NCBI GenBank assembly: GCA_964017185.1
Contig: OZ024876.1
Location: 13,889,726-13,953,725, forward strand
Reading direction: 5' to 3'
From: Rugalucina vietnamica
Lineage: Eukaryota > Mollusca > Bivalvia > Lucinida > Lucinidae
DNA: 64,000 bases
Shown here piece after piece: positions 1 to 64,000 of this stretch. Under the pieces are notes generated by a model. It saw only the letters and a list, made by a program, of their open reading frames with translations. It was not told the origin of the DNA and searched no databases. Numbering within the stretch: position 1 is the stretch's first letter; the number at the start of each line of letters is the position of its first letter. The position numbers and the translations under genes are program-made.

Positions 1-476
1 GCAAAAACAAAGGCCCCAATCAGCTGTGCAGTTAGTGCACAGCTGATCTGCATCTTTGATTTTGCATATGTAGATTGTTGAATGATAGATGTGGAGCAGG
101 CTTTAGCCATGAACATGATGAATGCTTGGAAAAATGTGAATGGCACTGTATAATACCTAATATACATGTATGTACAACGATTGCAGATGATAACAATAAA
201 ATATATTAATGATTTGATATTAATAAACTTTGATAATAAACTCAATGTGTACACCATTAATTAAAAATTTAGAAAGAAAACAAGAACACAAAAACAACTG
301 TTAGTGGATAAGTAACTCTCACAGACAGGTATGGCAAATTAATGATTTTTTTTTCTTCATAAGAAAATTTGCTTTTTCTACGAGATCAAATGCAGATCAG
401 GAGCAGCTGATCAGCTCTCTTAGCTCTCTACAAAGATATGGGCTATTTTGCATATGTGAAAACATAGGCGCACATC
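1..476. repeat. AT-rich region with decayed hairpin MITE pieces
   Basis: Positions 1-90 and about 345-430 hold diverged pieces of the hairpin MITE seen complete at 3553-3788 and 41306-41541: CAGCTGATC palindromes and TTTGTTTTCG-like flanks. Positions about 430-476 are the left half of a copy whose right half is 1914-2020; the two halves are separated by the LINE insertion at 488-1902. The rest is AT-rich with no gene. Confidence 0.5.
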
Positions 477-487
477 AAGAGTGCAGT

Positions 488-1902
488 GATAGTTCGTCTC
501 TCACTAATGAGAAAGACCATCATTATTTCTTGAATAGTGCTGATGTGTGTTGGTGAGTTCTTTGATGGCTGACTAGGCCAATTCTGGCTCTAAACTGTCG
601 GTTGCAAGTAGAGCAAGTCAATGTCATAGTCTGCTGGTGGCACATTTGTTTTGGCTTTGCGCTCTCTTCGCTTTCTTTCAGCTTCACAGATTCTCTTCTT
701 TTCATAGAGAGCTGCTCCTTTGTTGATGAGACCTCGCCACTTTGATCGCTCCTGTGCAGTCTGTTCCCAGGACCCCATTGGTATTTCGAAATCCTTCAGA
801 GAGGCTTTGAGGGTGTCTTTGTAGCGTTTCTTCTGGCCACCTTGAGAGCGCTTTCCCTCCTGTAGTTCTCCATAGAAAACTTTCTTTGGAAGTCGCGCAT
901 CAGGCATTCTTATAACATGGCCAGTCCATCTTAGCTGTGCTAGCTTTAAGACTGTATGCATGCTTTGCATCCCTGCTTTCCTCAGGACCTCTGTGTCTGG
1001 AATCTTGTCCTGCCACTTGATTTTTAACAACTTTCTCAAACAGCTTAAGTGGAAATGGTTAAGTCTCTTTGCATGGCGTTGGTATACTGTCCAGGTCTCA
1101 CACCTAAATAGGTCTGCTCAGTCTCTCAGCCGACTGCCGAATTCTGCTTACTGCTTCTCCTCACAGAAAACGACCATTAGAACTGAGCCGCCTGTGTGCA
1201 GGTCTGCAACTACAGCTCCCAGTGTGTCCTACACCTGCTGCTTCGCCACTCGCCCATCGCCACAGGACTTTGTAGGTTTGTGGGTGCAAGTGTGATGAAA
1301 TTGTTGTGTATGCAAGTGCTTGTGTGTTGAGAAATAAGATGTCATGCGCTATGAAATTGGATTATAGTGAGGAAGAGGTGCGCAACGTCAACCTCACTCT
1401 CTAGTCCTCGCCCAGCTGCGCCCAGAGGCAAGACACAGGTCAAGACGTCTGGAGTTGGGTTTGGATGCAGTGGATGACCGTAACATCTTTAGTGCCTTGT
1501 CACGCTCTGCATGTTCCACAACATGTTGCTGTATCGCTTTCTGAACCGTTGAATCAGATGATTTCTTCCGCTCATCTACCGAAACAGTCTTTGCATATCT
1601 GGACTAGGCATATCCAGACACACAGGTTTGATTTTGGAGTTTCCTTCTCCTAGATGAATTGCTGGCCACAGCTGAAGAGCTCCATCTACCCTTTCTTAGG
1701 TTTTGTTTAGAGACCTGTAAACTCCTAGGAGGGCTGTCAACCAAGACTAATGAGTTCCCCCTGCCCAGCTAGATTTTGTGTAGAGAACTAGCTTAACTCC
1801 TAGATGAGTTGCCTTCCAAGGCTAACGAGCCCCATCTGCACCGCATGACAACAGGTAGTACTGATTACATGTTACAGTAGCAGTTAAACTGACCTGACGA
1901 TA
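488..1902 (-). mobile_element. Internally deleted LINE derivative (family of 22608-26811)
   Basis: Complete non-autonomous insertion on the minus strand, flanked by an 11-bp target duplication (477-487 and 1903-1913). Its 3' part (488 to about 1100) matches the last 230 or so codons and 3' tail of the plus LINE ORF. Its 5' part (about 1109-1902) matches that LINE's 5' UTR. Everything between, including endonuclease and RT, is gone. The junction near 1105 joins UTR sequence (AGACCTATTTAGG) directly to ORF sequence (TGTGAGACCTGG). Both element ends are kept, so it could have been mobilised in trans. Confidence 0.85.
523..1054 (-). pseudogene. LINE ORF 3' remnant (RT C-terminus and C2H2 finger)
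   Basis: Remnant of the LINE polyprotein C-terminus. It includes the RKLLKIKWQDKIPDTEVL and RWTGHVIRMPD blocks that follow the RT thumb, then a basic stretch, then the terminal CSTCNRQF...HQRTH zinc finger (C-x2-C-x12-H-x3-H). The finger is in another frame from the upstream part because of a frameshift near 620-625. It cannot encode RT or endonuclease activity. Confidence 0.85.
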
Positions 1903-1913
1903 AAGAGTGCAGT

Positions 1914-2020
1914 ACATGTAACTGCACAGCTGATCAGTGCCTTTGTTTTCCCTACTTAGTACAAAGACTCATCTTAAATCTGTAATGTCAAGCTTCTAGC
2001 TTTCTTCTTGATGCGGCTCA
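1914..2020. mobile_element. Right half of hairpin MITE split by LINE insertion
   Basis: Continues the MITE whose left half ends at about 487. It contains the inner CAGCTGATCAG arm, CCTTTGTTTTC, and the terminal GATGCGGCTCA. The MITE was present first and the LINE derivative at 488-1902 then landed in its inner palindrome. Confidence 0.65.
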
Positions 2021-3091
2021 TATGGTACAATCCTCCATTTTCTAACTTAAAAATTTCAAGAATCTACTGGTTTTCTTAAACATACATGTTTGTTTCACAT
2101 GCTGACCATAATACAGGGTTTGACACTAACTTTTCAGACTTGATAAAATTTTGACAATAAGACCTACCACGTCTGAGTATTATAAATTGTACATGCCATT
2201 GTTAAGAAATATGGCAAAACACATTTTCCTTCAAGATTCAAGGAGTCTGTCAGACTGCCTATGAACAAACATAGGGCGTCCTGCAAGATAAATTAGGAGT
2301 CTCGGACTCCCAGACTACTGTTAGTGTCGAACCCTGCCATAAAAACATTTTTTCTCAAGTTGATACAATGGTGTTCTGTGAGGGGTAGCAAGTGAGAAGG
2401 TTAAAACTGTTCGAGGGGTTTAAGGGTGTGATTCTATTGCTATAATTGTAATTGCTATCAGAATGCAGTGGGTAAATAGTATAATACACTGAATGCATGT
2501 TTAAAAGTAATTTGTTACAGTGGATTGTTACACACAATGTTAGACGACAATTTACTATACAGTGAATACACCATTAAGTGTTTGGCGTACATATCATGTA
2601 GTTTTTTTTTGTTAGTGTTTTTTTTTTTTTTTTGTTGTTGTTTTTTTTTTGTTTTTTTTTTGTTTTTTTTTTTTTGCTTCAATAGTCAATCAAAGCACAA
2701 CACATTTGATGCAATGTGAATATTGAAATGAATAAGTGATAGGAGACATGTGATGATGTGCAAGCAAAAATACAATATGCATATTACATGTACATGTATT
2801 AGTTGTAGAGGACCAGAATTAAGTACTTATGAATTGAATTGAAGGTGTACTTGGTGTATCAGTTAATTGAGTCCAAACCACCCATCATTAGTATTCATTT
2901 AGCTAACGGTCAATGACAGTTAGACAACAAGGGGTTAGACAAACAAACCAACACATGCTTTTTACAGGTAAATATAGGTGCAAAAACACAATGCTTGTCT
3001 ATGGAAATAGGAGTGGGCGTGGTTATACATGTACCTTGCTGGCAGAGGAGTCAATTGCTAGGCCACTTAACCCCATTTTTACAACTGCTAA
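2021..3091. other. Non-coding region; T/G low complexity
   Basis: No gene seen. 2602-2677 is a poly-T tract broken by single G residues (TTTTTTGTTG pattern). The remainder is ordinary AT-rich sequence. It is presumably intronic or 3' flank of the UBAP1 homologue, whose last exons are not visible. Confidence 0.5.
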
Positions 3092-3297
3092 TGAGCCATG
3101 TAATGAGAAAACAATGTGGTTTCAAACCAGGTCCGACACAAACCAAGCTGCACAAGCACAGAAAATGGCTAGAGGCTGAAATTTTGGGATTTAGAAGAAT
3201 TGTACAATCCATGTAGTGAAAACAGTTACTGAGAAACTGATCTGCTCAGATCTCGTGAGCTCTATGCAGAATGTTAGTTTTCTCATGGCACAGCTCA
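3092..3297 (-). mobile_element. Diverged hairpin MITE, inverted orientation
   Basis: Terminal TGAGCCATGTAATGAGAAAAC and end CTCATGGCACAGCTCA form the family TIR. Inside, GGTCCGACACAAACC and GCTAGAGGCTGAAATTT are the reverse complement of the segments seen in the plus-oriented copies (3553-3788). Confidence 0.65.
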
Positions 3298-3552
3298 AAT
3301 TTGTTTTCAGGTTATATTGTATGTTAATTTGTTAAATTGTCTGGTTGGTCATGAAAATGATGACAGCACCCTCTCCCAATGTAACTGTAAGTACTGGCAT
3401 GCAAAATATACGATAAAACTGAAACTCTGGTTAACTAAAGCTAAATTGATATTGTTGACTACAGTATAAAACTCACATAGACATTATCTGATGACATTGA
3501 CAGAGGATGTGGAGTTTCTAACTGAAACAACAGCTGACAAACAAACACAAAA

Positions 3553-3788
3553 TGAGCCACCGCATGGGAAAACCTACAATCTGCATAGGCGAAAACAAAG
3601 GCGCACATCAGCTTCACAGTCACTGCGAAGCTGATCAGCGCCTTTGTTTTCGCTACAAGGATAGAACAATTCCTTTACTTTCTAAATCCAAAATTTCCAG
3701 CCTCTGACCATCTTCTGTGACTGTACAGCCCGGTTTGTGTCGGACCTGGTGGGATCCCAAATTTTCGGTTTTCTCACACACAGGCTCA
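3553..3788 (+). mobile_element. Hairpin MITE, near-complete copy
   Basis: About 236 bp with TIRs TGAGCCACCGCATGGGAAAAC and the inverse ending in GGCTCA. The inner palindrome CGCACATCAGCTTC / GAAGCTGATCAGCGCC is separated by a few bases. No coding capacity. Same family as 8049-8284, 41306-41541, 41641-41883 and 44285-44520. Confidence 0.8.
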
Positions 3789-4307
3789 AATTACACACAT
3801 TCCTTCAACATGCATCATCTGTGCAAGGCCTGATACTATAGAGTAAAACCTTACTTTTTTATTTGCAAACGGATTGTCAAATTTTTTGTTGCACATTTTG
3901 TGACAAATTAAATGCGGCATTGTGCCAAGAGAATATTTCATCGACACTTAAACAGTTGTAAAATATTTGCAAAAAAAAAAAAAAAAACATTATCAGACAC
4001 AAGGAAACACACTTTAGTATTATAAACGGCAGTCACACAATTGTACTAAAAAAGTAAAATATGCAGGCACAAAATACCTTTTAGCTTTCCACTCATTAAC
4101 ATTTTTATTTAAAAAAAGTATGTCAGAAGTCATTATTTTACAATATACATTAAACTTTTGTGTATTTCCAAAAGAGTGGAACGTAAAACACGAAATCAAC
4201 CAACCAACCAAATTTCCGAAAGAGTTTTTGAAAAAAAAAAAATCAATTTAAAAACATCAAGACAAACTATTCATGCAAAATTCAACAGTATGCAAACTGT
4301 AATTTAC

Positions 4308-5597
4308 CTGTCCAGAGGATGGCCTTGATGGTGGTGACCTTGCCCTACGTGGAGCTGGAACTGGTCGCGGCCGGGCTATCCCCTCGGTCCCAGCATTTTG
4401 TATCTCAGGGTTACTCCTTGTATTCCTGAACTGAACACCTAGACTCTCAACCCCATCTGTCTTTGGTAATATGTGAATAGCTTCTGTCTCTTCAACACAG
4501 TCAGTTGTAGCACTTGATTCAATATCATCTATGTGTCTACTATACTTAAACTGTCGAGGAGGCTTAGGTATGGGATTCTGTGCTGTCAATGCAGCATTGT
4601 CATAAAGAACATTTTGAGATTGAACATTTTGGTTAACTGAACTGTTTTGAGTTAAATCAATTCCATTCCATGACTGGCTTAAGTTTTGACTATACAAGTT
4701 TGTGGTTCCTTCATTATTTGTCACTGTGCTTGCCCCAAAGCCTCCTATAGGGGGCAAGGGCATGCTCCTCCCTACAAGATCCCTCCTTGGGGGCACTGGG
4801 GGCAGCTTCATTATGTCTAAATCTGAGCTGGGTTTCGGATCACAGTTTTCAGATTTGTTTTTCAAGTGTTCTACATTTTCATACACAGGAATGTCACTTG
4901 TTTGAGCACTATCTAAATGCACAGTATCTATGGAATCAACCACTTGTTTAACTTGAGTCTCACTTGACATACTAGAACTGTCTATATCTAGCACCATCTG
5001 TGGACTAGGGGAGGAGGTTTTGTTTGTTTCCTCTAGAACGGTTTTTAACTCTTCTAAAACATTGATTGTTTGTAGTTCTAGATTATCAAAAGGATCATCT
5101 TCCTTTTCAAATAAAGTCACATCAAATGCATTTGTGTCTTTAGCACTGTTGTTCAATTTGTTACTTTGGTCTGAGTCATTTGTTTGATTAATAAGAGTAG
5201 GCTTGAGAATGTCATTTGATATGTTTGCAAGTAGTGGGTTTGGAGCGTGAACATTTGCAAAGTATGGTTTTAGGGGTGTACTTGATTGCTGAACCTGACT
5301 GTTGGGTTGCACTTGATTGGCAACACCAGGTCGTGGAGGAATCTGAGGACGGAGTTCCCTGGTGTTCTCATAGTCTGGAGTATCCTGTGACCCTGCAGTA
5401 GCCTGACCCCCATTTTGATCTTCACTTCCCACCCCTTCATTTCCTCCCACAGACTGCTGCTCCCTAGCTTGTTGTTCCAGAGCAGCTTGTTTTGCAAGAG
5501 CATTTTGTCTCTCTTCCTCATAGCGTCTTTGCTCCTCAATCTGTCGCTCTCTTTCTTCTGACCATTTTAACACAGCTTCCTCCACCTCAAATGTGTA
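4308..5597 (-). CDS. UBAP1: UBAP1 homologue, large coding exon 4 (430 codons)
   Basis: The main exon lies between a TATTTCAG acceptor (5598-5605) and a GTAAAT donor (4307-4302). The first residues, YTFEVEEAVLKWSEE, correspond to YDFSLEKKTIEWAEE of human UBAP1 and end the UMA domain; a charged Q/E-rich helix follows. Further on are NPLLANISNDILKPT and DPFDNLELQTI (protein residues about 176-190 and 224-234), two signature blocks of UBAP1. The rest is low-complexity Ser/Asn/Gln-rich sequence with proline motifs PPVPPRR, IPKPPRQ and PVPAPRR that could bind SH3 domains. The C-terminal tandem UBA exons are missing: nothing resembling them is visible from 1 to 4307, so they probably lie outside the window. 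Visible protein: 486 residues. Confidence 0.9.
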
Positions 5598-5890
5598 CTG
5601 AAATACAATAGAAGTGCAAACATGATCTATATTGTAAAAAATAAAATATAATGGTAAGATACTTTGAAAGCATTTACAGACAATCTGTGGCATATTATTG
5701 TGTTTATATCCAGCGACAAATCATCTACAGTCTAAAGTTTTGTGTTTGTTCTAAAGAAGCTCAAATGTTTTGTTTTGTGTTTGTTCTTATGAAGCTCTAA
5801 TGTTTCAATATCCATTTTAATAGTAAACTTGATCAGGCACTTAACAAGTACAATGTCTTAATGTTATGATAATTAGATCATTTCAACACC

Positions 5891-6134
5891 AGGGCCCAGT
5901 TGTTCAAAATTAATGACATCGTTAGTTAACGATGTGTTAAAATTTCAAATGGCAATATTACAAATACACTGTTATTTTTTGTTGATAAAATGTGAGAATC
6001 CTTTGCAATGCAAAGGATTCTCACATTTTATCAACAAAAATGTCAGTGTTTTTGCTTATGTAGTTGGCATTTACTTATGAGTTGAGGTCTTAACAATAAC
6101 ATTAAGCTAACAAAGTTTTGAACAACTGGCCCCT
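5891..6134. mobile_element. MITE with TIR GGGCCCAGTTGTTCAAAA
   Basis: Imperfect palindrome of about 244 bp lying in intron 3 of the UBAP1 homologue. It starts GGGCCCAGTTGTTCAAAATT and ends with the inverse (TTTTGAACAACTGGCCCC). At the centre a perfect inner hairpin, GTTGATAAAATGTGAGAATC and its complement, flanks TTTGCAATGCAAA. A second copy lies at 44717-44913. Confidence 0.75.
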
Positions 6135-6550
6135 GAACATATGACACACTTTGATAAAGCTTGGGTTTGGATAATATGGATCATTGCTGGACCCCAAATG
6201 TTCATTTAATTTTTTTTTGCCCTATAGCTATACATTTTAATAACATGGATTGGATAGCTAACATGGACATTGGAATAGATTCCAACAATAATGTTATAAA
6301 GCAGTTGCTGTGTAATTGTAATACAGCCCTACTGTATTGTCATCGCAAAGCTTTATATGGTTCTCCATGCTGAACAATGGTTAGCTCAGCTGTGCAGAGA
6401 GACCTCAATGATTCCGTTTTCATTTCATTAGAAACTAAAAATCCTTTTAACGGGACCAGGACAGGTAGCTAAACTTGCTCAGTATCATCACTGTTTGCTA
6501 AATTCCTGCTACACTTTATGGCAGTGTTACTCCATGGTATATAGTAGTAT

Positions 6551-7252
6551 TTAAAGCCAGATGTACGTAATTGACCTCACGGTAGATTTTTTTTATTTTT
6601 TGCATGCGAGTGTATTTTGATGTCCTACATACGAAAATGAAAAGAAATCGATACCGTTCCGAGCTTGTTTTCGAGATATCGGCCTTCAAAATCGTCAAAT
6701 TTGAGAGCGAAAATACATTGACGTCAACGTAAAATGCGATTTTTAGACCCCATTTTTGTTAATTTTCTTGATATATTTAAAAAAATCCACGGTAGGATTT
6801 TTTAAAAAACTGATATGTACTAGAGAAATTCCTGAACTACATATAGATAACGAGAAAGTCCTTAGTTACCGGATTCGTTTTCCTGCTATAGGCGTGCGAA
6901 GAGAAGTAGTCGTTGTTGAATTCAGTACATTTTACGTGCGACGTCGATTTTGCGCCAAAATTTCCGACACTGTTTAGTATTCAATATTGCTAACTGTCGC
7001 GGAAATGTTGTTTTCTTCGGGATAACATGTCCACAATCTATATTTTGAGCAAAAATAATATCAAACTTTTTACATTTCTGAAGTCCTCTGCATAATTGTA
7101 TGGATATAGTATTGTGCTCCGAACGTAAACTGACGCTAGAAATGACGTTTCGAGCGAAAACTGACGTTACGAATGCGGCGTAAAAATGACGTTTCGACCC
7201 TTAGATACGCACGTTCCTTTGAGCGCCTTCAATTACGTACATCTGTCTTTAA
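6551..7252. mobile_element. TIR element, about 0.7 kb, intron 3
   Basis: Left end TTAAAGCCAGATGTACGTAA and right end TTACGTACATCTGTCTTTAA form an inverted repeat of about 25 bp with a few mismatches. The interior is rich in GACGTT/AACGTC words and has no transposase ORF. Probably a TTAA-targeting or related MITE; superfamily uncertain. Confidence 0.6.
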
Positions 7253-7284
7253 GCCTAAATGTTATGGTAGAACTCTATGTTATA

Positions 7285-7776
7285 CAGTGAGGTGCCAAAT
7301 TAATGTCCACACGTCAGAATCTCCATAGACTTCAATGTGATTTCACGTTCATAAGAAAAATTATCCTGCCTCTCCTGGTCAACAGGATTTTGGTGTCATG
7401 TGAAAGGTAAATAAATCAAGCAATACTCAAGATATTTTCATTCAATTCTATACATACTTTTCAAGGCTACAACTATTTAAAAGAAATGTGAGATTATTTT
7501 TACAGTTTTTAGGCAACATCACCATTGACATCAATGGGAAAATAAATTTTTCAAAATTTCCTACAGTTTTAAATTGTTGTATATGACAAATGCAAAGTCA
7601 GAAAATTTCATAAAAATCTTATTTATTGCTTTATTCATTCACCTTTCAAAAAACACCAAAATTATGAAAATATGTCGACCAGGAGAGAGTACTGAATAAT
7701 TTTTCGTGTAAAGGTAAAAATACACTGAAGTCTATGGAGTTTGCGACGTTGTGGACATTAATTTGGCACATCACTC
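7285..7776. mobile_element. Mariner-type MITE, 492 bp
   Basis: TIRs CAGTGAGGTGCCAAATTAAT and GAGTGATGTGCCAAATTAAT extend inverted into TGTCCAC and CTCCATAGACTTCA. Flanked by TA on both sides (7283-7284 and 7777-7778), the Tc1/mariner target duplication. It lies in intron 3 of the UBAP1 homologue. No ORF of note. Confidence 0.75.
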
Positions 7777-7936
7777 TAGTAAATTGAGCAAAGACTGTAT
7801 TTTTACAAATGTTTAGGTACATTGTATTAATGCAAAGTTGGGAAATGTACAAATATTTGGGTATTTTATGTAGTTATGGAAAACCATGCTTATTTACAAA
7901 TACTTAAGTATCTAAGAGTAAATATGGTATACTTAC

Positions 7937-7999
7937 CTCTGTATTAGTAACACGAGAAACTGACGGTCTTGTCAACTCTAAATCTGGAGGTAATATTAC
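7937..7999 (-). CDS. UBAP1: UBAP1 homologue, coding exon 3
   Basis: A 63-base, 21-codon exon (VILPPDLELTRPSVSRVTNT, then E) between a TTTTTCCAG acceptor (8000-8008) and a perfect GTAAGT donor (7936-7931). It aligns with the UBAP1 region that follows the LDD segment (V-x-L-P-x-x-x-x-L-x-x-P). It is phase 0 on both sides, so it joins cleanly to exons 2 and 4. It lies 6.46 kb from exon 2 because intron 2 contains the 8839-14037 TIR element, and it sits just left of a MITE at 8049-8284. Confidence 0.85.
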
Positions 8000-8048
8000 C
8001 TGGAAAAAGAAATACATGTATGAAGTCTGCCAGGGAAAAAACTATGTA

Positions 8049-8284
8049 TGAGCCACCTCATGGGAAAACCAACAATCTGCATAGGCGAAAACAAAGATGC
8101 AGATCAGCTTCGCGGTAACCGCGAAGCTGATCAGCGCCTTTGTTTTCGCTACTTGGATAGTACAATTCCTCTTCTACTTAAATCCGAAATTTCAAGCTTC
8201 TAGCTCTTTTCTGTGCTTGTACAGGTCGGTTTGTGTCCGACCTGTTCGGAAACCACATTGTTGGTTTTCCCACGAGGCGGCTCA
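8049..8284 (+). mobile_element. Hairpin MITE, complete copy
   Basis: TIR TGAGCCACCTCATGGGAAAAC and inverse ending GGCGGCTCA. The inner arms GCAGATCAGCTTCGCG and CGCGAAGCTGATCAGC meet at GTAACCG, so the transcript would fold into a strong hairpin. Flanked by TA. It sits in intron 2 next to coding exon 3. Confidence 0.8.
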
Positions 8285-8304
8285 TATGTACAGCAACTAC
8301 TGGT

Positions 8305-8550
8305 ATTTCATCAGGAGAACATGTTCTTGCAATGAATACCACCTTAAAACCCACTTTTATACATTAAAACTGGGGTTTGCAGTGGTATACCTATTTTCCT
8401 TATTTTTGCTCCAAAACATAGACTGTGTGTACCCACAATCTATGTTTTTAGCAAACATAAAAATAATCAAAAATTTTCTTCTGAAAATTTTCATTTTTTT
8501 TACAACTTTAAAAACCACTGTATATTGCATGGGCAAGTTTTCGTATTGTC
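8305..8550. mobile_element. Second hairpin MITE family (CCCACAATCTATG core)
   Basis: Begins with ACATGTTCTTGCAATGAATACC, continues through CCCACTTTTATA and TTGCTCCAAAACATAGACTG, then TACCCACAATCTATG and the inverse arm, ending near GCATGGGCAAGTTTTCG. The central GGTTCTAACG loop present in other copies (40985-41250, 61794-62010) is reduced here. Non-coding. Confidence 0.6.
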
Positions 8551-9479
8551 CAGGGTATTACACCAGCACTATGAAGCACAGCTGTAGTTTCAAACAGCCA
8601 ATCAGCAACCTCTCACATAGAGAATCTGATGTTCTATCATTGACCCAACACAATAGCCCTAAAATCTAAAATTTCATCATTGTAAACTTTTTCTTTACAC
8701 AAATGCATGTGTGGCCTTTCAAAAACTTGAGTATAGCAGCTAACGTTTTTACAAGAACCATAATGTTCATTTCTAACTGAAGTTTTTGAGAAAATTTATC
8801 CTGTATTAAAAGCTCAAAGTTATACATTTACTATTTAGCAGTAGGGCACAACCGTTAAATCGATATATAATATCTCCTTTTTCATATAGTATCTAAAACT
8901 AGATATCATATCTAAATCTAGATATAAACACAAAATATTTGAATTTACATATAGTATCTCCTTCTAGATATATAACTCTACATCCGGCTTATCTATATTT
9001 CGTTTTACATATTATATCTAAATTGATATATACTGTCAAAATATCTCCTTTTTAATATAGTATCTAAAACTAGATACCGTATCTAAATCTAGATATAAAC
9101 ACAAAATATTTGAATCTAAATATAATATCTACTTCGAGATATACAGCTCTACATCCGGTTAAAATATATATTTCGTTTGACATATTATGTCTCAATTGAC
9201 GTATATTTTCACATTTTTTCGCCCCTTAGCAACATGTTTCTGTCGGTGTTCCTTGATAACTCTCCACACCACGCGGAAGTAGAGCTAGGTGATGAAGTGA
9301 AACGGATTGTGGCCTATCTAGCTGATCTATGTAATTTGTTGATCTAGATATTATATCCATTGGAATATGCCCGCAACTTAGTCTGCAACTAACATGGCCT
9401 AGTTCAACCTGGCGACGGACAAACAACTTAAATATCATCTTGGTGGTGTTTAAACGATTCCGTGTGTTCAGGTTTTATC

Positions 9480-9705
9480 TGACAGTCAGGTCTGAAGACT
9501 AGGTCCCTTGGACTTAAAAAAAAAGGTCACAAAGTCTGTAGCCTCGTCATAATACGTCCTTGTCATCAGTTCGTCATGGGAGATCGTCGTGGGACCTCGG
9601 CTTTAAGTCTCACCCGGACGAGTGGAGAAGCATGGGATCGAACTCATGACTCCTTTTTTACAGCGCATTTAGCTTATCCGCTGTGCCATAGAGGACTGTG
9701 TTACC
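9480..9705 (-). mobile_element. tRNA-derived SINE
   Basis: On the minus strand a tRNA-like head starts near 9700 with an A-box-like TGGCACAGCGGATAAGC and a B-box GAGTTCGATCCC (complement of 9634-9645). A body follows and then a run of T next to 9515-9522. The clover-leaf is imperfect and followed by a non-tRNA body, so it is a SINE rather than a tRNA gene. Confidence 0.6.
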
Positions 9706-10154
9706 CCGCCATGCGAACACGATCATCGAGTTGCTTATTTTTGAAAACTCCAGTGTGCTAGAACTCGCCAAGATACATGAACCATCTCATCGTATGAAGC
9801 TTTGCCATCGGTAAACAAGTCCCCACTCCGTTAAAAATGCTGGTTCATTACCTACTTGTTTTCCAGCAATCATTCTTATATAGTTCCTTCTCTCATTTCA
9901 ATATGTCAGAGATGTTCCGGGATATCAAAAAGTTGAGGCATCCAGACGCAGGAAGCATAAATTCAAATCGGTTCACCGGTACCAGCACCATTCTAATAAC
10001 GTGTTGACGCTCTCGATATGGATGATAGCCTTGTTGAACCGCATTTTTTAATTTCATATTTGTGTAAAAATAGGTACCAACAAGGCACATTTTGGAAGTG
10101 TGACATTTGTGTATGTTAAATTTCGATGGCTGGGTGGGGGCGGTGAAATTCATA

Positions 10155-10440
10155 CTAAAATTTCAAATGTCTTCAAGATCGTTCCAAGGCGATACTTCTG
10201 TTGTGGTTCTAACTGTTTTGTGTTTTGGAGTCGAATTTTTGTGCTGTTTGAGCCTTATGTACGTTTTCATATTTTTAGTTCAGTTCGGGTAACTGAGTGG
10301 CCGCCCATTCGGGAATAGCTGCTCACTTGGCTTACGACATGTTTTCATGGTATAAGTGCCTAAGTGTCATTTTAGTTTTTCCGACCCCTCGTTTTATGGA
10401 GTGGGAATTTCTTTCTGATTGCGCCATTTCCTGATCATTG
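10155..10440 (+). repeat. Dispersed repeat (TGGAGTGGGAATTTC family)
   Basis: Contains GATCGTTCCAAGGCGATACT, GTAACTGAGTGGCCGCC, GGAGTGGGAATTTCTTTCTG and CGCCATTTCCTGATC. Related copies: 45356-45516 (plus), 56150-56580 (minus), 58213-58266 (minus fragment) and 60135-60420. No ORF; class unknown. Confidence 0.65.
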
Positions 10441-11090
10441 CCTATTTGTACTTTTTTCAGTTTCTGACGGTACGAATTTATATAACGTCTGTGAAGAACT
10501 GGTATGATTTTTTTTTCAGATCTGTAGAATTGACACAAATCGGTACTAAATCTTCTAACACACGAAAACACGTTCTTGAACCATAATTTTCACATTTCGC
10601 AAAGTTCTTATGTGAAATATTGGTACCAAATCCTCCCAGCCGGCGAAGAATTGGTAACGAATTTGTATGTAACGGATTTCATTCCATTTCACACGCATGT
10701 GAGATAGGCGCATATAATCAAATTTCATGGTCTATTTGTACGTATTCTTCACACTCACGAAAACCACCCATCTGAAGTGGTTTTGCCTTTGATTCCAATT
10801 TTTCAATATATAGCAATATATGTAAACATTTTGTACCATTTTGTACCAAGCTTTCACATCTGAGTAAAATTGATACCAGTTCTTCAAATATGTGATGAAT
10901 CTAAACCAATTCTTCACACGTCAAAACACTGACTCGTCCCGCATGTGAAAATTTGGTACAAATTTTTCACATATGAAAATACTACCAGATATTCACAGAT
11001 TTTATTATTAAGTGCCGCCAATTTCACAGGTGTGAAATCTGCGATTCAACAACGCTTTGAAAACGTACATAAAAGGAGCAAAACATAAAA
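10441..11090. repeat. Cluster of short TTCACA/TGTGAA and TTGGTACCAA motifs
   Basis: The motif pair TTCACAC(A/G)TGTGAA-like and TTGGTACCAAA recurs about every 40-60 bases in both orientations (for example 10588-10640, 10830-10870, 10905-10985). It looks like a degenerate array of short repeats inside the 5.2-kb TIR element. No coding. Confidence 0.45.
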
Positions 11091-11304
11091 CAAGTAGGAC
11101 TACAACAGATGTACCGAATCGGAGCGGTCAGTAATATAAATTTACTGGGTGGTATAAACAGTTTATATATTTTCCATTATCTTTGTTGAACTAGAGCCAC
11201 AAGTTAAGCCTTTCTTCTCGGTCTGATACAAAATGCATGATTTTGCAAGCACCGGGCGATTCGATCAACGTTATAATTTATAAATCCGTGGTTTCCTGCA
11301 GATA

Positions 11305-12402
11305 GTACATTAGCGTATTACCCAAACGCGCCCCGGGCGTATGAAAAATCTCAACACGATGAAGATTTTGGACGTATAAAAATAATTTGTTTCTTAAACT
11401 CGTTTTAGCAGTCACACATTAGCGTGTGACTGAAGCGTTTGCCACACGTATGAAAAAAAAAATATCAAAACGCTGAAAAAATAAAGTACGTTTTGTGGTA
11501 CGTCCCAGACACACTAAGCAGGAAGACATCGCTCATTGGGGCCTAAAGAAATAGATTGGTAGCCTGTGCCTCCAGGCAAAGCTTGTTCGCTGCTGACTGA
11601 CCATCTGATTACTGGTTAACCGCTCAGGTCTAAGCTTGCACAGGAAAAGTGGTTTCAAGTCAAACCGTCTACGCACATGATATAAGCATGAGTGGCTTTG
11701 TTGGATGGTTATATTTTAAGCACTTGTTGAATGTCATGACATCCTTACTTTGGTTAAATGTCCCATAAAGTGGATGCAACGTCCTGACATGACCTTAGCT
11801 GTTGACTGGGACGTAAAGCATCAATTCAAATAAACAAACAAACACTAAGCAAGCGCTATAGGCGCGCAGCAAACGTTAAATGCGCCTCATATACGCTTGG
11901 GGCACGTTACTGAAAAAAAAAAAAAAAAAAAAAAAGTTCGTAAATTTTAAATCGGAACGCGCATGATACGTACACTGGCGTATCTAAAATATGTGCCAAA
12001 CGCATTCAAAGCGTATTCAACGCGCCTGTATCGCGCGTGGAACTTATTCGAAACGTATTTAACTGCTTAACCTGTTGTAGAAGGTACAAACCGAGTGAGG
12101 GTCGTTTCCAGCTTAGACACACGACCGATTCACGCCGAGATTCGAGAAAAGATTTTAAGCATGCTTAAAAAGTGTTTTGAGCCCATACGCGCGTGGAGTG
12201 CGCACCGACCAACAGCGACGTATATCAACGTACACCGAGGCGTACACTAAGCGTACAAAGTGCGCATGTAACGCGTTTCTAACGTGCCAGCGTGCATGTA
12301 ACGCGTTTCTAACGTGTCTCCGATGTGCTCCTGACGTATGTTGAATTTTACATTATTGTCAACACACCCGGCGCGCGTTTGGCTTATATTATGCTAATGT
12401 GT
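11305..12402. mobile_element. CpG-rich TIR element nested in the 5.2-kb element
   Basis: Left end TACATTAGCGTATTACCCAA followed by ACGCGCCCCGGGCG. Right end is the approximate inverse (CGGCGCGCGTTTGGCTTATA, GCTAATGTGTA). The interior is dominated by ACGCGT, GCGTAT and AACGTG words, strikingly different from the AT-rich surroundings. A copy of the dispersed repeat at 11515-11815 is inserted in it. Confidence 0.5.
11515..11815 (+). repeat. Dispersed repeat, copy 1 (CATCTGATTACTGGTTAACC)
   Basis: Shares CATTGGGGCCTAAAGAAATAG, GACTGACCATCTGATTACTG, GGTTAACCGCTCAGGTCT and CATGACATCC blocks with 12455-12720. A partial inverted copy lies at 13150-13245. Non-coding. Confidence 0.65.
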
Positions 12403-12454
12403 ATCAGCTATTTTCCTCGTTTCCTGTGTGTTGAGACCTCGTTTACTGTCCTTC

Positions 12455-12720
12455 CATTGGGACCTAAAAGAAATAGATGGGCTGCTTGATGCCTCCAAGC
12501 AAAGCTTCTTCGCTACTGACTGACCATCTGATTACTGGTTAACCGCTCAGGTCTGAGCCTGCCCAGGAAAAGTGGTTCATGTCAGTCTATCCACACATAC
12601 AAGCCTTGATGGTATAGTTTGGTGGTCATATTCGAAGCGCTTATTGGATGTCATGACGTCCCAAATTTTGGTAAAAAGTCCCATAAAATCGAGGCAGCGT
12701 CCCGACATGACCATTAATTC
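12455..12720 (+). repeat. Dispersed repeat, copy 2
   Basis: Second copy of the 11515-11815 repeat. Nearly the whole length aligns, including GGTTAACCGCTCAGGTCTGA and GATGTCATGACGTCC. It lies outside the CpG-rich TIR element. Confidence 0.65.
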
Positions 12721-12750
12721 AAACAAACCAACCAACATAAAATAAATAGG

Positions 12751-13120
12751 GAGCGTGGTGACGTAGTGGTAAAGCATGGGAATCCGAATCGAGAGGTCAT
12801 GGGATTGATCGACGTGGCACTGGCAGCACCGTGTTGTCCTTGAGCAAGGCATATTAACTCCCCGGAGGACGAGGAGCCATGCAAATAATGTACCCATCGC
12901 CATGTAGCGTAATTGCAACCGAGTTTGACGGTCCCTTGCCGAGTTGCATCTTGGTACCGCCCTGGCCAGTGTTGATTCGAGCCCCGCGCCGATCATTTGT
13001 GAGACGAGTGTGAATATGTTGTTCGATCCCGGGATTTGATCATATAGGTCTATTGTTCGAATGTGTTGCTACATCTATGGTCATATTGGGATGTTGCCTT
13101 GCTTAAAAATACGTGCTGAA
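12751..13120 (+). mobile_element. tRNA-derived SINE with conserved central domain
   Basis: Head GTGGTGACGTAGTGGTAAAG (A-box-like) and GGTCATGGGATTGATC (B-box-like), then GCAGCACCGTGTTGTCCTTGA and GCAAGGCATATTAACTCC. The latter resembles the central domain shared by several widespread metazoan SINE superfamilies. The family name is not certain. Confidence 0.55.
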
Positions 13121-14189
13121 GACATATAACCACACAACAACTAAAGCTTATAACTTTTCCTAGGCAGTTTCAGACCTAAGTGGTTAACCAGTTATTGTGT
13201 AGTCAATCACTCAGTTATAAGCTCTGTCTGGCAGCCCATCTATTTCTCACCGCCCCAATGCTGAACGGGCGGGGATGGGCAAAGTCGCATCGGTTTGCCG
13301 TCCTTATCAGTTTAGTTAACTTTGAGAGATCGCTGGTTTCATTTGCAGTCACGCTCACATTGAACAGCGTGTTCCTCGAGGTAAATTCTTGTTGCCTGGC
13401 ATTGTGGTAGAGAGAAGAAGAAGAAGAATGATTTATTTACGTGAAGAGAGGTCTCCGGCGAGATCGTACGTTATCTTGTCGTGAAGAGCCATTGAGCAAA
13501 ATTTTAAGCTTCCTTGACTTCTGGTTTACATACAGAAAGCGTTGGCTCCTTCCCAATATGACTGAACAATTGCTGATATGGACGTGAAGTCATATAATCT
13601 AACCAGTCCAAACATTTTAGATATAATTAACACTTCTTGGAATTTCCCTAGCGCTTTATGTCGTTATGTTCAGCAAGTAAAATAGTGTTTACTCATGTAA
13701 ATCGGACGACGAGCATATTCAAATCCAAACAGTACATAACTTCCCTGGTGAACTTTTCGATGACGCTGGATTTTTTGTTGGAAATTTGTTTCTGCATAAA
13801 ATTCAAAACTTCCCGCTATGCGAAACTCGATGAGAGACTGCGCATCACGCAAAATGATCACGTGTTCAGATGAAGGAAATAATATATCTCGATCGAAATA
13901 TATAATGATATTTAGATTAACATATTATATGTCAATTTAGATATATTATAATAGGGTATATTTCGTTCGAAATATATGGTAATTAGGCATATCTCCTTCT
14001 AGATATAATATATCGATTTAACGGTTGTGCCCTACTGTTTAACAGACATGTTTACATTCAAAACATAATCCTTTTCCATTCAAAACAAATCTGATGTTAA
14101 ATAAACATGATAAACTAATGTTCAAGTTTTGTTTAAACATCATGAGTACACATAAAGATGCAATGTATATTTATGTACAAGTTGCACAA

Positions 14190-14445
14190 GATCATGAGCA
14201 ATATACAATATAATGAGAAAACCAACATTCTGCATCCGAAAACAAAGATGCAAATCAGTGCCATTGTTTATGCTTCATGGATAGCAGACACCCTTTTCTT
14301 AATATCTATGGATACAGTTATTGTAACACCCTTAATACAAATTATATCTAAATTTCAAGCTTCTAGCCTTCCTTATTAACTGTACAGGCTGGTTAGTTTC
14401 AGAACTGGTCAGGAACCTTAAGACAGGATTTTTGTGATGCAGCTC
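14190..14445 (+). mobile_element. Decayed hairpin MITE
   Basis: ATGAGAAAACCAACATTCTGCAT at the left and TTTGTGATGCAGCTCA at the right, with the conserved CAAGCTTCTAGCC segment. The inner palindrome is largely lost. It ends 15 bases from coding exon 2. Confidence 0.6.
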
Positions 14446-14460
14446 AATAATAATTATTAC

Positions 14461-14528
14461 CTTCTGTGGAGGCAGAAATTTAGTTCCTATCCTAAAAGGA
14501 ATGTCATCAAGGCAAGACGTGGTGAAGC
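14461..14528 (-). CDS. UBAP1: UBAP1 homologue, coding exon 2 (start of UMA domain)
   Basis: A 68-base exon between a TTTTGCAG acceptor (14529-14536) and a GTAATA donor (14460-14455). With the base from the previous exon it gives 23 codons containing LDDIPFRIGTKF and PPQK. This matches the UBAP1 segment LDDVPFKTGDKF, the beginning of the UMA domain that binds the VPS37/TSG101 core of ESCRT-I. The exon abuts a decayed MITE on its left (about 14190-14445). The splice signals are good and the reading phase is kept, so the call does not rest on length. Confidence 0.85.
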
Positions 14529-14939
14529 CTGCAAAACACAAACAAAATGGTAACTGTATATCTTTAAGCTAAAGCACAGATAATTTTATGCACATTTGGC
14601 CACACTTAAAGGCTTAAATTACTTACAAACCAGTCATTTGTAAGCATGGACCCCAGCCTTGGGGTAGGGCAGGGAATCCAGTAATATAATGAAATTTTCT
14701 GTCCCTGCAGGGCAGGGGTTTGCTAGACAAAGGTCAAAGGTATTCTCCGGCCTGGAGGCTCCGAGACTGATTACATATCACAAACTTGTGCATAACTTAC
14801 TAGGAAATATTTTCCTCCTTCATCTAATATGTATTATATGTGTAATAGTAAAAAGGAAAATATGGTAAAAAGTTTGCAATCCAGCAAACCATTTGAAAAT
14901 GTATTTTCCAAGACACAATTTTATCATGTTCCATTCACT

Positions 14940-15117
14940 AAAAGTAACTGCACAGCTGATCAGCGCCTTTGTTTTCGCTATACGAATAGTACAATTCCTC
15001 GTCTTTCTAAATTCTTAATTCCAAGCTTCTAGCCTGCTTCTGTAGCTGCACAGATCGGTTTGTGTAAGACCTGGTCGGAAACCCCAAAGCTCTGTTTTCT
15101 CACGTCACAGCTCTCAT
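14940..15117 (+). mobile_element. Right two-thirds of a hairpin MITE
   Basis: Starts at the inner arm (AACTGCACAGCTGATCAGCG), carries CCTTTGTTTTCGCTA and CAAGCTTCTAGCC, and ends CTCACGTCACAGCTC. The left TIR is absent. Lies in intron 1. Confidence 0.6.
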
Positions 15118-15173
15118 GTCATGGTTACCTAAGAGTAAGATAGTAAAATTGACAAGCATGTCCATGTACTTAC

Positions 15174-15210
15174 TTCCAAAGACTGGCTGGTTACCAGAGG
15201 CCATACTCAT
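15174..15210 (-). CDS. UBAP1: UBAP1 homologue, exon with start codon (12 codons + 1 base)
   Basis: First coding exon of a homologue of ubiquitin-associated protein 1, the ESCRT-I subunit that sorts ubiquitinated cargo at endosomes. It reads MSMASGNQPVFG and the first base of a Ser codon, then a strong donor (GTAAGT, complement of 15168-15173). A CAG acceptor lies at 15215-15213, two bases before the ATG, so a non-coding exon is expected further right. The phase fits the next exon: A joins GC to give Ser. The start is chosen because the next in-frame residues align with the short N-terminus of vertebrate UBAP1, which also begins with Met-Ala-Ser just before the conserved LDD segment. An ATG two codons later is an alternative start. 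Confidence 0.75.
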
Positions 15211-15593
15211 GACTGAAAGTTAAAGGACGATGACATGAAAATAAAACTTCAATACAGCAATAACAGAATCTTGGAAATGACAAAGAGCAATACTTTGGGA
15301 ACATGTTTTTTTCCTCCAAATTGGGAAAGAAGTCACCGAAATTGCATAGGGAATGGGACCTTATTTCTGCCCTTGAGACACACGAAAAAAATCCCTGGTT
15401 AGTTGCATAACCTGATTTTTTTTTACCTCACTCCACTACACTCCATTTCGGACCTTGACAAAACGATTTTTGATTAAATACGTGCTCGTAAAAAAAAAGA
15501 TTACAATTGGCTGGCACGTGGTGCCTTCAAACTCTTAGCGTTTGATCAAGCTTTTCTCTGAATATTTATGTATCAATAAAAAAAATTGTTCAA

Positions 15594-15849
15594 GGTATCC
15601 CCCCTTTGAAAAAGCGAAATGGAAGTGGTCTTGCTGAATCAGATGGTGAATTCAATGGTCAGTTTAGGGATGTGTTCACAAAAACTGAACATAGCCAGGT
15701 CCTTTTTTTTATTAGAAAGGCCCTGTTCATGGAAGACATAGTGGTATCTAAAGAAGGTGTGACAAAACTTCTCAAAGGTTTGAACCCATCAAAAGCTTTA
15801 GGCCCTGAGGAATGGGCATCTGAGCTAGGTCCAGTATTTGCACATTTTT
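15594..15849 (+). pseudogene. Non-LTR reverse transcriptase fragment
   Basis: About 85 codons: GIPPLKKRNGSGLAESD, QFRDVFTKTE, MEDIVVSKEGVTKLLKGLNP and KALGPE. This is the segment just before RT block 1 in CR1/jockey-like LINEs (FSSVFT...GV.KLL..LN..KA.GPD). It ends at a stop. No RT catalytic core follows, so it is a dead fragment, unrelated to the large LINEs in this window. Confidence 0.7.
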
Positions 15850-16499
15850 AAATACCCAATTGTCCAAAAAATAATTCAGGTACATTTGAAATGGACAACT
15901 TCCATTTAAGCAATGTTGCTATTGTCACATTTCTGTCAAATTTTCATGCTTGTTAATCTGTTATAAATATAGATTTCTGGTTACTTTTGAAATCATCATG
16001 CGTTCTGATTTACACATACTTTCACATAACACCACAAGTGACTTTAATAAATTTGAAACCGAGGAAAAAAATACACACAAAGCCATTAATTTGACGGAAT
16101 CTATGACAGATGACATGTTTGAGGAAAAAACCATGAAATTTAAAAATAATTTATTTTCCTTTGTGTGGCAAATTTTATGTTTTTAAAATAATCCTGAACC
16201 AAAGGGAGCATGAATTTAGTGTTTGCAACCCCAAATATCTGAAGGTTTGTCTAAATTTGAGAATTATTTAACATTGCTACGAAGATATCATAAATATGGT
16301 AGCTCTGTCAAAGCTGCTGACGGTGACTTGACAATCGCGAAAACTAAGTCCAGTCCAATTTTACAATATGCCCAATAACTAATACCATGATCGATACGAA
16401 AATTTAAGAAGGGAGACAATGGAATTAATTTGAAAATTTATTTTTGACAGATGATACTTGTTACAGTGCATTTTCTTGGTAGCAACTGTAAATTCTGTC
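15850..16499. other. No gene seen
   Basis: AT-rich. CAACTTCCATTTAA near 15897 is inverted at about 18508-18522 (TTAAATGGAAGTTG), possibly ends of an old TIR element. No ORF with recognisable content. Confidence 0.4.
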
Positions 16500-16900
16500 A
16501 GATTTTCTTGTTTACAGTCGCGAAATTTCTGGTACGTTTTGATTGCCTCCCTTGTTCCCAGAGAATCGCCGGTAGGCGCCACGCTCTAAACTACTTCCTG
16601 TTTGGCGACATCGAAGGAACTGCGGTAAGAAGATGACTGTTTTTGAAGAAAAACATGATTTCTCGCTGTCTGTCAACATAATCGACAGTCGAAACATATT
16701 CGGTAGCAACAACAGAATACATCTCCTTTGCCCTCTGTGATAATTCAGCCCCAAAGCGCCTTTTCAAGACCAAATTGGCACAAGAAATGTTGAACTAGCC
16801 CCGTTTAAATGACTCAAACAGTCTCGATATGTGGTTTTGATGGCAGAGGCGTGGCGACCGTCATTCAAATGACCGAATCACCGTTGCTATTGTAATGTAG
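16500..16900 (-). promoter_or_regulatory. Candidate promoter / 5' exon region of UBAP1
   Basis: A patch richer in GC and CpG than its surroundings, with CGCGAAATTT, GCCGGTAGGCGCC and GGCGACATCGAAG. It lies 1.3-1.7 kb upstream of the first coding exon on the minus strand. The acceptor just before the start codon requires an upstream non-coding exon, and this is the best-looking place for it. No clear donor or initiator was identified, so this is inference from composition and position. Confidence 0.25.
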
Positions 16901-16954
16901 CTGACAGAAAGATATTTTGGTACATTATGATAGTTAATTCCAAAAATGATCAGG

Positions 16955-17170
16955 TCCGGTTATTGTTATTTCCTGTCAATTTTTATGATGGCAACAAAAA
17001 GCTCTGTCATTTGTTTATGATAGCAACAAAAATTCTGAATTCTGTCATTCTATTACGATAGCAACAAACTGTCTGTCAAAACTTTATGTTAGCAGCAGAA
17101 ATTCTGTCATTTTATTACAATAGCAACTGTCTGTCAAAACTTTATGTTAGCAGCAGAAATTCTGTCAAAA
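16955..17170. repeat. Degenerate short tandem repeat, unit about 35 bp
   Basis: The phrase ATGATAGCAACAAAAATTCTGTCA recurs with drift about six times (GATGGCAACAAAAAGC, GATAGCAACAAAAATTCTG, CGATAGCAACAAACTGTC, GTTAGCAGCAGAAATTCTG twice, CAATAGCAACTGTC). Non-coding. Confidence 0.6.
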
Positions 17171-17236
17171 AATGGTGTTTGAAACAAGAGATTCCGTCAA
17201 TTAGGTTATGATCAAAACATGTTTTTTTGTGTTTAA

Positions 17237-18180
17237 GGATGTTCGCTGCCAATGAAAAAGTATTCAAACTTTTTTTCTAACCACTCTTTTTTGATTCCAA
17301 AATACAACACAAGACATTTGAAAACAAAATAAATATAGGGTAGTGTGCATTTTTTCAAGCTACAGGCCTCTGAATGAGACCTCTGAGCACCATGTTTTAA
17401 ATTTGATAAAATTAATTTAATTTTTAATTCTTTGAAACATACCTGTCTTGAACAAACATACACCTAGAATGCTTTCAAAAGTCATAATATTTACGTAACG
17501 CAGACTATTTTGGACCAAAAGCATAGAAAAATTTGCAACTTGGAGTGGATGACAAAATTTTACGATTCCATTTTCAACCCTACCCCCATACTTGAAAAGT
17601 TGGAAAAAATCAATTTTTTGAAATGTGCCAAATTCATATTTGTTTATTCAAACTTTTTCTTGTATTTTCACACAACATAGAACTTGGTAATATTGTTCGA
17701 ATAAAAGAAAGAAATATATAGGATAGTGAGCATATAAGAGAGAAACAACAACTTGAAAATCGCCATTTTCAGCCTTTCTTCGGCTGTTTTGTTTCTAAAA
17801 GCCCATTTCATAAAACTACCTAAAATTTTAAAACAACCACACTAAAGACACAAAGACTGACTAAGAAGACCATGTACACATATACTGCTGCTAAAATAAA
17901 CATCGAACTAGCGCAATTAATTTTAAGATGTGTAATATTCAAGTTTAATCTACCCTACCCCCTAAATTTTACTGACGACTAAAATTTTCTGAAAAGTTGC
18001 AGAAAATGGGGTGAAAAAATGAAGTTTCTTAGATTGACAATTTTCATGGCTCAGTCAATGCATATCATCAATATGTTTCCAAATATAAAATATTAGGAAA
18101 ATATCTGCAACCGTTTACGAGATATTCAAGAAAAGAAAAACCGGAAGTTCCGAAATGTCAAATGTTAGCAGCGAACATCC
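17237..18180. mobile_element. TTAA-flanked TIR element, 944 bp
   Basis: Starts GGATGTTCGCTGC and ends GCAGCGAACATCC, with TTAA on both sides (17233-17236 and 18181-18184). That is the target duplication of piggyBac and Kolobok superfamilies. No transposase. A decayed relative lies at 59685-60030 with the same AAATGGGGTG and TTGACAATTTTCATGGC blocks. Confidence 0.75.
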
Positions 18181-18184
18181 TTAA

Positions 18185-19470
18185 AGCAGTTTAGTGTTTG
18201 TTTTTTTCTTAAATCATAGTCACAGCACTTTCAAATGCACAGACACTCAAAAGTTGATTTACTAGTAGTTCTAGGAGCATTTCTTATGAATTTGTAAATG
18301 TATTTTTTCACTCAAGTGTTCCGTCAAACATATGACATTTTCGTGTTAGCGACATCGAATTTTTAAATCGCGAATAAAAACCAAAATATGGAATGCGTGA
18401 TGAGATATTTCATTTGTAATTTTGTATTAACATACTTAACCAGCTCACACCCCAAAATGCCAAAAAAATAAAAATTTTACACTTTGAAAATTACCTTAAA
18501 AATTTCACTTTAAATGGAAGTTGTCAATGGTGATGTGTAAAGCATGACAATTTTTTCTCACTAAGTATATGCATATGGAACTAAAGCTGTGTGACACATT
18601 CGGAATGACACTGTGTATACATGTAGATTGTAACCAACAGCTGAAGGTCCAGATCTAGAAAGATTCAATGTCATGAGTGTAAACAAAATAATCATACCGC
18701 AACTTGGCGCAAGACCTTGTGACCAAGTCAATTATCCACTTGACAACTCTGAGAGTGACATGACTTTTTCTTTCAATTTTAACTTTTACACTGCCCTAGT
18801 GACAGTGTGAAAGCCTATCAACCAATTTTTGTTTGTTGCAAAAGCTATTACTTGTAAAATTTTGCTCGGCTTCATTTCCTGAATGACGATTGCGAAACAA
18901 GACGATCACCTATAGAGCTCTCACTTAATTAAAGTATAACTTTGTTAAGTATCAATCTTACAGAATAACCAATTCTTTATACAAGCAATCACCGACCAAA
19001 ATAACACCTCAATTACTCATCATCAGCCTAATTTCAAATTTGACATTTTCCAACATTTTCTGACGTCATTTTTCAAGGGACACAACTTTTGCATAAGTAG
19101 GACTAAACACCGAAATTTCATCCGATCTAAAACGCGGGGATCAATGGAATTATAGGGGAACCCTTGATTTCCTCGTATATATATATAGAGCAGGAAATGT
19201 GGATACCTTAGTCACAAATGATATATCAATATCTCAACTTGGTATAGAGATATTTAGATCGGAAAAGTAGTCAGAATTAACCTCCTGTCGGCCTTTTTTA
19301 TTCAGCATGCCTCCGTGAAGCGATCTTTAGCAGCCATTCTTCTTCTTTCTTCTTTGTAGTAGTGTTCCCACGTTGACTTTTCGTGGCACCGTCTTAAGAC
19401 GTTAAAAAGTTTATACGATTTGTTTAAGAAGTCTTGGTTGGGTTCATTAACACAGTGGTCATTATATACA
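18185..19470. other. No gene seen
   Basis: AT-rich sequence without a recognisable coding region or repeat. ATATATATATAGAGCAGGAAATGTGGATACC near 19172-19206 shares the AAATGTGGATAC word with the palindrome at 27008-27822. Confidence 0.4.
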
Positions 19471-19486
19471 GAGTATGTTTATTTAT

Positions 19487-20449
19487 TTATTTATGCTCTC
19501 TGGTTTTATTGTCACTTAGTATTTTAGTTCTTTCCACGTGAAGCTTGAATAACAGTTCTCTTGAATACAGCTCCAGGAATTCAGTCTCTGACGAGTCTGG
19601 TTGTAGAATGTTGTTAATGTCTGGATGACTGGAATCCAGTAGTAGTTGTGTACATCTGGCAGAATCCTCTAGTAGACTATTTATCTTCACACTGGAATGT
19701 TCAAACAGAGATCTTATCTTATTGAGATACACTAATCTAATGTTTTTAAGGCTTTCACATACTGTTATGAAATGCTCTCTTGTTTCAGGATTTTTATTGC
19801 ATAGCTGGCATGTTGGACTGACATTATACTGGTTGAATTTAGCCCTATTAGATTGCAATGTATATGTCCCAGTCAGTAACCTTACTTTTACTTCGGCACG
19901 TCTGACATCATACGTATTATTCCTCACCGAGGCGTAGACTTGGTGTACCTTCCCTATTTTTACAGCACCAGGATTTAGGTATCTGAGTGAGGACTTTGAT
20001 TTTATATCATCATGCCATTGTTGTTCTACAGCTTCATGGATTTTGGTTTTAACAGATTTCTTCCATTGTTCTTTTGTCGGTGGGTTTTCCAGAAGCTCAT
20101 AGGCCGAGGGTAGGTCATAGGTGTTTAATATTATCCTGACACTGGAGAACCAACTCTTCTCAGAAATGCTTCTAACAGCAAGCTGCCTTACTGCTATGTC
20201 GTTTTCAATGGATGACTGGTCTCTAACAACCCTTCCAAAGAGAGATAGGATGTTCTTTTCGACACAAGCAGATATTGGAAGAATACCTAGCAGAGCCAAT
20301 GCCGCAGTATCAGAAGTCTTAAGTGGAAGATTTTGAATTTGTTTCATAGATCTCCGTTGAAATGCTTCAAGCTGTGTTGTATCCTTTTTTCTCATACTAA
20401 GAACCTCCAGACCATACACTAATCTAGGAACCACATACTTCATCCACAT
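19487..20449 (-). pseudogene. LINE ORF C-terminal region with CCHC finger
   Basis: Continuation of the RT after a frameshift: MWMKYVVPRLVYGLEVL (thumb), then an approximately 300-residue C-terminus with a zinc finger CQLCNKNPETREHFITVC (C-x2-C-x8-H-x4-C). This finger type closes many LINE ORF2 proteins. The shift near 20450 is a small indel: the sequence around QSKHVDEVCGS and MWMKYVVPR overlaps in two frames. Confidence 0.85.
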
Positions 20450-22607
20450 GTTTGCTTTGATAGATTTGTTTCAGCCCAGACTTACCATGGAAGCCAGCGC
20501 CCATTAATGAATAAGCAGTTCTACGCCCCAGGTTCACCTTCTCATCAATGTTAGGAGTGCACTTGATTGACCTGGACACGCCCAAATGCACAGTCAGGTC
20601 TTCCACTGGAACATTATCACCGTATAGGTTGATGTTAGGTTCTTGATGAGCATCATAGTTCAGGATCACTGTCTTTGTGGGGTGTATGGTATAGTGTTCC
20701 CTGTTGGCTTGGAGTTCTGCAGAAGTCATCATTGGTTGGAGTTCAGATAAGTCTTCAGTGATGAAACATAGATCATCAGCAACAGTCACATGGGGAATCC
20801 TCACTGTTCCAATAAGCTTCCCACAGAATCTGTCTTCAATATCGAGGAGAAAGGAATTGTTGTATCGTTTGTAGTGGGGGGCGGACAAGATCCCTCCTTG
20901 CCGCACCCCCTGGCGTATAACGACCGTTGAGGATAAAAAACCATCCCACTTGACCTTGGCAGACATGTTAGTATACAGATCTTTCATGAGAAGCCAGTCG
21001 TCCCCAGAAATACCATCCAGATATAGTTTTCGCAGTAGAGAGTCATGGTCAACGACATCAAAGGCTTTCTGTACATCCAGCGCCGCTACAAACAAAGGCT
21101 TCTTCTGTTGTTTAGACTCCTGAATACACTCACTCAGTATCATGGCTGCATTCATGGAGGAGGTGTTCTCTGTGAAACCCTTCTGCAATCTGGATTGAGT
21201 GGTTTGTAGACTTGGGTTGTGCCTGCTACTCAGGATATGTTCTATAATCTTTAGGATGACAGGAGTTACAGATATTCCACGGTAGTTAGAGGGGTTTGTA
21301 GCATCACCTTTCTTGTATACTGGAGTTAGGATAGCCTCTTTCAGCAAATCTGGAACTTTCCTTAGCCTAAAGATGCCGTTGACCATGACCACCAAGACAG
21401 GAGAGATTTCGTTGATACACAGACTAAAATGTTCACTCATCAGACCAAAAGCATCAGCAGCTTTATTGTTTTTCAGCTTTGCTAGGGCTTTTCTAATTTC
21501 CTCTTCAGTGACTAGGTCAATAGGTTTTGATGATTGATGACAAATTTCCTCTATGTGTAGAAGGTCAGATTTAACGTTATTCAAGTAGCTTTCATCAAAT
21601 TTAGGATTATCCTTCGGTGTTGCTAGGTCATGGAAGTGGTCTTGCCATCCAGAGCAAATTCCTTCGGAGGAATCATACTTGGTACCATTTACCGTCAGAG
21701 ATCTAGTTTGGGAGCTGTCAGTCTTCCTCTGCATGCGGACCAGGGCATGGAAAGATTTGGTGCTATTCTCATTATCCATAATTTTTTTCATTTTTGATTC
21801 TCTGGAGATAGCTTCGTTCCGCCGCACTGCTTTTCTTAACTGTATTTTGGCTTCTTTCATTTCATGAAAGTGCAAGGAATTGGCAGATCGCTCAGGCTTC
21901 CCAGCTGCCTTCCATTCCCCCCATCTTCTCCTAGACTCACGGATAGCAGAGTAGACATCGTGACTCCATTTCTGTTGATTCTTTGTAGGTTTCTTGAAAA
22001 CTTCTGGTTTATAGTTTGGGATGCTAGTTTCTGTGGCCCCCCTGAGTATATCAGTTAGAGTTCGTATTTGGCACTGCAAATCATACATACTCGTTGCTGC
22101 CTGGGTATCATGGAAAGAATTTCTGACCCATCTTCTGACAGTTTCTTTGTATAGATGTACATTACACGATGCCCATTTAGGTCGAACCGATATTTTAATC
22201 TTTTTCACACTCTGTGCCTCAAAATTCATTTTTATGTCTATTGATAATAGGGTGTGGTCGGAGAGATTCAAATGGTTCCTTTCAGCAACAGTGGTTGGTT
22301 TTAAGATGAGATTCTGATCACAGTTTGTGAAAATGTAGTCAATTTCAGATTCATCCTTGTTATTTTCATGGAAGAAAGTTGAAGTTCCACTTTGAAAATG
22401 GCCCAATTGAGATTTAGACACAAAATCTGTTAGCATTTGGTCTTGTTGATTTCCATGTCTTTTTAATAATGATGAGTTCATGTCGCCACACAGTATAATA
22501 CTATGGGTGCTTTCATAGGTGTGTATAATTTCGTTGAGTTGATCCAACGTAGAAATAAACTCAGTGGGATCTCCTACAGCTGAGTCCTTCTTTATATACT
22601 TTCTACT
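20450..22607 (-). pseudogene. LINE endonuclease (C-part) and reverse transcriptase
   Basis: Begins inside the APE endonuclease (IILCGDMNSSLL, then EIDYIFTNCD and NLSDHTLLSID, carrying the Asp, Asn and His of the active site). The RT fingers and palm follow: LAKLKNNKAADAFGLMSEHF, ILTPVYKKGDATNPSNYRGI, LFVAALDVQKAFDVVDH (motif A), VRQGGILSAPHYKRYNNSFL, and VTVADDLCFITED (motif C with the Asp pair). The frame is lost near 20450, where the C-terminal region continues in another frame. Disrupted at its 5' side by the plus LINE. Clade not assigned. Confidence 0.9.
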
Positions 22608-25600
22608 GTCAACCAAAACTAATGAGTTCCCCCTGCCCAGCTAGATTTTCGTGTAGAGAACTAGCAAACTCCTAGATGGGTTGCCGTCCAAGGCTAACGA
22701 GCCCCATCTGCACCGCATGGCAACAGGTAGTACTGATTACATGTTACAGTAGCAGATAATCTGACCTGACTATAATCTGACCTCCTAGGAGTTTACAGGT
22801 CTCTAAACAAAACCTATGAAAGGGTAGATGGAGCCCTTCAGCTGTGGCCAGCAATTCATCTAGGAAAAGGTAATTCCAAAATAAAACCTGTGTGTCTGGA
22901 TATGCCTGGTCCAGATATGCAAAGACTGTTTCGGTAGACGGAGCGGAAGAAATCATCAGATTCAACGGTTCGGAAAGCGATACAGCAACATGTTGTGGAA
23001 CATGCGGAGCGTGATAAGGCACTATAGATGTTACGGTCATCCACTGCATCCAAACCTAACTCCAGACGTCTTGACCTGTGTCTTGCCTCTGGGCACAGTT
23101 GGGTGAGGACGAGTGAGTGAGGTTGACGCTGCGCACCTCTTCCTCACTATAATCCAATTTCAAAGCGCACGTCATCTTATTTCTCAACACACAAGCACTT
23201 GCCTACACAACAATTTCATCACACATGCACCCACATACCTACAAAAGTCCTGTGGCGATGAGCGAGCGGCGAAGCAGCAGGTGTAGGACACACTGGGAGC
23301 TGTAGTTGCAGACCTGCACGCAGGCGGCTCAGTTCTATATGGTCGTTTTCCGTGAGGAGAAGCAGTAAGCGAAATTCGGCAGTCGGCTGAGCGACTGAGC
23401 AGACCTATTTAGGACCGCACTGCTCACCCCCGTAGCATGGGGAAGGGGCTAGAAAAGGTGCCCTAAACAATTGCCTGCTTCAAACCCCCTGGCTGGTTAA
23501 CCGCGATCAGCGGGGATCCCTTTTTAGCGGTCGAAAAAATAAGAAAAAAACAAAGATAATCCCTTTGAGGATTGGCGCATGGAATGTGCGAACATTGATG
23601 GACAGTGCTGGGTCAAATAGACCGCAGCGTAGAACGGCCCTTGTGGGCAGAGAACTTGGGAGGTATGGAATTCAGATAGCAGCTCTGAGTGAGACTCGGT
23701 TAGCAGATGTTGGGGAGATCAAAGAAGTTGGTGCTGGATACACCTTCTTCTGGAGTGGACGCAAAAGTGAAGAGAGGCGTGAAGCAGGAGTTGGCTTTGC
23801 CATTAAAACAGAACTTGTTGGTAAGCTTTCAGGATTGCCAAAAGGCATCAATGACCGCCTAATGACATTGAGACTTCCTCTGTCAGGCAATAAACATGCA
23901 ACTATTGTCAGTGCCTATGCACCCACGATGACCAATCCAGATGAGGTTAAAGACAAGTTCTATAATGACTTAGACGACATTATTTCTGCTACACCCCGTA
24001 CAGACAAACTTATCCTTCTTGGAGACTTTAATGCCAGAGTTGGTACAGACCACCAGACCTGGGAAGGAGTTATAGGTCCAGAAGGTGTTGGAAAGTGCAA
24101 CAGCAATGGTCTCTTGCTTTTAAGGAAGTGTGCTGAACATGATCTTCTAATCACCAACACAGTCTTTCGTCTACCTAACAGAAATAAAACATCCTGGATG
24201 CATCCCCGTTCCAAACATTGGCATCTCATAGACTATGTCATAGTGCGGAGAACAGATAGGCAGGATGTCAGAGTGACAAAGACTATGTGTGGTGCAGACT
24301 GCTGGACAGACCATAGACTGGTTGTCAGCAAACTCAACCTTAGAATCCAGCCTGCGAGGCGACCTCAAGGCAAGAAAGCTGCTAAAAGACTGGATGTCTC
24401 AAAGCTGAATCAAGACAGCATGCGACAAGCTTTCTTAACAGACATTTGCAACCAACTGGATGCAATCAATCTCAGTTCAGAGAACCCCGAAGAAAACTGG
24501 ACAGTCTTCCATAAAACAGTTCATTCTTCAGCTGCTACTACTTTAGGACATCCATCTCGCAAACATCAAGACTGGTTTGATGAGAATGATGACGAAATTC
24601 AGAAGCTTCTTGAAGAAAAACACAGATTGCACAAGGCACATCAAGATGATACTAGCTCAGTATCCAAGAAAGCAGCCTACAGCAACATTTGTAAGACAGT
24701 CCAGACCAAGCTTAGGGACATGCAAGATTCCTGGCTGAGGAAGAAAACAGAAGAAATTCAGTCTTTTGCAGACAGAAAGGACATGAAGAAATTTCATGAT
24801 GCACTGAAAACCATCTATGGCCCTAAGAGTTCTGGAGCCACCACATTACTCAGTGCAGATGGAAACACTCTTCTCACAGACAAAGAGGCTATCTTGAAAA
24901 GGTGGGCAGAACATTTCAATAGTGTGCTAAATCGACCATCAAGCATCAATGAGGATGCAATTGACAGACTGCCACAGATAGAGTGCAATGTTCTGTTAGA
25001 TGAATTTCCAACCGTCATGGAAACAAGAAAAGCAGTTCAACAACTGTCTTCTGGCAAAGCTCCAGGTGCAGATGCAATTCCTGCAGAGGTTTATAAGGCC
25101 GGGGGGCTACCCATGGCAGAGAAACTGACCGAGCTGTTTCACTGTATGTGGAGGAAGGAGGCCATCCCACAAGAATTTAAGGATGCTTCCATAATCCACC
25201 TATACAAGCGGAAAGGAAATCCACAAGTCTGTGACAACCACAGAGGCATTTCCCTCTTATCGATTGCTGGGAAGATACTAGCAAAAATTCTGTTGAACCG
25301 CCTGAATGTTCATCTTGATCAGAAGGGACTTATCCCAGAAAGTCAATGTGGATTCAGAAAGGACAGGGGGACGATAGACATGATCTTCACAGCAAGACAG
25401 CTTCAGGAGAAATGCCAAGAGCAGAATGTAGATCTATACATGACGTTTGTCGACCTCACCAAAGCGTTTGAACCAGTTAGTCGTGATGGACTGTGGAAAA
25501 TCATGGCCAAGTTTGGCTGTCCACCCAGATTCATAGCAATGGTGCGGCAATTTCATGATGGCATGCAGGCACGTGTGCAAAATGATGGAGAGTTCTCTGA

Positions 25601-26811
25601 ACCCTTTGAGGTAACAAATGGGGTCAAACAGGGCTGTGTTATGGCACCAACACTGTTCAGCATGATGTTTTCTGCCATGCTCATGGATGCTTTTCAGGAC
25701 AGTGACACTGGTTTTCCAATCAGGTACCGTTTTGATGGCAACATATTCAATCTCAGAAGGTTGCAAGCCAAAACTAAGGTGCAGACCGATGTGCTAGATG
25801 AGCTCCTCTATGCAGATGATATGGATAAGAATGCCAGCTCAGAGGCAAAAATGCAAAGAGCCATGGATCAAGTCTCACAGTCATGTGATAACTATGATCT
25901 CACAATCAGCACAAAAAAGACAGAGGTTGTACACCAGCCAGCACCTGGAAAACCGTACAATGAACCAACCATCACTGTGAATGGAGAAAAACTGAAAGTT
26001 GTTGATAAATTCACCTACCTGGGAAGCACTCTTTCCAGAGCAGTGCACATTGATGATGAGGTCACTGCAAGAATTGCAAAAGCCAGTGTAGCATTCGGAA
26101 GACTCCGTGCAAATGTCTGGGAGCGAAATGGAATCAAGCTTGACACCAAGCTGAAAGTCTACAAGGCTGTGGTACTTCCGACCCTCTTGTATGCATGTGA
26201 GACCTGGACAGTATACCAGCGTCATGCAAAGAGACTTAACCATTTCCACTTAAGCTGTTTGAGAAAGCTGTTAAAAATCAAGTGGCAAGACAAGATCCCA
26301 GACACAGAGGTCCTGAAGAAAGCAGGGATGCAAAGCATGCATACTGTCTTAAAGCTAGCACAGCTAAGGTGGACCGGCCATGTTATAAGAATGCCTGATG
26401 AGCGACTTCCAAAGAAAGTCTTCTATGGAGAACTACAAGAGGGAAAGCGCTCTCAAGGTGGCCAGAAGAAACGCTACAAAGACACCCTGAAAGCCTCTCT
26501 GAAGGATTTTGACATACCAATTGGGTCTTGGGAACAGACTGCACAGGAGCGATCAAAGTGGCGAGGTCTCATCAACAAAGGAGCAGCTCTTTATGAAAAA
26601 AAGAGAATCTGTGAAGCTGAAAGAAAGCGCAGAGAACGCAAAGCCAATACCAATGGGCCACCAGCTGATTCAATGACATTGACTTGCTCTACTTGCAACC
26701 GACAGTTTAGAGCTAGAATTGGCCTAGTCAGCCATCAAAGAACTCACCAACACACACGAACCTATTCAAGAAATAATGATGGTCTTTCTCATTAGTGAGA
26801 GACGAACGACC
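22608..26811 (+). mobile_element. Plus-strand LINE, near full length
   Basis: Insert bounded by a 12-bp duplication (22596-22607 and 26812-26823). It holds a 5' UTR of about 950 bp, one ORF (23565-26795) and a very short 3' end finishing GAGAGACGAACGACC with no poly-A. The first 170 or so bases (22608 to about 22780) are inverted relative to the same segment in the copy at 488-1902, as twin priming would give. Variable-length duplications in three copies (12, 9, 11 bp) indicate target-primed reverse transcription. The ORF layout resembles RTE-like elements, but the clade is not proven. Confidence 0.9.
23565..26795 (+). CDS. LINE polyprotein: APE endonuclease, RT, C2H2 finger
   Basis: 1076 codons, uninterrupted. 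Endonuclease at about 1-245: RIGAWNVRTL, IAALSETRL (Glu), VSAYAPT, LLGDFNARVG, HLIDYVIVRR and WTDHRLV (Asp-His). RT at about 480-760: GKAPGADAIPAEVY, IIHLYKRKGNPQVCDNHRGI, YMTFVDLTKAFE (motif A Asp), NGVKQGCVMAPTLFSM, ELLYADDMD (motif C). Thumb-like FTYLGSTLS, YACETWTVY and RWTGHVIRMPD follow, then a basic region and a C2H2 finger CSTCNRQF...HQRTH. The ATG is the first in frame after 5' UTR stops. Compared with the copy at 28095-30755 the last residues differ by a small frameshift after HQHT. It could be an active protein. Confidence 0.9.
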   Translation: MRIGAWNVRTLMDSAGSNRPQRRTALVGRELGRYGIQIAALSETRLADVGEIKEVGAGYTFFWSGRKSEERREAGVGFAIKTELVGKLSGLPKGINDRLMTLRLPLSGNKHATIVSAYAPTMTNPDEVKDKFYNDLDDIISATPRTDKLILLGDFNARVGTDHQTWEGVIGPEGVGKCNSNGLLLLRKCAEHDLLITNTVFRLPNRNKTSWMHPRSKHWHLIDYVIVRRTDRQDVRVTKTMCGADCWTDHRLVVSKLNLRIQPARRPQGKKAAKRLDVSKLNQDSMRQAFLTDICNQLDAINLSSENPEENWTVFHKTVHSSAATTLGHPSRKHQDWFDENDDEIQKLLEEKHRLHKAHQDDTSSVSKKAAYSNICKTVQTKLRDMQDSWLRKKTEEIQSFADRKDMKKFHDALKTIYGPKSSGATTLLSADGNTLLTDKEAILKRWAEHFNSVLNRPSSINEDAIDRLPQIECNVLLDEFPTVMETRKAVQQLSSGKAPGADAIPAEVYKAGGLPMAEKLTELFHCMWRKEAIPQEFKDASIIHLYKRKGNPQVCDNHRGISLLSIAGKILAKILLNRLNVHLDQKGLIPESQCGFRKDRGTIDMIFTARQLQEKCQEQNVDLYMTFVDLTKAFEPVSRDGLWKIMAKFGCPPRFIAMVRQFHDGMQARVQNDGEFSEPFEVTNGVKQGCVMAPTLFSMMFSAMLMDAFQDSDTGFPIRYRFDGNIFNLRRLQAKTKVQTDVLDELLYADDMDKNASSEAKMQRAMDQVSQSCDNYDLTISTKKTEVVHQPAPGKPYNEPTITVNGEKLKVVDKFTYLGSTLSRAVHIDDEVTARIAKASVAFGRLRANVWERNGIKLDTKLKVYKAVVLPTLLYACETWTVYQRHAKRLNHFHLSCLRKLLKIKWQDKIPDTEVLKKAGMQSMHTVLKLAQLRWTGHVIRMPDERLPKKVFYGELQEGKRSQGGQKKRYKDTLKASLKDFDIPIGSWEQTAQERSKWRGLINKGAALYEKKRICEAERKRRERKANTNGPPADSMTLTCSTCNRQFRARIGLVSHQRTHQHTRTYSRNNDGLSH

Positions 26812-26823
26812 ATACTTTCTACT

Positions 26824-27009
26824 AGGAAGGTAGGCAGATATGACAAGTAGTGGTCTTTCAGATTGAATCTCAATCACGCACACCCTGTTCCCACCATCTG
26901 GAAGTTCAATGACATTAAGATTCCAATCTTTCCGGTACATGATACCGACTCCACCATAGCCACGAGGAGGACCAACTGGGGAGATGAACTGTTTCCGGGC
27001 TTTTCTCGG
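26824..27009 (-). pseudogene. LINE endonuclease N-part, separated exon-like piece
   Basis: Encodes GGVGIMYRKDWNLNVIELPD and VCVIEIQSERPLLVISAYLPS, the endonuclease core strands up to the YxP motif of APE-type LINE endonucleases. It ends exactly at the duplicated target ATACTTTCTACT (26812-26823); the protein continues from 22607 on the other side of the inserted LINE. Confidence 0.85.
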
Positions 27010-27822
27010 GTAAAACATGAACCTTGTCTGGTTGCTTCATTAAGGATGATCTGGTCATTTGAGATCGTGTCGTTTCGATCAAGGACAACTGATCAAGGAT
27101 TGTCCTTATTCCGTGAATGTCAAAAGGTTGTCGCTTTGGGGAAGTTAAAGAAGGTCGTTTCGGTCCAGACAATTAACACCACCGGTGAATACCCCTTATT
27201 CCGTTATTGTTTCCACATTTCTAGCCCAGACATAATACCACTAGAAAAAGAATGGTATCCACATTTTCGTCTCTATATAGGGAGGTTTCCACATTTTTTA
27301 GATATACGACAATTCATTGGAAAGCCCAGAAATGTGGATACTTTACTATATAGGGAGGTTTCCACATTTTAGATATACGACAATTCATGGAAAAGCCCAG
27401 AAATGTGGATACTTTACTATATAGGGAGGTTTCCACATTCTTTAGATATATGACAATGTGAGGGTTTCCCATGAAAAAATGTGGAAACCTCCCTATATAG
27501 TAAAGTATCCACATTTCTGGGCTTTTCCATGAATTGTCGTATATCTAAAAAATGTGGAAACCTCCCTATATAGTAAAGTATCCACATTTCTGGGCTTTCC
27601 AATGAATTGTCGTATATCTAAAAAATGTGGAAACCTTCCTATATAGAGACGAAAATGTGGATACCATTCTTTTTCTAGTGTTATAATGCCTGGGCTAGAA
27701 ATGTGGAAACAATAACGGAATAAGGGGTATTCACCGGTAGTGTTAATTGTCTGGACCGAAACGACCTTCTTCAACTTCTCCAAAGCGACCTTAAGCAAAC
27801 GAACAGGCTTCATGTTTTACCC
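27008..27822. repeat. Giant palindrome with 72-bp subrepeats (foldback element)
   Basis: The left arm (about 27124-27440) and right arm (about 27480-27792) are near-perfect reverse complements of about 315 bases. The match resumes after a gap of about 95 bases, so the outer limits are GGTAAAACATGAA (27008) and its inverse TTCATGTTTTACCC (to 27822). Each arm holds two to three tandem units of about 72 bp with TTTCCACATTTT, GATATACGACAATTCAT, GCCCAGAAATGTGGATAC and CTATATAGGGAGG. The spacer is only about 40 bases. No ORF of note. It lies where the minus LINE loses homology. Confidence 0.85.
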
Positions 27823-28094
27823 TTAGTGCGATTGCGCAGAAAGGACAAACATTGTGAAAACGACGACGCAAAACACGCATCGACCTCACTTTTTTAAACA
27901 TCAAAAAAGCTGAATTTTTTGGCCCAGGCTGATGTATCTTAATATAGGATATGAAGTTAAGATATTGAAATATGATTTAGGACTAAGGTTTCCACATTTT
28001 CTTCTCTATATACGACGAAACCACATAGGTTCCCTCAAAGTTCCATTTTTCCAAACGCGGTACTAGTACCGGTCCCGTAATGGCTATAGCGTCC

Positions 28095-30720
28095 AACACA
28101 GTCTTCCGTCTACCTAATAGGAACAAAACATCCTGGATGCATCCCCGTTCCAAACACTGGCATCTCATAGACTATGTCATAGTGCGGAGAACAGACAGGC
28201 AGGATGTTAAAGTGACAAAGACTATGTGCGGTGCAGACTGCTGGACAGATCATAGACTGGTTGTCAGCAAACTCAACCTAAGAATACAGCCTGCGAGGCG
28301 ACCTCAAGGCAAGAAAGCTCCTAAGAGACTGGATGTCTCAAAGCTGAATAAAGACAGCATGAGACAAGACTTCTTAACAGACATTTGCAACCAACTGGAT
28401 GCAATGAATCTCAGTTCAGAGGACCCCGAAGAAAACTGGACAGTTTTCCATAAAACAGTTCTTTCTTCAGCTGCAAGCACCTTAGGCCATCCATCTCGCA
28501 AACATCAAGACTGGTTTGATGAGAATGATGACGAAATTCAGAGGCTTCTTGAAGAAAAGCACCGATTGCACAAGGCACATCAAGATGATACTAGCTCAGT
28601 ATCAAAGAAAGCAGCCTACAGCAACATTTGTAAGACAGTCCAGACCAGGCTTAGGGACATGCAAGATTCCTGGCTGAGGAAGAAAACAGAAGAAATTCAG
28701 TCTTTTGCGGATAGAAAGGACATGAAGAAATTTCATGATGCACTGAAAACCATTTATGGTCCAAAGAGTTCTGGAGCCACCACATTGCTCAGTGCAGATG
28801 GAAACACTCTTCTCACAGATAAAGAAGCTATCTTGGAAAGGTGGGCAGAACACTTCAATAGTGTGCGTAATCGACCATCAAGCATCAATGAGGATGCAAT
28901 CGACAGACTTCCACAGATAGAGTGCAATGTTCTGTTAGATGAATTTCCTACCGTTACGGAAACAAGAAAAGCAGTTCAACAACTATCATCTGGCAAAGCC
29001 CCAGGTGCAGATGCAATTCCTGCCGAAGTTTACGAGGCTGGGGGGCTACCCATGGCAGAGAAACTGACAGAGTTGTTTCACTGTATGTGGAGAAAGGAGG
29101 CTATCCCACAAGAATTTAAGGATGCATCCATAATCCACCTATACAAGCGGAAAGGAAATCCTCAAGTCTGTGATGTCCAATCACAGAGGCATCTCCCTCC
29201 TATCAATTGCTGGGAAGATACTTGCAAAAATTCTGTTGAATCGTCTGAATGTTCATCTTGATCAGACGGGACTTATCCCAGAAAGTCAATGTGGATTCAG
29301 AAAAGACAGAGGGACAATAGAGATGATATTCACAGCAAGACAGCTTCAGGAGAAATGCCAAGAACAGAATGTAGATCTATACATGACGTTTGTTGACCTC
29401 ACCAAATCTTTTGACACTGTTAGTCGTGATGGACTCTGGAAAATCATGGCCAAGTTTGGCTGTCCACCCAGATTCATAGCAATGGTGCGGCAGTTTCATG
29501 ATGGCATGCAGGCACGTGTGCAAAATGATGGAGAGTTCTCTGAACCATTTGAAGTAACAAATGGGGTCAAACAAGGCTGTTTTCTGGCACCAACACTGTT
29601 CAGCATGATGTTTTCTGCCATGCTTATGGATGCTTTTCAGGACAGTGACACTGGTTTTCCAATCAGGTACCGTTTTGATGGCAACATATTCAACCTCAGA
29701 AGGTTGCAAGCCAAAACTAAGGTCCAGACTGATGTGCTAGATGAGCTCCTCTATGCAGATGATATGGATAAGAATGCCAGCACAGAGGCAAAAATGCAAA
29801 GAGCCATGGATCAAGTCTCACAGTCATGTGATAACTATGATCTCACAATCAGCACAAAAAAGACAGAGGTTGTACACCAACCAGCGCCCGGAAAGCCATA
29901 TAATGAACCAACCATCACTGTGAATGGGCAAAAACTGAAAGTTGTTGACAAGTTCACCTACCTGGGAAGCACTCTCTCCAGAGCAGTGCATATTGATGAT
30001 GAGATCACTGCCAGAATTGCAAAGGCTAGTGTGGCATTCGGACGACTCCGTGCAAATGTCTGGGAGCGAAATGGAATCAAGCTTGACACCAAGCTGAAAG
30101 TCTACAAGGCTGTGGTACTGCCAACCCTCTTGTATGCATGTGAGACCTGGACAGTATACCAACGCCATGCAAAGAGACTTAACCATTTCCACTTAAGCTG
30201 TTTGAGAAAGTTGTTAAAAATCAAGTGGCAGGACAAGATTCCAGACACAGAGGTCCTGACGAAAGCAGGGATGCAAAGCATGCATACAGTCTTAAAGCTA
30301 GCACAGCTAAGATGGACTGGCCATGTTATAAGAATGCCTGATGCGCGACTTCCAAAGAAAGTTTTCTATGGAGAACTACAGGAGGGAAAGCGCTCTCAAG
30401 GTGGCCAGAAGAAACGCTACAAAGACACCCTCAAAGCCTCTCTGAAGGATTTCGAAATACGAATGGGGTCCTGGGAACAGACTGCACAGGAGCGATCAAA
30501 GTGGCGAGGTCTCATCAACAAAGGAGCAGCTCTTTATGAAAAGAAGAGAATCTGTGAAGCTGAAAGAAAGCGAAGAGAGCGCAAAGCCAAAACAAATGTG
30601 CCACCATCAGACTCTATGACATTGACTTGCTCTACTTGCAACCGACAGTTTAGAGCCAGAATTGGCCTAGTCAGCCATCAAAGAACTCACCAACACACAT
30701 CAGCACTATTCAAGAAATAA
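28095..30720 (+). pseudogene. LINE ORF copy 2, truncated and frameshifted
   Basis: Two open frames that belong to one ORF: endonuclease C-part and RT fingers up to about 29175, then RT palm to C2H2 finger up to the TAA at 30718-30720. The break is at GTCTGTGATGTCCAATCACAG, where the intact copy has GTCTGTGACAACCACAG, an extra three to four bases with net shift. Motif A reads FVDLTKSFDTVSRDG and motif C LLYADDMD, so catalytic residues are kept downstream of the break. Not expressible as one protein. Confidence 0.9.
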
Positions 30721-30755
30721 TGATGGTCTTTCTCATTAGTGAGAGACGAACTATC
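28095..30755 (+). mobile_element. 5'-truncated second copy of the plus LINE
   Basis: Flanked by a 9-bp duplication ATAGCGTCC (28086-28094 and 30756-30764). It starts at codon 203 of the related ORF (AACACAGTCTTCCGTCTACC) and ends GAGAGACGAACTATC. 5' truncation is typical for LINE insertion. Confidence 0.9.
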
Positions 30756-31000
30756 ATAGCGTCCGCTTCGGAAGCGGGAGGTCGTGGGTTCGATCCCGGG
30801 CCGAGTCATACCAATGGAAGCGAGATAGCCGATGGAAGCGAGATAGCCGATTGGTTAGCGCACTGGCTTCTTGTGCTAGAGGTCCCGGGTTCGATCCCTG
30901 CCGGCGGCGAGGAAAATTTGTTGGTCCGAACTTGCTTCCCTTCGTGTCATTTGCAGGAATGACATGATACAGTGCGCCGTCCTTCGGATCGGGACGTTAA
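30756..31000 (+). mobile_element. tRNA-derived SINE, head split by LINE copy 2
   Basis: 28070-28094 (TAATGGCTATAGCGTCC) and 30765 onward (GCTTCGGAAGCGGGAGG, GTGGGTTCGATCCCGGG) make one tRNA-like unit interrupted by the LINE. A second tRNA-like unit follows at 30836-30912 with A-box GATAGCCGATTGGTTAGC and B-box GGGTTCGATCCC. Downstream, CCTTCGGATCGGGACGTTAA and CCCCTGTGCAGGTTAAAGATC form a conserved-looking SINE body. Not a functional tRNA: no acceptor pairing was seen. Confidence 0.65.
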
Positions 31001-31383
31001 CTGGAGCCCCCCTGTGCAGGGACAGTCATCCCCTGTGCAGGTTAAAGATCCCTACACAGGTTCTATCCTCATGCATGTAGGCTCATCCTGCAAACACACC
31101 GGAGTATACAATGTACACCTCCCAAGAATAATCAGAATTTGATTGATGGGAGTAACAGGAAAACAAACAAAACTATCTTCTGATACTGAGTCGACCAATT
31201 TCTGATCATCACCTCAGGTGTGGGGTGGGTGGTTAAATTTAGAATTTAGTCAAGGGAAAATAAAACATTTGGGGTGGACCATTAAAACTATTTACAAGAT
31301 ATAGATGAGAGGCATACTAAAACGCATGCCCCTGGGCTAATGATTTAAATAGAAGCCTTAAATTCCTCAATGGTCTTAGATAG

Positions 31384-31620
31384 GACCACTGAAGAAGGGA
31401 GACTATTCCAGGGAGACTATTGTTTTGTATGCAACTTCCTTAGTATGCCTAGGTGCCAGTGCCAAATTGCGCCGAAGGAAACCCAAAGTCTTAGTTGCCT
31501 TGCATGTAATTTCAGATAAGAAATGTGTTGACCCCAATCAAGATCATCTGTGATAGTTAAACCGAGGTATTTAGCGGACTGAACCTGAACAATACCAAAG
31601 ACGTTAAAAATGGTACCAGT
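31384..31620 (-). pseudogene. LINE RT C-terminal fragment (another family)
   Basis: On the minus strand: QSAKYLGLTITDDLDWGQHIS, then in shifted frame KTLGF-like and LRRNLALAPR-like residues. This is the region after the RT palm in CR1/jockey-type LINEs. Several indels; not expressible. Confidence 0.65.
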
Positions 31621-31799
31621 GGCTACCTTGCTTGGCGCTCAGCATTATAAGGCAAACATTCTCCAAAAGAACTTGTAAATATGATAACCTCAATGATGAT
31701 GGTTGGTGGAGGTAATTAGTTCTATCATTGGGGTTTGGTGATGGTAATACCCTTACTCGGGATGAAAACGAGGTTCGCCGATAAGTCAACGGCGGAACA

Positions 31800-31813
31800 C
31801 AACAACAACAACA

Positions 31814-31847
<34 letters not shown>

Positions 31848-31852
31848 TTCAC
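31800..31852. repeat. AAC and ACT microsatellites
   Basis: ACAACAACAACAA followed by about eleven CTA/ACT units up to 31849. Long frames reading poly-Ser, poly-Tyr or poly-Cys here are artefacts. Confidence 0.9.
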
Positions 31853-31976
31853 CATTTTTGCATTATCCGCTGGTTCCTAGCTTTAAAAAAGTCAATATTG
31901 GAAATGCAGGTAACCAGACTGGTTACCTGATTTTTGTCAGCAGGAAACCAGTCGATAATGCAAAAATGGTGAATGG
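31852..31976. repeat. Short hairpin element, about 125 bp
   Basis: ACCATTTTTGCATTATC at the left is inverted as GATAATGCAAAAATGGT at the right. The inner CTGGTTCC/GGAAACCAG and a central GTAACCAGACTGGTTAC palindrome complete a hairpin. Looks like a very short MITE. Confidence 0.65.
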
Positions 31977-32057
31977 CGACTTGCAACTGGTTTACTCTGA
32001 AATTCACTGTATGCATAGTCTGGGCTGAATTTTTATAGGTCAATATATTAAACTTCT

Positions 32058-32096
<39 letters not shown>

Positions 32097-32140
32097 GGGG
32101 GGGGGGGGTATGGGTGGGGTTGGGTGGGGGGGGGGTGTAG
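32058..32140. repeat. Poly-T / poly-G low-complexity tract
   Basis: About 35 T followed by about 13 G and then GGGTGGGG-like sequence. Could form G-quadruplex structures in principle; more likely expanded simple sequence. Confidence 0.85.
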
Positions 32141-32189
32141 ATCTGCAGAGGCATCTGTGACATTTATGACTTGCCACAAAACGTACGGT

Positions 32190-32440
32190 CGCAGGTTGTT
32201 CACCGAAGATACGACAGTCTACTTAACATTGACCTCACTTGAGGATGCACATACACTTCAGCTGACCTAGACACCTAGCAGAAATGGGAACGAACCTGGC
32301 CGGGACATGGAGTTCAATCCAGGAAAATGTCGAGTAGTCCACATAACAAGATCTCATAAACCACTTTGGTCAAAGTACACTCTCCATGGTCAGGTCTTGG
32401 AGTCAGTAGACAGCGCTTAGTATCTCGACGTAAACATTTC
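32190..32440 (+). pseudogene. LINE RT fragment around motif C
   Basis: RRLFTEDTTVYLTLTSLEDA, then a stop, then MEFNPGKCRVVHITRSHKPL and YTLHGQVLESVDSA. This matches the RT motif C to thumb of CR1/jockey-like LINEs (FADDT-VYL, MEFNPSKC). The Asp pair is changed to Glu-Asp and stops interrupt the frame. Confidence 0.7.
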
Positions 32441-32679
32441 TTAGGATCTTATTTGGAACCATTATCATATTCCAAGTCTGTACAACATTATCGACATAAT
32501 CCACTGGTGCAAAGGATGGTTAAATATACATTATGCCATGAAATGACAGACCAAGTATATCACTGCTCAGTATCGTATATAGAGAACGTTAACAATTATT
32601 TTCGACAAACTGCTGTGCCTTTCAATCAAAAGCATATTTTGATAGTTTCCCTTGAGTAAAAAACCAATTATGATTCTCG

Positions 32680-32782
32680 GAAAAAAATGATAGGTTTACG
32701 ATTTTTGCTCAAAAGATTGATTGTGGGTACACGTCAGAACCGCCACGGCTATGCGGTTCTAACGAGTACCCACAATCTATTC

Positions 32783-32838
<56 letters not shown>

Positions 32839-32955
32839 AAAATGATATACCCCTGTAAACCCCAGTTTCACTATATAAAAGTGGGGTTTAAAGGGTATAG
32901 TTTTCATGGGCATGTTTTTCTGATGGCTATGGCTCATTGCTACTTTTCGCGCCAT
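32680..32955 (-). mobile_element. Second-family hairpin MITE with GAAA microsatellite
   Basis: Inverted copy of the family at 40985-41250. GATTGTGGGTACACGTCAGAACCGCC and the inverse GCGGTTCTAACGAGTACCCAC form the hairpin. One arm carries an expanded (GAAA)n tract at 32786-32839. It ends near CATGGGCATGTTTTTC. Confidence 0.65.
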
Positions 32956-33109
32956 GCCGAAAAAAATCCACCATGTGCTTTGATGGAATATTTCACATTA
33001 TATGTCTTTTCAAACATTTGTTCTGACAATTTAATTAGATCTCGTTTCTATATTTGTACTCCTTGGAGCAATCTAATCCATGTTAAACTAGTGGTGCGGA
33101 AAACTTAAA

Positions 33110-33944
33110 CAACTCAGGTCGTTCGATTTCAATATAAAATGAAATTAGAATCTTAATATTGAGCTGACATAATCACTTGAAAGGCTGCGTAACAAAGAAG
33201 GAATATGGTCCCTCCATATGAATGATCCCTCCATATGAACCAGGTTCCGGTTATAAAACCTTTCAATGCTCAACTCAGCTGAGACTGAAGTTTAAACTGC
33301 GTTTAAACATGTTAAAAATACTGAAATGGAATTCGCCAGCTGATACTGAAGTGGAATTCGCCAGCTGATAATGTCAGTGTCAAAAATTGTTGGCATTTTT
33401 ATTATAGTTAGTTTCAGAAACTAATCAAATAAGCAAATTCTTGCAAATTGCATATATTTTCTCATATTTTGACGTGTGTACCATTCCTTATTTGATTATA
33501 GAATACACTTATTATTAAATTGTTTTGTATTATTGCATAGGTCCCTTCAGGAGTATTGAAAACATACCGCGGAGCTACTCCCTCTGTTTTCAATACTCCC
33601 CTAGGGACCTAGAGAAAGTTTAATGAATGGAAAATCATGTTTGATCCCTATAGTGGTGCCTTTTACCGTATGTTTTGAAATACTCTTGTAGACACTATTA
33701 GATTTACTTGTAGTTGCCTCAGGCGAGGAGAAGATAGGGTAGAGTTACTGAGTATACTTGAAGTCTGTTTCTCTTGTCCAGAGCGGGCTGTAGTATTTTA
33801 TTGTGACACTGATTGGAACATCCATATGTATTTAGAGGTTTGTTACCTCTTCCTTACTCACATCCTCTACATCAAACCAAGTATGAAAGCTAGCGTTATA
33901 TGTACATGTATATGTTCATGGCTGGAATGATCTTTACAGATGTT
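33110..33944. other. No gene; small duplication and hairpin
   Basis: TGGAATTCGCCAGCTGATA occurs twice in tandem (33329-33372). 33540-33612 is a hairpin: TAGGTCCCTTCAGGAGTATTGAAAACA against TGTTTTCAATACTCCCCTAGGGACCTA. The rest is unremarkable flank of the LTR element. Confidence 0.6.
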
Positions 33945-34120
33945 GTTTTGTTATGTATGACAGTTACTTGTTGAAAGATGTGCATTCAGTACTGGTAAAC
34001 TTCCCAAGGGAGTATGCCCAGGAAAGTATGATGTTATACATATGATGTTTACTTGTTGTCCTTAGCAATTATTTACTTTTAGTGTCCCAGATATTGGACA
34101 TAAACAGGTTGTTTACTTCA

Positions 34121-34138
34121 GAATTTTCTAGAAATTTC
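34121..34138 (+). promoter_or_regulatory. Perfect four-unit heat shock element, U3 array 1
   Basis: GAA at 34121, TTC at 34126, GAA at 34131, TTC at 34136: four alternating pentamers in exact 5-base register. HSF1 trimers bind three or more such units. The 3' LTR repeats it at 40168-40185. Confidence 0.75.
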
Positions 34139-34198
34139 AAATTGTTCTTTGACGGAAAAGTCCGGAAAAATCTAAAAAAAAGAACCTGGAAAGATGTA

Positions 34199-34216
34199 GA
34201 ATCTTCTAGAAAAATC
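34199..34216 (+). promoter_or_regulatory. Heat shock element, U3 array 2
   Basis: GAA 34199, TTC 34204, GAA 34209 in register, then ATC (one mismatch) at 34214. Counterpart at 40251 in the 3' LTR. Confidence 0.7.
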
Positions 34217-34232
34217 TTTTTTTATGTCAAAA

Positions 34233-34255
34233 GAATATTGTGGAATTTTCTGGAA
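34233..34255 (+). promoter_or_regulatory. Heat shock element, U3 array 3
   Basis: GAA 34233, TTG 34238 (one mismatch), GAA 34243, TTC 34248, GAA 34253: five pentamers in register, four perfect. The base after the last GAA differs between LTRs but the array is kept in both. Confidence 0.7.
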
Positions 34256-34272
34256 TGATAATGGCCTCTCTA

Positions 34273-34285
34273 GAATATTCCAGAA
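34273..34285 (+). promoter_or_regulatory. Heat shock element, U3 array 4
   Basis: GAA 34273, TTC 34278, GAA 34283, with partial units CTC at 34268 and TTA at 34288. Confidence 0.7.
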
Positions 34286-34333
34286 CATTAAATTTTGGTA
34301 AACAACTTGTTATTTTTAGTATATGATATCATA

Positions 34334-34361
34334 GAATTTGCTGGAAGAATCCTGAATGTTC
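34334..34361 (+). promoter_or_regulatory. Promoter-proximal heat shock element, U3 array 5
   Basis: Six pentamers in register: GAA 34334, TGC 34339, GAA 34344, ATC 34349, GAA 34354, TTC 34359. Four are perfect and two have one mismatch. It ends eight bases before the TATA box, where HSF sites lie in heat shock promoters. Confidence 0.65.
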
Positions 34362-34369
34362 CTCAGTGC

Positions 34370-34377
34370 TATATAAG
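34370..34377 (+). promoter_or_regulatory. LTR TATA box
   Basis: TATATAAG, followed by GGGCTACAAATTTTC. Transcription would start about 25-30 bases downstream, near 34400, setting the U3/R border. Present at 40422 in the 3' LTR. Confidence 0.75.
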
Positions 34378-34787
34378 GGCTACAAATTTTCATAAGGACA
34401 ATCTTTGGGTACTGTTACTATTAAGAAGTCAAAATCTATCTTACTGGAATTTAAACTTATTCTTGGATTACTTTGTGATATTCGATTCTGGATTGGGACA
34501 TAGTGCTATTTTGAAACAAACTTTAATTCTTGGGATCAGAAACTGATACAGACTTGTGTTAAAAAATTCTGAGGGACATTCAGACATTCTTTAAGGAAAT
34601 TAACATCTTGAAAGGTATTGTACATTCATTTTTGTTTGATTGTATATATGCTTTTGATTGTTTCACATGTAATTACTGGTTAAATCACTTCTAAATAGAT
34701 TTGTTAAATTTTAAACAAAGCTTGTTGCTGGCTAACCAACTTGTTGGTTTCCTTAATCTTCTAGTTACGCCTGGCACGTAACAGAAT

Positions 34788-34805
34788 TGGGGGCTCGTCC
34801 GGGAT
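34788..34805 (+). promoter_or_regulatory. Primer binding site (tRNA-Pro type)
   Basis: TGGGGGCTCGTCCGGGAT, four bases after the LTR end. It is complementary to the 3' end of tRNA-Pro, as in several gammaretroviruses and some gypsy elements. This marks the minus-strand cDNA start. Confidence 0.9.
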
Positions 34806-34894
34806 TGAAATTTCTTGTGCACCAAATGTATTTAAAATTCTAAAGTATCTTCACTGTTTGCTGTTTAAATAGCTAAAGCCAGCAAAAAGCAACC

Positions 34895-37177
34895 ATGTCA
34901 TTCAAACTAAGTGACTTTATTGCTGCGCCTTCTCAGGAGCTGTTAGATAAGGCCAAAAAGAGTGACCTCTTAGACATAGCTGATCATTATGGGTTGTCAA
35001 ATATCAAGACTTCCATGTTAAAACATGAAATTAAGAACACTTTGATTCAGTTTTTTGTTGACGAGGAAATTTTTGATTCCTCGGCTACTTCTCAGATTCT
35101 AGTCACTCAGACTCACTTGCAGTTGAGGGAACTAGAAATCAAAAGACAAATTGAGATGGAAAAACTAAAATTTGAGTATGAAGAAAGAATAAGGTTGGAA
35201 ACTTTAGAGCGGGATGAAAGAATAAGGGCAGAAAAGGCCGAAAGGGAAGAAAGAATAAGATTGGAAACTTCAGAACGGGAAGAAAGAATGCATAAACAAA
35301 GGTTAGAAATGGAAGAACGAGAGAAGGAGAAACAAAGAGCTTTAGAATATGAAAAATTAGAACGAGAAGAACGGCTCGAAATTGAAAAAGAAAAATTGAG
35401 GTTTGAAAACGAAGAAAAAGAAAGAGAAAGGCTATTTCAGTTAAGAATCAAAGAAATTGAATTTAATGAAAAATCAAAATCAAAATCAAAATCTTTATCT
35501 TCAGACACAAGCAAAATATTTGATGTCACAAAACACATTCGTCTCGTTCCTCCATTTCAAGAAATAGAGGTTGACAAATATTTCTTACATTTTGAGAAGG
35601 TAGCAGAAAACTTGAAATGGCCAAAAGAGCATTGGGCCTTGCTTTTGCAAAGTGTTGTAATTGGTAAAGCTCCAGAAATTTACACTCAGCTTTCTCTTGA
35701 GCAAAGCTCAGATTATGATACAGTAAAGGAATTTATCCTTAAGGCTTATGAGCTGGTCCCTGAGGCATACAGGCAGAAATTTAGAGACTGTAGAAAAGAA
35801 CATGACCAGACTCATGTTGAGTTTGCTAGAACAAAAGAGCAACTATTTGATAGATGGTGGTCTTCAAAGAAAGTAGGTTCTGATCATGCAAAGCTAAGGC
35901 AGCTCATGCTTGTTGAGGAATTCAAACGGTGCATAAATTCTGATGTTAAGGCTTTCTTGAACGAAAGAGAAGTTGAAAACTTGGAAACAGCAGCACGTTT
36001 AGCTGATGACTATGCTTTGACTCATAAGGCTTCATTTGTCAACAAGCCATATCCTAGGAAACCATATAACCCTCAATCAAAGCAAATTACCCCTCAGTCA
36101 AAACCATATTCCCCTCAGTCCGGTCCCAAAGCCAATCCCAGTAATCCCACTGACAATTCCAGTCCAAAACCCAAATTTTCTAGTGAAAACAAAGGACAAA
36201 ATCCCTTATCCCAGCCAATTTGTAATTATTTTAAGAAAACTGGCCACATTATTTCTGAATGTTTGGCACTGAAACGAAAGAAAGAAAGAGAAAATCAAGA
36301 TAGTGCTAAACCGACAGGTCTCACCTCCTTAAAGGCTAAACCACGGTCTTGTATCCAGGAAGAAAACCCTATACTGACCAGAACTTGTAAAGAGTCAGTC
36401 TCTGAGGATTCTATTATGGAGATTTATGAACCATTCTTATCAGATGGTTTTGTGTCACTTAACAGTGACTCTGCCCAGTCTACCCCTATCAAAATCTTAC
36501 GAGATACCGGAGCTTCTCAATCCCTTATCTTGGCAGATACCTTGCCATTTTCCGAGAAGTCTTCTTCTGGGACAAGTGTCCTTATCCAGGGCGTAGAGTG
36601 TGGATTTGTTAACGTACCCCTCCATAATATCTATTTGTCCTCTGACTTAGTAACAGGTCCCGTGGCTGTAGGTATAAGACCTTCCTTACCCTTTAAAGGT
36701 ATTCATTTGCTGTTAGGCAATGATTTGGCAGGAGATAAGGTTGTGGTAAACCCACTTTTGACCAGCACACCATGTGTTGATCAACTGCCTGATCCCATTG
36801 AGCAGGAAATTCCTGACCTTTACCCTTCTTGTGCTGTTACTAGGGCAATGGCTAAGAAAGCCAAATTATATGATGGGATGCAGGACATAAATTTAACTGA
36901 CACTTTGATAGGTCAGTCTTTTAATAAAGAGATTTCAGCATCTCTTTCCCCTAGTCAGTCTGATATTCAGACTGACCCTAGCAATCCAAGGTCGGGGTCA
37001 GAAAATGACCTTTCACCCTCAACGTCAAATGATCAAGGTCATGACCAGCTGTCAAGGTCACAGCTTTGTAAAGAACAACACAGTGATCCTGAGATCTCGC
37101 CTTTATTTGAAAGGGCTTTTAATGAAAATGAAATATCACAGGTTCCTGTTTGCTATTATGTCAAAAATGGCATCTGA
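34895..37177 (+). CDS. Gag-protease of the Gmr1-like element
   Basis: 760 codons from the first ATG after the leader. An N-terminal helical segment (1-70) is followed by a long charged coiled coil rich in E/R/K (about 75-190). A capsid region (about 210-375) has a second half, starting PEAYRQKFRDCR at 289, that resembles the SCAN domain. The nucleocapsid has one CCHC-like knuckle (443-456) in which the second Cys is Phe446. The aspartic protease has LRDTGAS (Asp537) and LLLGNDLAG as the flap-side partner. Ends at TGA 37175; the downstream integrase is in the -1 frame. Gag, protease and integrase would be read as one polyprotein only by frameshifting. Confidence 0.9.
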   Translation: MSFKLSDFIAAPSQELLDKAKKSDLLDIADHYGLSNIKTSMLKHEIKNTLIQFFVDEEIFDSSATSQILVTQTHLQLRELEIKRQIEMEKLKFEYEERIRLETLERDERIRAEKAEREERIRLETSEREERMHKQRLEMEEREKEKQRALEYEKLEREERLEIEKEKLRFENEEKERERLFQLRIKEIEFNEKSKSKSKSLSSDTSKIFDVTKHIRLVPPFQEIEVDKYFLHFEKVAENLKWPKEHWALLLQSVVIGKAPEIYTQLSLEQSSDYDTVKEFILKAYELVPEAYRQKFRDCRKEHDQTHVEFARTKEQLFDRWWSSKKVGSDHAKLRQLMLVEEFKRCINSDVKAFLNEREVENLETAARLADDYALTHKASFVNKPYPRKPYNPQSKQITPQSKPYSPQSGPKANPSNPTDNSSPKPKFSSENKGQNPLSQPICNYFKKTGHIISECLALKRKKERENQDSAKPTGLTSLKAKPRSCIQEENPILTRTCKESVSEDSIMEIYEPFLSDGFVSLNSDSAQSTPIKILRDTGASQSLILADTLPFSEKSSSGTSVLIQGVECGFVNVPLHNIYLSSDLVTGPVAVGIRPSLPFKGIHLLLGNDLAGDKVVVNPLLTSTPCVDQLPDPIEQEIPDLYPSCAVTRAMAKKAKLYDGMQDINLTDTLIGQSFNKEISASLSPSQSDIQTDPSNPRSGSENDLSPSTSNDQGHDQLSRSQLCKEQHSDPEISPLFERAFNENEISQVPVCYYVKNGI
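36221..36262 (+). other. Damaged zinc knuckle in Gag
   Basis: The motif is C-N-Y-F-K-K-T-G-H-I-I-S-E-C. The canonical knuckle is C-x2-C-x4-H-x4-C; here the second Cys is replaced by Phe (codon 36230-36232). RNA packaging would probably be impaired. Confidence 0.8.
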
Positions 37178-38364
37178 TGAGAAAATGGCGTCCTCCGGAT
37201 GTCTCCGCAGAAGATGAGTGGACTGTTAACCACCAAATTGTGGTTCCTAGGGTTTATCGCCCTGAAATCTTAAACTTGGCTCATGAAACACCCATGTCAG
37301 GCCATTTAGGTGTAAATAAGACCTATCACAAGATTCTAAATCATTTCTACTGGCCAGGATTAAAATCTGATGTTTCACAGCATTGCAAATCCTGCCATAT
37401 TTGTCAAATGGTAGGAAAGCCCAATCAGACCATTCCAAAAGCTCAATTGCAGCCCATTCCTGCCTTTGATGAACCTTTCAGCAGAGTGATTATTGATTGT
37501 GTAGGTCCCTTACCCAAAACAAAGAAAGGTTGTGAATATCTTCTGACCATAATGTGTGCTTCAACTCGCTTTCCTGAAGCTATCCCACTCAGAAATATCA
37601 AGGCTAAAACAATAGTTAATGCACTTGTGAAGTTCTTCACATATGTAGGCCTCCCAAAATCTATCCAGTCAGACCAGGGCTCAAATTGTATGTCAGGAAT
37701 TTTTCAGCAAGTCATGTACGAACTTGGAATTAAGCAATACAAGTCATCGGCTTACCACACTGAAAGCAAAGGTGCCTTAGAAAGATTCCATCAAACTTTG
37801 AAAAACATGATCAGATCTTACTGCTTTGACACTGAAAAAGATTGGGATGAAGGCATACACTTGCTTCTATTTGCTGTAAGAGAATCTGTACAAGAGTCTC
37901 TGGGGTTCAGCCCATTTGAGCTTGTTTTTGGGCACACTGTACGTGGACCGTTAAAACTTCTAAAAGAGAAATTTCTCTCAGGTGATGACAGTTCTTTGAA
38001 CTTACTTCAGTATGTGTCTGATTTCAAAAACAGACTATCAAAGGCCTGTGATGCAGCTCGGTCCAATCTCAAATCTGCTCAAAGCAAAATGAAGATTCGT
38101 TATGATGAAAATGCTAAAGACAGAAATTTTGAACCTGGAGACAAGGTACTTGCTCTCTTGCCCATTCCTGGCAGACCTTTACAAGCTAGATATTATGGCC
38201 CGTATACTGTTGATAAAAAGTTAAGTGACGTGAATTACATTGTTAACACTCCTGGGAGGCGCAAGCAAAAACAGCTTTGTCACATTAATATGCTTAAAAA
38301 GTACATTGATAGAGATAGTAATGTTATTTCATCAGTAAATATAGTTAATTCTGTCCCTCATGAA
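37165..38364 (+). CDS. Integrase of the Gmr1-like element
   Basis: Open in the -1 frame relative to Gag. The region joins Gag near KNGI/LMRKWRPP, so it is taken to start around 37165-37175 rather than at an internal start. An N-terminal HHCC zinc-binding domain (HETPMSGHLG, then CKSCHICQ) is followed by the DDE core: IDCVGPLP, SDQGSN and SKGALERFHQ with 35 residues between second Asp and Glu. The GPY/F module is FEPGDKVLALLPIPG and QARYYGPYTV. No chromodomain. The open frame runs to 38499, but homology passes to the RT frame near 38364-38378. Confidence 0.9.
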
Positions 38365-39848
38365 CAAAATCAAATGACTCTGAGGACTTCAACTTGGAGA
38401 AATCTGATCCCTCGTCATCGAAACTCCAGAATTCTGACATACTACAGAATCTTGATCAGAAACTGTCTCACCTTGATTCAGACAAAAGACTTGAACTGAA
38501 ACAGTTAGTTCTCGAATATGAGCACTTATTTCCGGACATTCCATCCAGAACTGACAAAATCTATCATGATGTTGACACTATTGAAGGTTCAAAACCTGTA
38601 AAGCAACATCCTTACAGAATGAACCCTGTAAAACAGCAATATCTTAGGGAAGAAGTTCAATATTTGCTGGACAATGATTTCATTGAACCCAGCCAAAGTG
38701 AATGGAGTTCTCCTTGTATTCTTGTACCAAAGCCAGACGGGACATTTAGAATGTGCACAGACTATCGAAAAGTCAATTCTGTCACTAAAACAGACACTTT
38801 TACCATCCCACGAATCGATGACTGCATTGATAATATTGGACATGCCAAGTATGTTACAAAGTTCAATCTGCTAAAGGGATTTTGGCAGATACCCCTCACG
38901 GACAGAGCAAAGGAGATCTCGGCATTTGTTACACCAGATGGACTGTACCAGTATAAAGTCATGCCATTTGGAATGAAGAACTCGCCTGCGACTTTTCAGC
39001 GGCTGGTCAACAGTTTGATTTCCAATCTGGATGGCTGTAAAGCCTATATCGACGACGCTATTATCTTCAGTGAGGAGTGGCAACAACACTTGCAGACAAT
39101 CAGAACATTCTTTGACCGGCTAAGTGATGCTAAACTAACTGTGAACTTGGCAAAAAGTGAATTTTGCCATGCAAACTTGACATTTCTTGGACACATTGTA
39201 GGTCAAGGTCAGGTAAAACCTGTAGAAGCTAAAGTTGAGGCTATCTCAGATTTTCCTGTACCTACTAGCAAAAGACAACTGATGCGCTTTCTGGGTATGG
39301 CTGGATATTACAGGAAATTCTGCAACAACTTCTCGGCTATAGCTGAGCCTCTGACAAACTTGCTTGGTAAGAAGGCCAAGTATGTTTGGACAGATGACTG
39401 CCAGAAGTCATTTGATAAGTTCAAGGCCATACTTAGAAGTGCTCCGCTTCTCTTAGCACCAAGTTTTGACAAAGAGTTCAAGTTGGCTGTAGATGCCAGT
39501 GATGTTGGTGCAGGCAGTGTATTGTTGCAAGAAGATGACAATGGTGTTGACCATCCTGTTTGTTATTTTTCCAAAAAGTTTAACAAGCATCAGAGAAATT
39601 ACTCTACCATAGAGAAAGAGTGCCTATCTCTAATCCTTGCGCTTCAGCACTTTGAAGTTTACTTAGCTTCTTCACATGCACCAATTGTTGTCTTCAGTGA
39701 CCACAATCCACTGACTTTCATACATAAAATGAAAAACAAGAACCAGCTTTTACTCAGGTGGAGTCTCATGTTGCAAGAGCACAATCTTGACATCAGACAT
39801 ATCCGAGGAAGAGATAATATCATTCCAGACACCCTAAGCAGAGCTTAA
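38364..39848 (+). CDS. Reverse transcriptase-RNase H of the Gmr1-like element
   Basis: Open from a stop at 38361 and again in the -1 frame relative to integrase. RT: DNDFIEPSQSEWSSPCILV, DGTFRMCTDYRKVN, motif A, YKVMPFGMKNSPATFQRLVN, AYIDDAIIFS (motif C) and LTFLGHIVG. RNase H: LAVDASDVGAGSVL (Asp), YSTIEKECLSLI (Glu) and FSDHNPLTFI (Asp). In motif A the sequence is KFNLLKGFWQ where the family has Asp; the codon at 38865-38867 is AAT. A catalytic metal ligand is therefore missing and this copy should lack polymerase activity. Ends TAA 39846-39848, followed by a spacer and the polypurine tract. Confidence 0.9.
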   Translation, partial: TKSNDSEDFNLEKSDPSSSKLQNSDILQNLDQKLSHLDSDKRLELKQLVLEYEHLFPDIPSRTDKIYHDVDTIEGSKPVKQHPYRMNPVKQQYLREEVQYLLDNDFIEPSQSEWSSPCILVPKPDGTFRMCTDYRKVNSVTKTDTFTIPRIDDCIDNIGHAKYVTKFNLLKGFWQIPLTDRAKEISAFVTPDGLYQYKVMPFGMKNSPATFQRLVNSLISNLDGCKAYIDDAIIFSEEWQQHLQTIRTFFDRLSDAKLTVNLAKSEFCHANLTFLGHIVGQGQVKPVEAKVEAISDFPVPTSKRQLMRFLGMAGYYRKFCNNFSAIAEPLTNLLGKKAKYVWTDDCQKSFDKFKAILRSAPLLLAPSFDKEFKLAVDASDVGAGSVLLQEDDNGVDHPVCYFSKKFNKHQRNYSTIEKECLSLILALQHFEVYLASSHAPIVVFSDHNPLTFIHKMKNKNQLLLRWSLMLQEHNLDIRHIRGRDNIIPDTLSRA

Positions 39849-39983
39849 GTGCCTCTACAATGCTGATGTCCAGCTTTGTGTTGTTGTATTTGATTAGTTT
39901 TGCACAAATTTTGCTAAACATATTGTATACAATTATCCAGTATTGCAAAAGAAATCTTTATTTTATAAAACTTTCTTTTCTTT

Positions 39984-39995
39984 GAAGAGGGGAAG
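39984..39995 (+). promoter_or_regulatory. Polypurine tract
   Basis: GAAGAGGGGAAG immediately before the 3' LTR; the primer for plus-strand DNA synthesis. Confidence 0.9.
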
Positions 39996-40834
39996 TGTTA
40001 TGTATGACAGTTACTTGTTGAAAGATGTGCATTCAGTACTGGTAAACTTCCCAAAGGAGTATGCCCAGGAAAGTATGATGTTATACATATGATGTTTACT
40101 TGTTGTCCTTAGCAATTATTTACTTTTAGTGTCCCAGATATTGGACATAAACAGGTTGTTTACTTCAGAATTTTCTAGAAATTTCAAATTGTTCTTTGAC
40201 GGAAAAGTCCGGAAAAATCTAAAAAAAAAAAAAGAACCTGGAAAGATGTAGAATCTTCTAGAAAAATCTTTTTTTATGTCAAAAGAATATTGTGGAATTT
40301 TCTGGAAGGATAATGGCCTCTCTAGAATATTCCAGAACATTAAATTTTGGTAAACAACTTGTTATTTTTAGTATATGATATCATAGAATTTGCTGGAAGA
40401 ATCCTGAATGTTCCTCAGTGCTATATAAGGGCTACAAATTTTCATAAGGACAATCTTTGGGTACTGTTACTATTAAGAAGTCAAAATCTATCTTACTGGA
40501 ATTTAAACTTATTCTTGGATTACTTTGTGATATTCGATTCTGGATTGGGACATAGTGCTATTTTGAAACAAACTTTAATTCTTGGGATCAGAAACTGATA
40601 CAGACTTGTGTTAAAAATTCTGAGGGACATTCAGACATTCTTTAAGGAAATTAACATCTTGAAAGGTATTGTACATTCATTTTTGTTTGATTGTATATAT
40701 GCTTTTGATTGTTTCACATGTAATTACTGGTTAAATCACTTCTAAATAGAGTTGTTAAATTTTAAACAAAGCTTGTTGCTGGCTAACCAACTTGTTGGTT
40801 TCCTTAATCTTCTAGTTACGCCTGGCACGTAACA
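39996..40834 (+). repeat. 3' LTR
   Basis: 839 bp, TG...CA ends. It has the same five heat-shock-element arrays (first at 40168, last ending about 40413) and TATA box (40422). Differences from the 5' LTR include G to A near 40054, T to G near 40308, T to G near 40751, 13 instead of 8 A after 40220, and one A fewer near 40615. Confidence 0.95.
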
Positions 40835-40984
40835 GTTTGTTTGCATTTATATCTTACGTCCCACGTGCATGTAAAAGGTAGGGACGTATGGAGAAAGGAC
40901 GTATCATCCAAAATACTGGAGAACCTACGACAAGAAAGATTCCCTATACAGATTTTATGTTTTATGCCAGCAGTTTTATGCCAA

Positions 40985-41250
40985 AACGTGTCCATATAAT
41001 GAATATCCCCTTAAACCCCACTTTTATAAAGCAAAACTGGTGTATGCAGGCGTATACCTATTTTTCTTATTTTTGGTCCAAAACATAGATTGTGGGTACT
41101 CGTTAGAACCGCTTCGCCGGGGCGGTTCTAACGTGTACCCACAATCTATGTTTTAGAGCAAAAATAAGAAAAATATCATAATTTTCCAACTGAAAATTTT
41201 CAATTTTTACAACTCAGGAAAAATCTGTATATCGCATGAGCACGTTGGTC
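40985..41250 (+). mobile_element. Second-family hairpin MITE, near-complete copy
   Basis: CGTGTCCATATAATGAATATCC, CCCACTTTTATAAAGC, CAAAACATAGATTGTGGGTA, then CGTTAGAACCGCTTCG and its inverse, and the inverse arm ending GCATGAGCACGTT. The hairpin loop is a GGCGGTTCTAACG palindrome. Confidence 0.75.
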
Positions 41251-41305
41251 TGTCTGTACTAGAATCGACACCAACAACAGACGCATCATTTATGGTTTTA
41301 TTATT

Positions 41306-41541
41306 TGAGCCGCCCCATGGGAAAACCAACAATCTGCATAGGCGAAAACAAAGGCGCAGATCAGCTTCGCGGTAACCGCGAAGCTGATCAGCGCCTGTGT
41401 TTTCGCTACTCGGATAGTACAATTCCTCCTCTACTTAACTCCAAAATTTCAAGCTTTTAGCCTGCTTCTGAAGCTGTACAGGCCGGTTTGTGTCAGACCT
41501 GAACGGAAACCACATTGTTGGTTTTCCCACGAGGCGGCTCA
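41306..41541 (+). mobile_element. Hairpin MITE, complete copy
   Basis: TIRs TGAGCCGCCCCATGGGAAAAC and the inverse ending GGCGGCTCA; perfect inner arms GCGCAGATCAGCTTCGCG with GTAAC at the centre. The best-preserved copy of the family. Confidence 0.85.
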
Positions 41542-41640
41542 TTTATTTCCATACGGGCTAATCAATTCTGTGGCCTTTGGTTAAGGAATTTATTGCCTGC
41601 TTGAGACAAAAGATCTTGTTTCTGCTATATTGAACGAACA

Positions 41641-41883
41641 CGAGCCGCGTCATGAGAAAACCAACATTTTACATATGCGTAAACAAAGGCGCAGATCAGC
41701 TTCGCAGTAACTGCAAAGCTGATAAGCACCTTTTTTTTTCGCTACACGATTAGTACAATTCTTCTACATGTACTTTCTAAATACGAATTTTCCAGCCTCT
41801 AGCCATCTTATGTGCTTGTACAGTTCGGTTTGTGTCGGACCTGTTCGGACACCATATTGTTGGTTTTCTCATGATGCGGCTCA
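41641..41883 (+). mobile_element. Hairpin MITE copy
   Basis: CGAGCCGCGTCATGAGAAAAC to CATGATGCGGCTCA. Inner arms GCAGATCAGCTTCGC and GCAAAGCTGATAAGC are slightly decayed. Lies 100 bp from the previous copy in the same orientation. Confidence 0.8.
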
Positions 41884-42108
41884 AATTTGTCTGCAAGATC
41901 AATCTTGTTTTCCGGTAATTTGGTCTGCCAGAGCACGATCTGAAAGATGATGATTTAGATGCAAATAGAACGTTATGTTTCCAGAATATATAATACTGGA
42001 TGGGACGTAACAGTGCTAGAAAATAGTTTAGTGTGAATCATTGAAAACACGTAAAAGAAGAGTTAAGTGGCAGAAGTTTTGCCCGAAGACAAATGACACG
42101 CCCTGTAA

Positions 42109-43421
42109 GAGGGTCTGAATGGGGGGTCCTGGTATTCACTAATCATTAAAAATTTAGCTGTTTATTCACTGTCATTAAAATTTTGGCTTATTCATTAAAA
42201 TTAGCTCAATTATTCATTAAAATAATTACTAGTCATGCCTTCTTCACCCAGCTAATATCCATAAGCAAATAGGCGTTCCCCATCTAAGGCATCCCCTATC
42301 TCAAGCCACAAGGACTAGTTCTACGATATTAAATTGTAGACTGCTGAGTGCAACCTTGATATTAACATCTTGAGAGAAGCATATATACTCTGCTAGACCA
42401 CAAAGCCTCATATAAATGTTCTGAAATAGTATACCGATTTATCTTAGCAAATCCCCTTTTAAATCTGTTGGGAGTATAATCGCCTCCACCTTAAATACTG
42501 AATACGCCCTAAGTTTTACCCTGAATCTTTCTCTTCAATTATGAATACCAAAGGTTATTTCAGAAAAAAAAATGTAATTTCAGGGGTAAAAGCTATAATA
42601 AAATGCTGTTGTTTTTAATTAGTAAACTGTGATGTATGGATTTGTGCTTGAGCCTGATTGTACAATACATTTTATTATTTATTAATGTCTTAAATACCGA
42701 GCGAGCGAAGCAAGCGAGGAAAAAAAATAAAGTGCCATATAAATTGCCGCCAGATAGATTTGCATTAACGTTCTTAGTGCTGCCATGTTTCTGATTGCAA
42801 AAGACACTATAATTATGTTCTGTCCTATAAAAAAGCAAGATGATGTCCATCCACAGAAAAGATTATCATTATAGGATTGGAAGATATATATGATAAGGAC
42901 AAAATGGGGTAATAGAATAAAAGGAAAATACATATAACATAAGCAAACAAAACAGTGAAATAGTATCTGGCTCAGTAAACATCCAGAATGATTTAATTTA
43001 TTTTTCTCTGCCTTCAAATGACACATTTCTTTTTCAATTGGACCATTGAGGTGAGTCCCTACATGATTGGCTTCCAGACATATGTCTTTCCAAACATTCA
43101 AGGATTTCTGAAATATGATCCAACATTTGAACTAAATCGGGTCTGGGGGCGTCCAGACCCCAGAAAAAAAAATAAATTCTGGAATGTCAGGGAGGCCATC
43201 TAAGACAATTCCATAGCCAAATTTTAGCATATTCATTATTCTTTAAAATGCTATTATTCACTATTCATTATATTACTCTACTATTCATTAAAAACTAACA
43301 TTTATTCATTATTCTTTAGGACATCATTATTCACTAATCAATGAATTTTTTGTTCTTTATTCACTCTCATTAAAAATTTTAGGCCATTATTCATTAATCA
43401 TTATACCCCATCCAGACCCTC
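42109..43421. mobile_element. 1.3-kb TIR element with ATTCATTAAAA subterminal repeats
   Basis: Ends GAGGGTCTGAATGGGG and CCCCATCCAGACCCTC, flanked by CTGTAA (42103-42108 and 43422-43427). Both subterminal zones (42133-42235 and 43222-43408) carry many ATTCATTAAAA-like words, about six on the left and ten on the right, in a pattern typical of transposase-binding arrays. The interior has minus-strand LEANHVGTHLNGPIEKEMCHLKAE (about 43010-43080), which may be a transposase remnant but is not recognised. Superfamily unknown. Confidence 0.7.
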
Positions 43422-43449
43422 CTGTAAATCTTGGTACTGGAATCCAAAT

Positions 43450-43675
43450 AAAACCATCACGAAAACATATCCATATAATGTATACCCCCTTATACCACAC
43501 TTTTATATAGCAAAGGTGGGGTATGCAAGGGTATACCTATTTGTCTTATTTTTGCACCAAAACATAGATTGTGGGTACTCGTTAGAACCGCAAAAATAAG
43601 AAAAATATCAAACATTTTCTTCTGAATATCTTCATTTTTTACAACTTTAAAAATCTCTGTATATTTCATAAAATT
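43450..43675 (+). mobile_element. Second-family hairpin MITE, one arm shortened
   Basis: ATATCCATATAATGTATACCCC, CACACTTTTATATAGC, GGTGGGGTATGCAAGGGTA, AACATAGATTGTGGGTACTC and GTTAGAACCGC. The return arm then starts at CAAAAATAAGAAAAATATC without the TACCCACAATCTATG half, so the central hairpin is deleted. Confidence 0.65.
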
Positions 43676-43900
43676 ATTACTACATCTATATAATTTTAGT
43701 TTTTGTAATAGCAACTCGTGATCAACCAGGTCAAAAGCTTTCCTAAAATCTACGATTACTGTACCTACTATTTTGCCATAATTTATTGCTTTTAACCAAT
43801 TTTCTGTCATATATATAATAGTGCAGTGTCTGTAGAATGTCCTGCTCTAAAACCGCTTTGTGATCTATGAATAACATTGAACTCGTTAAGATATTATCTG
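43660..43900 (-). pseudogene. LINE RT fragment (motif A region)
   Basis: Minus strand: HRSQSGFRAGHST, a frameshift, then TENWLKAINYGKIVGTVIVDF, RKAFDLVDHELLLQKLKLY. Classic RT blocks of CR1/jockey-like LINEs with the motif A Asp in VDFRKAFD. Truncated into the neighbouring MITE at about 43670. Confidence 0.8.
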
Positions 43901-44284
43901 ATTCATTTTAGCTCACCTAAGCCAAATGCCTCACAAAGTGAGCTTTAATAGGATGATACTGAAGTTGACCAGTGTCCGTCCGTGTATCCGACCGTTCGCG
44001 CGTTCTTTCAAATATGAATATCTCTGAGATCAGAAAGTCATTTACAACCAACTTTTAAAAATCTGAAATATCTTTGAGCAAGGGGATTTGCTGCACTGGG
44101 GTTCGAATCTGATCGGACTCAGGCTGCAGAGTTACCTGCCCTTGTGGTTCTTGAAAAATCACCCATATTAGGGTATATAGTCACAATGGGGAATATTTTT
44201 ACGCTCTGGCTGCTTTATGTTTGATTGAATCGTCGTCATTCTTTCAGGTAACATGGACATGAAACTCTGAACTGTCCCACAAAT

Positions 44285-44520
44285 AAGCAGCCTCATGAGA
44301 ATGCCAACAATCTGCATAATGCGAAAACAAAGGCGCAGATCAGCTTCGCGGTAACCGCGAAGCTGATCAGCGCCTTTGTTTTCGCTACACGGAAGGTACA
44401 ATTCCTTTACTTTCTGAATACAAAATTTCCAGTCTCTAGCCATCTTCTGTGCTTGTACAGCCCGGTTTGTGTCGGACCTGTTCGGAAACTACATTGTTGG
44501 TTTTCCCACGAGGCGGATCA
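44285..44520 (+). mobile_element. Hairpin MITE, complete copy
   Basis: AAGCAGCCTCATGAGAATGCC to CCCACGAGGCGGATCA. Perfect inner arms GCAGATCAGCTTCGCGG and inverse. Confidence 0.8.
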
Positions 44521-44716
44521 AATAATTGCGGAGTAAGGTACCCTTGAGAGGTTGAAAAAAATATATCTAGTGTTGTTAATACACAAGCGCCTTCATCTTC
44601 CACCAGGTCTTCTTCATTTTTGCAGAGGGCAAGGATATCCATAATATCTACGGATGTTCTAATATCTACGGATGTTCGCATCCTTTGGTTTATGTGTCTG
44701 TCTCGTTAGAGCGTTC

Positions 44717-44913
44717 TGGGCCCAGTTGTTCAAAATTAACTATCGCTAGTTGACGATTCGTTATTACCATTACACTGTTATGTTTTGTTGAAAAAAAGTG
44801 AATGCAGAGGATTCTCGCAGTGTATTTGCTTTTCAAGTCGATATGTAGTTTTAAACAACTTGAGGGCTTAACGACACTTTGAAGCTAACGAAGTTTTGAA
44901 CAACTGGGCCCAG
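44717..44913. mobile_element. MITE, GGGCCCAGTTGTTCAAAA family, copy 2
   Basis: TIRs GGGCCCAGTTGTTCAAAATT and AGTTTTGAACAACTGGGCCC are perfect over about 18 bases. The inner hairpin of the 5891-6134 copy is degraded. Confidence 0.75.
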
Positions 44914-45355
44914 ATTGCGCCAAGGGTCCCACACCAGTTTGTGTCAGGCTTCCTAATAGCTATAGGAGTTGTCATGACACAGCTCAAAGTACTATTTTCT
45001 ACCAAAATGGCTCGATTTCTTCTCTGACTGTCCTCTACTAGATTGACATCGACAGTTTAATTAGTTCTTGTTGCTATATTTGTTTTCTGGAAGCAATTTA
45101 GACCTCACAGGACTGCTGATGCAAACACTGAGATTGATTCTCTATAGTTATTATGAAGTAATAAACAAACGAAAGAAACAATGGCTTGGGATCTAGAAAT
45201 ATTGAATGCTGAGAAATACAGTACAGCATTGCAATCATTATTAACTGAAATGATTTTGATACACGCATAAGCGTAATATGCCTAAAAAAGTGATATTCAC
45301 ATAGACCGCTCAAAATAACCACATATATTTATGTACGTTTTAATATATGTAGTTA

Positions 45356-45516
45356 AGTCCGGGTAACTGAGTGGTCACCTATTGAGAAATAGCTGCCCAC
45401 TCGACTTACGATAATGTTCTCTTTGTATTCGTACCTGGTTGTCAATTTAGTTTTTCCCACCTCGGTTTTTGGAGTGGGGCTTTCATTCTGATTGCACCGT
45501 TTCCTGATCGTTGCTT
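45356..45516 (+). repeat. Dispersed repeat (TGGAGTGGG family)
   Basis: GTAACTGAGTGGTCACCTATT, CCACCTCGGTTTTTGGAGTG and GCACCGTTTCCTGATCGTTGC match 10155-10440. Confidence 0.65.
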
Positions 45517-45627
45517 ACATTTACCTTAAAATTGATTTCAATGATAATTGTGACCTTCAACAGTTCAAAACTGACGCAATTTGTTAACATTGCTGTAGTC
45601 GATCATTTGCAGCTTTTACGTCGATGA

Positions 45628-45720
45628 TACAGATACAGCCTTCGCATGGGAAAACCAACTATTTGGGTTTCCGACCAGGTAGGACACAACCCGGCCTGTA
45701 CAGTCACAAGAGCAGGCTTG
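45628..45720 (-). mobile_element. Partial hairpin MITE
   Basis: CGCATGGGAAAACCAACTATTTGG, GTTTCCGACCAGG, GACACAACCCGGCCTGTACAG: the half next to one TIR, in inverted orientation. Nearby 44940-44987 is another scrap. Confidence 0.55.
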
Positions 45721-46084
45721 ACCACAGGCGTTCGACGACTGGATCATTTATATTTTTTATTTTTTATTTTTATTTATTTATTATTTTTTTTTGCATTATC
45801 TCCCGTTTGGAGACACTAACGATATGTTCATGCAATTATCTTACCTTTAAAACCTTTTCTATCAATCCTCGTCTGTGGGCTCCTATATTATATGCAGCAC
45901 CCCTTAATGTTTAACTGGAGGTATTGCCTTTTCAACCCATCCAAATTCCAACGTTTAAAAAAGCTGCATATCAAAACCATTAACAGAAATAAAATAGGGG
46001 GTAGGTTTTTTCTTTCCTGGGCGAATCCAGTACTATAGTAGGTTGTTTTTGTGGGTTTGTTGTTAGGGAGAATGATTTTTGTTG

Positions 46085-46165
46085 TTGTTTTTGGAGAAGC
46101 CCGAGATCGAACCTGCGATCCCTGGTTTGCAAGGCGAGTGACTTAACCACTGCACCACGGAGGCT
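46085..46165 (-). mobile_element. tRNA-like SINE head
   Basis: Minus strand: GCCTCCGTGGTGCAGTGGTT (A-box), CTTGCAAACC (anticodon-like loop TGC) and GCAGGTTCGATCTCGGG (B-box). The acceptor stem does not pair convincingly, so this is probably a SINE head or tRNA pseudogene. Confidence 0.5.
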
Positions 46166-46169
46166 TCCA

Positions 46170-46278
46170 GGTTTTGGTGTCGAAACTACTGATTATGATC
46201 AAAAATTGAAATGAATTTACTCATTTTCTCCAATATTTATTTATTTTTTTCCAAAAATTACATTTTTATCCAAATTTT

Positions 46279-46316
<38 letters not shown>

Positions 46317-48405
46317 TTTATTTTGCTTTATCATTCGATTTGGAGCTCTTGTGTGTATTTGGAAACAAAAATGTGTTCTTCACTATGTGGCTTTTTGGTG
46401 GAATTTTTCGATTTTCCAATTTTCAGTATTTACAGAAAACGGGAATTTTCAATTTTTCTTAAAATCGTTTCTGCATCGTTTTTTTTTTGGTTTCATCACA
46501 CACACTATCAAACTCTTTCAGACTGTGCAAATTCAAAAAGGTAGGTTATCATTTGTTAGTCCACAAAAGCGACTTAAAAATATGAAAAAATCTAAATGGT
46601 GCAAAACTTCTTTTGAGGAGTATATTATGTAAAATGAGGTTTACCTAGATGTAAGAGACATAACTGCTTTCCGGAGTAGTGTCCATTATCGTTTGAATAA
46701 TGTGCGGAGCGAATCTGTTATTTTCTTGAATGAGAAATCTTCAGACACATTATCTAAAGAGCGCACTTCATTTAACTGAGAATTTCAATAAATAACACTT
46801 TAGTTTGAAATAGTCACCAATGCAGTTATGATAAACTGACAGATAAAGCTAGCCCCCATTCAATTTAATCACGAACTTCAGACAATATACAGCGGATGTT
46901 GGCCATATAAACCGTCTAGACTAAACCCTGCATCATCGCTTTAATTGGATTGCATCTCAGCACGGAGCAGTTCCATAAGACTTATCACAAGACAGTAAGT
47001 AGCACAATGAAAAATCACCCTGTTTTTATGTACATACATTCTCCGATTTTTAAAATATCCTATAATTCCAGAAAAAAAAAATCATACATTATTTTGTCTC
47101 CAACAAGAAATTATACGAAAGGAAAGTTCAAATTGACCACCGGGAGGGAATCAAATTATATTATATTGACCCCACGCGGAGGTCTATTTGTAGTGTGCCA
47201 GGTGTGCTGAAGGGAAATCGCATCAGACAAGACTAAATACAAGTTGGCTTCTTTAAAAAGAAACCAATGAAAAGGTCAGCAGCAGTTTATTATAAGATCT
47301 TACAGTAAAGCTTTCTGTCAATGTAGGTTTCCAGTGTTGTTGTTTCCCTGATTCGTAATTTATTTCGATTCTCATACGTTTCAGTTTCGTTTCCTGTACG
47401 TGAATATGAAAGACATATCAGTGTGTGTATCTGTGAAACCTTAGTGTCACTCAAGGCATTGGCCAAGACTTCTGGTGTTACGGAACCAAAGCCAATTCTA
47501 AAGAGAACACGATGGTAATCAATATGTCGATTTGTTGAAAACCATTTTGCAGTATGGTCAATTTGTTAACAGAGCTCTGAATTTTGACCTGCAGCCCCGC
47601 TGTCGGATACAGACCCAGACGTCCAATGTGATGGACTTGAAAGCCATCCCTATACATGTACTCCTCGTCAGGGTATCTACGATCAAAGCCTAGATGCGCT
47701 ATGATAAAAAAGAAGGCACGATCGAGACTGCTAGCTAGTTATTCACTGCAGTTTGACGGGAAGTGTCAACAATGGATAAATTAGATTGTTTTCGGTGAAT
47801 TGTCTAGTCAACATAGACGGGTTCACTAGTTTTTATGAATCGCTTTATGTGACATGTAACGTGTAATAAGCTTAGAGCAGTCGGTCATGGGTACATTTTT
47901 CTTCGTAAGTAAACTAAAAACAACACTGTGGAAAGGGACCTACGTTTTAAGTATGTTGTCAGACTGAATTTTAATCGTTCGCTGGTACATGTATTTACCA
48001 TTGCAATAGTTTGACTACAGGCGAGACAGTCAGAAATGGTAAAAAAACAAAACAAAATCAAATAGTATGATTGTCAAATGTGCATTCGTTGTCATTTGTT
48101 TTGGGTTCATCGGGTCATATTGCCAAAACAATTGCGCATCAAAGATCTTAAACATACTGGCAAAGATAGCCAGAGAAATATATATCAAAGGCATATAAAA
48201 CTACAATATAGGACCAGAAAGAAGTATACATGTACATGTTTATATCCACGTATGGGCTAAACTTTTGTTTTTAAGGTACACGTTGCGTTTGTCCTCAAAC
48301 GTCTTAGAATATTTATGATTTATTTTTGTTTCTCAGAACTAAAGTATTAAATATAATGTGCGGTTTCATTGGTACCGTATATTATGTATGAAAATATCCC
48401 CAATG
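46170..48405. other. No gene seen
   Basis: AT-rich. 46281-46314 is a poly-T tract. No coding region or known repeat was recognised. An ordinary-looking patch with GCCAAGACTTCTGG and CGGACACAG-like sequence near 47460-47640 showed no coherent protein. Confidence 0.4.
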
Positions 48406-49265
48406 ACCAGAATACAAAAGTTTTAATGAAATGTAAACTCGCGTGTGGAATTAAATCAGGACTGCTAATGACCCCAGTGCGATTGTCATGCTGGAGACAG
48501 CTACAATAACATTCACTAAATTATATGAAACGTCATAAGCAATTTCAACTTCTAAGTTTGTAGAATAGAGGAGAAAATACATGTACACTCATTATTCTGT
48601 TACAAAGAGACTGTTACACGCAACTAAAAGAACATTTCAGTTGGAAACAAACCTTATGGAGTCAAATTCACGCTTTTTCACGCCTAACGGTCCTTACATA
48701 TTTTTTTCAAGAAAATTAATGACAATTTCATTTTTTCAAAAATATTCTTAAAATATTTTGTACTTCATTGTCTGTCTGTTTCAGGCTGGTAGAATAAATG
48801 CATTTTATTGCCAGTTTACATCCTAGTTTTACATATTTTCTACTGCAAAAGTTTTAGTGAACTTAGTAAACTCGCGTGTGGAATTAAATCAGGACTGCAA
48901 ACGACCCCAGTATAATTGCCTGGCTGGAGACAACACTGAATTATATGAAACGCCAGAAGCAATTTCAACTTCTAAGTTTGTAAAATAGAAGCAAATACAC
49001 TTATTATTCTTTTTCAAAGAGACTCTAACACGCAAAAACGAACACTTCAGTTGGAAACAAATCTTATGAGTCAAGTTTAATGGAGTTAAACAAATCACGC
49101 AGAAAAGTCGTTTACCAAAGATTTGTTTTACTTAAACGCAAAAAGGGCAACTGTTTTGCATTGAATTTCGCATTTTCTTGTATACGAGTTCGAAATATAG
49201 CTGCGTTTCTGTTGATGCGACCTGTCATAATTTTGGCCGAGATGGTACATTCAGGTTATTGCAAT

Positions 49266-49268
<3 letters not shown>

Positions 49269-49323
<55 letters not shown>
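49269..49323. repeat. AAT microsatellite (one per satellite unit)
   Basis: About 18 AAT units. Equivalent tracts at 50036-50078, 50818-50854, 51570-51600 and 53349-53394. Their lengths differ between units, so each expands separately. Confidence 0.9.
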
Positions 49324-49326
<3 letters not shown>

Positions 49327-50034
49327 AATAAAATAAATAAAAAAACAAATAAAAAATAAATAAAACAAAATCACGCCTAACGGTATTTTTTTCTTTTCAA
49401 GAAAATTATTAACAATTTCATGATTACTAAATAATATTCTTAAAAATAATATTCTTAAAATATTTTGTACTTCATTGTCTGTCTATTTCAGGCTGGTAAA
49501 ATAAATGCATTTTATTGCCAGTTTACATCTTATAGACACAAAGGTAAAACAATTACCGATCTACCGACCATATATATGTTTGTCTGAATTTTAGTGGAAA
49601 CACAGCTAGGTTTACACATTTTCTATTGCAAAAGTTTTAATGAAATGTTAACTCGCATGTGGAATTAAATCAGGACCACAGACGACCCCAGTGTGATTAC
49701 CAGACTGGAGACAGCACTGAATTATATGAAACGCCAGAAGTAATTTCAACTTCTAAGTTTGTAAAATAGAGAACAAATACACTTATTATTCTGTTTCAAA
49801 GAGACTCTAACACGCAAAATTAGAATTTAATCTTATGAGTCAAGTTCAATGGAGTTAGACAAATCACGCAGAAACGTCAAATCATCAAAGATTCGTTTTA
49901 CCTAAACGCAAAAAGGGCAACTCTTTTGCATTCGCATTTTCTTGTATACGAGTTCGAAAAATAGCTGTGTTTCTGTTAATGCGACCTGTCCTAATTTTGG
50001 CCGAGATGGTACATTCAGGTTATTGCAATTTAGC

Positions 50035-50080
<46 letters not shown>

Positions 50081-50817
50081 TAAAATGAATAAAAAACAAA
50101 TAAAAAAATAAATAAGAAAAAAATCACGTCTAACGGTCTTTTTTTTCTTTTCAAGAAAATTATTAACAATTTCATTATTACCAAATAATATTCTTAAAAA
50201 ATAATATTCTTAAAATATCTTGTACTTCATTGTCTGTCTGTTTCAGGCTGGTAGAATAAATGCATTTTATTGCCAGTTTACAGCTTAAACCCATTTTCGA
50301 CAAATAAATAAACTATAGACACAAAGGTAAAACAATGACCGATCTACCGACCATATATATGTTTGTTTGAATTTTGCTAGTTTTACATATTTTCTACTGC
50401 AAAAGTTTTAGTGAAATGTAAACTCGCGTGTGGATTAAATCAGGACTGCAAACGACCCCAGTATGATTGCCTGGCTGGAGACAGCACTGAATTATATGAA
50501 ACGCCAGAAGCAATTTCAACTTCTAAGTTTGTAAAATAGAGAAGAAAATACACTTATTATTCTGTTTCAAAGAGACTCTAACACGCAAAAACGAACACTT
50601 CAGTTGGAAACAAATCTTATGAGTCAAGTTCAATGGAGTTAGACAAATCACGCAGAAAAGTCGTTTACCAAAGATTTGTTTTACTTAAAAGCAAAAAGGG
50701 CAACTGTTTTGCATTCGCATTTTCTTGTATACGAGTTCGAAAAATAGCTGCGTTTCTGTTAATGCGACCTGTCATAATTTTGGCCGAGATGGTACATTCA
50801 GGTTATTGCAGTTTAGC

Positions 50818-50857
<40 letters not shown>

Positions 50858-51794
50858 TAAATAAAAAACAAATAAAAAATAAATAAATAAATCACGCCTA
50901 ACGGTCTTTTTTTCTTTTCAAGAAAATTATTAACAATTACATTATTACTGAATAATATTCTTAAAAATAATATTTTTAAAATATTTTGTACTTCATTGTC
51001 TGTCTGTTTCAGGCTGGTAAAATAAAGGCATTTTATTGCCAGTTTACATCTTATAGACACAACGGTAAAACAATTACCGATCTACCGACCATATATATGT
51101 TTGTCTGAATTTAAGTGGAAACACAGCTAGTTTTTACACATTTTCATTTGCAAAAGTTTTAATGAAATGTTAACTCGCGTGTGGAATTAGATCAAGACTG
51201 CAAACGACCCCAGTGTGATTACTAGACTGGAGACAGCACTGAATTATATGAAACGCCAGAAGCAATTTCACCTTCTAAGTTTGTAAAATAGAGAGGCAAA
51301 TACACTTATTATTCTGTTTCAAAGAGACTGTAACATGCAAAAAAGAACAATTCAGTTAGAAACAAATCTTATGAGTCAAGTTCAATGGAGTTAGACAAAT
51401 CACGCAGAAACGTCAAATCATCAAAGATTTGTTTTACTTAAACGCAAAAGGGCAACTGTTTTGCATTCGCATTTTTCTTGTATACGTGTTCGAAAAATAG
51501 CTGTGTTTATGTTAATGCGACCTGTCCTAATTTTGGCCGAGATGGTACATTCAGGTTATTGCAATTTAGCAATAATAATAATAAAAATAATAATAATAAT
51601 AAAATAAAATAAATAAAAAAACAAATAAAAAAATAAATAAGAAAAAAATCACGCCTAACGGTCTTTTTTTTCTTTTCAAGAAAATTATTAACAATTTCAT
51701 TATTACCAAATAATATTCTTAAAAAATAATATTCTTAAAATATTTTGTACTTCATTGTCTGTCTGTTGCAGGCTGGTAAAATAAATGCATTTTA

Positions 51795-52816
51795 CATGGG
51801 ATTATCAAAAATTACGTGGACTTTTTTATTACTTATGATTGTATGGCTCGATTCCACTCAAATTTTTAATCCACATGCACCCATGTAATATGCAGCAGTG
51901 TGCAAAATATCGTCACAATCCCTTTATCCGTTACAAAATTATTGTGAAATGAAAACACCCACTTTCGCCACCATGAAGCACTCCGATGACGTCAGTGACG
52001 TCGACGCAAAAACACTGATTTTGAACCACAAAATGTGCTTTTTAGGGCTAGTGACTTTTACAGTTTTACTGCTCAAAGTATGCTTAAAGATTGTTTTACT
52101 TTTGCAGTATGGTTTAAATTACCAATCTGTATAAAATTGTTAATGTATTGCCTTGATTTGATAATAAATTTGGACTGGGCATAAGGATGCTGACTTTTAA
52201 CATTATGATTTAAACGTTAGAACATTTTAAATGACGGATATGAATTTCGATATTTATTTGGGTCCTATTTGTTCAAACATGCAAGCAATGTTTCATTTGT
52301 AAGGCTTTACCGAAGGACCTTGAAGTTTTACCCGCAAATAAGAAATTAGGATTAGTTTCTAATGGGAATTGTACAATATTGAAGGGTTGGTCTGTGTTGT
52401 ATGAAATTCAGACACCGCTTAAACATTATGAAAAAAGCAAACATGTATGCCTAAGCAAAACAAAGTAGGTGCACAACCGGTCCACCGTAATTTTTGAGCA
52501 AGCATAAATTGTTTAGTAATAGATTCATTAAAACACATGGCACGTTTGGCTGTGATCTGCAAAACTGTTTTGAAGAAAACGCAAAAGAAATGTGATACTG
52601 CAGTGCCAGACTTAACGTCATTTCTGACGTGCTCCGCCATGGGGAGGGTGGGGTAAGAAAAATCATCACCAACTGCTAATAAAACATTTTAGATTAACCA
52701 AACTTTCAGAATCTAGTGGAGTTAAGCAAGTTTATCGTCAGCTGAAATTTGAATATGTTTGCCTGAACTGTTGTCAAGTTATGGGAAAAGTCCACGTAAT
52801 TTTTGATACCCCCTCG
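51795..52816. mobile_element. Mariner-type non-autonomous element, 1.02 kb
   Basis: Ends CATGGGATTATCAAAAATTA and, inverted, CGAGGGGGTATCAAAAATTA, both continuing CGTGGACTTTT. Flanked by TA (51793-51794 and 52817-52818). It is inserted in a satellite unit between GCATTTTA and TTGCCA. No transposase ORF. Confidence 0.8.
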
Positions 52817-53347
52817 TATTGCCACTTTACATCTTATAGACACAAAGGTAAAACAATTACCGATCTACCGACCATATATATGTTTGAATTTTAGTGGAAA
52901 CACAGCTAGTTTTACACATTTTCTATTGCAAAAATTTTAATGAAATGTTAACTCGCGTGTGGAATTAAATCAGGACTGCAAACGACCCCAGTTTGATTAC
53001 CAGACTGGAGACAGCACTGAATTATATGAAACGCCAGAAGCAATTTCACATTCTAAGTTTGTAACATAGAGAAACAAATACACTTATTATTCTGTTTCAT
53101 AAAGACTGTAACATGCAAAAAAGAACAATTCAGTTAGAAACAAATCTTATGAGTCAAGTTCAATGGAGTTAGACAAATCACGCAGAAAAGCCGTTTACCA
53201 AAGATTTGTTTTACTTAAACGCAAAAAGGGCAACTGTTTTGCATTCGCATTTTCTTGTATACGAGTTCGAAAAATAGCTGCGTTTCTGTTAATGCGACCT
53301 GTCATAATTTTGGCCGAGATGGTACATTCAGGATATTGCAATTAAGC

Positions 53348-53398
<51 letters not shown>

Positions 53399-54053
53399 GA
53401 AAATAAATAAATAAATAAATAAAAATAAAAAAAAATAAAAAAAAAAAATCACGCCTAACAGTCCTTTTTTCTTTTCAAGAAAATTATTAACAATTTCATC
53501 ATTACTAAATAACATTCTTAAAATATTTTGTACTTCATTGTCTGTCTGTTTCAGGCTGGTAAAATAAAGGCATTTTATTGCCAGTTTACATCTTATATAC
53601 ACAAAGGTAAAACAATTACCGATCTACCGACCATATATATGTTTGTCTGAATTTTAGTGGAAACACAGCTCGTTTTACACATTTTCTATTGCAAAAGTTT
53701 TTCGCGTGTGGAATTAAATCAGGACTGCAAACGACCCCAGTGTGATTGCCAGACTGGAGACAGCACTGAATTATATGAAACGCCAGAAGCAATTTCAACT
53801 TCTTAGTTTGTAAAATAGAGAAACAAATACACTTACTATTCTGTTTCAAAGAGACTGTAACACGCAAAAATGAACAATTCAGTTAGAAACAAATCTTATG
53901 AGTCAAGTTCAATGGAGTTAGACAAATCACGCAGAAAAGTCGTTTACCAAAGATTTGTTTTACTTAAACGCAAAAAGGGCAACTGTTTTGCATTCGCATT
54001 TTGCATTTTCTTGTACAGGTGCGTTCAGTTATTAATATACCCCTGCGATATTC

Positions 54054-54900
54054 CCCGTACGAAAAATACTGCAGTACTACAGCTATACTATTACAATACT
54101 TCAACAAGATTCTTGTTAAAATTTGATTTTACAGCTATACTACAACAATACTAATATAATGCAATACTAAAGAGTAAAAATATTGTAATAATTTGAACTA
54201 AAGTATAGCAATAATTTGGGAGAAAAACTACCACTGAAAATATTGCCATAAAACAGAGGTTATATAAAGGTTAGTGTGTTTTATGCATGTTTTAAAAAAG
54301 CAATTTCAATTAACAATTTCAAGTTTTATATTAATTTAATGCTTAAATTACCCCACCCACCTACCCTAGCAAACAAATTTAAAATTTCAGAGCTTTGGAG
54401 TTGGGCACCAATTTTATCAAATAAACTGGTTTGGACTGGTCATCTTTAGTTAAGATGTTGCTTTAGAAACTTATCTGCCCTAATTTAGAATGCTTCATGT
54501 TCTGTTACATTTCTTCTTCTATATGCTATGAAGTGTGTTCAAAGTTTGAAATAATGTCAAGGCCTTTGTCTCAATATCAATATACATATATGAGCAAATT
54601 ATTGCAATATTTTAAGGAAAAATATTGCTGTACTTTTTGAAAAAATATTGCCATAATTTGGGCATTAGTTATGGCCATAATTTTCCATATAATTTTACAT
54701 AGCAATAATCGTGGCAATATTTTGGCTAGAATTATTGCAATATTTTTGACAAGATTCTTGCTAATTTAAATATATTACCTAAAATTATAGCTGTAGTATT
54801 GTTGTCATTATAGCTTGAAAAAGACAATTTCCTGCCAAGAATCTTGCTTTACTTTACAGCTAAAGTATTGTTGAAGTATTGCTGTACATTTTCATACAGG
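54054..54900. mobile_element. MITE nested in the left arm of the long-TIR element
   Basis: Left end CCGTACGAAAAATACTGCAG and right end CTGTACATTTTCATACAGG are inverted copies. The interior is full of AATATTGC/GCAATATT and ACAGCTATACTACAA words, a composition different from the host element. Its absence from the right arm marks its limits. Confidence 0.65.
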
Positions 54901-55548
54901 TCAGACATAAATTGACAACTCTTCTTATTTTTAACAATCGTCACTTGCAAGAAATGAACAACAGGATGAATTTGTTTATATAATGTGTTAAGTATGTCTA
55001 TAAATATTAACTCTGTATATTAAACTTCTAGATCTTGTGGTGCTGTATGCCTAAATTGATTACATAACATATGGAGCCAAATTTTTAACAAACATTTCGC
55101 TAATATTCGAGTTTCAAAGATTCCACAAGGAAACATGGTAAACGGTTGGTAGTTGTATTTATAAATTATGAAAGAATAACCATTTCTGTTCTACAGCTGA
55201 AAATTTGGTGTCTTTGTAAGCAGTATTACAAAGTTATACCCTGATTTTCATTCGTTGTACATTTTAGAATTTCATGGTAAAGCGGTTGTTATAATATAAA
55301 ACTAAGCATGTCAGTGTTATTTTGCAAGACAACTAATATTCTACCAGGACGGTTTTACGAACAAAGCTTGCTAGTGGGTTCCTTCATGAGGTAAGCATGC
55401 TTTAAAGCACTGTGGAGTCACCCATGGCTTTGTATTCTGCCAAAACATGTGTTGGCATTTCATCATACAATTCATGGTTTGTTTTCTCGGCACAGAATAC
55501 CATAGGGGACGGACTTTCACAGAAAATCTTTTATTGTTCGGCTACCTC

Positions 55549-55731
55549 TCACAGCTCATTTTCATGATATTTAAATCCTCTTATATAGGCTTTAAGGGAA
55601 TCACCAGGACATTCAAATGCAGACATTCCTCTTATATCAATAATGTGTTTTGCGGACTTACAATAGATACAAGTAACATTGCCTCGCATACATACTATTT
55701 TAGCATCCTTTATTGGCATGTTAATTTCCAT
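55549..55731 (-). other. Unrecognised short frame in the centre of the long-TIR element
   Basis: Minus-strand open frame of 60 codons with MRGNVTCIYCKSAKHIID and ECPGDSLKAYIRGFKY. It has a CxxC pair and protein-like composition. The plus strand of the same stretch is open for 120 codons (55447-55809) but hydrophobic and low in charge. The minus reading is the more plausible coding remnant. Function unknown. Confidence 0.25.
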
Positions 55732-56149
55732 GACTTAAACACTATAGAAGAGGTTTTGAATATCACGAAGAGGAGATTTGAGTCATCGCCTAACAATAAA
55801 TTCAGCTAACTTAGCCCCTCGGTGCGTAGGAAAAAATCATGAAACTGTATGATGAAATGCCAACCCACATTTTGGCAAAATACAAAGTCATGGTGACTCC
55901 ACAGTGCTTTAAGACATGCTTACCTCATGAAGGAACCCTCTTGCAAGCTTTCATCGTAAAACCTTCATAGAAGAATATAAATTTTCTTGCAAAATAACAC
56001 CGACATGCTTAGTTTTATATTGTAACAACCGCTTTACCAAGAAATTCTTAAATGTACAATGAATGAAACTCAGGGTGTAACGTTGTAATTAGAGCTTACA
56101 AAGACACCAAATTTTCAGCCTTAGTACAAAAATGGTTCTTCTTTTATAA

Positions 56150-56580
56150 TGTACAAATAAAATTACAAATCATTAAAAGGTACAAGTAGGCAAAGATCAG
56201 GAAAAGGCGCAATCAGAAAAAGATTCCCACTCCAAAAACCGAGGTGGGAAAAAAACAAACCAACAATCAGGTACTTATACCATGAAACATATCGTAAGCC
56301 GAATGAGCAGCTATTTTCCCAATAGGTGGCCACTCAGTTACCTTAACTTAACTAAAAATATGAAAACATACATAAGGCGCCAACAGCACAAAAATTTTTT
56401 TTTCAAACACCAAGACATAAAACGAAAAGAACCACCACAGAAGTATCGACTTGGAACGATCAGTAACACAATGTTACTGGCGGGCTTAAACCGGTTTAAA
56501 CCGGTTTTAAACCGGTTTTACATGGCCATAACCTCACCCTCAGCTTCTGCAGTGGTTCATAACATTTAGTTAGTTATTCG
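56150..56580 (-). repeat. Dispersed repeat copy (TGGAGTGGG family)
   Basis: Reverse complement of the family at 10155-10440 and 60135-60420: GATCAGGAAAAGGCGCAATC, GGCCACTCAGTTACC, GAACCACCACAGAAGTATCG, triple CGGTTTAAACCGG and CTGCAGTGGTTCATAAC. It interrupts the right arm of the long-TIR element. Confidence 0.7.
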
Positions 56581-57140
56581 AACCATGGTTCCTTGTGGAT
56601 TCTTTGAAACTCGAATATTAGCGAATTTTTGTTAAAAATTTGGCTCCATATGTTATGTAATCAATTTAGGCATACATCATCACAAGATCTGGGAGTTTTA
56701 TATACAGGGTTAATATTTATAGAAGTACGTTACACATTATATAAACAAATTTATCCAGTTGTTCATTTGTTGGCAGTGACGATTATTCAAAAACAAGAAC
56801 AGTTATCAATTTATTTCTGAATATCACAGGGGTATATGGGGTATATTAATAACTGAACGTACCTGTTAAGAGTTCGAAAAATAGTTTCTGTTAATGCGAC
56901 CTGTCATAATTTTGGCCGAATTGGTTCATCTAGGTTATTGCAATTTAGCAGGAAAAATCACGCCTAACGGTCTTCTTTTTTTTTGTTTTTTTTTTTTAGA
57001 AAATCATTAACAAAATCAAAAATGTTCTTAAAATATTTTGTACTTCATTGTCAGCTCTATTTCAGGCTGGTAAAATAAATGCACTTTATCGCCAGTTTAC
57101 ATCTTATAGACACAAAGGTAAAACAATTACCGATCTACCG

Positions 57141-58145
57141 ACCATATATATATATATAGTAAATAAAAAGTTCTTTATTTCGTATGGCTGACCGGTTTCA
57201 TGATAAATATCAATATATATATGTACATCAAACAGAAAAACATGTCGGTAGCACCGGGTCCATAAATAGATGCTTAAATGAATAAGTATATGTGGAGATG
57301 TTATCATTAACGGTGTAAAATTTTATTTGTGCCTGTGCTAGCTTTCGCCTTTCAGCTTCATCAGAGGCATACTGATTACTGCAAGTTTAGAGAAAAATTG
57401 GAGGTGAGACGGTGAAAATGTCCGTCCTCGAGTTTTGAGAAACAAATACAGGTAAAAGTCACATTAAGCTCAATAGGAGAACACATGGTTACATGAGAAC
57501 AGATGATGTATATTACCTAAACCTCATACTATACCATTAATTTATATATATTTTGTGTCTTTCTATCTAGTCAAAACCCGGTCATTCTCCATATTGTATA
57601 TATTATGTAGTCTCCATTAGGAAAATCTCACCCGCAGCGGTTTACATAACCAAATAATTGATCAACACTTTTAAAGTCACGCTATGCATAGCCTACCTTC
57701 AGTAGTTTTGCAACTTTCGAGGTGAACGGTCGTGTTTGTTTACTTCTATTTTTATTCCACCCAGCCCCCTTCTTTCTGAGTTATATTTGTCGTTATTTTA
57801 ATCAAATAGTAACCTGAAGAAGCCAAGATGGCGAAACATTGGATAAAGTGATAAATGTAATTAAAACTGGACTTAACTTCGTGTTGGTGTTGTTTCATTT
57901 ATTAACTAATCAAATAGTATCAAATTTCTGTTGACCATGTTTCTCCTACTAGGCACAATGTGATTTTTACCTGTATTTGCTTATCTCAAAAATCGAGGAC
58001 GGACATTTTTGCCGTCTCACCTCCAATATTTCTCTAAACTTGCAGTAATCAGTATGCCTCTGATGAAGCTGAAAGGCGAAGCCTAGCACAGGCACAAATA
58101 AAATTTTGCACCGTTAATGATAAAATCTCCACATATACTTATAGC
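57141..58145. mobile_element. Foldback element with hammerhead-like motifs
   Basis: 57285-57500 and 57945-58140 are inverted copies of about 195 bp (TAACGGTGTAAAATTTTATT, AGCTTCATCAGAGGCATACT, GAGGACGGACATTTT). The centre carries ACCTGAAGAAGCCAAGATGG and CGAAACATTGGATAAAGTG at about 57812-57850. It sits in a satellite unit between CCGACCATATATA and ATGTCTGAATTTTAG. The left outer part has GGTAGCACCGGGTCC, shared inverted with 63057-63072. Confidence 0.65.
57329..57370 (-). ncRNA. Hammerhead-ribozyme-like motif, probably inactive
   Basis: Minus strand: TATGCCT, CTGATGA, A, GCTGAAAGGC (helix II with loop), GAAA, GCTAGC (short helix III), AC, AGGCA. Helix I pairs TGCCT with AGGCA. The core is complete except that the U before the cleavage position is A, and there is an extra A beside helix II. 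The inverted partner near 58058-58100 has further lost the GAAA box. Confidence 0.4.
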
Positions 58146-58212
58146 ATGTCTGAATTTTAGTTGAGACACAATTAGTTTTACACATTTTCTATAGCAAAAT
58201 TAAGTTTTATAG

Positions 58213-58266
58213 GAAAAGGCGCAATCAGAAAGAAATTCCCACTCCAAAAAACAGAGCTGGGAAAAA

Positions 58267-58317
<51 letters not shown>

Positions 58318-58320
58318 TCT
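58213..58320. repeat. Repeat fragment and (CT)n(GT)n microsatellite
   Basis: 58213-58266 is an inverted piece of the TGGAGTGGG repeat. 58268-58318 is about nine CT units and then about fourteen GT units. Confidence 0.85.
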
Positions 58321-59180
58321 TGTTTCCACATTGATATTTTGTTGATTATTTTATGCTTCATCACTATGTGTCCATGACATTATTGTATGTATGTTGATTG
58401 TATGTGTTGTATTTTGAGGGCCCCAAATCTATGACTAGTCAATGAATAATCAAGGACAAACAAATAAATCATGAAAACCACCCTGATGAATCGAAAACGA
58501 GGACAATAGATTTAGTAAGCTGCCTGAAGATGGAGGTCCCTGGGCGCCGAATAACTTACTATAACCCGGAGCAAAAGAAAAAAACACCAGTTGAATCCCG
58601 GTGAACCAAGCAAACAGACAAGAAGCTCCGGCCCCAACCAACTAAAATGAATAGCTTTATGTGGGGGTCATCATAGAGTCTGACGCCCGACCCACCGGAG
58701 TACAATTAAGGAAGGCAGCATAGTTATCAACCATGATTGGGTTAAAAACTAAGCATGCAGACTGTTGCATAACATTCAAGTTATAACCAATACTTCTGTA
58801 ATGTGTTATTATTATTTTTCTGGACTGAAAAGAATACTCATTTCGTCGTATAAGTTTCTTAAATTTGCAAACCAAGTCATCATTAAATTCTGGTTCCGAA
58901 AGGACCTCACGTAAAAGCATCTTAAGCCCAATATTAAATTTGGAAATCTACTCATAGTGTCTACGATGATATTTAGAAAATGTTTTTCGAAGTTTATAAT
59001 ACCGATAGCCCTGCTGGAGAAGTTTAGCTGTTAAACATTTATTTCGCGCGCGTTGAAGTCCGCTACATGATTGCAGACTCTAGTAAACCTAATAAGTTGC
59101 GAAATTTATACACCAAAAGAAGCATGGATGGCGTAACCATCTAAAAACGGAAAATTTACTATAACAACATCAAAGTCATC
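58321..59180. other. No gene seen
   Basis: Mixed composition without a recognised protein or repeat. The minus frame at 58657-58920 has no recognisable motif. Confidence 0.4.
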
Positions 59181-59262
59181 GCATTTATCATGCGAAGCTG
59201 ATCTGTGCCTTTGCTTTCGCCTATGCAGATTATTGGTTTTCCAATGCGGCGGTTCATTTGAT
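59181..59262 (-). mobile_element. Partial hairpin MITE, inverted
   Basis: ATGCGAAGCTGATCTGTGCC, TTTGCTTTCGCCTATGCAGA and TGGTTTTCCAATGCGGCGGTTCA, one half of the family hairpin. Confidence 0.6.
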
Positions 59263-59684
59263 ATTTACATTTAATGAATCGATAGAACTGAAGTTCCATG
59301 TACAACTTCGTGTCACGCGAGGTCACATGATCAAACTTGACATCATAAAAAAACTTGGATCTCACCAATATGATTTGACGTTGTAAACTTCATGACGCCA
59401 TCGATGTCGTTCCACTGTTTGAACACGCACTGTGTGTAAATTCTCAATTTACAAGTAACTGTAATCGCCTTGATATTTTTCAACAAGCGATTGAGAGAAA
59501 TGAATGTAAATATAAGCAATGCGTTTAATTTTTCTGACGTTCATGGATTTATGAACCACAATGGGTCGCTAGCAAAACTTACACGAACGGGGCTCATTCT
59601 CTTTACACGCGATCAACTGTGGTTCATAGCTACCTGGACATCAGGAAAATGAAATTAATTTCTTAAATGTCACAAAATGTGAAA

Positions 59685-60030
59685 TAAACTTTAAGCATGT
59701 TCGGTGCGAATGACAAACAATACATCACGACGACCTTGTATACATCTACTACTGCTTAAATAAACATCAAATCAGTGCAAGCATTTGAAAATGTGTGATA
59801 TCTAACTTAAGTTTAATCAACCCTACCCCTAAATTTTGCTGACACTTTAAACTTTATGAAAAGTTGCAGAAAATGGGGTGGAAAAAAATGAAGTTACTTA
59901 GACTGACAATTTTCATGGCTTGTCCAATGTATATAATCAATATATATATTCAAATATAAAATATTGGGAAAATACCTGCAAACGTTTTTAAGGATCATTT
60001 GACATTTTGGAATGTCCGGTTTTATTTTGT
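59685..60030. mobile_element. Decayed relative of the TTAA element at 17237
   Basis: Shares AAGCATGTTCGGTGCGAATG (end), AAGTTGCAGAAAATGGGGTG, GACAATTTTCATGGC and AATATAAAATATTGGGAAAATA. The following 60000-60075 is partly an inverted repeat of the preceding stretch. Confidence 0.55.
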
Positions 60031-60134
60031 TGAATGTCTTGTAAACGTTTGCAGATATTTCCCCAATATTTTATATTTGTATATAATATATTTGTTTGTC
60101 CTCGATGATTTCTTTGACCAGCTAGAGATTCACC

Positions 60135-60420
60135 ACGAGGACCGAACAACTAACTAAATGTTGTGAACCACTGCAGAAGATGGGGGTGAGGTTAGGCGTC
60201 TGTAAAACCGGTTTAAGTCCCCAGTTATTTATAACTGACCGTTCCAAGGCGGGAATGTTGTGGTTCACATTTATCCAAGTTATTCCCATTACAAGTTTTA
60301 TGTTGTATGATTTTGTGGCCATCCGAATACGATTTGGCTGTTCATGTAGCCCTCTGCATTTTATTTGTTCCGTCCAAGCTAGCACTGTGACCACTTCACT
60401 TCAATAGCTGCTCACCCTGT
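60135..60420 (+). repeat. Dispersed repeat copy (TGGAGTGGG family, 5' part)
   Basis: ACCGAACAACTAACTAAATG, GAACCACTGCAGAAGATGGG, GTAAAACCGGTTTAAG and GACCGTTCCAAGGCGGGAA match the inverted copy at 56470-56580. The distal TGGAGTGGG part is not recognisable here. 60518-60550 is a further scrap. Confidence 0.6.
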
Positions 60421-60564
60421 TTTCTGTTACACATGTTATATACGTTGGTGCCTATGTTTTATGTTCCTTAACATGATATTTATTGCTTGTTTATATTTGT
60501 GTAGTTTAGAGCAAAAGCAGATGATGAGGGTGAGGTTAGGCGCCTGTAAAACTGGCTGATCCTG

Positions 60565-62010
60565 AGTGAAACATGTCCATGCAATGAATACCCCCTTTAA
60601 CCCCACTTTTATATAGAACTAGAAATAAGTGTTTGTAAAACACTATGCCCCCAACTGTATGCTTGCCTCTAACCTGCACAGTTTACATGATTCATTTATT
60701 TCATTATTTTTTAATGAAAATCTTGTAAGCAAACAGAGTTGACATGGGCACAAATAACAAATTTGAGGACTAACAGTGATAACAGATGCACACTTAAAAA
60801 TGGAGTTAAATTTCACAATTCCGTTATTCTGTCAAAAATTGATGAAAAGTCCTCAAAAGTTGATCAGGTGATCTTTTTCTCCACCCCAATCGGTATACCA
60901 AATAAGAAGGCTTTAAATAGCAAAATTACTTTTTTGATATATCTTGCACACAAGATTTTCAAATTTTGTTTTCAAAGGGACATAACTCAAAAAGGGGGCA
61001 TGTCTCGGGCATGAAGAAAAATTACGGGTCAACTATTCTCTCATGAGGAATCTGTAAATGAAATTTTAAAACCCTAGCATCCACCGTTTAAAAGTTTCAA
61101 ATTTTACCGAAAAGTGAAAAAAAAAATCAATCAAAAATTCAAAATTCCGTAATTTTGTCAAAATGTGAGGTAAAGTTCCCAGAAGTTAATCAGGTGATCT
61201 TCTCAGCACCAATCAGTATACCAAATATGAAGGCTCTAGCTCAAATACTTTTTGATATATCTTGCACACAAGATTTCCAAATTTTGTTTTCAAAGGGACA
61301 TAACTCAGAAAAGGGGAATAACTTGGACATAAAAAATATGGGTGTCCTTTTTTTTCATGAGGAATCTTTATATGAAATTTTAAAATCCTAGCATTCACCG
61401 TTTAAAAGTTTCAAATTTCACCGAAAAGTGGAAAAAATACTCAAAATTTCAAAATTCCGTAATTTTGTCAAAATTTATGGTAAAGTTCTCAAAAGTTAAT
61501 CAGGTGATCCACTCCTCAGCCCCAAACAGTATGCCAAATATGAAGGTCATAGCTCAAATACTTTTTGAGATATCTTGCACACAAGATTTTCAAATTTTGT
61601 TTTCAAAGGGACATAACTCAGAAAAGGGGCATAACTCGGACATGAAAAAAATACGGGTCAACTATTTTTTAGAGGAATGGACATATGAAATTTTAAAACC
61701 CTAGCAAGTTAACGGACGCACAGACAGACAGACAGACAGACAGACAAGCCGAAAGCAATATGCCCTTCCAACTTTTTCAAAGTTGGGGGCATAAAATCTG
61801 GGTTATGCAAGGGTATACCTATTTTTCATATTTTTGTTCCAAAACATAGATAGTGGGTACTCGTTAGAATCGCCTCGGCGAGGCGGTTCTAACGTGAACC
61901 TACAATCAATGTTTTGAGCAAAAATACGAAAATATATATATAAAAAAATTCTCCTAAACTGTACAATTTTTACAGCTGAAAAATCTTTGAATATTGCATG
62001 AGCAAGTTTT
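60565..62010 (+). mobile_element. Second-family hairpin MITE split by a tandem-repeat element
   Basis: Left part 60565-60616 (CATGTCCATGCAATGAATACC, CCACTTTTATATAG) and right part 61794-62010 (GGTTATGCAAGGGTATACC, AACATAGATAGTGGGTACTC, GAATCGCCTCGGCGAGGCGG hairpin, GCATGAGCAAGTTTTAG). The sequence between is a separate insertion. Confidence 0.75.
60617..61793. mobile_element. TIR element built of three 310-bp tandem units
   Basis: TATGCCCCCAACT near 60645 is inverted as AGTTGGGGGCATA at 61780. Three units start CCGT(T/A)ATTNTGTCAAAA at about 60822, 61147 and 61456, each with CAAGATTTTCAAATTTTGTT, CAAAGGGACATAACTC and GGGGCAT. A CAGA microsatellite (61722-61745) and a CAACTTTTTCAAAGTTG hairpin close the element. 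Confidence 0.7.
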
Positions 62011-62420
62011 AGTAATGATTAAACTTTCAGAGCATTTTGGTCGACACACTAGGCATTAAACTACTTACGTTTATGATTTTATTTTTCACGAATGGACATA
62101 ATAAAAGAAATGCATGTTGTTGTTAGGCAATAATTTGTGTGTGTTTATTAATGGAATCAATTTGTTTCAATTTCCATCCAAGTTTTTGCGACTTTTTGCG
62201 CGTGCAAACGCTCGAGGCATTATAGAATAAACAGTTATATTCAGTATACACGTTTCTATAGTATTCATCTAAATTTCTTGTAAATAGCTTGTAAAGTTTT
62301 AAAATTATTGTAAAACTCTATCGGAAGCGTTGAAAATGTCGTTAAGTAAATTAAGATATTCAAGTTATATATAATATATATATAGGGGGATTAAACCATT
62401 AACAGTGCAAGAATAAATCA

Positions 62421-62460
62421 AACTAAGCGCGCTTTCGGCTTTCGCCTTCTTCAGAGTCAA
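62421..62460 (-). ncRNA. Hammerhead-ribozyme-like motif with complete core
   Basis: Minus strand in order: TTGACT, CTGAAGA, A, GGC-GAAA-GCC (helix II with tetraloop), GAAA, GC-GC-GC (minimal helix III with 2-base loop), TT (U16.1 and cleavage base), AGTTTGA. Helix I pairs GACT with AGTT (one wobble). The conserved CUGANGA and GAAA boxes and a U-H cleavage site are all present. The one irregularity is an extra A between CTGAAGA and helix II, so activity is uncertain. Confidence 0.4.
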
Positions 62461-62840
62461 TATGTATTTACAGGTAAAAAGTGGAAAAAAATGAAAGAAA
62501 AAAATGAAAATAGGTAAATAAACAAAATAAATCAAAAACAATGCAAAAATACACAAAAATCACATAAAATGTGACAAAGTTGACACCACTGTATGTTCGG
62601 CAGTGGGTAAACGACTTAAAATTAATTCATGAACGCCCTTTGAAAGGGCCCAGTATCTGATAAAAATGGCGGCAAAAATTGCGCGTCACTTTACTACATA
62701 AAGTCAGTTTGTAGCGGTGTGTTTAAGTTACTCGGTAATTGTGTATTAGCTATGTAAGTTAAACATTGGGGAACCAGGGCTGGAGGCAACCAGATAAAAA
62801 TCAAGGTAATAAGCACCAAAGAGAGTCAAACAGAATACTT

Positions 62841-62966
62841 TCCATGAATGCAAATCATCCCAGAACTGCTCATGGACGGTGTCCATGAATGCAAATCATC
62901 CAAGAACTGCTCATGGACGGTGTCCATGAATGCAAATCATCCCAGAACTGCTCAGGGACGGTGCAT
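62841..62966 (+). repeat. Minisatellite, 41-bp unit, 3 copies
   Basis: TCCATGAATGCAAATCATCC starts at 62841, 62882 and 62923, each followed by AGAACTGCTCATGGACGGTG with one or two changes. Confidence 0.95.
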
Positions 62967-63073
62967 GAAAAATGGGAAGATATTTTGGATCAGATATGAT
63001 TCATGATAAATCCCCCTATATACTAATTTCAATCATTTTTCGAATCCTTTCTTAGGATCCAGTGCTACCGGGA

Positions 63074-63175
<102 letters not shown>

Positions 63176-63218
63176 TAGAATCAACAATATATATATATGA
63201 ATTAGTTTGGATATATAC

Positions 63219-63260
63219 GGGGTCTGTCCCAGAAATACGTAGACATTTGTGATTAAACAG
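63219..63260 (+). mobile_element. Possible left end of a mariner-type element
   Basis: TACGGGGTCTGTCCCAGAAATACGTAGACATTTGTG: TA followed by a sequence typical of mariner-family terminal repeats. The matching right end was not found before the window ends. Confidence 0.35.
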
Positions 63261-64000
63261 TGATGTGTCTGCAGAATTTCATGAAATTTATATGATCTGT
63301 TTGCATACATCTAACAAACATTTCGTACAAATATGGATGAACTCACCCCTTACACAACGGCTTTATATGCATTTATTCCAAGAGGGGTAGGTGTCTACGG
63401 CGCACGTCAAAAACACTGTTTTGAAATTCATCAAGATCAAATTCAACAGTTCCTGTAACTGCGAGTTAAGGTGATATTACGCAATTCTGGCTATCAGTTG
63501 CACGAATAATTATGTAAGATAAGTTTTTGAAAGTTTGAAATAATTTCCACCATCAGTGTTGATTTTATAGAAATTTTCTTAAACCTGCTGCAATTATTTT
63601 ATTGGAAAATAGTGACGTAATGTAAGTTTGGCGGCGCAAAATTAGACCTTCCCCAAGCTTTTCTTTCCAGTTAAGTATATTTATCAAAATTAATTTATAA
63701 AATCAACCTTCTATTGTGTTATTAATAATCCTGTGATGATTCTGTATACATGTTTTCTTTAAATATTCTAATTGCATGTTTCTTGTTGTCATTTTAAACA
63801 AGCGACAGCTTTTTGTTTTATTTCAGTCTAAAATAAAATTAGTGTTCCCTTATATAAAATTGAACTGATCATGCTATTTTTCTACTTATCATTTATAACT
63901 CAAATTATTGACTATAATTTTAACTAAGAAGACTTAATCAATGCTTAGATGACAATATTCATCACCATTACGGCTCTAATAAAGAGACTGCACACAAAAC
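63261..64000. other. No gene seen
   Basis: AT-rich; if the mariner-type end at 63219 is real, part of this is its interior. No transposase frame recognised. Confidence 0.4.

Follow-up and report, generated by a model that had tools for sequence, protein, structure and literature searches.

Results

Organization and classification of the element

The 64-kb stretch of DNA analysed here (the window) contains an LTR retrotransposon on the forward strand, with the following features:

33945..33948, + strand: target-site duplication GTTT, left copy (flanks read)
33949..34783, + strand: 5' LTR, 835 bp, with TG...CA ends (LTR-LTR alignment)
34370..34376, + strand: TATA box, TATATAA
34788..34805, + strand: primer-binding site TGGGGGCTCGTCCGGGAT, which we take to be of the tRNA-Pro type
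34895..37177, + strand: ORF1, gag with SCAN domain (domain match)
37150..38499, + strand: ORF2, integrase (H2C2, rve core and p58 C-terminal; domain matches)
38394..39848, + strand: ORF3, reverse transcriptase and RNase H (domain matches)
39984..39995, + strand: polypurine tract GAAGAGGGGAAG
39996..40834, + strand: 3' LTR, 839 bp
40835..40838, + strand: target-site duplication GTTT, right copy

The two LTRs of this copy are identical at 831 of 840 aligned columns, the remainder being 3 substitutions and 6 gap positions. By eye, the flanking 4 bases match on both sides in all nine LTR pairs with readable outer flanks; in a tenth pair one flank was unread. The coding region of the window copy is broken into three frames. 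A search with a related gag query gave 5509 candidates, of which the 47 with the highest scores fill 48 rows, one element taking two of them. A single open frame of at least 1647 residues is seen in 35 of these rows, in a sample biased toward intact copies. Copies with an unbroken frame therefore exist beside the broken window copy. A retroviral aspartyl protease match near the C-terminus of ORF1 is weak and below threshold.

The domains follow the order SCAN gag, integrase, and then reverse transcriptase/RNase H, which places integrase upstream of reverse transcriptase. The SCAN-type capsid in gag (PF02023, E 1.8e-10) is presumably a Gmr1-linked feature. The other Pfam matches (RVT_1, RT_RNaseH, Integrase_H2C2 and Integrase_p58_C) are to gypsy-type and not Copia-type models, which places the element outside the Copia superfamily. 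Relatives such as P0007 (1156 aa) match gag and integrase models but no reverse transcriptase model, the pattern expected when integrase comes after gag. The first-pass annotation had named the element Ty3/gypsy; the domains fit this assignment, which is incomplete, since integrase precedes reverse transcriptase in a Gmr1-like order. On its predicted domain order and content, rather than on a tree, the element is classified as Gmr1-like Ty3/gypsy. Other gag groups show 74-86% identity by aligned columns among 120 proteins. The best matches in the genome for queries P0060 and P0054 reach merely 76-77% and 85%, respectively, and these two proteins therefore probably come from other genomes. No relatives were confirmed in viral and prokaryote collections.

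Other repeats are also present in the window. LINE-type frames at 19487-22616 (-), 23565-26795 (+) and 29170-30720 (+) match reverse transcriptase and partly endonuclease, with a sub-threshold match to zf-RVT. Repeats with long inverted arms (e.g. GCAGATCAGCTTCGCGGTAACCGCGAAGCTGATC), at 41307, 41642 and 44286 and at 32702 and 41071, are probably small non-autonomous DNA transposons. Searches for RNA families and tRNAs within the 64-kb window found none.

Heat shock element arrays upstream of the TATA box

A strict array was defined as a run of at least three alternating GAA and TTC units with 2-base gaps, and U3 was taken to extend up to 34369, directly before the TATA box. The following heat shock elements (HSEs) lie in U3 of the 5' LTR, with their counterparts in the 3' LTR:

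34121..34138, + strand: A1, perfect four-unit HSE
34199..34211, + strand: A2, perfect three-unit HSE
34233..34255, + strand: A3, perfect three-unit HSE at 34243-34255; five units with one mismatch when counted from 34233
34273..34285, + strand: A4, perfect three-unit HSE
34334..34361, + strand: A5, promoter-proximal degenerate six-unit array, 16 of 18 core bases matching
40168-40185, 40251-40263, 40295-40307 and 40325-40337, + strand: strict arrays of the 3' LTR

The four strict arrays, A1-A4, span 165 bases, and each consists of at least three alternating nGAAn units, the form of a heat shock element; A5 by itself does not strictly have this form. The first-pass annotation had described five arrays in strict register, the last being a six-unit promoter-proximal one. 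Four of them (one of four units, three of three) are as described. The fifth does have six units in register and ends 8 bases before TATATAA (34370), but its regularity was overstated: four units are perfect, two are one base off (TGC and ATC), and the longest strict run is two units. In inducible promoters, activator sites sit directly upstream of the TATA box. The 3' LTR had been said to keep all five arrays, and it does, A5 being identical in the LTR-LTR alignment. Outside both LTRs, the 64-kb window has one strict array, at 24602.

Dinucleotide shuffles gave a mean of 0.020 strict arrays for 34121-34369 (20,000 shuffles), 0.010 for U3 (15,000 shuffles) and 0.016 for the whole LTR (8,000 shuffles), with a maximum of two in each set. 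The claim that the LTR promoter is built from HSE arrays is well supported, with four strict arrays observed against approximately 0.02 expected and none of 43,000 shuffles reaching three. When chains were trained on the 257-base region itself, a less strict control than the shuffles, orders 1, 2 and 3 gave means of 0.02, 0.06 and 0.25 arrays (5000 each), with a maximum of three at order 3. When gap lengths of 0-6 were tried for alternating triplets in U3, only gap 2 yielded any (5 windows), and a search of U3 for same-strand triplets and reversed words found none. Recent tandem copying of a longer unit was also considered. The 15-base flanks of the arrays are identical at 0-9 of 15 positions per comparison (the top value, 9, is for the right side of A1 versus A2), and the cores are common to the arrays while the flanks lack consistent similarity, which makes such copying unlikely.

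The arrays are a family-wide feature

We searched the genome (1.09 Gb, 47 contigs) for perfect four-unit HSEs, a pattern that is its own reverse complement, each site being counted once per strand. There are 1578 such sites, whereas the pattern read in reverse gives 114. The exact 18-mer of A1 accounts for 1386 (648 + 738), or 88%, of them; the first 18 bases of A5 occur 1398 times, and the reversed controls of both 18-mers are absent genome-wide. Three-unit HSEs number 27,944, and the reversed control gives 9,774; the window family therefore does not dominate the weaker HSEs in the way that it does the four-unit ones. Among the first 100 three-unit places listed (contig C1), GAACGTTCCGGAA occurs 6 times, pointing to a further repeat family that has a fixed HSE.

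The A1 18-mer makes up 48 of the first 50 four-unit places listed, and all of the first 15 that were fetched lie in family LTRs with 96-98% identity. Judged only by their spacing, 42 of the 50 sites fall into 21 pairs whose members lie 5.5-8.9 kb from each other, which fits the expectation for full-length elements; eight are single, one of these not being the A1 18-mer. A whole-LTR search gave 1487 candidates, 40 of which were scored and are all 98-100% identical, and ten LTR pairs differ by 1-7 substitutions per 810-834 bases. The family is a young, high-copy and recently multiplied gypsy-type retrotransposon.

Retention of the arrays was followed in 46 LTR copies, a non-random set comprising the two LTRs of the window, 28 other best whole-LTR matches, the first 15 four-unit sites listed and one further copy (L053). 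All four strict arrays are kept in 30 of these copies, three in 14 and two in 2, with a bias toward A1 retention from the 15 copies chosen by their perfect four-unit site. A5 is imperfect in all 30 copies checked unit by unit. Absence of the arrays from the family had been set in advance as a result that would count against the first-pass annotation; the A1 and A5 18-mers are instead present at the counts given above, and 44 of 46 copies have at least three strict arrays. Across family members, HSEs lie in U3 upstream of the TATA box, the arrangement sought in an ONSEN-like LTR retrotransposon. The LTR promoter consists of dense HSE arrays that are family-wide, not due to chance and directly upstream of the TATA box.

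In places, copies follow each other at steps of approximately 6.0 kb (G000 C4:57832811-57847811 and C7:58416284-58425254). One LTR (L028) is preceded by a polypurine tract and followed by a primer site, and tandem elements seem to share an LTR. The primer-binding site has two main forms. Among 19 junctions inspected by eye (L001-L045), 12 have two extra bases (CTCGAGTCC), 6 carry the shorter form seen in the window copy (two with one change) and 1 has another form.

Purifying selection on the HSE sites was sought in 30 and then in 46 copies, as well as in the 18-mer counts, and was not seen, the test being a weak one for copies this young. Variable sites amount to 10 of 57 in HSE cores, 3 of 28 in gap positions, 62 of 336 in other parts of U3 and 53 of 414 in the later LTR. 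Similarly, genome occurrences of the A1 18-mer (1386) barely exceed those of a control 18-mer located downstream of the TATA box (1352). As HSE cores are as variable as the rest of U3 and the two counts are nearly equal, purifying selection is unproven. One variant, 34283 G to A, is shared by 11 of 46 copies and alters unit 3 of A4.

A related family without arrays

Searching with a pattern of LTR end and primer site revealed 205 junctions, and 97 of the 100 listed belong, by reading, to two types. The second type marks a second family, whose gag is 67% identical to that of the window family over 738 aligned positions (one copy compared); the primer-binding site is common to both. U3 of the second family is unrelated, and none of the six LTR stretches fetched contains a strict array; five of them have the second junction type, while in the sixth (L052) the junction is a variant and the left part differs. 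Sequence windows with at least 8/9 matches occur once per second-family copy, versus 15 such windows and 5 strict ones in the window LTR. Since the second family lacks arrays despite the 67% identity in gag and the common primer-binding site, the arrays belong to the window LTR and are not a general trait of the gag-pol lineage. A young, high-copy, HSE-packed LTR family and a related family without arrays in one genome constitute a natural control.

The second-family U3 (L046-L050, L052) has its own repeated AATTCTC/GAGAATT palindromes (e.g. CTCTCTGGAGAATTC) upstream of a TATAAA box. These are perhaps sites of another factor.

A predicted stress-inducible promoter

Three places in the genome encode the DNA-binding domain of heat shock factor (HSF). 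For one exon, the best-matching PDB chains are those named Heat shock factor protein 1 (E 4.5e-15), followed by HSF4 and HSF2; the second place is HSF-like. The third, a more distant HSF-type DNA-binding domain, is found at G000 C2:5653989-5654258, inside an uninterrupted 529-residue frame.

The LTR U3 is probably an HSF-driven, stress-inducible promoter, a reading of promoter sequence in which both HSF binding and stress induction are predicted. Heat or proteotoxic stress would release HSF trimers, which would bind the four strict arrays together with the degenerate proximal A5; bound HSF would then drive transcription from the TATA box at 34370, and the transcript would be the genomic RNA of the Gmr1-like gypsy retrotransposon. 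We infer that such a promoter helped the family to spread.

An unlikely alternative is that HSF does bind the arrays and that the element relies on HSF activity of a basal or developmental kind, as in gametes, early embryos or tumour-like cells. Heat would then not be the natural trigger, and the response of somatic tissue to heat may be silenced. Nothing observed here sets this reading apart from heat induction; strongly inducible promoters typically have several three- and four-unit sites in clusters, which argues against it. HSF, on the other hand, has roles in gametogenesis and development, and a mobile element needs germ-line activity for inheritance. In reporter assays, the bovine leukaemia virus LTR also gains basal activity from HSF1 by way of an HSE (PMC10236774).

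It is very unlikely that the arrays serve another reader of TTC/GAA palindromes, such as STAT, or are functionless relics. TTC-GAA half-sites also occur in STAT sites, and selection is not visible within this young family; STAT sites, however, typically have a 3-base gap (2-4) and no runs of alternating units, whereas U3 has only the 2-base register, in runs of three and four. As for relics, the four runs stand directly upstream of the TATA box and 44 of 46 copies retain all or most of them, which makes a relic hard to credit, although the youth of the copies weakens this point. Hardly any credence is left for a chance or low-complexity artefact of an A+T-rich LTR: order-3 chains do come up to three arrays, but this explanation is refuted by the dinucleotide shuffles, which never exceed two, by the other gap lengths and by the window background of one strict array in approximately 62 kb; the empty LTR stretches of the second family also speak against it.

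Stress activation of transposons in animals is often claimed and seldom tied to a clear promoter code. If the HSF-driven promoter proposed here is real, warming or proteotoxic stress would directly raise mutation load and spread HSF sites genome-wide. A bolder extension, which we hold to be improbable, is that the family is the genome's dominant stock of strong HSF sites, and that heat stress switches on several hundred of its copies at once, which titrate HSF and supply genes nearby with new heat-responsive promoters, thereby reshaping the heat-shock response.

Comparison with known elements

Integrase upstream of reverse transcriptase is the order reported for the Gmr1 clade of Ty3/gypsy (PMC8220671, PMC6238403), and the window element shares it. 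The consulted parts of these Gmr1 descriptions do not mention heat-shock sites in LTRs, and the second family described here is without them.

HSEs have been described in several other mobile elements. The terminal repeats of DIRS-1 from Dictyostelium are stated to contain an active heat-shock promoter (PMC2685390), a likeness to the window element, although DIRS-1 is of the tyrosine-recombinase type and its terminal repeats are inverted. Helitrons of Caenorhabditis carry a substantial share of the HSEs of these animals' genomes and are bound by HSF-1 (PMC6927752); they are DNA transposons, whereas the HSEs in the window sit in a retrotransposon's own promoter. In Cryptococcus, the LTR retrotransposons TCN12 and TCN3 have putative HSEs in their LTRs and are more mobilised at 37 C (PMC12810828), but these elements are fungal and have one or two putative sites. 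Among animals, HSF1 activates the LTR of bovine leukaemia virus through an HSE in U3 (PMC10236774); this LTR differs in having one short HSE and in belonging to an exogenous retrovirus.

To the knowledge of the first-pass annotation, an array of this density had not been described in an animal Ty3/gypsy element. The open-licence full-text literature, as far as it was consulted, does not contradict this: it yielded no animal Ty3/gypsy LTR with several HSE arrays, only the single HSE that acts in the viral LTR, and other papers may exist.

A plant parallel is ONSEN, a copia-type element of Arabidopsis, in which heat raises RNA and extrachromosomal DNA and HSFA2 binds the LTR in vitro (PMC3907296). 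Its heat response element is located in the LTR, as are the candidate HSEs of the window family. ONSEN, however, is a plant Copia element with 8 reference-genome copies and what the source calls 'a heat response element' (PMC3907296), whereas the window element is an animal gypsy-type one with five arrays, approximately 1400 copies of the key site and a function that is predicted. HSEs in transposons and in a retroviral LTR were already known; the literature searched showed no case of such density and genome share in an animal gypsy LTR.
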